Source of the DNA: Paracyclopina nana
Lineage: Eukaryota; Arthropoda; Copepoda; Cyclopoida; Cyclopettidae
Assembly (NCBI GenBank): GCA_019096065.1
Contig: JAGUCH010000001.1
Coordinates: forward strand, 1,674,001-1,738,000
DNA length: 64,000 nucleotides
Direction: 5' to 3'
Shown: piece by piece, positions 1 through 64,000 of the stretch
Layout: each line of letters starts with the position of its first letter
How positions within the stretch are numbered: the stretch's first letter is position 1
Notes under the pieces: generated by a model
Database searches by the model: none
The model's input: only the letters and a program-made list of their open reading frames with translations
What the model was told of the DNA's origin: nothing
Program-made: the position numbers and the translations under genes

Positions 1-426
1 TCGTTCGCCTCCTTGGTCATGGACGAAACCACCTCCAACTTTTCAGCCTCGAGCTCTTCTTACAACAACATCATGCCTGTCCTTTATGTCCACTCCGAGG
101 CTGAGCCCGTCTACTCGCCCACGAACCCGTTGAATCACCCCGAGAACAGGGCCGTTTTTCATGGCCATCCTCCCATCATTTATCCTCCGCCTGACCTCGT
201 CCCAACCTCGACTTTTCGGCCAAAAACTGTGTCTCCGAATCTGCGAAGATCCGATCACTCCGGATTGTCATCCTCAGCCTCGTCCTCTGGATTCGAGACT
301 GCGAGATCTTCCTCATCTTCTATGTCGTCAATCGTGACAGAGACCCATTCTGGCCTCGTTGGAGGCCAAAATGTGCTTGAAAGCATCCGAGAGGCGTCGC
401 CCATGACTTCTTCTTCAAGATTCTAG
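1..426 (+). CDS. Ser-rich protein, partial, cut by left edge
   Basis: The frame is open from base 1 and reaches a TAG at 424-426. It is rich in Ser and Pro, with a proline stretch (IIYPPPDLVP) and several Ser runs, as expected for a disordered tail. No catalytic or binding domain is visible and I do not recognise the family. The natural 5' part lies outside the window. How this exon relates to the downstream exon at 681-1043 is unclear. There is no good GT donor that keeps the frame before the TAG, and the only strong donor nearby (AGG|GTAAAA at 495) is in another frame. The TAG may be a real end in one isoform. The composition and lack of stops over 140 codons support coding, but the function is unknown. 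Confidence 0.55.
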   Translation, partial: SFASLVMDETTSNFSASSSSYNNIMPVLYVHSEAEPVYSPTNPLNHPENRAVFHGHPPIIYPPPDLVPTSTFRPKTVSPNLRRSDHSGLSSSASSSGFETARSSSSSMSSIVTETHSGLVGGQNVLESIREASPMTSSSRF

Positions 427-680
427 GCAAAATGAGACCGAGCTGTGATGTCTTTTATTGTGATAACGACAGCTTTGCTGAAAACTTATATAGGGTAAAA
501 TACAGCAGAATCACGCCCATTTTCGTTTGGTTTTTCAGTGTGCTTCCCTATTTTTTGCACTATGGATATTTTGCCACTGATCATAGTTTTGATTTTTGGA
601 TTTTGCATGGCTGAGCCTTTTATAAACCTTTTATGCAGTTCCTTCAAACTTTTTCCACTGACTGATTTTTCAATTTTCAG

Positions 681-1043
681 GCTTTGGAGGACGAGTTCGC
701 TTTCCAGCTTGAGGAACAGGAGCGCCATTATGGTGTCTACCTCAGCTCCGCCCTCAACGCAGAGGCTGCAGCCGCAGAAGGCCGGAATTCGGCCACGCCC
801 CTGGAAAGGCGTGGCTCTCAGCCATCGAGGAAAGCCTCGTCGAAATCCTCAGGGTCAGAAAGGTCAGCTGGATCCAGCTCGAGGAAATCGTCGTCCAACG
901 CAGACGCCGCCTCGCCCACCAAATATGGCCACGCCCACCACCGACACTCCCACCAAATCCACAACAACAGCAGCAGTAGCAGTGGTCAGAGACGGCTCAG
1001 TTCCTCCAGACATAGTCTGGCCTCCAAGGGGTCGGACTTTTAA
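681..1043 (+). CDS. C-terminal exon of the same or an overlapping Ser-rich gene
   Basis: A clear acceptor (TTTTCAG) precedes 681 and the exon then reads ALEDEFAFQLEEQ onward to a stop at 1041-1043. The first 40 residues are acidic and look helical. The rest is a Ser/Arg/His-rich tail with Ala and His runs. It could join the exon ending at 495 (AGG|GTAAAA, phase 0), which would make the intron 495-680 and use a different frame from the 1-426 reading. No domain is recognised. A possible poly(A) signal AATAAA occurs at about 1200. I am fairly sure this is coding, but not how it joins upstream. Confidence 0.5.
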   Translation, partial: ALEDEFAFQLEEQERHYGVYLSSALNAEAAAAEGRNSATPLERRGSQPSRKASSKSSGSERSAGSSSRKSSSNADAASPTKYGHAHHRHSHQIHNNSSSSSGQRRLSSSRHSLASKGSDF

Positions 1044-2080
1044 AAATTGATGCGTGATGATATATAACTTGACCATGTCCATCCAGATTCGAAATAATGT
1101 TAGTGATCGATGATTGTTATACTTAAAACCAAAATACAATAATGATACTATTTACCACAGAATTTACTGCTGAATTCTGTCCCCCACGAACCGAAGAAGA
1201 ATAAAAAGGCTCTAGCAATTATTTTTATGTGTCAAGGCAAAATCGCTCTTTATTTTCACCCACTCGGTAATCTGGTGCCTAGTTGGGCAATTACGACTAA
1301 TTGACAGATGCTGCACTAAACATCTAATTGCATACCCACATAGTTTGAGTTATGTCCTTTGCCTAGTCAATGTTGAGCTTAGTTAAAAAACTGCTCTTGG
1401 AAGTGCAATATTGCAGATTTGGCAGCGTTTACTTTACAAAATGCTCCCAATATGCAATATAATCCCTCAGACATAAAATCAATCGAGTATGATAGAAAGA
1501 CGGATCGGGAATATATGATAAAAAAACCCAAGAGCACACGAAAACAACACGATAAACATGGTCTCTTATTGTGCGTTATTTTTGGTTAGGTTTGCCTTGT
1601 AAGAGCGAGAAATCTGAAGCCATCAACTTGCTCAATTGCTTCAATTTGCTCCGCGTGATATTGACACGGTATAGCAGATTTGCTTCGTTCCCTCGTTATC
1701 TCGTTCCAGTTTCCAGTAACGATGGCTTTGTGCGCAAAAAGTCGGATCTCCTGGCTAAAAAAGTCAAAATTCATCTTTAATATTGAATAGACTACATACC
1801 CGAAAAATTACTTATCACCTAAAAGGAAGAGGTTCTTTGCGGTTATTAGTAATAATTCGCTCTTTTTTATTTTGAACATCTGAAATCAAAACTAACGCAT
1901 GAATTATCTACCTTAAGTTCAAGCTCAACTTTCATGCTTATTATAGATAGTAGAATTGGTTTCTTTAACGGTTTTCTATTCAGCGGGCTCAGGTAGCCTT
2001 TAGTGGAGAAGAGGCGGCTTTCTCTTTTTTTCATAAAAATTGGTGAGCTTTCTAACCACTCCAGTATTCGAGGCATAGCC
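1044..2080. other. Non-coding stretch between the Ser-rich gene and the Ly6 gene
   Basis: AT-rich DNA with only short unconvincing frames. It must hold the 3' UTR of the left gene (possible AATAAA at about 1200) and the promoter and 5' UTR of the Ly6 gene. No repeat or RNA gene was recognised. Confidence 0.5.
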
Positions 2081-2911
2081 ATGAAACTAACAAGGTTAAA
2101 AGACCTAAAAGGTTCCTTTGCAGCTTGGCTCTCGTTTTTCCTTTTCTTATCTCTATTTGCAGACATCGTCCGCTCTCAATCAGGTAAAATACCTATTTAT
2201 AATTCAAAACAGTAAAAAAGGGCTTCAATCAAAATTAGGGCTCGAATGCTATGTGTGCGGCAAATCCCAACCTCGAAGCTGTGAAGAATTCGATCCGAAC
2301 CAGCGTGATTTTAGAACGACATGTCCGCCAGATATGGAAAGTTGCGTCAAAACGTACGGAGCCTTCGGAAATGTGACAGGTAAATTGACTGTATACCTAC
2401 ATCAATAACTTGCTCTTAGCAGAAAATCAAGAGGAAAATTGACCAATTTTGTTGGCTCTGCTCGTGGAATCGTGTGCTACTTAAGCTAAAGAAAGTTGGT
2501 CGCATTTCTCATTTGAAAGTGCCTCTTAAAGGCTTTTTTCAAGTAATTAAAGGTGGGTATTTTCGAACATGGCATCGTCGAATGGGGAATGAAGGCCAGT
2601 CAAAGTACACGACAAAAAGTATTGTGTAATATGACTTCTCTGAAATAACAAGCATTCCATTTAAAAAAGGAATCAAGCAGAAGTGCATATAGTATCTGTT
2701 ATTTTGTGTCTTTTCAGTGATTGGCAGAAGGTGCGGAGATGGCGCTGCTCTCAACAAGTGCACTGCAATGACACTAGGTGGCGCTGAGGTCAATGTGTGC
2801 AGTTGTGATCAGCCTTTGTGCAATTCTGCTCCATCGCTAGCAAATTCAGCAGTGACATTGCTTGGCGTGACAGGTTACTTGTTCATGTGGAGGAGGGTGC
2901 AGCTATTGTAA
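2081..2911 (+). CDS. Ly6/uPAR-domain protein, GPI-anchored type
   Basis: Three coding exons, about 2081-2183, 2239-2379 and 2718-2911, join in frame (phase 1, phase 1) into a protein of about 145 residues. It starts with a signal peptide (hydrophobic core WLSFFLFLSLF). The mature part begins GLECYVCGKS, the typical LxCYxC start of Ly6 three-finger domains, and carries ten cysteines, ending in CSCDQPLCNSAP, which matches the family's CxCxxxxCN end. A hydrophobic C-terminus after the CN motif fits a GPI-anchor signal. Arthropod members (quiver/sleepless, boudin, crooked and others) act at the cell surface in septate junctions or on ion channels; which one this is cannot be told. The ATG at 2081 is the first in frame before the signal peptide. 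The stop lies 8 bp from the stop of the convergent innexin gene. Confidence 0.85.
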
Positions 2912-2919
2912 TGTAATAT

Positions 2920-4571
2920 TCAAAAGTCTTCATCAAACTCTTTGATTTGTCCCAGTCTGTGCACAAACTGGGCGTTGACCATTAAGTTCATGTTGTCCAA
3001 TATGAGAGTGAGTAACAGCCAATCTCCATGAGAGCACTTCTTGACCAAATTCGTCTGAAAAACGTGTGAACAATTGTCAGCAGATGATGCATGAATAAAA
3101 AATATTCTCAAACATCTCAGCTAGATATTAATAATAAGCTTAATTAAAAGTGCTAAAAACTCACGTTAAAGTGCTTGATGCCATAGACGAATCTGAGGAC
3201 AAAGTCTCTGAAATCAGCCGAGGCCACGATGAATATTCGCGTGACCAGCATGAAACCCGAGGCTATGACCAAAACACCAAGCCAAAAGTAGAAAAGGGTG
3301 AAAAACTTTTGGTTGATCATGTTCAGTGGAAGAACGCACAAAAACGAGTGATCATTCAAAGCTCCATCAGATCCAGCCCTATAACATCATTAAGACTACT
3401 TTTATGTCATGCCAGGAAAATCACTGATCTTTTGTCATAGAGGAAAATCTAATACCAACTTGAGTGGGCTCCCTATTTACAGCATATCGTATTAGCAAGT
3501 TCAAAGCCTTAGCCTTGGCTGAAAATAATCCAGATACGCGATATTGGAATAGTTTCTAGTATCACAGAAAGAGGCCTCGAATTACGCCAATTACTCTCGA
3601 TTAGTATCTACTAGATACGAGACAAGTACCCTTACTACTTACGATTGGAACATGCAATGCGCAGTTACTGGCAATACAGACACGTGTAATTGAGACTGTA
3701 TTCCCCCCAAGGCCACAGATTGGAATTGGCCTTGCAGGAAAAAGTTGGTGAAGTAGAACTGCAAAAACACATTGGCAAAGTTGAGCAGCTCGCACCAGTA
3801 GAATTTCCCTGTGAAGCAATTACAGAGAGTCAAGAATATTTAATATGAGAATAATTGAATTTCCTTCTTACATGCCCAATAATCGTGGGTTCCTCTGGAA
3901 TCTTTCCAGTTCTGCACGAGAGCCTTCAATTTGGTGTTGTGCTCTCCAGATGTCAAATCTTGGTCGTCTTGAAGTCCTCTCACCAAAGTTTTTCGGTCCA
4001 AACCTTGCACAAGGCCCTCAGTCAAACCGCCTTCCCAGATCTGCCATAAATACCTATAATGAATACATTTACGTCATATGCATAAATACGTACGTAAATG
4101 TAATCCTAGTATAAAATACCTAGGTAAGTGGAAGAAGCCAGCTTGGCATACAAGCACAATGGCAACCCATTGGTAGTATCCGTGATGCCAGCAGTCTCCT
4201 TCCTTACGAGGATCGCAGTCCATATGGTCAATTTGGCCGCCTTTTCCAAGGTGAGTCATTTCATGCGAAGGCTTGGCAGTCCAGGTGCCTTCCACCCAAC
4301 AATAATTATCGATCAAGGACGGAGGAGTCTCCTTCAAGGTCACAATGCAATCGATTGGGTCCCCAGCATACTTTTAATATAAGGTAGAATAGGATACTTG
4401 TTATTTTTAAATCAAGATATTTACCTGCTGCAGCGATAGGAGAACGCTGAATACGACAAGTACTGTCACTGTCACTCTGTAGTGGAGCTTGGCCACGAAA
4501 TTATCAATGTTGATGGATCCAGCCAAGAACACTTTATCGTAAACATCCTTCAACACGTCCAAAAGTGACAT
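2920..4571 (-). CDS. Innexin (gap-junction channel subunit)
   Basis: Six coding exons on the minus strand: 4571-4425, 4370-4120, 4053-3872, 3808-3643, 3378-3165 and 3054-2920. They sum to 1095 nt, a 364-residue protein, normal for innexins. It starts MSLLDVLKDV. It has TM1 ending in SLQQ, the paired extracellular cysteines (YAGDPIDC, DNYCWVEGT), the innexin signature YYQWV before TM2, then PRYLWQIWEGG, WCELLNFANV (TM3), and CVLPLNM leading into TM4. The C-terminal tail contains GDWLLL. Six such subunits form hexameric channels that join cytoplasms of adjacent cells. All introns are GT-AG. The acceptor at 4053 was preferred over a nearer one because it keeps the conserved PR-WL-WEGG block in frame. 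The family paralogue is not assigned. Confidence 0.95.
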
Positions 4572-5318
4572 ATTTCCAGCTTCTTTAGCACCTACTCAGA
4601 AAAGTAACGAAATTCTGAATTAAAGGAGGATGTAGAGGAAGTCTGTTATCAAACTTGAGATGCTGGATGGAAATACAGTTTAATGATATTTGATCACCAA
4701 GTACGTTCGAGAATTACGTCAATTCAAGCTATTTTGGGGTTAACTAGATCGAGGGTAAAATTGGATTCAGTGAGATTTGAAGATGAGCTCAATTTATGCT
4801 CTTTTGCCTCAAACTTGCTGAAATCAATTTAATCTAGCTTTCATTACATACAAAGTAGGTCGATTTGTGAAAGTACCTCCAAGTTAGAGATTATTTAATT
4901 AATACCGAGCAGCTTGATTTGAAAATGTACTCATCTCCTAGCCGACTTTGCAAAAGGAGGAAATGAGATAGCATAGAAGGCTATTTTTTAGCTTAACTAG
5001 CTGTTTTCTAGCTTAAAGGCACAAAAAGTAAGTATTGATATGGTAACCTAAAATTCACAATAAATATTAATGAAATCATTTAATTCCAATTTTCTCACTG
5101 GCTCATTCAATAAAAGTCTTATTAGGCAGGGCAATCACATGATTTTTCAAGCATTTTGAGAGTAATGATATCCCTAGATCATTAAATAAACATCATCAAT
5201 CCGTGGTTGAGTTTTTCATGAGGCTGAAACATCAAAATAAAAAATGAAAGAACACTAATATGTTAAATAGATTACCTCAGATTGCTTTGTCTGATTCAAC
5301 ACGGACACAAAAGTGTGT
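4572..5318. other. AT-rich non-coding region upstream of the innexin gene
   Basis: It holds the innexin 5' UTR and promoter. No convincing reading frame, repeat or RNA gene is visible. Confidence 0.5.
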
Positions 5319-5712
5319 CAATTAGCCAAAGCAATTATCAAGTAGCTTCATTGAAGGCATTTTTCAATTTTGAATCCGTTTCAGGGCATGGAATGGGCGT
5401 GCAGAGAACTACATGGATTCCTGCGACCTCTTTGCAATACTGAATGAGGCTGTCAACAGCTTAAAGAAAAGAAGATGGAGTTTCCTTCGCATCTGTCAGG
5501 TTTTCCCTTCCCAAAATGATGACAGACTTGCTTTTGTTGTGGCGAGATTTCCAAAGCAACAGACGCAATTTCCTCGACCAAATTCCGCGTCAATTTTCGC
5601 CCCCCGCCAAAGGTTAATCTTGACAATTGCGTTGCCTGCTGAAAAAATTGGCAAAGGCCTCTCCAAGTAAGTGATATTGCAAGCAGAGAGAACTTGTCCA
5701 CATGGTGACAGG
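5319..5712 (-). pseudogene. Decayed SGNH/GDSL-hydrolase-like fragment
   Basis: On the minus strand three adjacent blocks in different frames read as consecutive parts of one SGNH-hydrolase-like fold. At about 5700-5600 there is a block with RPLPIF and NLWRGAKIDAEF. Then comes NLVEEIASVALEIS. At about 5540-5330 there is VIILGRENLTDA and then IQYCKEVAGIHVVLCTPIPCPETD. The last resembles the beta strand and Pro-rich loop (VVxxTPxP) found before the catalytic His/Asp region in SGNH enzymes. The frame changes at least twice and an in-frame stop follows SSFL, so it is broken. It could be a lost host esterase or the esterase module of a non-LTR element; no reverse transcriptase is nearby. The catalytic GDS block is not visible. 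Recognition is from motif pattern only. Confidence 0.5.
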
Positions 5713-5845
5713 AATATTTGATTTTCGATTTGCGGGATTTCGGCCGATTTCGGAATCTTTAGAATTTAGCGTTGCCATGCCATTCTCAGCTGTGCTTATA
5801 GGTTGTTACTGGTATTATCACTAATATGCATATATGGTATAAAAC

Positions 5846-5892
5846 AGAGACTTAGATTACAATCTAAGTCTCTGGTTAATCTAAGTCTCTGG
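5846..5892. repeat. Perfect 13-bp inverted repeat with an extra direct copy
   Basis: AGAGACTTAGATT (5846-5858) is followed after two bases by its exact reverse complement AATCTAAGTCTCT (5861-5873). A second copy of the right arm plus GG (AATCTAAGTCTCTGG) follows at 5878-5892. Each side is also bordered by GGTATAAAA. RNA from either strand could fold into a tight hairpin. No gene overlaps it. Confidence 0.85.
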
Positions 5893-6524
5893 TATAAAAT
5901 ACTAGTGAATTATTATAACTATAAGGGGACTTGGAGTTCGCGACTTCTCGCCATAAAATTAAAAAAGCAAATCTTGTTTGTTTTTGAACAACCAGTCTCA
6001 GCGTAGCCAGATAACAATGTGAATAAACAGTGAATTACAGAAGCTGTCAATACTGATTTTGGCGGATTTTTTAAATCGCAAGCAACTTTGGCCGTTTTTG
6101 GTTAAAAATGCTCCTAGTTACTAAATTGAGAAACTACTAATTACCAAACCGGTAGTTTTGGACAAAATAATGGCGGATTTTGAGGAAAATCTTCGATCAG
6201 CGACGTCCCTTACTTACCATTGCCATTGCCTATTGAGGGTTGCTAGGCAAAGCCGGAAAAATGATTGGAATTTTTCCTGGGCTTTCTGAAAATCGGTGCT
6301 CGGGTCAAGTGTTCCAGAAACTCCGCGACTTCGTTTTTAGTTTTTACTACTAGCTAGAGTTACCAGACTGCAAGATGCATTATGTCTACAGAAAGTATTC
6401 AAAATTGCCAAAATTATGATGATTCTCGAACGTCCAATAGCACGCTCCAAAATAGGGAAAACCGGAAATAGGTGAAACTTTTGATTTTCTTTGCTCTTCA
6501 CGAATTTATTTTATGATTTTCGAT

Positions 6525-7626
6525 TTAATTAGCAACGGAAGAGAATAATTTCGGAAACGGCAACTCCTTTGTGGGTTGCAGCCAATTAAGAGCAGAGTAC
6601 TCAGAGTCCTTGGTTTCAACCATATGAAAAGTGAAAGCATGCCTTGGCTTGTCTGATGTATTGGCCTCACTCTTGTGTAAAACCTGCCCATGAATCAGAA
6701 CAGCTGATCCTGGTAAGAAAAATTAATTAGGATGTTGAAGGCCGATTTTCCTCAATGTCTATTTTTGTACCCTTTTTTACAGGAGCTGGAATCCAATCTT
6801 CCTGCCTAGTCTCGTACTCATCTCCTTGAAAAATCATCAAGCTTTGGCTTTCCTCTGAACTGTTGCAATTCCTGACAAACCTTCTTTTGATGGGTAATTT
6901 GTGGGAGCCTGGTATGTACCACAAGCAGCCATTTTCCAGTGTTGCATCATCTATTGGGAACCAGAAGCCAACCAATTTGAGCGGATCATTATGCAGGAAA
7001 GTTCCATCTTGGTGTGGCGTCACTTTGGCGCCAATTCGCGGCTGCTTAAAAATGTACATTCCTTGCACGACAGCTGGATCTTGAAAACCAAGATCTCTGC
7101 CCACCTGTTTTGCCTTCTCACTGAATGTCACCTATTTTCGGAATGTCATCAGTGTGGTACTGCTTAGCATTTAATTTATGGCTCAGTTTACCTGTTTGAA
7201 CTCTGGGCAATGCCAGTGCAAAGAGTGGCCAATTTTGTTCAAGCTGTCGTGCTTGTTCATTTTCAAGTTGCCATCATTGTCAAAAGCGTCTGACTCGAAA
7301 AAGAACCGAATCTTGTCCCCAGAGTCAAGAAAGTATCGATCTTTTGCCTAAAAAAATTTAAAATTGTTTTTGGTAGTTTTCATGGAATTTCTGAAAGTGC
7401 CTTTAAATGGCTTTCTCTATGAATTATTTTTAATTTTTTTTACCTGTTGGTGGTCTGTTGTTGAGAAAACTCCCTTGTGCTCTTTTGGATCCATTTCTTC
7501 CACCAATAGATGGATTTTGGCTCGCATTGCCTTGACTTGATCCTGGCTCAAAAAGTCCTCAATGACAAGTATGCCATTCTTCTCAAACTCCTCCAGCTGA
7601 GCTGGGCTTAATATTTGAGCACCCAT
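6525..7626 (-). CDS. PHYHD1: Phytanoyl-CoA dioxygenase domain-containing protein 1
   Basis: Four coding exons, 7626-7444, 7347-7192, 7131-6771 and 6709-6525, sum to 885 nt, giving 294 residues; the vertebrate protein is about 290. PHYHD1 is an Fe(II)- and 2-oxoglutarate-dependent oxygenase of the PhyH family. The metal-binding HxD is seen in TPHQDGTF. The distal His is in [11 protein letters not shown], followed by an Arg (KPRHAFTFH) placed to hold 2-oxoglutarate. Other family blocks are FRDFLS-like [11 protein letters not shown] near the N-terminus and [12 protein letters not shown]. The start at 7626 is the first in-frame ATG and matches the family's short N-terminus. There is no peroxisomal targeting signal at the C-terminus (ends SSVAN). 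The natural substrate of this subfamily is not settled. It is tandem with the downstream-lying gene at 7757 (130 bp). Confidence 0.92.
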
Positions 7627-7756
7627 TTTTAGCTTTGACTGATTTCTACTGTTATGAACTTGAAGTTTTTAGATAGAAACTAATCCTGGACTTTGGACTC
7701 CCAAAACGTGTTTTCTTTATTATTTATCACAGCTCTCAAAGTTTTGTTCTAGAAAT

Positions 7757-9515
7757 CTAGAAATGTTGCTGATTATTAGCATTGTTTGGTGGGGGCGTGG
7801 TTTGCACCAGCCTCATTTCAGGAATTTGGTCAAAAGATAAACTCTTATTGGATGATGCAGCTGGCGAGTTGGGAAGCATGTAGTTTGTGGTATCTGACAC
7901 TGTGGTCATTTCTGGCTGAATATTTAGCAGTGGAAAAGGGTCCACTTGGAGAAAATGGGGATCCTGGATGACCCTTGGCATTGAGCCCATTTCTTCTAGT
8001 TTTAGCAGCTCTACCCTTTCACTGCAAAATAAATCAATTATGATGCAACTATGACGTCTATATGCATAGATAACTTGTATCTAGCTGTTACCTGAATTCA
8101 AGGGAAGTGATACAAGAATTTCGGTGACATTTGCAGTGTCAGCTTCATTCACGTGAAAAGTAGATGTGGGAAAGCAGGCAATATCTTTGCTTTTAGGAAT
8201 TGCCAGAGTGGTCATGAGTGCAAATTCTGGACACTCCAATAGCTGAGAATATTTCTCGAGTGCTCGTGCGGTGGTGCAATAATTGCTATATAAGTTCAAT
8301 ACATGGTGAAAGTTTGATTAATTTCAATTATTTATATGTTATACCTTCTTGATAGATTTCGTTTCAGCCTGGATGCCAAGGCTGCATCTTGATGAATGCC
8401 GGACTTTCTCATTTCATTGATGACAAATGCTACACGACTTGGCCTCCTATGGTATATAGGCCTTAAAAAAGCAAATCATTCATATTGGTTAACAGAAGAA
8501 TTCTCAATTAAGCTATACCTTTCCGAAATTGTATGGTGAGCTGGCAAGGAGTTTCTCCTGCGTTGACTAGCCTGGTTTAACCAGTCCACTTGGGCTGAAG
8601 GCACAATAGTTCCCCCCATGAATGGGATTTGCAGTGAGGCAGCCCTGGGCCTGATTGCATTTCTGTGTCTTCCATATGAGTAGGTGTAGCTTTTGGTGAC
8701 TTGAGGCGTGGTCCACTCAGCCTGCGGAACAATCAGGGGAAATGAGGGATTTCTCATGAGAGCTTGAGCAATTGTGGGCATCATGGGGTCAACCTGAAAA
8801 AAAAATTATTTCCGGATGCTTAGAAATTTTTTTTATATTATAGCTTACAGCATAAATACTCCGGTTAGGCGAAGAGGCCTCAATCCACCTCTCTTCTTCT
8901 TCCTTGCTCACTTTATAGCCCAGGAAGCAAAATGTCATGCCTGACAGCAGCATGAGGACTCCGCAAAGCATAAAGACAGGCCCCATGATTTTCAGCTGGG
9001 CCCCCCATTCCTGCCTGGACAGGAACTTCTCCATGGCCTCGCCCAAGTCACGTGGTCGATACGAGATCGCCGTGAGAATGATGCCCACCAGGATGAAAAT
9101 GATGGACATGATGATGAGGATGACGCTGCAGTTGGCAGACACGAAGATGCCTGCTATGGTGATGCCAACTCCGGCTCCATCATCGCTGGATTCGATGTTG
9201 AGCTTGTCAATCACCGAATCCGGACGAGAAGCGGTTGAAGGGCGTCCGGGCATCGTTCTGGAAATCCGGCCCGGGCTGCTCTCATTACTTCCCCTATAAA
9301 AAAATCAAGTATAATAATTGATGATATACTGTAGACATGTTTGAGCCATTATCATAATTTAGAGTTTACCCAAAGGCATTGGAAAAGTTGGCTGTGGTAT
9401 AAGACTCGTCAATTGAGCTGATCACTCTGCTTCTTCTGCGATCAAGGGGGTAATTAGTGATGACATCCTCGCTTAAAATGGCATTTATGCCATCCTTTGT
9501 TGTGTTGGTCGACAT
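7757..9515 (-). CDS. Two-pass membrane protein, TMEM200-like
   Basis: Six coding exons: 9515-9370, 9293-8849, 8793-8519, 8461-8345, 8285-8092 and 8010-7757, a protein of about 476 residues. Residues about 85-110 form a first membrane span (VILIIMSIIFILVGIILTA) followed by a polar stretch SYRPRDLGEA. A second span follows QLKIMGPVFML. This order, with a KxxGP motif just before the second span, resembles TMEM200 proteins (DUF2371), but I assign it only tentatively. The long C-terminal tail is predicted cytoplasmic and rich in Arg, Ser and Pro. The last acceptor is uncertain: the stronger site at 8021 leads to an early stop, while a site at 8010 keeps a natural-looking Pro/Asn-rich C-terminus. 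The gene is likely to share an upstream region with the divergent FGFRL1-like gene. Confidence 0.75.
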
Positions 9516-9789
9516 TTTTCAAAAGGAGGCCTGATTGCTATCAAAATTATATTGCGGTACACTGCGTGGTATACTTTATATACGCCAGTGTCCAGGTCTG
9601 ACTGTAAGCAGCGACTGCTTTCTGCGTGTGTGGTATATTTCGGTATACCATATATACTATAAGGTACGTGTGGAATTCACACGCACAGGGTCTTGCACTA
9701 TTTGCAGGCTTTTGTCTTCCTTAAATGCCAATAATATTAATGCCAATACAGTGCTGCACATCGGCTCTAAAAATAGATATAGTTGCATT

Positions 9790-9808
9790 GTATACCATAA
9801 AGGTATAC
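9790..9808. repeat. 7-bp inverted repeat GTATACC/GGTATAC
   Basis: GTATACC at 9790-9796 and GGTATAC at 9802-9808 are separated by ATAAA. Related GGTATA/TATACC words occur several times between about 9550 and 9660 (for example around 9565, 9630 and 9642), so this is part of a small cluster. Confidence 0.6.
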
Positions 9809-12800
9809 TACTATCTTGCATGTGAAAATACCTCCGAGTTCTATTTATGGAGATTTATAATTATACCGCGTTTCGGCTAAATAACCTACAAGCCTAGTGT
9901 AGTGCATTATTAAACCAAAAAATGCTCTGCGTAGAGGACGTTAAGAATGGTATGGCTGGCATTTAAAATAACCTATCAATACTGGTATGGTTATATAGTG
10001 AATAATTCCCACATGAATGCTTGGAAATCAGTGTTGTGGTAGCGTGGAAAATCCTGCATTTTTCCAGTAACAAAGCTTTTTAAAGTTTCTAAAGGTTACT
10101 CCTCTTCTATTCCTGCTTTTATCACTATAAATATTGGAAGGTTCTGTAATCCAATATATTGAGCATTTCGGCCCACCTACCTAGTTAATATTTACCATGC
10201 CACCTAATGGTTTCGGATTAATGCCCATTTTATTACTAAATAATTTAGGGAATGGCTGAAATGCCACTTCCGTGCAGCCAACTAGATAATTCCAATTTTT
10301 TGACAAATGGTGTTTCCCAAGTAGTATGTATAGTATATTGACTAAATTAGGTAAGCAATTCAGGACTTACCAAAACTTCCAATAAAAATTACAAAACTTC
10401 ACTTGAACAGCTCATGTGTTACACTGCATAGATCACTGTAGTGAATCCTTGCCAAGAGTTTCTTTCAACTGCTGCAGCAAGAGAGCTGTGTGTGATGCAT
10501 ATGTGTGCACATTTGAGCTGTTACTAACACAAATCTCGTCAAATGAGGCGATTTTCTGCTAGTTTCCCCCCATATGTTGAAACACAGTTGAACAAGGAAG
10601 AGCTCAAACAAGCAGACACAAATGGGAGAGCTTCCAGCAAAAGTCAATATTTTCCAAGACTTTAAAAAGAGACAGTTGTGATTTTTTCATTAAACGATCA
10701 AATTTCCTTCTTTTAAAGGTCACTACACAGAAGCTTTGAAGTGAAACATGATAATACACAAACTTGATTCATAACATTTTTGCTCTCGAAAATCACCTCA
10801 TATTACCGCTAATAATTGCTGCATTTTCAGCTTTGTTTGCAGTTTTTCTTGCTGTATCCATCAAAATAAAGCCTTATCAATTGAACAGAATTTGCACTGC
10901 TTTTGATAGTATATGACATTTTTAAGTGCAAGAAAAGAAAGTAATGAGGAAAAATGGCATGCTTGAATTCACGCAACTGAATGACGCAAGTAAGGGGGAA
11001 AAGCTCTTCTATAATAAGAAAACACCGCAACATTTTCTGCAGAATCACGCAACCTCTCAACAAAATTAGTGTGAAAAAACCGGTTCGATTTTTAGCCACG
11101 CTAGATCGAAATCTTGGCGGCAAAGCTGAAAAAAGTCCATTAGTGACTTCTTTGCATTAAAATATTCTTATTCGAATTCTTCAATAGTTTGGTGTAGTCA
11201 AACCTATCCACGAAATAATGGTGATGAAGCATTCATTTTCCTGCCCATTCCTGAGCTATTTCAGCCCCCCAACCGCATTTTCCGCATAAATATCAAGGAA
11301 AAATCGCTGGTGTCCGAAGCAGCGCGGCCAAATGGAGAACCTTTTATGCTAACCACAAAGTGGTCGCGAGAGAACTATTTTGACCATTGATAACTGAAAT
11401 AAGTTGAGCAGCTTAGAAAAACACCGGAGCCTTATCTGTACTTTCAAAAGAGCGCACTTCACTATTTTTAGTTGCAGAGCTACTTGAAAGGTAAATAATG
11501 CATGACACGACTTTACACATGTGCCACCTTTGCACACTGGGCAAAAATACTAGTACCTTTAAAAAAATACCATGCTAAATTAGTCACTTTAGATGTAGAA
11601 TCTTTTAATTGGACAGAGCAAAAAAGCACTTATGGGAAATGTGCAAAAAATGGGTGAATGTCAGCTTAACCAGAGCCGAGGTGAAATTGCGTTCATATGC
11701 TTGTAGCAGCGAGAGGGAAAAGCTAGTTAGCTCACGCATTGATTACTTTAACAGAAGATGGACAAAGAGCAGATAGCAGTCGTCGAAAATTAAGGGGGGG
11801 TTAGAATGTGGCTTGGCATCATTAGTTGTGGAAAAGCTCCTCATATCGTAGTCGCGCGAGTATTTGTCTAGCTGCTCCACGATCACTATCAAAGCAGCAT
11901 TTTTCAGGCTGGTCAAGAAGATCTCCGACTGAGACCATTGAATGTCCAGGCTCTTTTTCGATTTACCCCTCGCAGAGCTCAGGTCAAATGTTTTTCCAAC
12001 CTGCACACACATTTTCTTGAGCCTCCTGCTCATTTTGTAAGTAACGTTGAAATTACTCTGGCAAAAAAATTCCTCGCTGGCAAATGACATTCAATGGTGG
12101 CAAATAATGCTGAATGACAATTTTCCACTGATCCTTTGCAGCATTCATGCTAAGAAAGAATTTCCGTTTGGACAGCTTATCCCTTTTGAGAGCAGCGAGA
12201 GCTTCATCGGGAGATTTCAATTATGAGCGCATTTTGATATCTGCACAATTATTCCGCGCCGAATGAAACCGTCACCTGTTGTTGTGTAGTAGGAAAAGCA
12301 AACATAATCCCTCCCCAGCAACGGAAATAAAGAATTTGAATTCTGCAAAAGAAAAATGCACAGATTCGTTCTGTGCCGTGCAAAGTGTATAATTTCTTAC
12401 GAGCATTCATAAAAAATGCGTGCATTTCTTTAGAATGAGCGGAAGAACGGAGAAAAACAAGCGTGCTTTCATTGTGAGGTTTTTCTATTTTAATCAGTGG
12501 CAGAATTTCAATATGCTGCAGAATTGATTTGGCCAAGACGACGACAGCAACAACTGTGCCATTAATGCGGCGTTCATGTGGCTCAAAGTAATTTATAATC
12601 TCAATTTTGACATAGCTAAAACCACATTTTATGATCTATATCTCATTTTCAAATTCATTAAAAAACACCCTCTATGTGCCTAGTAACCTAATTAAACGGC
12701 TGAAAAGTCTTTTTAAAAATAAAAGTCTTTTTTAAATAAAAAAAAATTCACTTAATACTATGAATGATGACATCACGCATCATATAAAACAAACAGCAAA

Positions 12801-12869
12801 TGCATGATATTACATACATGACAACGCAATATAGTGATTGTTTTTATTCAAAGAAGTGTTGTTTGCTAA

Positions 12870-13070
12870 GCTGACCAGGCGTAGATGAACGGGGCATCAT
12901 CGTCCGTCGCCCGTGCGTTGCGGTCCGAATCGCCCAAGATTTGGAGTGATTCACGCGACGGCGATGATGCGATGGCGCGACTGCAGCTACGCGAGACCGA
13001 GACGCGATGATTGCTTTTCAGCGCAGCAGCATAAGCAGCAGTCTTGTGGCGAAATTCGGCAATTGTGGAC
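12870..13070 (+). promoter_or_regulatory. CpG-rich block, probable promoter/5' UTR of the FGFRL1-like gene
   Basis: In a region that is otherwise AT-rich, this stretch has many CG dinucleotides (for example CGTCCGTCGCCCG near 12900 and GCGAGACCGAGACGCG near 13000). It ends about 200 bp before the start codon at 13273. No core promoter element could be confirmed. Confidence 0.35.
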
Positions 13071-13272
13071 GTTGAAACGTCATTAAACTGTCACCCCTTG
13101 TCCAACCCCTTTGGCTGCCATTCGTCTCAATTAGAGGACGCCAATGATTGCCCACATCAAGGATCGATCCCACGACTTTGTTGGCCGATTGTTAGCATAA
13201 ATAATTGTTGTCAACTACCGGCGGAAAAAATCAATTTTCAGAAGACCTCAGTTTGGGCTGCAGCACTCAACG

Positions 13273-16054
13273 ATGCGGATCATTTGCCAGCTTCTTTTGC
13301 TCATGGGGCTCGTTCAGGCTTTTGGGTCAGTGAAGGGTGAGTACTGTGATCTCGTTTTACTCAATATTTCACATGCTAATATTCACATTCACATTTGGCT
13401 GTAAAATGAGCCGGGCAACAATATGCTAATTATGGGGGTGAATTGGAGCAGGGTGGAATTTCGAGAAGGCTGAAAAACTGTGAATTTTCTTGTCCACTTA
13501 TTGTGAGTGAGCTTCTGCGGACGTTTTTACGAGCCTCATTAGCCATTCAGGTTGGTCCCCTCAAAGTAGAACAATTAGGCGCTAAAATACTGCTCTCTGC
13601 TTTTTATGCATGGAAAACGACTGGGTTTTTTTTGTTTGCCCCTGCAAAACTGATGGATCAGAGTCCTTGTTTGCCAAATAGATATTTTTAAGCCTGCGTT
13701 GAATGCCTGAAAAAACATGTACTTGTAGCAGTAATCAGAGCTTCGTGATGATAAGCAATTCTGGCTACCGTGAATAAATCCTTATTATTAATTTTGATGC
13801 TTCACCATTTTTCACCCAATGCAAATATATATTTTCGAGCGCTCGGATTATTTTTCCAAACTTCTTTGGTGGTGTTTATGTAGATTACGTGAGGTGCACA
13901 GCGGGACAAAGCTACCCAGGAAACTTTAAATATTTGCCAACACTTGCCATAAATATACCACCCGGACTTGCAATTAAAGTACTTATATGGCAAGAAAGCT
14001 TCATTTTATCGTATATCTAGGATATGTGATTTCAATTTTGAGCAGAGGGCATGGCCATAATCTTTGCATTTTCCCAGTGTGCAGCAAAGAAAACGGACTA
14101 GTCCAGGCTAAGCACATTATTTACAGAACGAATCCGCAGGAGTTTTCGCCTCCAGCGACGAGATGATCTTTGGCAAACAATTTTTCGAGCCTCGAAATGA
14201 GTGAATTTTTAACACTGAGGTCACTGTGTTGAGGCTCACCGCAGCGCGCGGGCGGGGTGAGACTTCGTTTGTATGTTCTGAGGCTCCAAAGATACTATAA
14301 ACCTTATTCTGCATAATCTCATGTAAAAACTGGCAACGCCTGAGCAACGAGATCGCGGGAGGATTTAGAGTTGTGATAAAGCTTTGCTGCGAAAACAAAT
14401 CATCGCGGCCAAGATAGGAATATTTGTTATCTCAACTGAAGCTAGCCTCAACAATCCAATGCTTTCTTATCCGAGCACTTCCATTATGTGTGCATAAGCA
14501 CCTCAGGCCAAAGTTGATTTTGACTTATTGTTGCAGACGTTCCCATTGTGGAGGTCAAGAGAGCTTTCAAAGTTGCTCCCTTGGGCGAAAATGTCCGGAT
14601 CAATTGCCCGATTAAAGGGCAACCTGCTCCAATGATCACGTGGTCCAAAGGCAGCGAGGCCATCACGGATTACCTGTGGGAGCGGATCAGCCTGGACAGG
14701 AAGTCACTGATCATCACTGACGTTCAGTATGATGACACTGGCATTTACTTTTGCAAAGGCACCAATGGGTACGGATCCAGCGAAGTCCGGATTGACCTCT
14801 TGGTTCTCGGTACTACCATTCAATCCAATTTTATATAGCTGAGATAATAGCAATTTCTATTGTAGATAAAGAAAGATATTCAAATTGGAAACCTGATGGG
14901 GGAGTGCAGCCCATTTTCACCGAGGACACTTCCAGCTCCGAGTCCACCTATTTTCCCAATGCTGGAACTGATCTGCGGCTAGAGTGCTCAGCATTAGGGC
15001 AACCAGAGCCTTACGTCTATTGGCTGAAGAATATGGCTCGCATCGGCCCGGATGACAAGGTGCTCAGGCTGAAGAAAGTGGAGCATGAAGACAGTGCCAT
15101 TTACACTTGCGTGGCCCAGAACAAGTTTGGCATTGCAGCCAGGAACTTTTCAGTGCAAGTGGTGAGCAATGAGATCATAGCCAATGAAAAGTTCACCGAT
15201 CCGTCCAAGCCAGTCTTGATGCCAGACTATTCGACCATCCAGCATTTGATTTTGCCCAACGATCCTGAGAACATCACTGTTGAATCTGATGGCAAGGCCA
15301 TCCTCGAATTCAAAGCCAAGGTAAGTGACGCTGCAAAAGTTGATGAAAAATTCAATTAGAATCATTTTTTTAACCACCAGGGCAAATGCACTTGGCTGAA
15401 AAAACTCCATCCTGGAGAAGTCGTTCCGGATAGCAAGGCTGTCATCAACTTGAAACCCGATCCTTTCCTCGTAATTGAAGATTCGGAGCGCATTCAGAGC
15501 TACTCGGAAGCATCAAGCTTGGGAGACTTTTTTATCAACCGCCTGAAGATTTCCCCAGTCAGCAAGAGAGACGAGGGCATGTATTATTGCGTAGTCAACG
15601 ACCCCCAAGACTCTCGGTCCACCTTCAAGTACTCATTTCTACGAGTCAACCAAGGTAAACAAAATACTAAAATAAGTAGCTAAAATACTAAAATTCGAAT
15701 TAATTTTTTGAAGGCTTAGAAGACTCTCTGAAATCAGACCCTTTGATAATCGTTGTGGCCTGCTTGGGAGCGTTTGTCCTCGTGTTCCTTATCTTGATCA
15801 TTGCTTGCATTTTGAAGAAAAACAGAAAACCCGAGCAGCTTCAGCACACGTTGCCAGCCAGCCACAACACTTCAGTGGAAAGTCCGGAGGTGCAAGAGAG
15901 GATGCTTGATCCCTACCAATCCAGGGTGACGAGGCAGGACTTTTATGCGTACAACCCCAAAATGGGCCTCCCCTTGCCACCCACTCCATATGAGGAGAGC
16001 AAGGTCCGACAACCAAGCAACCATACATTCAGATCCTCTCACAGCAGAAGATGA
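13273..16054 (+). CDS. FGFRL1: FGF receptor-like 1 type protein: three Ig domains, no kinase
   Basis: Five coding exons, 13273-13336, 14537-14809, 14866-15320, 15381-15654 and 15714-16054, total 1407 nt, 468 residues. A signal peptide (MRIICQLLLLMGLVQA) is followed by Ig1 (about 24-112, ending YFCKGTNGYGS), Ig2 (about 133-225, YTCVAQNKFG), an Ig3-like region (about 245-355, MYYCVVND), one membrane span (about 364-388) and a short tail of about 80 residues with LPLPPTPYE. Ig1 closely matches the FGFRL1 motif CKATNGFGS, and the WLKK block in Ig3 fits as well. There is no tyrosine kinase, as in FGFRL1/nou-darake, which binds FGF or acts as a decoy or adhesion receptor. Ig3 lacks the usual B-strand Cys (see findings). 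Intron 1 is 1.2 kb. Confidence 0.85.
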
Positions 16055-16314
16055 AATCTCCATCAAGTAGAAGAAGAAGAAGAAGATTCTAGTCATTCTC
16101 TCAGAGCTTTTTTTGTAACAAAATATACCATTGAATAGTTGAAGAATAAGGTCTTTCGAAAGTTGAAACTTTACTTGATAACTTGATTATATCGAAAATT
16201 AGAGAGGGGGGTCTTAATGCTGGTCATTATGGTCGTTACACAACTCAATTTGTTAAAGTGCGCAAAGAAGTACTGATGAAGTGTCCACTCGTGAGAAAAA
16301 ATCGTTGTCGTGTG
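16055..16314. other. Shared 3' region of the FGFRL1-like and SR genes
   Basis: 260 bp between convergent stop codons, with a short AAG repeat (about 16068-16085) just after the FGFRL1-like stop. Both 3' UTRs must lie or overlap here. Confidence 0.6.
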
Positions 16315-18079
16315 TTAATCGCCATTGTTCTTGGGGCTGCCAGATGCGGACCTGGAGCGAGATCTGGACCTGGACCTTGAGGCGTCGCGCCCGTTCTTGC
16401 CCTCGCCATCGTCTTTTTCAATGGACCTTGATCGTGACCTCTTGGGACTTCTGCTTCTGGACCTGTCCTTGGGAGGAGGAGAGCGGCTGCGACTCCTCGA
16501 CTTGGACCTGCCCTTGTCACTTCCTCCGCGAGACCTGGATCGGGACCTGGACCTGGATCGAGACCTGGACCGGCTCCTCGACCTCGAGCCTCCAGATCTG
16601 GACCTCCTGGACCTCATCTTGGACTCTTCGGTCAGCTTGATCCTTCGGCCGTTCAACTCGGCTCCATCCAGCTTATCCAGAGCAGTTCTCATGTCCTAAG
16701 CAAAAACATGCAAAAAACCACAATGTTGAAGCCTTTTCAAAAATTACCTTTTCAGAAGCAAACTCCACGCATCCCTCGTTTCTCCTCGGCTTGTGAGCGT
16801 CAGCATAAGTGACCTCGCCAGCTTGCCGCATGTAATCCTTGAGATCCTACATCAAAGTTGCAAAAGGAGCATTATTATCAGGGCAATGACACTTGATAGT
16901 AATCTACTAAAAATGAACCCTTTGACACCCGGTGGCCTCTTGATCAGGGTTAAAATGGCCGCGAGCTCTTACTCTGTTGGAGACGGGAACACAACTCAGG
17001 GCATTTTTAGGCGAAAATTACCTTGATTGTGTGCTCTAGTGATTTTCGTGTTGCGCATCTCTTTTGATTGGGATGATTGATTGCAACAACATTGGTCACG
17101 TGACTGATTGATTGCAACACACTCTCTCACCGTGATCAAAACAGCAAAACTTTCTTTCGTGATAGCGTGGGGATTGAAAAAATTGCAGCTGCTTCAATGG
17201 CGGCTCATCAGCAATGAAATTTTGGCATCATGAACTGACGTCAGCTATGTGTGTATAGACCTCGCGATCGAAATGGATGGATCTAAATTGGCACCATTGG
17301 GAGACCAAAGAACATAATTATATCTCGGTTCCTCCACGCAATAATAATTCGGGTTATCCACATATATTATTAAGGCGAGAGGTGTGTCACGTGGCAAAAA
17401 AAGATGAAATAATGGTTGTCAACAGTTATTTTTTTGCAGAGTGAAAAGAAGGCTCAGAAAGAAGGTTGATTTTTACAGTTTCTTCCCAATTTTGAAAAAG
17501 TGAACTTAATATTAATAGTGCGGTTACCTGCCAGCTCACGCGGCTAGAAAGATTCTCGACGACGACTCGAAAGTCAGTCCTTGTGGGCGGGCCATATTTG
17601 TCCAGCCACACGGGCCGATCTCGGCCTCCACGGCCTCCGCGACGAGGGGAGCCTCCACGGCGGTCTCGGCCTCCGTCAGAGCCTCCGCGGCCTCCACTGC
17701 TGCCACCTCCCCACTTCTCACGGTCCCTGCCATGAGGGGTTCCGCGGGCAATCTCGACCGAGACCCTGTCACGTCAAAAATTGCAAAAAAGCCAAATACT
17801 TGAAAATTCCTGTTTACCTTTCGCCAAGGAGATCTCGTCCGTTCATTTCGTAGCAAGCGTCGTCGGCATCCCTGTAGTCGTCGAATTCGACGAAGCAAAA
17901 TCCATTCTGGAAAACAGAAGCCACGTGCAATTCTCCACCGCGCTACGTGATCGTGGCTGAATATTTACATTTACCTTCATGGAAATTTCGCGGATTCTTC
18001 CGAATTTCCGGAAGAAACGCTCCACATCTCTTTCCCTGGTTCGGTGGTTCAAGCCGCCGACGTAAACTCGTGTCGACAT
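16315..18079 (-). CDS. SR splicing factor, SRSF4/5/6 (B52) type
   Basis: Five coding exons, 18079-17975, 17906-17818, 17765-17528, 16846-16748 and 16695-16315, total 912 nt, 303 residues. RRM1 (1-70) has the RNP motifs VYVGGL and GFCFVEF. A Gly/Arg-rich linker follows. RRM2 (about 105-185) carries [21 protein letters not shown], the hallmark of the pseudo-RRM of this SR subgroup. The C-terminus is a long RS domain from residue 190, which is phosphorylated by SRPK kinases in the family. These nuclear proteins bind exonic enhancers and promote splice-site choice. The start MSTRVYVGG was chosen by family match; an ATG six codons upstream is also in frame. Intron 3 (680 bp) is much longer than the others, as in relatives that host a poison exon. 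It is divergent from RNF25. Confidence 0.95.
16847..17527 (-). other. Long third intron of the SR gene, possible poison-exon host
   Basis: The intron is 681 bp against 53-70 bp for the others. It contains a 15-bp direct repeat (17074-17088 and 17105-17119) around the palindrome GTCACGTGAC (17095-17104), and a TGACGTCA near 17236. On the minus strand a donor-like CAAG|GTAATT lies near 17022. SR genes often autoregulate through a stop-containing exon; that role here is only inferred. Confidence 0.35.
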
Positions 18080-18784
18080 TGCTAAGTGTCGTGTCAATGT
18101 TCGATTGAAATGTGAGAAAGAATAATTGTTTGCGTTATCGAAACAACGGCGTCGGATGGCGGCGAAATGACTCTAGCTTGGTTTCATCCGATTTCAGCCT
18201 CTTAGTTTCACAAAATGCCAAATACATGCATATTCACTCATCTTTCGATATCTTTGAGCACAAAATATGAAAGGAGTGTAAATTATTGTGAAATGATGAT
18301 TTTTTCGGATCAGTCTTTTTAATGTTTTCAAGACTTTTTACTTGAATATAGACAAAATGAATGATTAATCGATCTGGTAACGATTTCTGAATTTGAGAGG
18401 AAAGCTTCCATGCGCATAATTTTTTATTGCGCAACATACCCTCACAAAACGCCCAAAGTAGACTTTCTTTTCCTTCATTAATCATTATTTTAGCTCGATT
18501 GAATTAAGATTTTAATCAATACAATCTAAAATGAATTTTCATTTTTTAAAGTTGTTTAAGGATCATCAGATAGAGTTAAAAAATTCAAGGTTTGATGTTT
18601 TTGAAAAATAGTCTGGTAGCGCTGAACAATAGCTATATTGAAAGGTGTCGCATTTCTCGTCAAAACAAAGTAGAGGAAAGCAAATGAAAACAGAGGAGGA
18701 AAGCGCTACCTTCAAGGCTTGACTTCAATGTTGGGCCCTTGATTTTTTATCAGAGCAAAAATGAAGAGGTGACACCCGTTCAAA
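18080..18784. promoter_or_regulatory. Bidirectional promoter region, SR gene / RNF25
   Basis: 705 bp separate the divergent starts of the SR factor (-) and RNF25 (+). GC-rich words (GGCGTCGGATGGCGGCG near 18150) lie close to the SR start; the rest is AT-rich. No gene was seen in it. That it drives both genes is inferred from position. Confidence 0.45.
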
Positions 18785-19570
18785 ATGAGCGACCTTTGCT
18801 CTAGCCTTGCCGAAGAGATTGAGTCTTTGGAGGCCATTTTGTCTCCGGAAGAAGATGAGCTGGCCTATGCAACGGTCGCCGAGAATCCCGAGGAATTAGT
18901 GATCACAGTCAAAATTTCCCCTCTGACCGCCTCAGATACCACTCGGCAATACGTTGGCCTTTACCTAAAGGCCGTGGTGAATAAAACCAGGTATCCAGAC
19001 CTCGAGGGCCCCTTGTCAGTGGATGTCTTCAAGGTGCGTGGCCTGGACGAGCCGAAAGTCAAAGTGCTCTTGGAGTCGCTGAAATTCAGGTGCGATGAGT
19101 ATGTGGGCAGCCCAGTGATTTTCACACTAGTGGATGACTGCAGAGAGTTCCTGACAAACCACAATTACCCTTCGTGTCCTTGCTCAATTTGCCAGTTTCA
19201 CATTGTTCAAGGAGACTCATTTGTCAAGACAACCTGCTTTCACTACTTCCACTCCGCTTGCTTTGGCCGCTATTTAAAGTTTTATGAGCCGGAAGAGGTG
19301 CATGATGATTTATCACATGGCCACAGCAACCAAAAGTCGAGGAAGCCAGACAACCTGATCCCTTGTCCTGTGTGTCGTTTCGACCTTCCCAAAGACCATT
19401 GGAGCAGAGAGGCGCTGTTGAAGGAGCGGGAATCCGTGCTGCAATCCGAGGAGCCCATGGGCACTTTTGTCAGGTCAAAGTCGCTGGAGCGACTGCAGAA
19501 GAAGATGCAAGACTTGTTCGAATGTCAGAAGCAAAAGGGGGCAATAATTACAAACTCCTCGACGAGATGA
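18785..19570 (+). CDS. RNF25: E3 ubiquitin ligase RNF25 (RWD + RING)
   Basis: A single-exon 261-residue protein. The N-terminal RWD domain (about 1-115) begins EEIESLEAILSPEEDE, the typical helix and acidic loop of RWD, and contains the YP-x-x-x-P-like RYPDLEGPL. A RING finger follows (about 133-205) with CPCSIC, CFHYFHSAC and CPVC, the spaced Cys/His pattern that binds two zinc ions and recruits an E2. A short charged C-terminal helix ends the protein. RNF25 (AO7) is known to act in ubiquitin signalling, including at stalled ribosomes. Vertebrate RNF25 is longer (about 460), so this has a short tail. Its lack of introns is unusual in this window. The stop is 69 bp from the stop of the convergent receptor gene. 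Confidence 0.9.
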   Translation: MSDLCSSLAEEIESLEAILSPEEDELAYATVAENPEELVITVKISPLTASDTTRQYVGLYLKAVVNKTRYPDLEGPLSVDVFKVRGLDEPKVKVLLESLKFRCDEYVGSPVIFTLVDDCREFLTNHNYPSCPCSICQFHIVQGDSFVKTTCFHYFHSACFGRYLKFYEPEEVHDDLSHGHSNQKSRKPDNLIPCPVCRFDLPKDHWSREALLKERESVLQSEEPMGTFVRSKSLERLQKKMQDLFECQKQKGAIITNSSTR

Positions 19571-19639
19571 CATAAATCAGTTTTATATAGCTTGGTGGTG
19601 TATTAGAAATAGAATCAATTTTTATTGTAGTCATGTTGA

Positions 19640-22600
19640 TCATTTGCGTGATACCATTGAGTAGAGTCCGGCCAATTTCTCCCTCACTCTCTCGTTGCCA
19701 GTGGAATGAAAGAAGAAAACTGAAGCGCCAAGGAATCCGTTGAGGATCGTGAACGTCCCATAGAGAGCCACATCTTGGTTGTACTCCGACATCACTCCGA
19801 TGACGAAGCTGATAAAAACGAGCGGCATGATTATCAAATTGGTGCGCTGCATAATCTTGGCCGAGAGGAGTTGCTGCTTATCCAATCCGGGAATTAACCG
19901 GTAATCTGCTGCACCTGCAGCCTCAATCATCGTGAAGATGAGGACGACAAGCACCATTATTGGAATAATTTGGGCGAACATCAATGGAGTGTTCACTTGC
20001 AGCCAACAATGATATTCCCCTCCATAATCATCAAATCTGCATGATAAAAAATTAATCATCATAAATCCACATATAGATCAAAATAGATCAAAATTTAGTT
20101 AAATCATTTTCCGCCAAGTGAAAGGATGGCGCTAGTGTTCATGGGGAAGTTGTTTCCAGGATCGAATTTTTTTCTTTTAGGCAGTTTTGGCGTTTTTGGT
20201 AAGCCAATGGCCAAATATTTGGGCATGCAAATCAGTCTTGCGGAAAAGCTCCTCTCGTGTAAAGAAAATTGAAAGGGGCCCCACATATAAAAATCAGCTA
20301 TTTATATGAGGCTCTCACAAAAGTTTGAAAGGAGTCTTTTGCCTTTATGGTGCATGGGTTAATATCAGCAGAGTTTGCAGCCATTGCCATCATAAAAAGG
20401 CCAAACATGTGCCGTGCAAAAAATGCTGTAAGATTATATGACCAGGCTCCAAAAAAAAGTTGCTCTTGCTATACACTGTATAGTCCATTTTGCGTCATTT
20501 CCTCTCAAGGTGTGCAAGAAAAAACTTCTTCTTTCTGCTCTCCTAAAAATTATTGCCAAAAGATGCACTACTTTTCTGTTTTTATCTAATAATACAAAAG
20601 CACCATTAGGAAAAGAACCTGTATTGGAAAAAAACCAGAAAACTTTTTTTTGTGTGTGCAAAGGACCCACATAATTTTTTTTTGGCATGATATGCAGAAT
20701 TTTTTGTTAATGGCAACCATAATTCTTGCTTTGTTGAAAACTGTAGCGGGAAAAAGCATCATCATCAGGCGACCATAAAATGCTGCATTTGTATAATTAT
20801 TTTTTATGGCCTTCGGACGTGAACTGCAAATAAATTACAGTCAGCCATATGTGCATTTGTTTGCTCTCGTTCTCACTACTCGATTGCTTTCGAGTTGTAT
20901 AAGCACGTGTCAAGAAGGTAATAATTTTCGCTTCAACTAGCAAATTCTGGCTGCCCCTGAATATTATCATTTAGTCGGCATTATTATCGTGACTTGACCC
21001 TTGTCATAAATATTTTTTTCTCCGAATCTGGGAAACTGGACAAAAATAGAACCAACTTTGGTCGTAGTAGGAAGAAAGTTACATAGGCAACTTTTTCACA
21101 TTTGAAAAAGAATTGCGATATTTTCTTTACCTGAGGCCGACTGAAATGAGCACAGTTGCAAGTGCAAATCCCCATCCAACGAGGGTGTTTTGCAGGCGGT
21201 TGAGAATGCCATTTTTCTTGACCACATAAGCCACTATGGTGTATGTATGCAGGCTCTCCAAAAACATGAACATGAATGTCGCAGTGAAGAAGAAATGAAT
21301 CAGAATGCTGATGATCCGACAGCCCTAGAAAGTAGGAGATATCTACATCTCGCTGCTACTTTTTTAAGTGAAACTTTTTTCAAAGTTGAGGGTGTCATCC
21401 TACATTTGAATCAGTGGCAATTCTATATCCTCTGTTAGAGTCACCTCGAAATCGCTCAAATTTCTCGTGAATTCATAACCTAACTAAGTGACTATGATAA
21501 TGCATCACAGTTTCAATTCAACCAATGCAATAGCCACATTTGCTTGCCTTTACATTGCAGCGCGTGGCATAAGTCTATGATAGCTAGTAGGTAATTCCAT
21601 CGTTAGCTGTTTTGCTATTAAGATTGATGGAATAGAAATATTATTGATGACATAACAGATAATAAATATGAATATGTGGCCTATATCAAGGGATGTGACA
21701 AGTACTTAAAAAATAGAAGGGCACGAAACAATTATTTCCTTTTACTTCGCGAACTAAATCAATGCATACAGTGATTACTTAATTTCTTCAAGAATGGTGC
21801 AAAATTTACTTACTTTCTTAAATCATCAAACAATATTAGGCATTTGAAACTATTCCCTTTACTCTGACCTGAGATCGATCGCTACTTACCTTTAGTATTC
21901 TACTTATGCGACATCTATTGGACAAAATGAAAACTTTGCTACGATTCTTATCCGATTATTCTAATTTTTTGCTTTTTTTCTCCTACTTATTCTACAGGAT
22001 GCGTCTCGGAAACCGCAACAGCTCAACAACCAGTCCACTCAATTGATTGTTTACATTTGATGCGCTTTTCGCGGACCGTTCTGTATACTGACCATGGGAA
22101 TCGGAGTGTCGCTGAGGTTGGGGATAAGCAAGCAGATGTGGGCACAAATCAGGGCAATCTCCATATTCATTTGAATGACTCTGGCATAATCATAGACCCT
22201 GAGGGAGGCGAACAAAAACAGCGTGATCCCCGTGAAAATGATCAAGATGCTCGATGCAGACTTGGTGACCGCAGTTGTGGCCGTTTTAACTTTGGGGGCC
22301 AAAGTTGGAATTGGTCTTGGCGTTGGAGTGGTTGGAGGCGGAATAATGCACTGAAATCAGGAGACACCATGAATATTTCGTAACATTATTCAGCCTGTTC
22401 CATAATTTTCTGATGATAGACTCCTCAAGCAAATAGAGCTAATCATCATGTTATAAATTATGACAGAAAATTATAGGCTCGGCTTAATGAGACGTCTTGA
22501 GTGAACAGCACACTGGTCGCGCAAATTGCCGCTAGAGGGTCACGCAACCTCTTTGCACTTCTACCTATCTTTGCAAAATGCAAGCTATATTTACTTTCCT

Positions 22601-23877
22601 AATTTGTTATTGCAGTAGTCAAAGGAAAAATAATGCCATTAGGCGGAAAGTTTGCGTTTGCTGTCATAAGGCAATCTTGGCTTTTTATCTTTGCCCTTTT
22701 TTGCATGTGAAAGCCAAAGAGGCTTTTTTCAATGGCCTCTTGATTACGGCCCATCTTCAATATTACTAGAATACTTTTCATATCCTGATTTTATACTGCA
22801 TATCATGTTGATGTACGAAAAGCCGTCAAGAATGAAAAGTAGCAGTGTAACTTTTTCGACCCTGAGGGTATTATTGACAGCTTGGAACACTTGGGAACTT
22901 TGCCACTGCTTCTACATTTGAGTCTTATACCGGGTGTCCGCGCAAACTTTCTGCACTTCCAAAAGTTGAACACAAAGCATTTAACAAAGGGATCAGCTCA
23001 ATCTGAGCACCTTCATCAAAATGCAACACAGCCATTATTTCCAAAAACAAACCATAAATCAGCTCTGTTTCAAAATCAACTTTTTCTATATACCTCATCG
23101 CCATCCGCGTTCATAATTCTTCCCAGTTGACATTCGCATTTCGTGGCCGGATCCTCGTCAGTGCTAATATCAGCGCAAGAAGCAAAGTCCATGCAATTGT
23201 ACCCCAGACACGGACTACATTTGGGAAAGAAAGTATATATTGATGGAATTATGGATCAAGCCAAAATGCACTACTTTCTCAAGAAACTGCTAACATAAAG
23301 AATCCTTGCTAAAAAGAATTATTTAAATTATTCAAATGAGAGAAACTTCACCTTGGGCACGTCTCGAGGTTCCAAGTGTTGCAGTCCTCTATGTGCTCAT
23401 AGGACTGGTTAAGCAGGTTCAGCTCTTTGCACGAGCTGAGCGGCCCACCTGTGCTCTCCGCGCACATGGTGAATCGTTGCCTGCTTCCGCGGCCGCAAGT
23501 TGCGCTGCAATTCGACCACTCGGACCACTGCATATCGCAAGGGTTGGTGTTGCACTTCTCCGTCTTGTCCGAAGGGCCCTCGCACAATTTGGGCCGGATT
23601 CCCTGGCGATTTTCATCGATGAAAAAATTCCATTAATTATTATTCCGGCCCGAAAACTTACTTGCGGCACAGGATTTGTGCATGACCTCTTTCTCGTCAT
23701 CAGTCCCCCTCCACAAGAGACCTCGACCATTTCCCCGTGAATATTTTCACGCAAACAAGGAGTCGCAACGGTGGACCAGGGTGACCAACCTCCATGAATT
23801 GTTATGGTACGTTGGGACAGGGAAACGCCGAAAAGCAAGACGAAGAACAGCAGGCAGAAAATCCGGAGCTTTGCCAT
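19640..23877 (-). CDS. Seven-TM receptor with TSP1 and EGF modules, no GAIN domain
   Basis: Six coding exons, 23877-23662, 23602-23352, 23214-23094, 22350-22093, 21324-21131 and 20036-19640, total 1437 nt, 478 residues. A signal peptide (LRIFCLLFFVLLFGVSLS) is followed by two thrombospondin type 1 repeats (GGWSPWS, MQWSEWSNCSATCG), a six-Cys EGF-like module (PCLGYNC to CII), a short Pro/Thr linker and seven membrane spans. TM2 to TM4 resemble adhesion/secretin receptors: MNMEIALICAH, HFFFTATFMFMFLESLH, LVGWGFALA. Only about 30 residues separate the EGF module from TM1, so no GAIN/GPS domain fits. ATG 23877 begins the signal peptide; another lies four codons upstream. The ligand is unknown. 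Introns 4 and 5 are the longest (about 0.8 and 1.1 kb). Confidence 0.82.
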
Positions 23878-26244
23878 GTTTGCTTTCATTTCAAGGAGTA
23901 ATTGGGTAAAGCCTGGCAACCAAGGGTTTGCTTGGACGAGTTGCCTAGTAGTATCCTGATCATTTATTTATCGCCATATCACTCGAAAAAAATCATGCTT
24001 CGCCATTGGCCAAGAACTGCTTTCATGTTTCGTGCACTTTATGATGATCAGCAGCTAAATTTATAAATAGCTTCATCGGGAATGAATGTGGTACTTTTTG
24101 TACTTTCGATGGAATTTACGCACTTATTCCCTTATCATGTCATATCTGGCTAAAATCCACTCATTTCTTTAACTGGGCACATTTTTGATGACCTAGCTTT
24201 TCTAATTTTATATTTTAGGCCAAACAATCGAGTTGATTTTGAGGGCTGAACTAGTGAGCAAAGTTTGCTTTCTAATAAGAAATTATGTGGATGACATTGG
24301 CTGCTGCTTCACACGCGTGCATTTCCATAATTGGGCTGTAAAAAGGGTGATTACGTGAGATTATCTGGTCACATAACACGTAATTTGAATATGTATCGGT
24401 GCGCAGTATGTGCACCACCCATGAGATGATTTTTTGGTTTTTCCTCGAAGGAGCAAGAGAAGATTTGGGCTGTATTCAGTGAACAAAAAGCTCGTATTTG
24501 CCCAGCACTCGATCACAATGGAGCAAGGTGCTAATAAAGCTCGGTACATACTCTGTGGAACGTGCAAGAGCTGCAACACACCCTGCATAATGTAAGATAC
24601 ACGTAATACTTAGATATTACGCTAAAAAAACCAACAAAATGGAGGCTGTCCCACAATTTTCTGTACCAAATACATCAGGCTAAATTGTATGAATTTGCAG
24701 GCTCGTTTCACCGGCGGAAAAATTATTTTCTCAGATAATCATAGGTAATATTGAAATAAGGGGACATTGATTGAAAAGCTTGATAAATACGTATTTAGAT
24801 GAAGTCAAGGCTCAGCTGAAGCAGGTAAAATAGTATTTGTTTGTAAGCTCCAAGTTCTCCTCTGAGCGCCAGCCATGCTTGGTCTTTCGGGGCTTCAAGA
24901 GGCCTCTTAGTCGAGGCAGTAAAAGCGGCCGTCAAGGACCTGATCACCGTCGAAGTAAGTAAAAGTCGAGAAAGTGAAATAAGCTTTACATTTACTTTAC
25001 CCACCAAAAATGTCCACCTAATGAAGAATTTTAAAAAACCTTTAGTGATTTTAGTTGAGAAATGCTTTTAGGGCTCGAAATAATTTTTACAAACATTAGA
25101 CAGAAAAATTCCACATAGCTCAATATTTTTAGAGCCCCATGAATATTTGATATCAGAGCTCACCGAAAAATTGGAGTGTGTCGTTCATTTATCACTGCGT
25201 TCCTTAAGCTTGCTAACAGTAAGCAATCAGTGCATTATTAATCAAAGGACTGCCAAATTATTGAGGGAATTCACGAGGATGCCAACTCACAAAGTATAGG
25301 TTTTCACTGCTTAACATACCGTGAAAAGTGCATTGACTGTACTTTAGCTTCAGTACATAAGCAGGACTGCAGTTTTAATGGGATCAAAATAACTCAGGTG
25401 CAATATATCATGTAATCATCTAATTACTTGCCTAACTCGATCTCATGCATGGCCTTGGGATTTTTTGAGTGACAATGGCCACAAATGAATATATAAGGGC
25501 TTTTTTGCGTAGCCAAAATCCGACCTCAGGCAGTAAAATGGCGTGTGAATATTTTATGGCCGCCATAAATGCCCAAGATTTAGCTTTCATTAGCCTTTCT
25601 CAAACTGAATATTGACTTTGCAGCTGCTCTTCGGTGTGATCGAGTTTGATGCAAATCCACCCATTTCACTTTATAGTCATTTTTGTGTGTGAACTCCTCG
25701 GGGCTCGCACCATTAATCTTGGTGATTCCTACATCGAAATGTATTCTATCGATCTGCGTCAATTGTCTGAAAGCTGCGATTGCTTTTTTCTCTCTATCAG
25801 CGGTGTTCTTTTTTTTTTAATTTGGCCAAAAGCCTCTCAAAAATAAAATGACTCTGCAGCCTCCCTCAAAAGAGGCCGCAGTGTGTCAGGATTAATGGCT
25901 TTGAACCTTTACGGATTTTGGGTTCCCATCGGCGCAATACACTTAGGCAGTGAAAGCTGTTGAATTCAACATAGAAGTATTCCCACACATTTGTACTAGC
26001 AACAAATACAACAAATCAAGTGCTGTAATAATCCGCTAGATGGAGCAGCGATTTGTTTTTACCGTAACACCATATGAAACCAAACCCTTTTCGCCATTTC
26101 ACCGCTGAAAAAGCCAAAAAATGAATAAATAGAAAAAAACCACTTCTGGTATTTTTTGAAGCCCCTTCACATGAATAAACTTAGAAAAATGAAAGTGTTT
26201 GAGTTGTATGTGAAAAATTGAAATTATAGGAGGAGGCCAAATAA
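23878..26244. other. Non-coding region between two divergent receptor genes
   Basis: 2.4 kb of mostly AT-rich DNA between the TSP1 receptor (-) and the rhodopsin-like receptor (+). It should hold both promoters. Only short, unconvincing frames occur and no repeat stood out. Confidence 0.5.
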
Positions 26245-27829
26245 ATGGAGGAGCAAGAATCACTGAACGCGTCCTCGGAGGTCGACCTCAATGACACTTT
26301 ACTATGGGAGATTGAGGAGGAGAAACGGCTCCTCTCCAACTTTGGAGCCTGGCTGGTCTTCATGGAAATGTCCGTGGCCTTGGTGGGCATCATTCTGAAT
26401 CTCACAGTGGTCATCTCCATCAGGGAGAGAGAGTCACTCATGAACAACACGGTCAATGTCATCCTTGGGAACCTCTGCTTTGCCAACCTCGTGGCTGCAG
26501 TGTTTACAAAGTCCATTGCCGTGATCTATCACGGCTATGCAGTGGCAAGGTCACGCTGGGAGGTCGAGCTGGCCTTTTGCACCGTGCACACTGTGACCTC
26601 GAGGGCCACGTGGGCCGTTTTCCCATACACTCTGCTCATCTTGTGTTGGCATAGCCTTGCTCTCCGAGCTGGCCGAATCATTCACAACTGCACAGTGAAG
26701 AAAAATATGGCAGTGACTTCTGATGCAGCTCAGGTGACCTCTTCACTAATTTTTTTCGAAATAAGATCCAAATTCCTAAGATTAATTAGCAGGGCTATAT
26801 GCTGGGTGCCATGGCGCTGCCACCTGGGGGTGATGCCTCGACTACAGCCAATAAGGCCGAATCCGGGCAGGAAGATGAGGCCAAACCTGAGGAGGACGAG
26901 GATGAGGACGAGGAGGAAATGGGCGAAGGTCTGACTGCCAAGCAAAAAAGCGCACTTGGCTTCATTTGGTTCGTCTCTGGAGTCTACTCACTCTTGTCTG
27001 ACCAAATCCTGTCCAAGGAGAGGGATGTGCACTGCTCACTCCGGTCGGACCTGAGTGACAAGTTCAACTTCATGTCCCTGATCGTGGCCATCGCAGCGCC
27101 TTTCATTGCCGGCCCCCTGTTCTGCCCTCTGGGCCATACCATACTCAGCTTGGTGGCCTGCTGCAAGGGCGTGGATGGGGGCGGGTCATGCATGGACTCG
27201 AAAACCAAAGATCTTCCAGGATCCGGATTGGGACGCACTTCGCTCGCTGACTGCGGCGTGGTCATCGGATTCACCCTCGTTTTCTTGATTGTGTATCCAG
27301 TGCAGATGTACGTGACTGAGGAATACCTGGCCAACGTGCAGTCCATGTTTGTGTTCATGGCCTTCAAATACTGCTTTGGCAGCCTCCACATCGTGCTCAT
27401 CCCCTTCGTGATTCTCACCATGAAAAAGGACATCAGGTACACTATATAATAGGATTTCCTCGCGTTACAAGTCAGTAATACGGCTCAGTTTTTTATCTGA
27501 GCAATTTGGGTAATTTTAGGCATTATATTTGACCTGAAGTTCTAGTCTGAAGGATATCAAGTTTCCTTAAGAAACTCACTTCATAGGGCAAAACCCGTGT
27601 CTTTAATTTTCAATTCCTCTCTTAGCAATGAAATGGCCCGGTTTTACAATCCCGTGTTCGACATAAACAAATATTGCTATTTATTATGCCCAACAACAAA
27701 AATTGAGTTTTAATATGTTACAGGCAAGCAGCAGTGGCCACTTATATCAAAACCAATACAGACGATGGCGAAATCACATTTGAGCAACTTCAAGAGCACT
27801 GTGGCATTGGAGTTCAACCAGGAGCCTAA
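26245..27829 (+). CDS. Atypical rhodopsin-like 7TM receptor, orphan
   Basis: Three coding exons, 26245-26733, 26793-27436 and 27724-27829, total 1239 nt, 412 residues. TM1 has the class A asparagine (GIILNLTVV). TM2 reads ILGNLCFANLVAAVF where LAxAD is usual. TM3 starts with the conserved Cys (ELAFCTVH), and another Cys in loop 2 (DVHCSL) could pair with it. At the end of TM3 there is ILCWHSLALR, with no DRY. TM6 has FLIVYPVQ in place of CWxP. TM7 (MAFKYCFGSLHIVLIPFVI) has no NPxxY. The second intracellular loop holds about 65 residues with a run of Glu and Asp. Such divergent class A receptors exist in arthropods, but I cannot name an orthologue. Start chosen as the first ATG before an acidic N-terminus with two N-glycosylation sites. 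Confidence 0.78.
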
Positions 27830-28925
27830 CAACTAGCTGCACATACAGAATGAAATTCTGCTCCACACTCAAACTTTATTCATTAAATGAAGCCCATATA
27901 CATTTACCACGCGTTGTGTACAAGTTATGCAGTTCAAGAAATGGCTCTTGAGAAATAAAATCTGGCACAAACTTGACGCCCATTTCATTTTATGGCTCGA
28001 AAAATATTGATGCTGTAGTAGTAGTAGCCACATGGATTGAGATTGTTTATTTTCATAGTTGTTATTTATCATCATAATGAAGTTTATAAAAACATGCAAA
28101 AATACACGAAAATGAAATGATTATTCTTCCACCATCATCATCATGGTCAAACGCATGCTCAATCAAAGGACGAGGGAAACAACCAAGCAAAACTTTGCAA
28201 TTCAAAATGTAGTGTGTGGGAGTGGAGGAGGCAAAAAAGATGCTCATTTGCATACATTGTGTATATAGCATTCACCAATGATTCAGTTACAATATATATA
28301 TAGATCATTTCAACATTTCAACAGTAGATGATGATCACTTCCATGCACTCCTCAATCATAACAGGCTCTTTGTAATAATGTAGCAGCATTATTTCTCTGG
28401 GTGGGAGGACGACGATAAATCTCATGCCATAGCAGATATTGCACAATGAGCAAAAACTTGGCCTAATTAAAATGTGCATGACGACGACGACATCTCGATG
28501 CACTGTGAACAAATAACCACACTCACTTTGCAAGTGCTGTCGTGACACGAATGAAGATGCATATATGATGTATGTATAGTATAATGATTCTTTTTTCTTC
28601 CAAACAATGATGAAGGAGGAGGAATTAGAGTTGAAAGGAGCAATAGTGCAGTAAAATGTATCCTTAGCTGTTGCAGTTTCGATTGCCTGATATGCACGCA
28701 CAGTGGGCAGCAGCAAAGACGTTTCACAGTCTTCGAAAGCTGTTGTTCCCTTTGCACTCGCGCGGGTCCGTTTTTCCCTCTGTGGTTATTTTTGTTTTGT
28801 GTGTGTTAAGAATAATAAGCTGTGGATAATCGTGCAGGGCTGCAAATTTTTAAAGTAGTTCTCTTGGCTTCCAAACGGGCGATCCTACAACAATGAGGTT
28901 GGCAACATTTCTTTCTATTTTACTG
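27830..28925. other. Intergenic region, convergent 3' ends of receptor and sif
   Basis: 1.1 kb with low-complexity AT stretches, an ATC repeat near 28130 and TATATATATA near 28300. It must hold both 3' UTRs. No gene is seen. Confidence 0.5.
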
Positions 28926-31900
28926 CTATACGAAAACCACTCTAGAGGTCAGACCTGAGCTTTTCCTTGGCTGCTGCTGCTGCTGTTGCTGCTGAGGTGG
29001 ATGGTGTGGATTGTTATCCTCGTCATCGTCCAGCTCACTTTTGAAGTCTGAGCACTCGTTTGTACTATCGGTCTCGGAGCATATCTCAACTTCTGCAAAA
29101 ATTACAATAATCGCATTAAAAACGTCTCTCGAGGGAAAAGTTCACTTTTTTAAGAAAAGGACGAGTGGTGGATTTTTATCAAGTAGTGCTATGGGTACAA
29201 AGAGGCCTACAATCTCAGAAAAGATATTGCAACAAGGGTGAATTTTAAGGTAATATGTATCTACGTACTATGGAAAATGAAAGATATAAATGCCACTAAG
29301 GTAGCCTTGAAAATCGGCTCGATTCATCAGAATGGTAATTTACTCCGAAAATGGTGGGACAATCTGCATTTATTCATTATGGGAAGATACTCTATAAGCT
29401 ACTCGAGGCTCTCTGCGCCATTGTAGCGGTCTGTGGGTTGGGCAAGTTGCCAACCACAATGCACTTTTTAAGAAGATATCTTGGATTCGCAAAACTTGTG
29501 CTCAGAGTTTTACTTGTTGTTGTGCATGATTTAAATGCAGGTGGGATTCTGCAACTTTATGAATTACAGCGGTGCGAATTAGCTACACGACTTGCCTACA
29601 ACGCTCATTGAGCGTTTGTACAAAATGACAGGAGGCTGCTTAAAGGGGTTCATTTCTAAGGGGGAGCAGTGGAAAGTGTGGTTATCATGTAGGAGGATAC
29701 CCGTATAATCCGAGAGGTCTGTTTGTAAATAAAAAATCAGCTTCAAATATTTTCCCAGCGCTCTGCGCCAATGCATTTTGCAATGTAGTATGCTCTATGA
29801 TTGCTCAATAGAAATGCAAACCTCGTTTTGCAGCCGGATGCATGCTGCCATTGCCAGGTGGATTGTAATTTTGCGTCACTGAACCAGCTACAATTGTCGA
29901 GCTCGGGGGCAAGTTCATTCTGCGAACCGAATCACGAATTATTTGCCGGATCGTCTTCAGGAACGCATTTCGGAACTCTGGAGTGCTGAAAATACACCAA
30001 AAAACACACTTTAGTCGCAGCCATCATTAAGAAAAACAGTCAGCTTTGGGTTGAAATTACCCAGCAATTTTCTGTCCGCGCCAGGGCTCTTTCCCATATT
30101 AACCGAATTCTTTACTATACTAATGGCCCACGTACGAACGTAGCTATTCTCGAAAAAAAGGAAATCCATTAGTTAGCCCCCCCAAAAAGAGACATGTCAA
30201 ACATAGAAAAAAGGAAACTGACGAGGCCTTTTAAAAGAAAGATTTTCCCATGGGAGGCAAATTGGCAGGTAAACAACACAACGTGCAGCAACAATGCATA
30301 TTCATGAATTATGGCCCTGGCGTAAGCCTTGATTTATGGTCGTCTCTAGCAGTATTTGCCTACATAACAATATCAATCTTGTATCAAGGCATTTTTCGTG
30401 TCTTCACCTTCACAGAGCAATTACACCTTTTTACGTAGCATACCGAGCGAACGACTTATAATGAATCAAAGCCATTATGTCATGCAAAATGTCTTGGTAA
30501 GCAAAGAAAGCACTTTTTGCTCGACCCCTAATTCACGTCGCAAATGGGAGTTTGGCATACAACACCTTATGAAGCACAACACCTAATTTAGCAGGATATG
30601 CAGGAAAATTTGACCCCAGTGCAAGAACTACATATTAGGGCACGCAAGAATGCAGATGAAAGGCGGAACTTTCTTGAAGAAGGAGATATGCGCATTTCGA
30701 GGGCTGCTCGCAAAGTGCGTAGAATAGAAATTACGAAGAAAAGTGTTGTTTATGCCTGTATGAGCTAGGGCTTATGCGCCAAGAGATTTGTCTTTGACAA
30801 AAGGACTCAAACAAGAAAAAGTAGCACAGCACAAAAAGCCTGCGAAACGCCAATGAAGAGGAATAAAAACATGAGCTTTCACTGTTTCCGCAAAGAAAAC
30901 AGAAACTACTTGAAGAATTCTTTCTCGCATCGAATGATTTTTGCGCGGAGAGTCATTTTCCCAAGAAGCAGGGATAAAAAACAGTCCCATAAAGAAAAGA
31001 CTGTTGCAGCAAACAGTAAACCCCCAGATGCTGCTGCTTCGATAGCTAAAATGAAAAAAGAGTTGCCCATTGAGCACTGTTATATGCAGCACTGCAGAGT
31101 GCACTAGGATACACTGCGCGCTCATCAATAAAAAAGTAGCACTACCAAATTGATTCGTGCTTGTGGTTACATACTCTACCCATACGCATGGTACATTAAT
31201 TCCCACCGGGTCATTACTCTACTGCGCAATGTTGATTGGCAAAATACCTGTTGGATAAATGGTAGCTTTTCTCTCTGCGGCGATTGCCACTCGTTTTCAG
31301 CTGCATAAGCTCCCAAGTAAAGTGGCCATCGGTGTCCGAAATGGTGCCAGCTTTCACTTGAACTTCGCCAACTGGTATCAAAACTTGGTACCGGATTATC
31401 TCGACCTCAGCTGGGTTGTTCTTGGAGGTGTTCGCCTGCAAGTATAGGAGTGAGTGCAGCTTAAAATGAAATGCTCAAACTTTTGAGCCAAGGCGACACA
31501 GATCTGAGTTTATAAAAGCAGCCATAAAAGAAGTGGATGATGTTTACCAAAAGCTGCTTTCGTTTGCTTCTGAGGCGCTCTTTGCACAGGAAGACAACTG
31601 CAGTCCTGAAGATGAAGCACATGGCATGCAACTCGAGGCCTTTCTTGATCTTGCCCAGAAAGCTGGCAATGTTGAGCCATTCCACGCCTCCGTAGTACAA
31701 AAGGTCTCCGGGATTGAGCTCGTGGAGTTGGCTGTTGCTCCTCTGGTATTGGCGGTACAAATGGTCGAAAATGGCTCCGTACTCCTCATGGATTCTTTGC
31801 ATTTCATTGATGTGCTCAGCTACATTTTCCATCCCGAGGAGTGCTTCTGACAGATGGTTTTGCTCCTCGCTCGAATTCAGAGCCAGCCCTTTGAGCTGCT

Positions 31901-34900
31901 GCAGTAGCAGCGGGTACTTCAGAATGCGTTGAATCGGCTTGATCAAGTAGGACTCGAGGGTGTGAGCTTGCTGCTGATTTGGGTTGCAGGAGGACAGAAA
32001 TTCTTGAAACGGATAATTGTCAGCGCCTAAATATGGGAGAAATTCGGTAAGTCACTGATGCTCCAATATCGGAAAATTCCACTGCATTGGGACTTATTCT
32101 TTTATTGGCGCTTTCGCCATAAAGGTAGTAGTAGTAGTCCCATTGCAATTTGCTAGTGCAAAAAAGCCGGTTCACTCACTTTGATGCAGGGCCTTTTGTG
32201 CCTTCGAATGGTTTGCACAATACGTGCTGTAAAGCTTAAATTCGTCTACATTGTAAAGGAATGCCGTGCCGATGGCCATAAGAAGAGACTAGAAAAAACA
32301 ATGGGAAAGCAATTATTATCGGTATTACAAATTTGCTCAGGAGAACTCTCTTACTTTGAATTGTGCGAGAGAAGTGTGGGAGCAGAAACCAGGATCACTC
32401 TCAAGAGATTCCTCGAGGATGCGCAAAAACTTGGTTTGGAAAACGAAAATTTCCTTGACGTTTTTGTACAGCTGCTCCAGATCATTGTAGGACCAGAAAT
32501 GCTCCTTCTTCAAGGGTTCCAAGTAGGCAGCGAGCAAAAATTGCAGGTCTTTCACGTACTTCTGTTCAGTCTCGATGAGCTCAGACAAAACCTGGAATAT
32601 ACAGAGGCTTTCCCTTGTGTTTCTCTCAACGCATTGAAGAGTGAGATATATACCTTTTTAATTTTCTTAACGTTCGGAGCCTGAGGGCTGTCACTGTTTA
32701 TTTGCAAGGGATTGAGGTGGAACTCGACCTTATTTTTCACCTCAGACTGCTCAGAAGATTGCGAGGGAGGAGCTGTAGTCGAATCACCATCAGGGGAATG
32801 CAGTTCCTTGGCTGAAAATTGTAAAACAGCATTAGCAAAAGAAAGGAAGCGCACATCTTCTCGGCTGCATCAAATGAAGGCTGCAGCAAGGAAGACCATG
32901 CCAACTACTGGATCTATTTGTGTTTTTCAGAGACGAAAACACTCACTTTTTCCTGGAGCCGGAACAATCAGGCTGGAAATGGCATCCTCGTTGATGGAGT
33001 TGTCTGTGGGGGGTGGGGGGCATACAAGGCTTTCTATGATGTCAACATTTCGGTTACTTGTCAACGTAGATATTGCGGGAGGATCTACGAGAAAAACAAC
33101 AGATTCTGCACAACAGTGATTGCATGCATCGCCAGGATTATTACCTGTTCTAGCAGAGCGAAGCATCATGCAAAGGGTCAACTCTTCTTGCAAAACTGAC
33201 TCGATGAACATCATGTCCAAATCACTCACAATCGCCCCGTTAATGACCATTATTTCATCACCTTTCATGAGTCCTGAACACAAGGATTATTATAGAAAAA
33301 GCTCATTTTTTCCAATTTAAGTCTGACTTACCATTCGAGCTTGCAACACTTCTCTCCTCAACTCGACTAACGTAGCAACACAATTCATCCTGCTTTTCTT
33401 TATTTTCAACCAGTTCTGCCTCAATGGAGAAGCCCCACATGGTATCAACGTTGAGCCGGTTGAGTTCCAACTGATAGAGAATTTTGGGGCAAACTTCTAT
33501 GATTTCATGGCTTTGTGCCTATGCATAACAAGAGATCAAGAAGGGAAGTCCCTCATATTTAACTAGTCAACTTACGTAGCAATCTAAGAGGTCACATCTT
33601 TGTGGCACAAAGAATTTGGTGTCAGGCATTTCTTTCTTTTTCTTTACCCGTAGGAAATGCTCTGAGGAAGAGAGCTCGTTTTCCAAGCACACTTTGTTCA
33701 TAAATTCGTCAATCGTCGATTTCTTCTTAACAGTGCACTTTACGAGCTGCAAAAAAACCACCGAATTAGTTACAAAAAAAATCCGAGAGGTTGCGTGAGG
33801 CTTGGAGCACTAAGTAGCGCGCATTACTTTTCTGCCCGGAATTCGGACGTGGATCAATGTGGACTCATTGAAATCGTCATCATCGTCGTAAGACTTGGAT
33901 GTAGCACCCCCCACACCGAGTCCGGAGTCAGCGTGATCTCCAGTGTCCATGCTGGAATTTGCCTGCAGCGATCTCTTCCTCGAAGCCCCTCGACCAGCGA
34001 GCAAGTTGCTAAGTAGAGAAGGACTGCGCGCACAAATGTAAGCATGAAATGACGAGACTGTGAAGACCCCGAGCAGATTCAGCACCGCTTTGGTTGACTG
34101 ATTGACTTGACTCAGGACACCCTGCAATTCAATTAAGAAGAAGTTATATGACATTAACATATAATGTATATGCAAGATGTGTACTGCGCCGCACTCATAA
34201 TTAGATGAGTGCAGAACCTAGTTAACAACAGGATAATGTATCTCACTCACCTTAGGATTCGGAAGCTCTCCGTTTTGCAGCGATGCCATGTAGCACCTGA
34301 GCCTGAACTGCTCACAATGAAGTCGCTCCAGCGTCTCCTCCCAATGGCGGATTTGAGCAACAATCTGAGATCGGTGAGTGTCATTGGTCACCACCGAGAT
34401 CTGGAGCTCCGCCATATGCTTCAACTTTTGGGTCTGAGAGAATAGGAACCATTGAGGATGGACAATTTGAAACTAAAGGATCACGCATTAAATACCGATT
34501 CTATGCCCTTTTCGAGGCGATAAATTTCCTCTTGCAACAGATGCAACGTTCCAGTTTTTCCTCGGTGCCTTGCAAAGGCTGCCGCACAAGCCGAGTGGAT
34601 CGAGTTCACCCATTCTTCGAGTTCAATTTGGCATGGCGCCTTGAAACGAGAAAAAGCAATTAGATGGAAAAGTCTAGCCAACTAATCGGGCTCACCTGGA
34701 AGAGATAGGCATCCCCGAATGCGGTTGAGAGGCAGAAAATAAAGTCCCTTTTGGGGTGCTCTGGGATCGCTTGCATAATTGAGCCATCGACAATAATGAG
34801 GTGACGAGGAGTGGCTTCGACAGATTGGCCTTCCTTGGATTCACAGGGATAAAAAAGCAAAGTCGTGCCCTTCAAGCAGACCCAGTATCCTTTCCATCCT

Positions 34901-37900
34901 CGTTTCCTCGCGAGCTCGACCTGAATATATAATAACCGTGAATAATGAGCCCTTCGCGCATACATTATCATCTCCACCTTATGTTTCTTCCGAATGATCC
35001 ACTTCTTGACCGACAGAAACCCAGCCTTTCTCACCGCACCAGTGCAGTTGAAAGAGGCCGCAGAATTGATGGGCCTCGTGCTCGCAGGCGAGGACGAGCG
35101 GTCGATCTCATCATCAGAAATGGCGGTTGTCAAAGACATCCTCTCGTCATCCGATATCTACATTGAGAAAACATTTTTTTACTCGCTGGAGGAAAGCCAT
35201 TACTCCACTATGTGGGCTCACCTCCGAAGACGTAAGGTAGCAAAATCGCGAGTCTTGACTCTCCACGCTCATTTGTTGCACCATATCCTGCAGCTTGGAC
35301 TCGTGATCCGATAGGTACCCCGAGCTGATTGGCTCCTTGTACACGATGCTAGGATCGTGGAAGGACCGATTGGCCCTATGGTCTCCAAGGGTCGCGTATC
35401 CCACAGGTTTGGGCCGCTTCTCAAAAGTCGAGTTCACGCTTCGAGGTCTTACAGGCATTTGCTTGTCGCAGCCCTTTGCCTTGCCTCGTTGGTTTCCCAA
35501 GGTCCAGGACTTTTCCTTACCCGGCACAACTGAAATGGATGGGAAGTGTTTTTCTTAGCAATGTTGCTCCTTACAATAATAATAATGGAAGCAGTGATGA
35601 ATGAAGTACCCACCTTTCTTTTTGAGGAACGATGCCCTTGGGTTGAAGTCAGGTCCTAAGTTGTGTAAATCTTGCTCTGAAAGAAAAACACCACATTGAT
35701 GATGGTGATGATGCTGAAAGGCTAGCATTATAGAGAGCTCAACTAATGCCGAGATGAACAAAAAGTTTTTGGCGCAACAAGAACTAACCAAGATTTTCCA
35801 TTGACCGGGACAAAAGGGCCTCAAAGGTGTGAAGACTGAAGCTCTCAGAGTCCTTTTCGAGGGTGTTCCGCAAATGTTCCTCATACTCGATCAGCAGCTG
35901 GGAGGTCGGCGAGGCCGGCTCATCTACGTCGCTGTTTTCATTCGATGAGCTTGGAGTGGTGGCAAAGCAATGCGAGTCGAAAATGTCCACGTCATCTGAG
36001 GTGGGAGACAAGACCTGATTGTTGTACCCGTTCGCCACAATGCTGCGTTCACTTCGCGCCTTGATGGGCCTCGAGGCCGAGGGCTCGTAAAACTCTGGCT
36101 CAGACATGCACCCACCCCCGCTCGAATTGGACTTCTCCATGCGGCCTCGGATCAAAACTTGCCCCTTCTTGGCCATCTTCACGCCAACGGAGCCTCCACC
36201 CCCGCGGGTGTTTTCCGGTGACGTCACCGGCGAATCAGGGGCCGTGTGAACTGGCCTCAGCATTTTGCGAATCGACAGGCTGTTCAAATCCGATGGCCCC
36301 GAGGCAGCCGCGGAGACCGGAGCCACTGCATTGGGCAGATGATCGGTGCTTCTACTCCTGGCACGCTTGCTCTCTTTGATTCTTGATGCGTTTCGGCTAC
36401 TGCTTCGAGAATGGCCTCCGTGGTCATGATGCTGTTGTTGATGTTGCTGAGGATCAAAGTAGCATTGGCTATCACTGGAATTAACCCGGTTGATGCGCGT
36501 TCGCCGGTATCGAGCAGAGTCAGTGGAATTGTCGGATTCCATGTGGTGGTGGTGGTTGTAGGCCCCGCGGCCGTCTGGGACGTCCAGCTTGCCTTGAGAA
36601 GCACATCCGTCTAGAAATGATAATACAGCTTCTTTAATGGGTAGCCTTGGGTCATGAAAGTGATTCAGCGAGCGTGAGAGACATGACCAATAACTTATAG
36701 GGCAACTACGGAAAGCTGGCATAGTTGACACAAAAAAGGCAGAAGACGCAAGGCCACCACCTCCAGTCAAATAAGAATTCAAGAGACCTTTTATCTCACG
36801 TGAAGAATGAATGGAATTTAAAAGGCCACACCACCCATTCTTTCGGTGGTGTGTGGAGCTCGCGCTTCCTCCCAATAAGGATCAAATTTCGGAAAGTGAA
36901 TAGATCCCCGGGGAAAGCTCTATCTTTGTGTGTGTGTGTGTGTGCGCGAGAAGAAAAATACTTCACCTTTTCCATAGGGCGCAAATTTGGATCCAATGAG
37001 CGATGGGTCTGCGGTCATGCAAGTGCAGAAGGCCTCCGACCTGCTGCGACTCGTTTTTGTCGGGCTATTGGGAGTTGAGTGGGATGTACTCCTTCGCCTC
37101 GAGTAAGATTGGACGCTGCTGGCATTTGATGGAAAACTTGGAGTGTGTGCTGCATTAACAAGGATACACATGTAAGCATGGGTGTGTGGTTAGATTATAT
37201 GCAATTACTGAAAGCAGTTGAACATGTTGCTTGGAGAGCACAAAATCTCGCGGCCAGATTGATGCTTTTGTAATAAGCATGCAGCTGCGATAAATTGAAG
37301 GCCTTGAAAATGCTTAATTTAGCTTTTGATGTTTTTAAGTGCAGCAGCTATGGCCGTTAACAGCAGCAATATTGAGCTGCTGAGGGGGAAAAACCTAAAA
37401 TATTCTTTTTTGAGCAACGCTGTTTACCCAAGAAGATCTTTGCAGCAAGCGCATAATTAATATTTCAGCCATGTTGACGAAAAAAACCATCTACGCTAGT
37501 TGGCAACATGCATAAATCATATATTCAGGGGACGCATGTTCAAGGCTAAATGATTCCTGCAATGCACACTAACTTCAATTCGGTTAGGCCTAGCTGCTGC
37601 TGCGGCAAAATTATGAGCTGTCAGATGTCAACTGCTTTCTAATGCATTTTTTAGGTCGTGTGCACACATTACCTCGGTTAGCTTGCATGCGGAGCTTGGT
37701 TTGCTTGTTTTCTGACACTAGGCATGTGCACTGAGGCTCTTGCTTCGTTGGGGACGCGGGAGATGACTTTGAGCCCAGGCGAAGCCCATTCTTGTAAAGG
37801 TAACGTGCAGATGACTTGCTAAAATCCTGAAATTGAAATTGACACCGTTAGCAAATCAAAATATAGGCGACGCAACAGGCGATCAGGCCAAAATGGCGCT

Positions 37901-38518
37901 CAACCAGGTCCCATGGGTGACTTTTTGCTTATTCTCTGGCTTGGTGTGTATGAAGCATGCAACCAGGGAATAAGCCTTGTGCTTTTTTTAGTGCCGCGGT
38001 AGAGGAAAAAGCGTAGTTACACAGCATTCTCTAAATTGTTTGGCATCGATGGGCGATGTGAAGTTGAGGCCCCACGTGTCATTCTTTTTGTCATCCTTCC
38101 AGTACACAAAGCACTCGGACGCCTGTCCGATCCTCGTTCCTGGCTGCGAGAGCACGACCTCCAGGATTTTCTCCACCTGCGAGTTGTAGGCCGTGATGTG
38201 GAACCGCATGCCAGACTGGTCTTGCGAACACGAGATGTTGACCGGCACGAGATCCTCACTCACTTGCGTCCATTTGACAGTGCCCGAGCTGGAGGTCGTC
38301 ACATGGAAGACCTCAGCCCACAGCCTGCATATGGGCAGCCTGAAACGGAGCGATGCTATGAACGGAGAAACGGGTGAATTATCCGGCTCTTACGTGATGA
38401 CGTGTCGGTCGTCCCCATTGTTCTGCATCAAGTGCTGTCCCCAGGGCTCCTTGGAAGAGTCGTATCTGTAGCCCTTGATTTTGAGCGGGCCACATGAGCA
38501 GCTCAGCTTGTTGCCCAT
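28926..38518 (-). CDS. sif: Still life / Tiam-type Rac GEF
   Basis: Twenty-three coding exons total 5127 nt, 1708 residues, from ATG 38518 to the stop at 28926. MGNKLSCSC gives an N-myristoylation and palmitoylation site as in Drosophila sif. A WH1/EVH1-like domain follows (about 44-148, [31 protein letters not shown]). A long disordered region has His, Gln and Ser runs (to about 640). Then come PH1 (about 680-800, GFLSVKKW), a coiled-coil extension, a Ras-binding domain (about 1001-1060), PDZ (about 1070-1160, [18 protein letters not shown]), the catalytic DH domain (about 1262-1450, [28 protein letters not shown]), PH2 (about 1455-1620) and a poly-Gln tail. It loads GTP onto Rac and shapes synapses and actin. 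The exon at 36610-35789 is the largest. The longest intron is 31247-29986. Confidence 0.95.
29986..31247 (-). other. Longest intron of sif
   Basis: 1262 bp between the PH2 exon and the exon encoding [10 protein letters not shown]. Another intron of 729 bp (29093-29821) follows. Short frames occur on both strands but none resembles a protein. No nested gene or repeat is recognised. Confidence 0.6.
36925..36944. repeat. GT dinucleotide microsatellite
   Basis: About nine TG units lie in the sif intron between exons ending at 36967 and starting at 36610. A simple repeat with no apparent function. Confidence 0.8.
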
Positions 38519-38920
38519 CTTCTTGAGCAAGCCCTTGAAGGGAACCTTGTCGATGCCCACTAGCCGGGTGCCCAGCTTGTTTCGCACATCATGGTTGCAC
38601 CTACGGAGGAAAAAGCAGCGAAGCAATGTAATTGCTTTCTTTTCCAAGGTTGGCATGCAGCGCGACTCCATACCTGGACAACCCGAGCTGTTGACTATTG
38701 TAGCCCTCAATCTTGCTCGAGTAATTTGGCACGTTGGATAAAGGAAGACTGAGACCGAGGAGGTGCTGGTCTTCAAAGGCCAAGGAATTGGAGGCCAAAG
38801 CAGCAGCAGCGGAGACTACTTTTATTATTGATCATAACAGCTGATACAGCTCTTCTTCGTCTCGGAGAAAGGAAAGTAGGCGTGACGATGCGCAATGCGC
38901 CATCCGTGGCTCGAGAGACC
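38519..38920 (-). promoter_or_regulatory. 5' leader of sif with a probable spliced intron and upstream frame
   Basis: On the minus strand a good donor (CCAG|GTATGG, after 38674) and acceptor (CTCCGTAG, before 38600) define a likely 73-bp intron. After splicing the frame of the MGNKLSC start stays open upstream for about 95 codons, back to a TGA near 38842. An ATG in the same frame lies near 38913. Coding in this leader is unproven (see findings). Confidence 0.5.
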
Positions 38921-40450
38921 TTTAAGGCCCATGGCTTTCTCCTCCTCAGCATCTTCTTACTCTTAAAATGGCCGACAAGGCGGCTGCTGCTGCTGCTGCT
39001 GCTCGACTACAGCTTCTGCTCTGCCCAAAAGGTCAAAGAGCCCAATGAAATGAAAGCCCATTCCAGAAGAGTCGTCGGAGCATTCTTCGTCTTCATCTTT
39101 TGCTTCTCAAAGACGGAGAAGATGGAATAATCACAAGTTGATTGACAATTGACAAGTCCAGACATGCTTTTTCGACGCAATGACATGCGATCTTTCGCGT
39201 CGTCATTTTGTTTCCGCTCCACATTGCTTTTCTTCCACGACTTCTCGAGAGTCGAGCTCTGAGTCGAGCTAGATGAGTTTTCCCAGAGACTTATATTTTA
39301 AGAGAAGTGCTGATGAAATGTAAACATTGCAGGTAGTGGTCACGCGCTAAATCGTTCTACTGTCTAGCGCTATCTATAGCGCAATTAATACCAAAAAATG
39401 CCAAAAAGACTTTAACCTTTGTTTTCAATTTCTGGTAACTATGAATCAGCCGTGAATTTTTATTAAGCTTTTTACTAATATTGAAATTTTCAATAAGAAC
39501 TTCAAAAATACTTGTAATAGAAACAATATATTTTGATCTAATTAGAATTGAGAATAAAAGCACCATTTGGGCTCAAATGAATACTTTTGGAGATATGACG
39601 AATCAAAAGTCTGCCCTAGCCCAGATGAAGTCAGCCAGCGCCGAGGGTTTATTATTGTCTCTTTTGGAGCGTGACCACTACGTACATAACGCACCCTATG
39701 ACGTCATCACTAATGCACTTCTCTTAAAATATAAGTCTCTGAGTTTTCCCCTTCGCGAATTGGCGGAAAATAAATTCCGACAAAATTGTTTTCATTTGAC
39801 AGCGCTTCCAGGCCATGCATGCTCTCTTGCATATGTTGACGCATTGCGTAAACAAACTGTGAATTTCAGCCTATCTTGACAGCTCAGGCCTTCTGGCTTT
39901 TACCTACTGCCATCGTCGTTTGATGTTTGCTGCATGCTTTTATGTATGATATTGCAGGTCATTCCCCAAATTTCCCGTTTTCTCAAAGAGCTAGATAATT
40001 CTGGTAACTCTGTTGCTTATTTAACCCGCGGAACAGTAGAGAGCCAGCAAATTACAGGCGTTGCAGCGATTGGAGACTTGCTGAAATTGCTGCTACGGTC
40101 GTTAGCTAAACAGATAGGCTAGCACTTTATGAAAGCGCTGGACTAGTTCAAATTCATGTAAATTAAGTCTACACTAATATATTTGTCTAAAGGCTCTCCA
40201 ATTCAAAATAGGTTCCTGCAGCAAACTTAACACAGCAAACACCTTTTAAAATTGCGGAGCATCAAGACTCATGAGGATTGCGCAGCTGAGTAAATTGATA
40301 GACTGATAGAGTAGCAACGTTACTGACAAAAATAAAGACTCAATTCGTGCTTGACCGAAAATGGACGCGTGTAGCTTGGAAAAGTAACTTTTAAAACAAA
40401 ATAAGAATTCAAACTATTTTTATTTATTTTATGTAATGCATTGTAGGGCG
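38921..40450. other. Promoter region between divergent sif and PRC1 genes
   Basis: 1.5 kb of non-coding DNA. A CRE-like palindrome TGACGTCA lies at 39699-39706. A splice acceptor (GCATTGTAG) ends at 40446, five bases before the PRC1 start, so PRC1 should have at least one 5' non-coding exon here. A plus-strand frame at 39481-39879 is not convincing. Confidence 0.45.
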
Positions 40451-42802
40451 ATGTTCTTGGACGAGAACGACTCGCTCACCAAGAGGTCGTTGGGTGAGCT
40501 TTGTGACCTTTGGGATGCCATGGGAATCAGGGGTGAGGTGAGAGAAAAAAGGGCCAAGGATGTTTCATCCCACATCAAGAGCCTCTTTGACAGAATGTTG
40601 AAAGAAGAAATGGTCACTTTTGAGAATATCAAGAAAAGCATAGCAATCTATGAAGCCGAGAGGGAGAAGCTCGTTCATGACTTACAAATGGCTGACAATT
40701 ACTTAAGTGCCAAGGATGGGGATGATACTCTAACGGCCACCTTGTCTCGAATTAAAGCCGAGGTCAATCAACTAAGGCAGGAAAAGGCAGCTCGAACGAA
40801 GATTTATGAGGATATCAAGCAAACCGAAGAGGCTCTTTGCGAGGCTACTGGAGCCTTGCCCACTAATGTATCTCTCCAGGATTGCCTTGCCAACGAGGCT
40901 CAATTGCAAAAGATCAAGGAGAATGTTCAAACTTTACAAGTAAGAAGTAATTCAGAGAATTTATCAATTTTTCATTTGCTGCATAGTGTACAGATTTTCA
41001 TGGATTCTTTTGCATACGTACAGTCTGTATATATGATTGATAGAGTTGTGAATTGTGATTAGTACATGCAAACTAAGTGCTCACACAAATATCTGAATCT
41101 TGCTGTGTATTAGATATTTGTATGCTTATACATGTGAGTATATTTACGTTGAGTGCCAGCAGCTTTTTAGGTTCTATAAGACATACGTATACATATGTAC
41201 GCATGAAACGCATTTACTGGGTATTGGTACATTAACGAGTATATTTGTCAACGGCTCTCTAAATGTTTAAAGCTGCCATAAGCGTTTAATGGCTTGAGAT
41301 GGTGTGCGATGCATTTATTGGCTCATTTCTGTTTTTTGCAGTCTTTGAGGCGAGCCAGAGAGGCCGAGTTTGAGGCCATTAGGAGCGAAATTCGTGATCT
41401 CAATGAAAAGCTCGAGAGGGAACCGAGAAGCACGCTTGAAAGGCACATTATCTGCAGCGACATCGGATCAATCAAACTGCCTCAAGATGCTCTAGACGCT
41501 GCGAGAGAAATATTGCAAAGCCTGCGAGCGGAAATGCAAGCCAACACCCGAACTGCCGCTGAAATCATAGAAGCCATTCTGAAGCTATCAAAACTGCTCG
41601 AAATGTCCTATGACACTTCATTGTCACCCTCCAAATGCTGCTCTAATAACACCATAAAAAAGGTACATATCTTGGACAATTGAGTGTTATAGGCCTGATT
41701 CAGAAAAGTGTGAATAATACTAATAATCAAGCTACCCATCTTTTAAGTTGCTTACATTTATAGCATTGTGGTTTTGGTTGCATATTATAGGAAATATTTA
41801 TAGCGTGATAAATTGCCTTGGTGATGTAGCTTTAAAATCGTTGACATTGCATCCTAAGCTAAGCAATGAAGCATGGAAGCTTTGGTTCTATGCTATTTCA
41901 CAAGTAACCTTGTGTGTGCAAATAATTCCGCTGAATCAGCATCAATTACGCAGGAAATGATGAGTAAAGACGATCATTTTTCTCTTTTATAGCTGAAGCA
42001 ACAGCTGGCTTACCTTGAGGGGGAGAAGAAAAAGCACATCATGGTCTTTATACAATCAGCCAAAAAGGATCTTGAGGACCTTTGGAGTGACTGCTATGCT
42101 GGAGATGAAGCAAAGCTCGCGTTCTTTGCAAGCCTCGACATGGACCATCATCTTTCTCTTGACAACACACTTGAGCAGTACGAAAGTGCAATCAGGACCT
42201 GGACTGCATTCTACGAGCGCAACGAGCTTTTATTGAAAAAGGTGGGGGGATTTCAAAGTAGAATCGTCGACCCTTATTGGATCAATTATAGGGCCTTATA
42301 GTAGTAGTATGGCATCCTAACTTTTCGGGAATGCACTTTTTGTCGAGCAGGGCAAAGTTTTGAGCAGTAAAAAAGGGGAAGCTTTTCTATATTGCTTTTT
42401 TAGGTACATGAGTGGTTCATGCTCTGCGATGACGTCGAGAGGCTGGAGGAATCAATGAAAGACCCTAAGAGATTGGGCAATTTTAGGAGGTTGAGAGAAG
42501 AGGAGAAAACGCGGAATAAAGTGAACAAAAAGCTGCCAGCCCTCACCAAGGATTTGAAAGTGATGACCAACAAGTACTTGGCTGAGCATGGTGTCGACTT
42601 CCTGATCAATGGAGCAACTTTCCCCCAGCTTGCACGTGCTCGCGAGTGTCACAGAAAAATGCAGGCCTCCTCTAAATCTGGTGTCACAGTCGACAAAACT
42701 TATGGGGGCAACACATTCCGTTGGCAGAATTCGATTTCATCGACGATGAGCGACGACTATAATAATGGCACTGTGCGGAGAAAGATGTCGAAAACCTCGT
42801 AA
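40451..42802 (+). CDS. PRC1: PRC1/Ase1/fascetto, antiparallel microtubule bundler
   Basis: Four coding exons, 40451-40939, 41342-41662, 41993-42241 and 42404-42802, total 1458 nt, 485 residues. The N-terminal half is coiled coil with the family block LCDLWDAMGI. The middle has ERHIICSD followed by LKQQLAYLEGEKKKHI. The spectrin-like microtubule-binding region contains LEDLWSDCYAG, and near the end PKRLGNFRRLREEEKTRNKVNKKLPALTK splits into the conserved GN-LL-EEK and KLP signatures, then FLINGATF. PRC1 homodimers cross-link antiparallel microtubules in the central spindle and recruit kinesin-4 during cytokinesis. The C-terminal tail is short compared with human PRC1 (620). The start at 40451 is five bases after an acceptor; an upstream coding exon cannot be excluded. 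The stop is 9 bp from that of RWDD1. Confidence 0.9.
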
Positions 42803-42811
42803 CAACATTTA

Positions 42812-43701
42812 TTATTCCTCTTCAATGTCTAACCCGTCCATATCTTCAAAGAGAGCTTCATCAAATTCCACATTTTCTTCTGTAAATAAGTGTATGACAA
42901 ATAAAACTCACTATGACTAGGTTTTCAGATTTACCTGATGAAATGAACTGCAGATCGGATTCGTTGAGCTTTGAGTTTGTGAGGAACAGCTCTTTGCCTG
43001 TGAGCTTTTTTTGCACGGCCTTTTTGTCCTTGTTCTTCAGCCGTTTCTCATCAAACTCCAGTTTCCAGGCCATAAATGATTCCACTGTGACCTTCGTTCC
43101 TTCAAGCTTTTTCTGTAAGGGTTCCAAATTAATATGAAAACACGGCACATTTTCTGATTTGGCATAATTACAGTGAGGGCCTTATCTTCAAGTTCCTTTT
43201 TCTCCTTGTCTTTCTTCTCCTTCAGCTCCTTGGATCTCACGTGGTGCTGTTCCAGCCATTCTATGGCAGCGGATATGACCATAAATGTCATCACAGAGCC
43301 TTTGTTTTCTTCCATCTTAAAATTGAACGCTTTCACAAAAGTCGAAATAGCTAATTATGTACGCTCTTTTACCACTTCGTCCAGAACTTGTGTCAATTCT
43401 TGGAGTTCGTCCGCGTCGAAAATCGGCTCCTCCTCTTCATCCTCGACGTATTCTATGTTAAGTACGTTTTCTGGGTATCCGTCAGGATAAGTGAACTGCA
43501 CTTGTAGCGAGGGGCAATCTTCGATGTCGTTCATAGACCGGACATTCATGGAGACGACATAATTTGGTGATTCGCTCAGGACTGCCAAATTAAACTTTGT
43601 GAGATAACATTAATTACAACAACTTTCAGCTGATTACCTTCCATGTCTTCCTCATAGATTGACAGCAGGGCTTCGATCTCTTCTTTGACTTCTTCCGTCA
43701 T
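42812..43701 (-). CDS. RWDD1: RWD domain-containing protein 1
   Basis: Five coding exons, 43701-43638, 43581-43373, 43315-43172, 43112-42935 and 42879-42812, total 663 nt, 220 residues; the human protein has 243. The RWD domain (about 1-115) starts MTEEVKEEIEALLSIYEEDM and has the YPDGYPE motif typical of the fold. A charged helix rich in Lys and Glu follows (EKKDKEKKELE), then the conserved block TKVTVESFMAWKLEFDEK, GKELFLTN and an acidic end. RWDD1 (DFRP2, yeast Gir2) binds and stabilises the GTPase DRG2 and contacts ribosome-associated factors. It is convergent with PRC1 and divergent from ASK1. The exon 3 acceptor (TTTTAAG|ATG) was chosen because it keeps the family alignment; the site upstream (GTGAAAG) is less suitable. 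Confidence 0.93.
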
Positions 43702-44280
43702 TTTGTATGTATTTGACAAAAAGTTAAAGTATTCTTTAAAACATCACCGATTTGTTGTGAAAACAATGGGTAACGGATCGAAAAGAGTCCTGTTAGCCAA
43801 TATTTTGACAAAAGTTCAAAATGCTGGCATTTCTACTACATAAATATGATAATTTGAAAAGAAATACAATAAAAGTGTCATTATGAGCTGAAGAGTTGAA
43901 CTAATCATACATAGCTATAGTGAATATGGTTAAACTAAAACATCAAAGTTTGCCTTAAAAAACAGCGTTTGCATTCTTCACATGCTAAGAATAGCAAAGC
44001 ATAAACAAAGAATTTCTAGGTAGCGCAAAACTCTTTCTCGGTCTTTTATTTCTTAAAGCCGACTATTGATGCTAAAACTAGCAATTATCAAAGCAATTTA
44101 AGGGTGATTTATATAAAACTCATCTCCTTAAATAAAAAAGTTCAAGAAAGGGAAATCAGCAATTTAGCGCTACTTTGTGCCAAATATTTGTTTGTATTGG
44201 AAATTTTTTGAGATCAAGTCCAGACTGAGAAGGACAGCAGCTGACCAAAGTTTGTTCTTGTCCTTGAGCAGCCTTCCAGG
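43702..44280. promoter_or_regulatory. Bidirectional promoter region, RWDD1 / ASK1
   Basis: 579 bp, AT-rich, between two divergent start codons. No gene is seen. Sharing of regulatory sites is inferred from spacing only. Confidence 0.4.
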
Positions 44281-47200
44281 ATGGCCAATTCCGAGCGTGC
44301 CAATGTGGCCGACGTGGTCGAAATCGTGGACAAGGATCCTCAGACTGACAGCTTCGGCAGCCGATCCGACTATTCAGGCAAATTCTCATCCTGGTCATTG
44401 CGACCCAAAATGGACGTCGTTTGTGTCATTGATCTCATCAATCAAGTCAACCTTGGTGATCGCAAAAAGGCTTTCGAGGAAGTGCGGAACTTTTGCGCTT
44501 CAATGAACAACGTGTCAATGCAGCATATTCAAGTGAGTAACTTTCAAAGTCCTTGAACATCCTGAAAATTTCAAAATCTGTGAAGTTAAGTAATTTGCGG
44601 AGATGACAACCAAAGCGCATTTTCTGTTGCAGTTTGAGAGGCTGGATTTTGGTGAAACCAACGTGTTCGATCAATTTTACAATGCAGACGTGGCCATCAT
44701 AGATCTGTCGATCCAAGTTCAGCAGAGCTCACTGTTTTATCACCTCGGAGTACGCGAGAGTTTTGGCATGAAGCAAAACATCCTGCTTTTCAATGAGCAT
44801 TCGCGCGAATCATTCAGTTCTTTGAAAACATCATGCACCAGCTACTCTTACATTTCATACAAATTCACGCCCGATGGAAACTCACAAGTCATTGACTGTT
44901 CCCATGGCGTCGATGGGAGCAAAAATTCCCTCGCTTCCAAGCTGAAGCAGTGCTTTATGGACATGGAAGTCCAATCCAAGTAATTATTTCACTTATGATT
45001 GTTTTCCGTATACTTTAAGTTTTGCTAAATTAAGGAAACATATGAAGGAGAAGTTTCTCGCGGATTTGAGGAAATGTCGCGAAAGCAAAACAGGCGAAGA
45101 TTTAGCTGCAGCTCTGCACAACATGCGAAGAAGGCTGGACGATCCCAACTTGCTAAGCGGTGATGCAGTCCTCAATATGCTCATCAGCTTCAGGGAAATC
45201 CAGGACTACGACGCCATGGTTCAACTCTGCGAGGACTTGTCCACCGTGCCAAACAAGCGGAACTTTATCAACAACCCGGCCATCATTTTCCTTTATGCTT
45301 TCGCACTGAACCGGTGAGTAGTTTTAGACCAAGTGCAGAAAAGAGTGTATGAGACTTGAGCTTGCTTTACAGCCGTCATAAAGAAGGTGACCGCGAGAAA
45401 GCCTATCAAGTGATAACTCAGGCTTTGGAAAAGAAGGAGAATGAAGTTCCAGACATCATTTGTCTCTGCGGGCGAATTTGCAAAGATAAATTCGTCGAGT
45501 CCGACTACACGGACAAGGAGATGCTCCAGCATGCCATTCACTGGTACCGAAGAGGCTTCGAAGTCCAGCCGAACGAGTATGCTGGTATCAATCTGGCCAC
45601 CCTGCTGGTGGTGGCTGGCAACGACTTTGCCACCTCCCCAGAGCTCCAGCGGATCGGCATGACCCTCAACAATTTGATTGGGAGAAAAGGCAGCCTCAAG
45701 AGCCTCGAGGACTACTGGGACGTTGCCACCTTCTTTGAAATCTCCGCACTGGCTCAGGATTTCGGCAAGGCCATTCAGGCCGCGGAATGCATGTTTAACT
45801 TGAAGCCTCCCAATTGGTATCTCAAGTCCACCATTGGCAACATTACTTTGATTTCAAACTTCCGAAAGAAAGCTGAGGGCCAAGAACAGCTACCCGAGGA
45901 GCAACTTTTTGACTTTTGGCTCGAATACTTGTCCGACGCGTGCAGCGGGGAGAACCTCGATTCCACCATCAGATTTCCTGTAAGCCTACCTTCTTATTTA
46001 GAGCCCAAGCTGCAAGTTTAAATGCTGCTCATTTCAGATCTTGATTTGGGAACCCACGAGGGTTTTCATGCCAAGCTATGTGACCATCAATTCCAGCCAA
46101 GATGAGCAATCGCTGCAAATATGGAATTTGTGCATCAAGTGCCTGCGACAAAAGTCCTCGTGTCGTCAAGTGCACAGTTGGCTGTACTTGGCCTCGCAAA
46201 TCAAAACGTTGACTTTGTACAAACGAGACGAACGATGCCTCTTCCTGTATGTGCACTCGGACGACTTTCAAATGTACTTTCCTTCGGAAAGTTGGAGGCA
46301 GAGATTCTACGATATGGTCAAAGCCATGACGGCTGACCTTGAGGGCATGACTGACCTTGAGACTGACACCAACACCGAGCCAATCATGTTCGAGTACGAC
46401 CTCGACGAGCATGGGCAGAAAATCATCCTAGGCAAGGGTACTTACGGTGTCGTCTACGCGGCTCGCGACTTGAACACCCAAATCAGAGTAGCTGTGAAAG
46501 AGGTGCCTGAAAAGAACCTCGGAGACGTCCAGCCTCTCCACGAGGAGATCAAGCTCCATTCGCAGCTTCGTCACCGAAATATTGTCCAATACTTGGGCTC
46601 GCTGTCCGAAGATGGCTACTTTAAAATCATCATGGAGCAAGTAAGATTCCAGAGAAGAAAGAAGGCAGCTAGTGCATTGAATTATTTCTAGGTGCCTGGA
46701 GGGTCGTTGTCTGCCCTGCTGAGGTCCAAATGGGGCCCCTTAAAAGAGAATGAGAGCACGATTGCCTACTATTCAAAGCAAATCCTCGAGGGCCTGAAGC
46801 ATTTGCACGAGCAAAAGATCGTCCACAGGGACATCAAAGGAGACAATGTCCTCGTGAATACGTACAGCGGAGTGGTGAAGATTTCCGACTTTGGCACATC
46901 AAAGCGACTGGCTGGACTCTGCCCTGTAACTGAGACGTTTGCAGGCACGCTGCAATACATGGCTCCCGAGGTGATTGACAAAGGCCAGCGTGGCTACAGT
47001 GCACCAGCCGATATTTGGTCTTTTGGCTGCACTGTCGTGGAAATGGCCACTGGCAAGCCCCCGTTCATCGAGCTGGGTAATTTGATGGTGGAACGTGCTG
47101 CAATTTGAAAACTCCACCATATATCTCTTTTTGTCTGCAGGCTCCCCAGAGGCTGCAATGTTCAAGGTGGGATTCTACAAGATGCATCCTGAAATTCCTG

Positions 47201-48755
47201 CGGGGATGTCTGAGAAGGCTCAAAAGTTTATCCTGACGTGCTTCGAGCCCAAGCCCGAGTTGAGGACGACCGCAGCGAAGCTATTAGAGCATCCCTTCCT
47301 ACACGAGTAAGTTCACTGAGCGGTATTTAATTTGTTGTAGTAATTAATTTTGCTTTTCAGCCATATAAAGACAAAGCCAACGTCCAGAATGAAGACCTCT
47401 ACGTCTCTCAACATTAATCCGGAGCTGATAAGGAGCGTTTCGGTGCCGAGTGAGCCTGTGAATAACAATGCTAAACCCAGCCACATGCATGCTAAACTCA
47501 CGCTCAACACGCAAGACGCAATTGAGTCACAAAACAAGGAAATGGTGTTTTCCGACTCCGGTGGGGAATTTTCCATCACTCCCACCGAGCTGACTGATCC
47601 CATTTTCGAGTCCCCTGTCAGAAGGCTCTCCTCGGGGAGCATCATGTCTCCCTCGGATGCTGTGGACAAGGGCTACACTGAGCCGGACCCTTCTGAGGGC
47701 TCAGACAGGTTTTACATGCTGAAGAAGGACTCGCAGCGAAGGCTCACGTTGGTCAGAGTCCTCCTCATGGACAAGTCTCTCATCATAGACCATTGGTACA
47801 AGCAAACATGCAGTGGTCGACATGAAGAGCCCATCACAAAGGTACTTCATTTTGAAATTACTTATGAAAATTATCCATTTGCTTTGTTTAGGAAAATTTG
47901 AGTATTCTTATGGAAGGCATTCGTGAGTACTTGCCAGAGCAGAATTTGGATCCTCTGAGCTCAGCCATTGCTGCTGTCATTGAGGAGCATGCATCCATTC
48001 CTGGCCTCTGCGACACGCTCTACAAATTTCAGGTAACATTTTAAGCATTATAAATTAAGCTGTTTGAGGAAGCAGTTAAAAGTATAAATTAAATCCCAGG
48101 ATGCTGTCAACTCGGTGCTAAGACGTCACAAAATTAAGCCTCACTGGATGTTCGCCTTGGACAGTCTGGTGAGGAATGCTGTGGAGCAAGCAGTCAATAT
48201 TCTCTCACCTGAGAGTGGAGTGCAAATGGAGTCTGAGAATCTCGAATTCCCTCCGCTGTTGGCTGATGATGCCTCGTCCTCATCTGTGGTGCCCAAGCAG
48301 GTCAATGACGATACGCATAATCTTATGGCATCTCCAGTGATCAACGTTCTTCCTCCGTCCGCTACGTCCTCGATCACGTCCAATTTGGACCTCCACAAGA
48401 GTCTGCTAGTGGTGGAGAAATTCGTCAAAAATCTCGCCTTTGAATTAGATATGCGAGGAGCTTCTGCAAATCCTCGAAGGTGCATTAAACTTTTAAAGCC
48501 TAGAAGAGCCCTGCAAAAAATAAAAACTTTTTCTCCAATTGCAGCGAATCGAAGATGGATACCCAGCTTCACGAATGGCTCGCCGAGCTGGGAGCTGACG
48601 AGGAGTCCATCAAAAAGTTTGCTGATGAGGATCTGACTTTAAAAGACGTGCTTGGTCTGATGACCCGAGCGGACCTTAGCAAACTAAAGCTGAAACTTGG
48701 CCCCGAGCTCCGGATCTGGGACAAAATCAGCCGGAGCCGAGAGGAGCAAAAGTGA
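44281..48755 (+). CDS. ASK1: Apoptosis signal-regulating kinase (MAP3K5/15 type)
   Basis: Eleven coding exons, 44281-44532, 44633-44979, 45035-45313, 45373-45979, 46038-46640, 46692-47076, 47141-47306, 47361-47841, 47892-48032, 48100-48479 and 48545-48755, total 3852 nt, 1283 residues. The N-terminal third is the thioredoxin-binding region ([12 protein letters not shown]). The central regulatory region, TPR-like plus a PH-like fold, spans about 285-610. The kinase domain (about 615-885) has [32 protein letters not shown] and GTLQYMAPE, all catalytic residues intact. A coiled coil and SAM domain end the protein ([15 protein letters not shown]). ASK kinases respond to oxidative and ER stress and activate MKK3/4/6/7, then JNK and p38. 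Oligomerisation through SAM is known in the family. Complete and in frame throughout. Confidence 0.95.
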
Positions 48756-48899
48756 CACTACAAAAAAAAACCATAATCTATTTTATTGTTAGAGTTTTTA
48801 TTGTTCTTATTAATAGTTTATTAATATCAGCATGATCGTTTCGTATATAGTAGCAGTAGCAGGCAATTTCATTCACATTCATTCTTCATACTGTTGGCG

Positions 48900-51800
48900 T
48901 CATACCTGAAATGACTTGAAATGAGTTGTAAGCATAAAGTCAAGCTACTCGCCAATAGTATTACCGAGTCCATGGAGGAGCTTGTGGCGAACCGTTCTCC
49001 AATTGACTCGCACGTGTGGAAATGAGCGTGGCTGGGAAGCATCGGGTGCTCCACGTGGTTCTTTCGTTTCCTCTTCCGGTGGCAGATCAAAATGGCGGCC
49101 AAAAAGGCCATGGAGAGCACACCCATTCCGAGGCCAATGATCATGAACTCGTTCACCTCGCTCTCCCTAACACCTGTAATCCCGAAAATAGTGAATCAAG
49201 TAAAGCCAAAGAAAAAAGTTTTTACAGTTGATTTCATCAGAGGTGTCAATTGATCCGCAGTTGTTAATGCCATTGCAACGCAGGTTGCGCGGGATGCACA
49301 AGTCCGACTTTTCGCATCTGAACTCTTGGCAGTTGGTCGTATCTTTGATCTCCGTCCAAATGGCTTTGAAGCCTTTGGCACCGACGGCCTTGTCGGCCAC
49401 AAAAAAGCTGCAAAGCAAAAAATTTGGTCAGAGCCAACAACTGTGGGAAAGATGCACTTCATTACGATATTCGCATGAGGTTGTTCTCCGAGATAATTTC
49501 CGAGTTCTGCTCCAAACTATCTCCACACAGTTCAAGTGGGGTTTTATTCTTCTCCTTCCAAGGCCAGACTCGCAAAGTGGCCGCAGGACAGCCTCGATCT
49601 GGTGGGCGAAAAACGCGATCAATTATTTAGGGTCACTTAGCATTAGCTCGTCGATCTCACCGTTGGGCTTTCCTTCGACCTCGAACGTTTCAAAGTAGAG
49701 CATAATTTTGTGCCCAGGATTGACATTGATGAACCAATTGCACTGGAGTGACCCACTTTTCGTGCTTGTGGCATACTTCTCGGGAAAGTTGGGGCTGTGA
49801 ATCACGCCGTTGATTTGCCCCGACACATTTCCCCCGCATTCTGCAACGAAAATCCCTGTTTGTTTACATTCCTCTAGCGCAAGCGAAGCCCACGTGGTGT
49901 AAATAAAAACCAGAAACGGAAGTGTCAACAAAGAGCCCGTTCCGCTCGCGCGCGCCAAAACAAAACACGCCTTTCTACTCGATGTAAACACGAACCTCCG
50001 AAAGCAGACTTCTCCGGGAAAAACATGTATCGCCCCATAAATCCTGAATAGACATCCTTGTCATCTGTGTGCAAGTAGACCTTGAGGCCGACAGCAATCC
50101 TCTGGAGCGAGACAACGGGGCCAGGGGCCGAATTGGCGCAATATCGACCAATCAATTCCTCAGATTGATCCTGGTAGATTTGGTAAATCTCCAGCCAGTC
50201 CTCCACGCACTGGGCTTTGCCATAGGCGATCCAAGCCCCAAGAGAGGTGTCTTGCTTCAAGTTATCCGTCCTAACTTTGAAGGTGTCGAACACGATTTGA
50301 ACTTGTTCGTGAGGCAGAGCGTAGAACTCGTAGATGCAATCTGTTGAAGAGGGATAGTTGGAAGGATGTCGAGGGCTGTTGAATCTGCCGTCCTTTCTCG
50401 AGGAGCTCCTATAGGTGAATTTGCAGGCTCCGTCCGGAGATGGCGTTCCAATCGCGATCAAGTACTCGGTTTCGAACTTGAAGTTTGCCTTGAATCCCGA
50501 GCCGGGTTTCGAGCCGGCCTTGAACAAAAGCACCAACCTGAACAATTCCAAAGAGGAGAATTGAGGCCCTTTGAATCCTCGTGTTTAAGTTGTGTCGTAC
50601 CTGGGACCTGGGGTGACTACCACAGGGGGCGAAGTGCGACCACAGAACTCGTAATCATGCTCTGAGTAGTGATGCTCTTCCTCTTGGCCTTTCATGTAGA
50701 CCTTGAGATAGCCCTCGTCGCACGAGCTGTCATCAGCTATGGGAACGTTGAATTTGTCAAAGGTCAACTTGACGCGCTCCAAATTCTGCTCGTCTTGCAT
50801 GCCATAGATGAAATAACGACAGACGATGTTTGTCTGGTAGGGAAACGGGTAATTGGGGCTGAACACTGTCCCACTGCTCTCCTTCTTGCTCAAGATTTTC
50901 TGGTCGCATTCCGTGCCACGAATATGCTCTGCGTCGGGCTGGATGAAATCTGCAACAAATGTGAATAAGGGTAATGAAGAAAAACTGCATTGACCCAAAT
51001 TCCTAGATATGGCTTTATTTTGCACAAGGAGGATTTATGTGGCAATAATTCCAAAGTGGACCATAAGAGTCATCTGTTATAAGCCTGAACGTGGTGTTAT
51101 TTCGTTCGGGAAAGTGTATATAAGACCCACATGTATATACAGTTTTTCCCTTGGCGTGGCCGCCTCAATATTAACCAAGTTTCTCGCATCACAACTGCCA
51201 CACATATAGTATACATATACTAGCTAGAGTGTTTGTTTTATGTGTCCCAAAAATCAATACAGAGCACATACTTATATTTCCTCCGTCTTTCTTAAAAGGT
51301 ATAAGCTTAAAAATTATGCTGATTATAATATATATAGAGGTAACGGGATGAGCGAAGCATGCTCAAACTCGCAATGCAGAGGTTGTAAAAAAAGTTCAGA
51401 ATGGGAACGAGAAGTATTTTACATACCTAATTTCACGTAGCTTTCGGAGAACTCGAAGAGCGCAATGAAACCTCGGTTTTGAGCGGGAGCTGTTCTGCGT
51501 AGAGTGGTAAAAGTTAGGAAAAGTTTGTTATGCGTGGAGAAAATGACGAGATTTCGCATTTGTCCGCAATACGTGCCAATCTTTTCAGCCATGTTGTCAG
51601 GGCCGTCGTACACTGTGATAGCATCAAAAGGACAGCTGAAAATATTTAACGAGTTTAGCATATATCTGTGAAAATGGTATACCAAGAACTTACTGAGCTC
51701 CGCCGTAGAAGAGATCGAAATCGCGAAACTCCAACCGAAGTCTCTGGTTGGGAGCCCCTATAAATTGGTAGGAACATTGGAGATCTTTGGGATAAGTGCC

Positions 51801-53131
51801 AGGGTAGGTGGGCGACATGATTTCGCCACTCTTGGCCTCGTTAGCATTGATCCTGAATGAGCACCTCTCGCTTCTCGGGTCTTGCACATTAGGCACCGGC
51901 GTTCCAAACATGTACTTGTCTAAATTGATTATGATGAATTTAAAAGCTTCTTAAAATACTATATGTGAGTACCCTCAGAGATGAAGTTGTAGGTGCCCGA
52001 GAATCTGGATTCAGTGATGTTGGGCCGGTCTGAATGGAAGACGAAAGAGAGAGCATTGTAGAGGGAGATGCGAAGCCTCGGTGGGATCTTGCCACAATAT
52101 CGGCCTCCGAAGGGAGTTTCGATCAGGCTTTTGTCCTTGGGCTTTTTGATTTCGGTGAACAGGTCCAAGTACTCGTGGTAGCACTCTGGGGGCGTGCCCT
52201 TGAGGTCAAACTCCTCAAAGTCCACGCTGACCCGCTCGCTCTCGAGCCCGATGAATGTGAAAGTGCATTGCTGAACGTGCTGAAGGGGATTCAGGAAAAC
52301 TGGAGCTATAAAAGTGCCGTTTTTTGACGAGATATCCGAAGTGGATGTAAAGGTTTGATCACATGCTGAAAAAGAAAATTGTTCAGGTTATTGTGGGCAT
52401 ACTGGCCGCGCAATGTTTTTGTTTGGAGATCATGCAACCTCATTTTTGTAGTAGTGTAAGCAATTCCACCCTTTTTAGGTTAACCCTGTATAATTTAGCA
52501 ATATGTGCTTTATTGCTGCAGCACTAAAGTTTGCGCTGATTCGTAGGTTTTTTTTCTGAGCACACTCAAAAAGGCAGAATCTTTCTTTGTGCAAGGATTA
52601 ATTTTAAAGCTCTTTATGGTTTGTAGGCAAGGATGCTCAATGTGAATAAAAGGCACTTTTTTGCTTAAAATTCTCTCTAGAATATGCATTCACCAATTGA
52701 ATGGGAAAGTGATTCTTTTTTCCTGCAATTAATCCAATAGGATTAATGAAAATTGACGTAACAGCATCCTTTCGAGTGACTGCTCCAAGTTTTCCCTCTG
52801 AAAAAGGCATTAGCACCGGAAGATAACTACCATACACAAAATTACCTTTGCATGTAACCTTTTAACCTAGATACCTACATACATACTCTCTTTCATCTTT
52901 CATACTCTGTAGGATAAAAAAACCCAATTTTTTATTGAGTTTACTTTGAGATGCAAAGTTTATTATCCTAATTTAATAATCAAATGCTCCCACAGCTAAG
53001 TTGAGCTACTGAGTGGCAAAAAAGTGGGCTGACTTATATAATGTAGCTTTCACTAATTTTGTTTGCTTTAAAAGGGACTTACCATAGGAAAAGGACAAAA
53101 AGTGAGCTAGGATGACAATGAGCAACTCCAT
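48900..53131 (-). CDS. Five-CUB, LDLa transmembrane protein (LEV-10/Culd type)
   Basis: Eleven coding exons: 53131-53083, 52365-51973, 51919-51694, 51635-51427, 50949-50601, 50537-49996, 49840-49637, 49598-49466, 49407-49226, 49173-48965 and 48905-48900; total 2502 nt, 833 residues. A signal peptide (MELLIVILAHFLSFSYG) is followed by five CUB domains (about 18-146, 160-292, 298-430, 440-590 and 592-730), seen from repeated SPxYPxxYP-like motifs and CUB cysteine pairs. An LDLa module (CEKSDLCIPRNLRCNG, about 735-765), one membrane span (about 775-795) and a basic, His-rich tail follow. This matches C. elegans LEV-10, which clusters acetylcholine receptors, and fly Culd, needed for rhodopsin trafficking. 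The last coding exon holds only one codon and the stop, giving a C-terminal MDSV. The first intron is 717 bp. Confidence 0.85.
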
Positions 53132-54107
53132 GATGGGCAGATTTATGTGCCACTAACAGCATTTGCCATTTTCGCTAATATTTGTGATGTTCAGCTGCTT
53201 CGAGCGACTCCGAGCTGAAAAGGGCCTTGGAGGATGCTGAAGAAGCAACTACTTCTGTTATATAGTAGAACGGCGGCCTCTCTTGCTCTCCTCTTCTTCT
53301 TCTGTGAGATCCAAGGAAAGCCTCGATTTTGCAGCTGACATGCCTATACTACGTGTATGTGTAGCACAGCAGAAGAGAACTTTCTCTCTCTCTCGCTTTT
53401 ACACAAAATGGGGCGTTCGTATCGATCGAAGGGAAAAAACAGCCCAAAGCTCCTTATATATATTGTACACTATACTGCCAAGAAGTTCCCCTTTTTAATA
53501 TGAGCTACAAGTTTTTGCGCTCAACAAAAAATTCAGTTGACTGCATCGAAGGAAAGCCTCATCCAATGCAATTACATGATGGGATTAGATACTATACAGT
53601 ACTAACTCTCCCCAGTATTTTATAAGTGAAGCTACAAGTTTTTTTATTAACTTCTATAAATACATTGATAATCTAGTATATTTTAATAGAGTGTAGGGAT
53701 CCTGTTGTTGTTGTGGTTGTAGTAGTTGCATGTTGGTTTTTCTCGGGAGGTAAATATTTAAAGGGTACATCTTCATGATTGAAAGCTTGATTACACTTCA
53801 TTGAAAGCGGCGATATTTCATAGTGGGCCCAACCAGTCCAACGTAATATTTGGGCTGATTGAAGCCGCACAATATCTGTTTCGATTTTGAAAGCTACATA
53901 GATTTTTAGTGGTATACATAGTAGTAGTACACGAAAACATCAGCATGATATGGTTTCCACACCTAAATACTTATATGGTACAAACTGTTCTCTTTCTTTA
54001 CTCTGGTTGTAAGTTACTGTTGCTGTTGTTGAAAGCCGGCATCAATTACTTGCCATTCCGGGGCGATTCTCAAGAATCGGTCCCCAGTCTGCTGACATCA
54101 AATTACA
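53132..54107. other. Region upstream of the CUB-LDLa gene, 3' of the BTB gene
   Basis: Contains the CUB-LDLa promoter, with a pyrimidine-rich CTCTTCTTCTTCT run near 53290 and CTCTCTCTC near 53385, and the 3' UTR of the BTB zinc-finger gene. No gene is recognised. Confidence 0.45.
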
Positions 54108-55721
54108 TTAACATATGGTCGCTGAAAGCCGTGGATTAATTTTCTCCTGGTCGTTTTCTGAATTGTTGCCTGAGTTGTCTGCGGGGTCTTTGGCGCCCGC
54201 CATTTTGGGGTTGACTCGTTTGAGGGGCGCGCCGTGGGCGGTGACCAAGTGCTTCCTCAAATACCACTTATTTTTCACCACCTTTTCGCAAAGTGAGCAG
54301 GTGACGCCTTGGGATTGAATGTGCACGTTGACAATGTGCTGCTTGAGGTTGAACGAGTTGGAGAAGGTTTTCCAGCAGTAATTGCAGAGGCGCGGCTGCA
54401 TGCAGCGCCATCTGTTGCGCGGGTGGTTCGCGCTGTTCTCGTTGTTGTTCTCGCCCTCCGAGTGCGCGGACATCACCTCCACGTCCTTCTTCATGCCGCC
54501 ATTCTTACTCAAGGACTTCTTTCGCCCATTTTTGGCCTTTTTCCCAGCATTGCCTGCCCTGGTTGCTGGCAGCTCGTCAAAAATGGGCTCCTCAACATTG
54601 GGCTCATCTTTGAAATGATTAATTTAATATACTATTGGCTTCAATTTGCTCATCTAGTATTTTTATATTTACCTGCAGTCTCGAAATTCTTGATATGCTT
54701 TGGTGGGGAATTGGGCTTGGTGCTATTTTGCAGCATGAGGAATGAGCTATTGGTAGTTGTTGCATGATCAGGATATGATGCGGGATTGCCAGAATTAGAG
54801 GCAGGGGATTCTTTCAACAAGGAAGGCACTGCCATTTCAGCAGCTGGGCTGAAATTGAATCCGGAAGAGGGCGCCAGAATCGGCACAGGGGCAAGAATTT
54901 TCGGAGACGAAGAAGAGGATAAATTCAGTGGTCCCAAACTGGTTAAATTCGAGCTCAGAGTCGGTGAAGGCGATCCGGAGAGCTTTCTCTTCTTGGCCAC
55001 ATTTCTACCCTCGTCACCTAATGAAATCATATTGTAAAAATGTTTCAAACGATAAGGAATCTCTTACTTGAAAGCTGGGTGTTTTTGTAAAAGTTGTGGT
55101 TGCTATTGGGTGGTATTGGCACTTTGAGAGGTTCGAAGCTGTTGTTGTTACTGCTGCGAGCTGCTGATGCTGGTGGTAATTCTTCATCATCATCTTCCTC
55201 CTCGTCATCCTCGTCATCATCATCCTCTTCATCCTCCTCCTCCTCCTCATCATCATTTTTCACCTCGGGATCTTCTTTGACATTTTCAGTGAGATCCTGG
55301 CCCAGGCCAGCTTGGTCGGCCAGGCCCTTGATCTTGAGCGTGTCTGCGGTTTTGAGGAAGCTCTGGAGATGTTGGGGCAAAACGTCCACCTCGCCACGGT
55401 AGACGTAGCGCACGAGCCCTTCAACATCCGTGTAACTCGCATCCCTGAGGATGATGACAGGATGCTGACAAGGGTTCTCCTGCAATCAATTATTCATGAG
55501 ATTCCGTCATTACGCGCTGCCGGATTATTTTGGTATACCCTGAAGAGGTCGCGGAAGTAGTCGCTGCAAGCTGAAAGGATGACCTTATGTGCCTTGATGT
55601 ATTTGCCCTCGCATGATATGGTGACATCCACAAAATCTTCGTCGAGCTTGAGATTGCCCAACGCTGCGACGATGTTGCGCTGGAAGTTGTTCCACTTGAG
55701 GCAAAAGTGTTCGTTAGGCAT
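54108..55721 (-). CDS. BTB and C2H2 zinc-finger transcription factor (Tramtrack/lola type)
   Basis: Four coding exons, 55721-55539, 55479-55068, 55017-54673 and 54607-54108, total 1440 nt, 479 residues. The BTB domain (1 to about 115) has the arthropod TTK-class start [10 protein letters not shown], then [24 protein letters not shown] and [10 protein letters not shown] run of about 26 Asp/Glu residues follows (about 130-160), then a Ser/Pro-rich linker. Two C2H2 fingers lie near residues 387-440 ([22 protein letters not shown] is close to the limit of the consensus; the second begins [14 protein letters not shown]). The YLRKHL/NLKQH pattern with one divergent finger resembles lola isoform ends. 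The protein is expected to dimerise through BTB and regulate transcription in the nucleus. An acceptor before 55753 marks a 5' non-coding exon; the ATG was chosen by family match. Confidence 0.9.
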
Positions 55722-55753
55722 GGTGGTTCTCGTCTCTAGCAGTTGTGTGTCAT

Positions 55754-57715
55754 CCTGCAAAAATCAATGCAGCCCTTTCAGTCAGCATTCTGCAGCCATC
55801 TACTAATTGGATACACATAACTAATTTTGTTAAATCAATGCTGCTCACATAGAAATTAGAAAGCCCTTTATAAATCAAAATCCGCCAAAAATGAAATAGC
55901 AGATAGCAGAAAATTCGAGGAATTCCTATGGTCCCCATTTAAGAAACTCCAAGCTTGAAGTTTCTTTAGTTTCCATAATAATGGTGGATAATATGTGAAT
56001 ATCATACCTTTTATGTTTCAGTTGCTCTCTTCCGCAGCCCAGGCGAGCGCTAACTGTATTATTTCTTGTAACATGATGAGAGCATGAGCCGATTCAGCAG
56101 CTGTCCCAGCCTAGGAGAGGAGAGCATTTTGGCCTCGGAGGATGGAGCATGCATGCCATGAGCTGCTTCTTCGGTCATGTGCAGCCTCCTTTCGGCCCGG
56201 CCTCCGTATCCAGAGAGCAGAAAGGAAAGGTGCCTTTCACACTTATGTGCTACTGCGGAAAATTTGAAAGCCAGCCTCGACTGCGACTACTACAGTAGCA
56301 TGTGTACTAAAGGGCTTCTTCTTCTTCTTCGCGTCTTTCTCTACGCGCGACGCGCGATGTCTTGCCGGGATCGCAGCAAAGGAGAAAGCCAGATGCGCGC
56401 CACAGCGGGTATGCTATATTTGTAGTACTTTTTTCCCAAAATATTGGGATTAAGATATTGATTACTCCTTTTTTTATTTGCTACAAATACTTGCCTAAGT
56501 GCTATGTTGATAAACTGCATTTTTTTTTGCTTTTGGGGTTCCCAGTGGGTTTATTGGCATATAAATGCGTTTGTGCCAGACTTTCTGGGTGCTAGTGATC
56601 ATTTTTCCCTCCTCCTTTTTGATGAGATTCATGGACGACCGGAATTAATAAGTTGGTGCTCCCTCCTTGATCCAATCATGAGATTGAGGATGCCAGAGAA
56701 TCAATAGGAGCATCATGCTCGCTGAGCTTTAATCTCCTTTTTCTGCTTTGACATGAAAGACATGTACTATATTTGGCTCGATATATTCATACTCTATGCA
56801 CCTGCTTCACTATTATCCGTTCATAAGAATGGAGCTGAGCCTAGCGAAAGAACCACTAGCATATTGGATGTTTTCTTAATCGGCCCTTTTTTAGCGTTTC
56901 TATTTTCCTCAAGATATTGGTGAGGTGGGTTAAAGTAGCATTTTGGAGAGTAAAGGGAGCAGTCATTATTTATTGAGGCACTACCGTACTTTTAGAGTGC
57001 CTCTCAAAATTATGGCCCCTTCTTACGAGCTCGTTACGAAAAATAACCTATTAGTAATGCGCTCTATTTGTTGAGTAATATGCCTAAATTCTTCAATTAA
57101 GGCCTCATTAAACAAAAGAACTCGAGTACGCTTGCATTAAGCTTCTACTCAATACCATTAAACAATAATATAAAGCGTTCCTAAAATGCCTTGGCATTAA
57201 GAGAACGGTGATCTTAAGCAGAGAAGAAAGCAGTAACTTTTATTTCGCTTGAGAGGAAATAAAACTTGTCTTCTTCAACCTAGAGGGAAGGGCTACGCTG
57301 ATTTATGTGAAGCTTTTATAACAACCTCGGTGGGCTTTGCAGTATTCAGGGAAAAGCCTTTTATAAGTCATTTGTAGCTAAACCTAAAATAAAATCTTCC
57401 ATCTTTCATTGTGCATGTTGAGAAACAGAATTTTAATGTAGATCTCATCACATTATAGTTATGTTAGCTATTTGCAATAGTAGATTTTTATGCTCGCGAA
57501 AAGGTTGCGTGACGCTTGAATTTATTTTCCGCCAAATGGGATGACGTCACCCCGCTGCTCTCCAGTGCAGCGCAGCGCGACAGCTGTTGTTGTTGCTCCA
57601 GCTTTTAAGGCCAGCTTTAGGCAAAAATTGACATTTGTGTTGGATCTGCTGCAGTTTGCCGCAACCGCACGGAAAAGGGAAAAGAATATGGAAGATTGAC
57701 ATTGATCGGCTAAGG
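55754..57715. promoter_or_regulatory. Divergent promoter region, BTB gene / DHHC gene
   Basis: 2.0 kb. A CpG-rich patch (ACGCGCGACGCGCG near 56342) next to a CTT repeat may be near a start of the BTB transcript. A CRE palindrome TGACGTCA at 57542-57549 lies about 170 bp before the DHHC start codon. The middle is AT-rich and holds no recognisable gene. Confidence 0.4.
57542..57549. promoter_or_regulatory. CRE-like palindrome TGACGTCA
   Basis: Perfect CREB/ATF consensus about 170 bp upstream of the DHHC palmitoyltransferase ATG, in a locally GC-rich stretch. Binding is inferred from sequence only. Confidence 0.4.
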
Positions 57716-59273
57716 ATGGCGGGTCGCGGCAGTAGCCTTCAGCCTCGCGCCTGTTGCAGTCGAGCATTTTGCCAAATGTGCTTCATCGGCGCAAAATGGC
57801 TGCCTGTGTTACTCATCGTGGGCATTGTCACCTGGTCGTATTACGCCTACATCGTTCACCTTTGCATCTTCACCGTGATCGCCGACTCGGGTGCGGTCGA
57901 GGGTGTCATTTTGGCCTCGCTGTACCACATCTTTTTGGTGCCATTTTTGCTCGCATATTGGCAGACGGTGTGGACCAAGCCGGGCAGGGTGCCTGCAGCC
58001 TTCAACTTGTCCTCCGCCGACATGGATGCCATCGAGTCAGCCTCAGAGCCTCGGCGAGCTCTGGAGAATTTGATTTCCATGAAGGATTTGGCTGTGGCCA
58101 CTCGATCAATGCAGGGAGAAGTACGATATTGTTCAGAGTGCTGTCACATCAAGGTAATTAATTTGACATGCTATAAACAAAGCTAGTGTCAAAAGTATTT
58201 TGATAAACTTCATGTGTAAACATGCCTTGATGAAAGGCTAGCCCGCTCATATTAAATCCTATGGTGCTAAATAAAGAGCATGTTACTGGATCTTAAAGGA
58301 AAGTAGCTCGTTCTTAGCTGGTACTAAATCTAGGCCAAGGACTAATCAATAGCCGCACAGGAGCCATAATAATAATAATAATGAATTTTTTGTTTCATAG
58401 CCTGATCGATGCCACCATTGTTCGGTGTGCAACGATTGCGTCCTCAAAATGGACCACCATTGCCCGTGGGTCAACAATTGCGTGGGGTTCTACAACCAGA
58501 AGTTCTTCTTCTTGTTCCTGGGCTACGCATTCCTCTACTGCATGTATGTCATGCTGTCCACGCTCAAGTATTTCATTGCCTATTGGTCTCACGAGGCAGC
58601 CATGAATTTCTCCAGTGGGAAGTACGTCTCTTACACTTTTGCATATAATAGCTCTGTTGCACTATTTTTTTTTCTTTGAAGGTTCCACGTGCTGTTTCTG
58701 TTCTTCGTCAGTGGGATGTTCGCAATCAGCTTGTTCTCGTTGTTCAGCTATCACATCTACCTGATCTCACAAAACAGAACGACCTTAGAGGCCTTCAGGC
58801 CTCCCATTTTCAGGCACGGTGGCTCAAATCGCAAAGGCTTCTACCTTGGCAAGGGAAATAACTTCCGAGAAGTGCTCGGGGACCAGATGGTCCTCTGGTT
58901 CGTTCCCGTGTTCACCAGCCTCGGTGACGGCCTCACTTTCCCTCGCCAGTGCCAAATGAGCGAGGAGGACGGCCTCAGTGACGGCTACGAGAGTGACACT
59001 GCCACTCCCAATAGACCAGTGCATAATAATCGCAGATTCAACAATGCTAGCAGCAGCAATAGCATGAGAGCCATGCTGGAAGAGGAAACTGTGACTGAAG
59101 ATGACGACGAAGAAGAGCTTTTAATACCCCGTACCAAAGTGTGGAGCGAACGCGAAACCACAGCTGTTCAAGCAGAAACCAGCCCTGACAGCCTTCTCGA
59201 GGATCATGGAGGGGCTTCCGTAACTTATGAAGGCTTTAACAAAAACGCATCAACCACTGCAGAAAAGTCATGA
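57716..59273 (+). CDS. DHHC palmitoyltransferase, ZDHHC2/15/20 type
   Basis: Three coding exons, 57716-58153, 58401-58621 and 58682-59273, total 1251 nt, 416 residues. Four membrane spans are seen: two before and two after a Cys-rich domain. That domain reads [23 protein letters not shown] and then [16 protein letters not shown], with the catalytic Cys in DHHC. The TTxE motif (RTTLEAF) and the PaCCT-like NNFREVLGD follow the fourth span, as in the ZDHHC2/15/20 group. These enzymes, in Golgi, plasma or endosomal membranes, attach palmitate to Cys residues of proteins. The tail of about 120 residues is acidic and Ser-rich. The start is the first in-frame ATG and fits the short cytoplasmic N-terminus. 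It faces DSCC1, with 230 bp between stops. Confidence 0.93.
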
Positions 59274-59503
59274 GAGAGGCAAAAATAAGAGTTTGATCCG
59301 ATTGTGATAAACTAGTCCAAGATCGCTATGATTATGAAAAAGAATGCACCCCACAACATACTAGACATTTACACACATACACCAATTCCAAAAATCACAA
59401 AAGAAAGAAATGAGTGTAATACTACTTCTGATATGATGCATTTTGCGAAAACAACTTTTCTCTCCTAGTTTAAAGAAATAAACCGTTTCAGTTAGCAAAG
59501 GCC

Positions 59504-60738
59504 TCAATTTTGGTGCTTGGAGCAAAACATCTGTTGCCCGTTTGTTTTGCAGCCTCTTGCGTACTTGGTGAGCAAAGCTTTCACATTCAGCTTGGCAGTT
59601 GTCAAATTGATCACAAATGGGCTGATTTCGTCGAGGCTCCATTTCTCCTTGGTGGCAAACAGTAAAGCCAGCCTCTCTTGAACATTGGGCGGCAGCTTGG
59701 TTTCTGGAAAGTACCTGATTTGATCCGAGTCCACGAGCAAGGCAAGGCCCTCCAACTGTTTCAAATCGGCCTTGAAAGGCTCCTCGCCTTCGTTGTCCAC
59801 AATTGGCAAAGAGTCTTGCCAAATGGTCACAAATTCGTTGAGGTTGAACACGGTGGACGATTGCAGGAGGTATTCCCCATAAAATCTGCAAATCTTGAAC
59901 CTGTCAGTTTTGCCATCCCTGAAGAACTGGTCAAAAATCTGGCTGGCAATGACCTCATTTTCGATTTCAGTGACCTCTTGCAGTGCCTCTTTCTTGGGCA
60001 CATTTTCCCATGACCAAGAGTTGCTAGAGATGACATTGCAAATGAGAGAGAGTATGCGCATCTTCATGTCTTGGTCAATCAGGGCCCATCGGTGATGGTC
60101 AAGCTGAACAGCTCCAGCAATCAAGAGTCCTTCTTTCAGCTCATTTTCAGAGCATTGCACCCTATCCAAAAGTTCCTGAAATGTCCATGATGAAGATGAT
60201 TGCTCCTCCACATTGGCCAAGGTTCTCTCCTCAAGCATGGAGAAAAGCTGGTGAAAGGCTGGCTTGGCAGGCTTGATTTCAAAGTACTTGAAAAAAGTCT
60301 TGAGCACAGTCACTGCATGTGCTTCAGGGCTACTGACCTCCTTGCATTCATCAACTTTCTGCAAGCCTTTGACTAGCAATATGCTATTTGAAGTTTCAGC
60401 CTCTTTGATGTCATACACCTCATTCTTGGAGCAGAGAATCACCGAGTCATTTGGAGCCCCTCTGAACACAAACTCATCTCCCTTTGAAAGAGTTGTCCAA
60501 TCTTTTAAAAAAAATTGACGAATTATCGCTGCGTTAATACCTTTTCTATTTGATCAGCAATCTGGGGAGTCACTTCCAGGAGGCAAATTTGCTCCTCATT
60601 TGGGCTGTCACCATCCATATCCATTTTATGGTCATTTGTATCAAAATAGAGAGCTTGACTGGCTGGCATCAGTGATGTGGGATCCAACTTGGCAAGTTCC
60701 ACAACCTTGACGGCATCTTCTAATAGCCTTGGCTCCAT
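59504..60738 (-). CDS. DSCC1: Sister chromatid cohesion protein DCC1
   Basis: Two coding exons, 60738-60541 and 60481-59504, separated by a 58-bp intron, total 1176 nt, 391 residues; human DSCC1 has 393. Conserved blocks include CLLEVTPQIADQI, VFRGAPNDSVILCSKNEVYDIKEAETSNS and, towards the C-terminus, LEGLALLVDSDQIRYFPETKLP, typical of Dcc1 with its winged-helix end. DCC1 joins CTF8 and CTF18 in an alternative clamp loader that places PCNA and helps set up cohesion during S phase. The acceptor used (TCAAAG before 60481) is the only nearby one that keeps the frame; the T-rich site 20 bases upstream would run into a stop. ATG 60738 fits the family N-terminus. Confidence 0.92.
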
Positions 60739-60997
60739 TTTCGGGTCTTGTTACTCTTGTACACAAATTTAACTCAGTTTTAATAACAAATAAAAAATAG
60801 TCTCAGTTTTCGCGGTTTTGTTTTTGTTTTGGTTGGCAGACCGCGTGCTACCAGACATGGTTTTAATGAGCTTAATTTTTTCTGCTAAAAAAGCCAGTGA
60901 CTCGGATGCTCCTTCAGATAAGCTAAATTGCTATTGCATTGCAAATTTTTCGCAACAGCCTTTCATGTCGCCTCCGCATCGAGTCACAGATAAAATG

Positions 60998-61255
60998 TTA
61001 AAAATGCAGCATCGTAAATGGCCCAGAGCCACGAATAGCTTTAGTAGTATTTTTAAATGAGGACAAAAGCTGTAGAGCTACTTCTTCTTTTTCACGCTTT
61101 TGAATCATGTCAATACAAACGTTTGACCCTTCTTGAAATGTGCTTGTGCCAATTGCAAATGTGGCTGCTGCTTTCTCTGAAATATGCTGCAATGGAGTGA
61201 GGCAGTCAAAGTTTTACATGCACATTCGATTATTTACAACAAGAATTCCAGGCAT
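60998..61255 (-). CDS. Possible small two-exon gene, unidentified
   Basis: An exon at 61186-60998 follows a good acceptor (CTCCATTGCAG) and reads 62 codons to TAA with coding-like composition. It has motifs such as AAATFAIGTSTFQEG, a charged helix QKREKEEVALQLL and an end TKAIRGSGPFTMLHF. Upstream, ATG at 61255 gives six codons (MPGILV) to a donor TT|GTAAAT at 61237, phase 0, making a 68-residue protein. No signal peptide or membrane span is seen. I do not recognise a family. It would sit in tandem with DSCC1 (259 bp) and divergent from the CUE gene. The weak donor and tiny first exon keep confidence low; the exon might instead end a larger gene. Confidence 0.4.
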
Positions 61256-61897
61256 ATTTGGTGTAAGCTCTGCTCCGAGTAGAAGTTTGGATTATCATTC
61301 TGATTGACCCATAGCTACTAAGCATAAATTGAGCTGAGCAAAAAACGTGGGCTTTACGGTGCTTTCATTCATTCATTCTCCCTGAAAAAAGGCCAGTTTC
61401 ACGAATGAGATGAGCAAAGCAACCTGCTGGCAATTATGTAATGCTTTTATTTCAGAGCTGAACAGCTATTAATGCGAGGTTAGGCACCATGTGCAAATGG
61501 TGATTGCTTCATTTGCATTCCAAATTCGTTCATGGTCATTTGTTCAATCACACAATTTAACTTTCCCACACACATTATGCTCAAGTTGTTGAGACTGGCC
61601 CAGCGCATCAGGGCTGGGCCTATTTCACAGAAGCAGCTTGCTTTGGCTTGCGAAATTTCAAAAGGGAAAGCTCGACAGCAGCAGCCGTAGAAGCAGCAGT
61701 AGAAGCGAGGCAGCTAAAAAAATTAACTGCAGCTGACCTCCGAACTTTTGAAAGGGAAAATTGGAAGATATCATGCCTACAAGGCGACAAGAGCCCACCG
61801 TCATAAAAGAGACCGGAAAAAGCCACATCTGGTAGCCATTGCCTGCAAGTGAGCCCTTCTCAGTTCTGTCAAAAAATTGTCAACAAAAAACTGAATC
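61256..61897. other. Upstream region of the CUE-domain gene
   Basis: 640 bp between divergent starts. A short inverted pair GGCCCAGCGC / GGGCTGGGCC lies near 61595-61620. No gene was seen; a minus-strand frame at 61620-61826 is rejected. Confidence 0.4.
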
Positions 61898-63907
61898 ATG
61901 ATGGAGTTGTCAGAAAATGTCAGCTACATGAAGCTAGTCCATGAGTTGAAGGCGGCCTTTCCAAACATGGCTGATGATTTGATCCATCACTGCATAAAAC
62001 AGGTAAGCAAGTTTAATTTAGGTCAGTTCCAACAGCAAATAGCATGACGAAATAGGCTTATTCGAGCCTTTTGAGCTGACTCTGATTATAGCTGAGATAT
62101 TCAGCTTATTTGCTGTTGCTCAGTAGCCTTACTCAGTTAGATTGTTGTTGGTGCTTCAGCTGAGACACTTTTTAAGACAATTGCTCAGTATAAACTGAGA
62201 TTCTTACTGAGCATTTTAAATGTTCTTCTTTTAAGAACTATATATACCTCTCAGCTCCAGTTTCTCAGCTAATCTCTTCTGAGAAACTGAGGCACTTCTT
62301 TCTTAACCAGGACAATCAATAAAATACTACAATTCAAACGTATAAGTAGCTCATTGTTTTTACCTTTATCTTAAGAATTTTATAGAAGTTGCAAAAGTTA
62401 TGTAAGGTGCATATATTTTGTTATGAATACTTAATATGAGTTCTTCTTTTGACCTGGCTAAACATGTACATTTTTATATTTTAGCTTCTCAGCTGTAGAT
62501 TTTCATATAGTATTGAATAGTTATGAGGTTACATAAAAAGAAAAAATTGGTGATTTGATGAGGTGATTTTATTCTAGCATGGATGTGACAGGATAGCCTG
62601 TTCTGGTGCCCTTAGGATCTTGGAAGCCCAACAATTGTCAATGACACACAACCACAGCTACGCTCCAGCTAGAGTCCTCACTGATGACAATTTCTTTGGC
62701 CAGAAGCACTGGCAAGGTAAAGTGAATCCTCCCTCATCTACTACCAGTAGCACATCTAGGTACATAGAAGATAAGCAAGTCAGCCAAAGGAGAAGGCCCT
62801 CAAGCATTCTCCCCCTGGGAATCACTTACAAAAATATGAACAACTATAACCACTTCTCCACTGAGTCAGTTCCCAAAGTGGTGTTGACTCCAGAGAGCCC
62901 AAAATTTCCTGCCACCACTCTGTATGACCCAGAAGATAGTGGCCTCAGCCTCTTTGGCACAACCTCCACTTTGACAGCTACTTGTCTAGACATTGACATG
63001 GAGTCTCTCTCCTCCAAATCATCCAGAAGCTCAGATGGCTCTTCTGGATCCTCAGATCCAGCTTTTAGTGTTTCCAGAGCAGTGCTGTCCAAGAGCAATC
63101 TCAAGATCCTGGACACCAAAGGACAATCTGTGGTTGCTTCCACTGCATTTACAACATTGACAGTCTCCTCCACCACTTCTTGTTCCTCTGCCTCATTGTC
63201 CACCATGACAAGCAGTCCTCCAAATTTCACATTAACCTCCATCAATCCATACAGGAGAATATTTGAGCAGAGACAGCAATTTTATGAGCATTTCTCCAAT
63301 GCCAATGGGGAATTTAGCAATAATGGCAACAAGGCTAAATCTGGATGGCAAAGAATGCAGGGCTCAGGCGATGTCTTCACAGTGAGGACCAACATCGAGC
63401 CTTTTGGTCCTTTTGTCATAGAGCATGATGTGAAAGCCAACAAGAAGTATGTGCGAAGTGAGGCTGGATCTGCCACTCCTATGATTTGTTTGAATCCGGA
63501 TGCTCCACAAGATGAGCAGCGTTATGCCACCAGTCATTCAGGCGACGGAGTGGAGTCTCACCTGGAAGTCTCCTTGAACAAATCTGGTAGCATCATCAAG
63601 ACCAGACACCAAAGGCTCAACAATGAGGAGAATTCAGTGCTGAAATTGCTGTATGGTGAAGGAGGCAAAGTGCTGGAGATCAATCAAACACAGTCAGTGA
63701 TTGTCCCCAGAGCGACGGCCTATCATCATAGGCCCAATTCAGCCTATTGCACAGGGGGCAACATGTCTGGAACATCAGGCATTTTAGTGCCCAGATACAA
63801 CTCGATGCCAAATTTGGATGGGTTCCAGCGAAGGCCATCCGATTTGGGCTTTAATACTCATCCAGCTGACGAAGAAAGGAGGCTGGCTTACACTAGGGGT
63901 AACTAGT
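61898..63907 (+). CDS. CUE-domain protein, TAB2/TAB3-like, cut by right edge
   Basis: Two exons are in the window: 61898-62002 (35 codons) and 62578 to about 63898, where a donor (AGGG|GTAACT) suggests an intron into the next window. The first 50 residues are a CUE domain, with KLVHELKAAFPNMADDLIHHCI split by the intron and then CDRIACSGALRILE. The FP motif and following helix are the ubiquitin-binding features. This N-terminal CUE followed by a long Ser/Thr/Pro-rich region is the layout of TAB2/TAB3, TAK1-binding adaptors, whose NZF zinc finger would lie beyond the window. A block RRIFEQRQQFYEHF and IEPFGPFVIEHDVKANKKYV are seen in the middle. The TAB2 identity is plausible but needs the missing C-terminus. 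If the GT is not used, the frame ends at 63906. Confidence 0.65.
62003..62577 (+). repeat. First intron of the CUE gene with a CTCAG/CTGAG cluster
   Basis: The 575-bp intron holds eleven copies of CTCAG or its reverse complement CTGAG between 62092 and 62291. GCTCAGTA (62183-62190) pairs with TACTGAGC (62206-62213). Chance would give fewer than one copy in this length. The rest is AT-rich. Confidence 0.7.
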
Positions 63908-64000
63908 GAAACAAAACCACGTGTGCTGTTGATGTACTAACTCAAACGAGTGAATATTTGAGTCTGCCAAGGCAACCTTAATTTACCCTGACTTTCCCTA
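63908..64000 (+). other. Start of an intron of the CUE gene, continuing past the window
   Basis: Non-coding sequence after the probable donor at about 63899; the next exon is outside the window. Confidence 0.45.

Follow-up and report, generated by a model that had tools for sequence, protein, structure and literature searches.

A compact adhesion-type seven-transmembrane receptor of Paracyclopina nana with two TSP1 repeats, an EGF-like module and no recognizable GAIN domain, one of four paralogues

Gene structure and domain organization

The window, which is the whole stretch of 64,000 nucleotides of Paracyclopina nana DNA that was analysed, carries on its minus strand a six-exon gene that runs from 23877 to 19640 and encodes 478 amino acids. 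The gene was modelled from homology and splice sites, and its features are as follows.

23662..23877, minus strand: exon 1, signal peptide at about residues 1-22, together with the greater part of TSP1 repeat 1 as far as residue 72; ATG at 23877-23875
23603..23661, minus strand: intron 1, 59 nt, GT-AG, phase 0
23352..23602, minus strand: exon 2, remainder of TSP1 repeat 1 and complete TSP1 repeat 2; Pfam TSP_1 and TSP1_ADAMTS, PDB thrombospondin-1 and properdin
23215..23351, minus strand: intron 2, 137 nt, GT-AG, phase 2
23094..23214, minus strand: exon 3, cysteines 1-5 of the EGF-like module (C158, C163, C169, C182, C184), invariant in the four paralogues
22351..23093, minus strand: intron 3, 743 nt, GT-AG, phase 0; the spot where a GAIN exon might have been overlooked
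22093..22350, minus strand: exon 4, sixth EGF cysteine (C197, first codon), Pro/Thr stalk (about 198-228), TM1 and TM2
21325..22092, minus strand: intron 4, 768 nt, GT-AG (donor GTCAGT), phase 0
21131..21324, minus strand: exon 5, TM3 (F3.44, M3.47, E3.50, H3.53-Y3.55) and most of TM4
20037..21130, minus strand: intron 5, 1094 nt, GT-AG, phase 2
19640..20036, minus strand: exon 6, ECL2 (CWL), TM5, TM6 (P6.47, F6.50, F6.53), TM7 (L7.49, G7.50) and a short cytoplasmic tail; stop at 19642-19640
19621..19626, minus strand: AATAAA polyadenylation-like signal directly past the stop codon, read from the sequence

The exon lengths (216+251+121+258+194+397) add up to 1437 nt, or 478 codons plus the stop, and all five introns are bounded by GT and AG, in agreement with the original prediction that the exon sum is divisible by three and every intron GT-AG. 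Exon 4 was ended at 22093, where the donor GTCAGT preserves the reading frame; the GTATAC that lies four bases further would not.

In a single reading frame the protein starts with a signal peptide, followed by two TSP1 repeats and an EGF-like module with six cysteines; a stalk of about 30 residues then leads to a 7TM domain of the adhesion class. Pfam matched TSP_1 to two stretches (E 1.1e-10) and 7tm_2 to residues 220-451 (E 8.1e-23; 81.4 bits against a cut-off of 20.6), and the hydropathy profile outlined the signal peptide (hydrophobic segment 2-20) and seven helices. The EGF-like module was recognized by its cysteines (C158, C163, C169, C182, C184 and C197, all invariant in the four paralogues), a pattern that we take to be that of EGF, and was not called as an EGF domain by Pfam in this protein; together with the two TSP1 repeats it provides the adhesion modules of the ectodomain. 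GAIN, GPS and HRM domains were not listed by Pfam in the protein at E values up to 1, in a scan whose filters remove most matches above an E of about 0.1. Read by eye, the stalks of the four paralogues contain no block resembling the TxFAVLM tethered agonist. The Pfam matches, the cysteine pattern and the hydropathy profile thus confirm the predicted passage from signal peptide, two TSP1 repeats and a six-cysteine EGF module through some 30 Pro/Thr-rich residues to TM1 with no GAIN domain, and it is nearly certain that the architecture lacks one.

Search for a missed GAIN/GPS exon

An overlooked GAIN/GPS exon, or the fusion of two transcripts in the gene model, was considered as a source of this architecture, as intron 3 lies in phase 0 and would accept a symmetric exon in frame, and the gene model rests on homology and splice sites. 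Several observations weigh against it. The exon that encodes TM1 also carries the sixth EGF cysteine, and about 30 residues lie between that cysteine and TM1. At 743 nt, intron 3 is shorter than the 765 nt that the Pfam GAIN (210) and GPS (45) domains would take up, and no open stretch on its coding strand exceeds 64 amino acids, a length equalled or surpassed in 233 of 500 shuffles. In the closest paralogue, named C3 here, the second TSP1 repeat, the EGF module, the stalk and TM1 to TM4 lie unbroken in one 872-nt exon. The assignment of the TSP1-TSP1-EGF ectodomain and the 7TM domain to one protein is supported.

Profile searches for GPS and GAIN at E values up to 1, a check called for by the original prediction for intron 22351-23093 and for the protein, gave no match there or anywhere in the 64-kb window. 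The same searches of the genome returned 14 GPS and 12 GAIN matches, none of them at the four paralogue loci. Of the genome's 22 class B loci, four have a GPS match beside them and none has a GAIN match; the silence of the GAIN profile at the window gene therefore tells little, and the case for the absence of the domain is made by the brevity of the linker and by the unbroken exon of C3. With the sixth cysteine in the TM1 exon, the intron too short and the C3 copy in one exon, a missed GAIN exon and fused transcripts were both rejected, and a missed GAIN/GPS exon is practically excluded.

A family of four paralogues

Three further genes of the same genome share the domain order and likewise lack GAIN, and no fifth member was found in the genome with queries from three members. 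We grouped 35 genome matches into 22 class B loci by our own count, and 18 of these, with human ADGRD1, made up a tree of 19 rows in which the four paralogues form one clade (support 100/99). Four of the 16 inner branches of this tree are starred, several of its 7TM models are rough and were spliced by our own script, and the other rows bear group labels that we assigned ourselves; L023, L024, L030 and locus C1:16275833 were left out. The model of the C2 paralogue is rough in its N-terminal half.

The window protein and C3 are 54% identical (258/476). Four loci carry the same domain order, and against C3 the window copy shows less non-synonymous than synonymous change (pN 0.33, pS 0.77); for these reasons a chance fusion or a pseudogene was rejected for it. 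Because introns of 56 and 54 nt persist in the C3 gene, its origin as a processed retro-copy is not supported. The six-frame match of C3 contains one in-frame stop, which falls inside the modelled 54-nt intron.

The stalk is unusually similar in this closest pair. Between the window protein and C3, 26 of its 31 residues are identical, against 258 of 476 overall, with a dN of 0.12 as against 0.44 overall and far diverged synonymous sites; the top 20 of the 448 possible 31-residue windows all overlap it. The other five paralogue pairs have 8 to 17 identical residues out of 31, and the idea of a stalk conserved across the family was dropped, its conservation being confined to the closest pair. 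Gene conversion is not favoured as the cause of the identity, since the synonymous sites of the stalk are far diverged too (pS 0.65).

Class of the 7TM domain and its switch residues

The 7TM domain belongs to the 7tm_2 family and is closer to adhesion than to secretin receptors, as adhesion receptors come first among its PDB matches and class B1 receptors are much weaker. The best sequence match in the PDB was ADGRD1, with an E of 1.4e-22 for the single sequence and 4.2e-34 for the profile, and the best class B1 match was the calcitonin receptor (E 2.2e-7). With no HRM found and a 7TM domain that is not of the B1 type, the window protein was not placed among the secretin (class B1) receptors.

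Residues F3.44, E3.50, Y3.55 and G7.50 are retained in all four paralogues, and M3.47, H3.53 and P6.47 in three. The activation core of adhesion receptors is incomplete: F3.44 (4/4) and M3.47 (3/4) are there, and W6.53 and Q7.49 are found in no paralogue. Positions 6.50, 6.53 and 7.49 are occupied by Phe, Phe and Leu throughout; both the toggle Trp, with which the tethered agonist makes contact, and the Gln that pairs with it have thus been replaced. According to portions of PMC9046087 and PMC12830901, the tethered agonist of ADGRD1 and ADGRF1 contacts W6.53, which is likely hydrogen-bonded to Q7.49, and the same bond is present in ADGRL4. A PxxG motif at 6.47/6.50 is reported for ADGRB, D and F in sections of PMC9046087; only its Pro is retained here, in three of the four paralogues.

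Elsewhere in the genome, Trp occupies 6.53 in eight and Gln 7.49 in six of the other non-B1 class B rows (n=10), and Gln is found at 7.49 in all five B1-like rows. Two other receptors of the genome, L024 and the flamingo-like L016, likewise have neither Trp 6.53 nor Gln 7.49, and L024 is an Ig/GPS/7tm_2 candidate with a GPS match; loss of the two residues is therefore in itself no mark of GAIN loss.

Proposed mode of action and alternatives

As judged from sequence, it is quite possible, though short of probable, that the window gene encodes one of four paralogous compact GAIN-less receptors derived from class B2 that remain uncut, work independently of a Stachel and are acted on by their head through the short stalk. 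Such a receptor, uncut and devoid of a Stachel agonist, would bind a ligand of the matrix or of a cell surface with its TSP1/EGF head, and binding or pull would reach TM1 and the extracellular loops directly by way of the Pro/Thr stalk. Direct transmission is proposed because the head lies only about 30 residues from TM1. The juxtamembrane stalk might even serve as a permanently attached ligand of the pocket; with no TxFAVLM-like block and conservation in the closest pair only, it may be a mere spacer. Activation of the GAIN-less receptor may take another route, and the replacement of W6.53 and Q7.49 in all four paralogues fits this, although the GPS-bearing L024 shares it. On the receptor side, the disappearance of the Trp-Gln switch would then match that of the tethered agonist. 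A more far-reaching version, which we consider rather unlikely, is that at least four Stachel-independent receptors surrendered GAIN and tethered agonist together with the W6.53-Q7.49 and G6.50 switch, the uncut head driving the 7TM domain via the stalk of about 30 residues, which may sit in the pocket.

The main rival, a tentative one that nonetheless deserves serious weight, is an adhesion molecule or scaffold silent towards G proteins, in which the 7TM domain would only anchor the TSP1/EGF head in the membrane. The replacement of G6.50, W6.53 and Q7.49 in all four paralogues and the short tail are in keeping with it, as is the reduced activity of ADGRD1, ADGRF1 and ADGRL4 mutated at such positions, described in parts of PMC9046087 and PMC12830901. 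However, the family retains residues of TM3, TM6 and TM7 (four of them in all paralogues, three in three), and between the window protein and C3 the 7TM domain is conserved at least as well as the head (138/237 as against 86/175), a degree of conservation of which a mere anchor would have no need.

A mode of action like that of class B1, in which the ectodomain captures a diffusible peptide that then enters the 7TM pocket, is improbable. A compact ectodomain near TM1 and a stalk in which no tethered agonist was seen speak for it, but the window protein has no detected HRM, its 7TM domain is nearer to adhesion receptors (E 1.4e-22 against 2.2e-7) and the five B1-like rows of the genome form a separate group (100/99). 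Very unlikely is a split adhesion receptor in which single-pass GAIN-GPS proteins from the same genome pair with these GAIN-less 7TM proteins. In its favour, contigs C6 and C8 carry GAIN/GPS frames with one hydrophobic helix behind them and have no listed 7tm_2 match, but without W6.53 and Q7.49 the four paralogues would hardly make use of a Stachel, whether in cis or in trans.

Nearly all adhesion-type receptors described so far possess a tethered agonist, which makes it difficult to study how such a 7TM domain acts without one; a natural GAIN-less family in which the Trp-Gln switch is replaced offers a direct test. Coupling to G proteins would mean that this 7TM fold also has another kind of trigger, and lack of coupling would show how signalling decays in an adhesion receptor. 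At 478 amino acids, the whole receptor should be easily expressed.

Comparison with known receptors

A TSP1-TSP1-EGF-7TM receptor without GAIN was not found in the portions of the open-licence literature covered. Parts of a land-crab receptor paper (PMC6341585) contain nothing on this architecture, parts of a dipteran receptor paper (PMC3863949) do not mention its terms, and none is named in the sections available of PMC2246102, PMC8584163, PMC6422961 and PMC13197933. ADGRD1 (GPR133) shares F3.44, M3.47, E3.50, P6.47 and G7.50 with the window protein, but has W6.53, G6.50 and Q7.49 where the GAIN-less window protein has Phe, Phe and Leu. Its stalk is a tethered agonist according to excerpts of PMC9046087, and none was seen in the window protein.

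The likeness to BAI (ADGRB) drawn in the original prediction holds for the TSP1 repeats, which lie N-terminal to an adhesion-type 7TM domain in both. It finds no support in the 7TM domain, for which ADGRD1 is the best match among solved structures, no BAI 7TM is among the 57 and 48 PDB matches listed and only the Pro of PxxG is kept, in three of the four paralogues. BAI receptors have an HRM and a GAIN domain and are not known to have a membrane-proximal EGF; the HRM, GPS and GAIN that they set beside TSP1 were not found for the window protein or the window. The EGF-TM7 receptors (ADGRE, such as CD97/ADGRE5) also have an EGF-like module on an adhesion-type 7TM domain, and ADGRE5 matched the 7TM domain with an E of 2.6e-15. 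In ADGRE a GAIN domain separates EGF from TM1, whereas in the window protein the stalk of about 30 residues takes this place.

ADGRA1 (GPR123) is not known to carry a TSP1/EGF head. Like the window protein it is an adhesion-type receptor without GAIN, and is said in part of PMC8421042 to be the only such adhesion GPCR. GAIN-less adhesion-type receptors are thus already known. The Methuselah-type receptors of insects are arthropod class B 7TM proteins that are not known to have a GAIN domain or a TSP1/EGF ectodomain. Rows L017, L019, L021 and L029, of which L017 bears our own label of Mth-like, form a separate group (100/100) and, unlike the four paralogues, keep W6.53.

Gene structure and domain organization

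The receptor gene was rebuilt from sequence on the minus strand as six exons, 1437 nt in all, encoding 478 aa. All five introns are GT-AG, in agreement with the original prediction of a six-exon, all-GT-AG model.

Exons of the window receptor gene, rebuilt from sequence
23877-23662, minus strand, exon 1
23602-23352, minus strand, exon 2
23214-23094, minus strand, exon 3
22350-22093, minus strand, exon 4: sixth EGF cysteine (first codon), stalk, TM1 and TM2
21324-21131, minus strand, exon 5
20036-19640, minus strand, exon 6

Pfam places a 7tm_2 domain at residues 220-451 (E 8.1e-23) and finds two TSP1 stretches; a signal peptide and seven helices are evident from hydropathy. The EGF module was not called by Pfam and is assigned by its six cysteines. 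Together these bear out the predicted order of signal peptide, two TSP1 repeats, EGF module, stalk and 7TM. Pfam gave no GAIN, GPS or HRM match to the protein at E up to 1. Among PDB sequences the first matches of the 7TM are adhesion receptors, ADGRD1 being the best (E 1.4e-22), whereas the calcitonin receptor reaches only 2.2e-7.

Paralogues and kinship

A search of the genome (92 Mb in 10 contigs) uncovered three further genes with the same domain order, and searches started from three of the members did not turn up a fifth family gene.

Paralogues of the window receptor
L013, C3:4901589-4903162, 54% identical to the window protein, three exons in the model
L014, C1:11023850-11028158, 48% identical
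L015, C2 near 2.416-2.419 Mb, 45% identical

In the C2 gene (L015 3761-6465, plus strand), PAN-like modules lie ahead of the TSP1 repeats and between TSP1 and the EGF module; one PAN_1 match, at 21.7 bits, clears its cut-off of 21.4, and the remaining PAN matches fall below theirs. These modules make the N-terminal part of the L015 model rough, and they suggest that the head of the family is being reshuffled.

Maximum likelihood on 19 7TM sequences, human ADGRD1 among them, places the four genes in one clade (support 100/99) on a long stem of 1.49. Human ADGRD1 is the nearest row by path, in a tree that does not resolve the branching around this clade. A profile of the four genes ranked the PDB sequences in the same order: ADGRD1, then ADGRL2/L3, then ADGRE5.

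Absence of a GAIN domain

Several results say that no GAIN exon was missed in the window gene. Exon 4 opens with the codon for the sixth EGF cysteine, so an exon inside intron 3 would split the EGF module. Intron 3 is 743 nt long, against the 765 nt needed for the Pfam GAIN (210 positions) and GPS (45 positions) models, and the longest open stretch on its coding strand, 64 aa, was equalled or exceeded in 233 of 500 shuffles. The proposed GAIN and GPS profile search of the protein and the window, intron 3 included, gave no match. In six frames of the whole genome and at E up to 1, GPS matched 14 times (12 above cut-off) and GAIN 12 times (8 above cut-off), never at a paralogous locus or anywhere in the 64 kb of the window. 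The control was the genome's 22 class B loci: a GPS match lies next to four of them (L023, L024, L025 and L031), but the GAIN profile picks up none of the 22 and GPS finds nothing at the flamingo-like L016, so profile silence alone would be weak evidence. The strongest point against a missed exon is the paralogues. Exon 2 of L013 carries the end of the first TSP1, the second TSP1, EGF, stalk and TM1-TM4 unbroken in 872 nt. Cysteine placement, intron length, the shuffles and the paralogues thus uphold the predicted lack of GAIN before TM1.

Switch residues in the 7TM

Residue numbers follow passages of PMC9046087 and PMC12830901, carried over by alignment with ADGRD1. According to these passages, W6.53 is touched by the tethered agonist, Q7.49 is said to be its hydrogen-bond partner, and mutating W6.53, Q7.49 or G6.50 lowers activity. 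All four paralogues have Phe at 6.50 (Gly in ADGRD1), Phe at 6.53 (Trp) and Leu at 7.49 (Gln). Both the agonist module and its reading switch are thus missing from the four genes. F3.44, E3.50, Y3.55 and G7.50 are retained in all four, and M3.47, H3.53 and P6.47 in all except the C2 gene. The chief rival explanation is an adhesion protein without signalling, and the retention of several core residues argues mildly against it.

GAIN-less receptors are not alone in lacking the switch. Outside the B1 group, ten other class B rows of this genome were readable: Trp 6.53 is present in eight and Gln 7.49 in six; L016 and L024, the latter with a GPS match, have neither. In the GPS-bearing readable rows (L024, L025 and L031) the counts are two of three and one of three. 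From one clade we infer that loss of the agonist module and loss of the switch may be linked.

Selection and the stalk

Between the window gene and L013, pN is 0.33 and pS 0.77 over 476 codons, which indicates that the protein is held by selection. No stretch of this pair is better conserved than the stalk (residues 198-228), where 26 of 31 residues are identical and dN is 0.12 vs 0.44 although synonymous sites have diverged widely. Of 448 windows 31 residues long, each of the 20 best conserved overlaps the stalk. The remaining five pairs share 8 to 17 of the 31 residues, no better than the rest of the protein, so the constraint looks limited to the closest pair.

Proposed mechanism

The receptor would be uncut and work without a Stachel. 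Its TSP1/EGF head may capture an immobile ligand and, sitting only ~30 residues from TM1, could pass binding or pull to the 7TM. The second TSP1 contains WSEW and CSATCGRG, which fit C-mannosylation and O-fucosylation sites. In ADGRB1 and B3, the TSP1 modules require C-mannosylated Trp and O-fucosylated Thr for ligand binding, according to a passage of PMC13197933.

The window protein shares by sequence the adhesion 7TM fold of a standard adhesion GPCR but fails to show its GAIN, GPS, tethered agonist and toggle. Searches of open-licence papers for this architecture listed no TSP1-TSP1-EGF-7TM receptor without GAIN.

Other observations

Five loci on C6 and C8 (L033 3180-5690, plus strand; L034 4278-6005, plus strand; L035; L036; L037) have GAIN/GPS frames followed by one hydrophobic helix and no 7TM; no 7tm_2 lies on either contig among the matches listed. 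HRM occurs in L033 and L036, and a SUEL lectin in L033. Tails of ~300 (L033) and 338 residues (L034) follow the helix without another, and in L035, L036 and L037 the frame stops shortly after it. L034, L036 and L037 share an SPxxHxYxEI(E/D)P motif, either in the tail or in a frame downstream, and L033 has this motif with one extra residue.

The best non-receptor match of the window ectodomain (E 2.2e-10) is C1:9123130-9127260 (plus strand), an 899-aa open frame with adjoining frames and many TSP1 matches. About 2.4 kb past the 5' end of the receptor gene, open frames with several hydrophobic stretches (26245-27449, plus strand) look like a rhodopsin-type receptor; Pfam gave no match to two of them at E up to 0.01. 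A frame with RhoGEF and Tiam1-type PH domains (31461-32051, minus strand) belongs to a Tiam/still-life-like gene.

TTAGG, the arthropod telomere repeat, forms arrays, some degenerate, at 7 of 10 contig ends examined; two ends have a GGCCT satellite and one has neither. Tandem-repeat scans were made of two ends. The five-base GGCCT arrays (L041 and L044) lie at one end each of C1 and C2.
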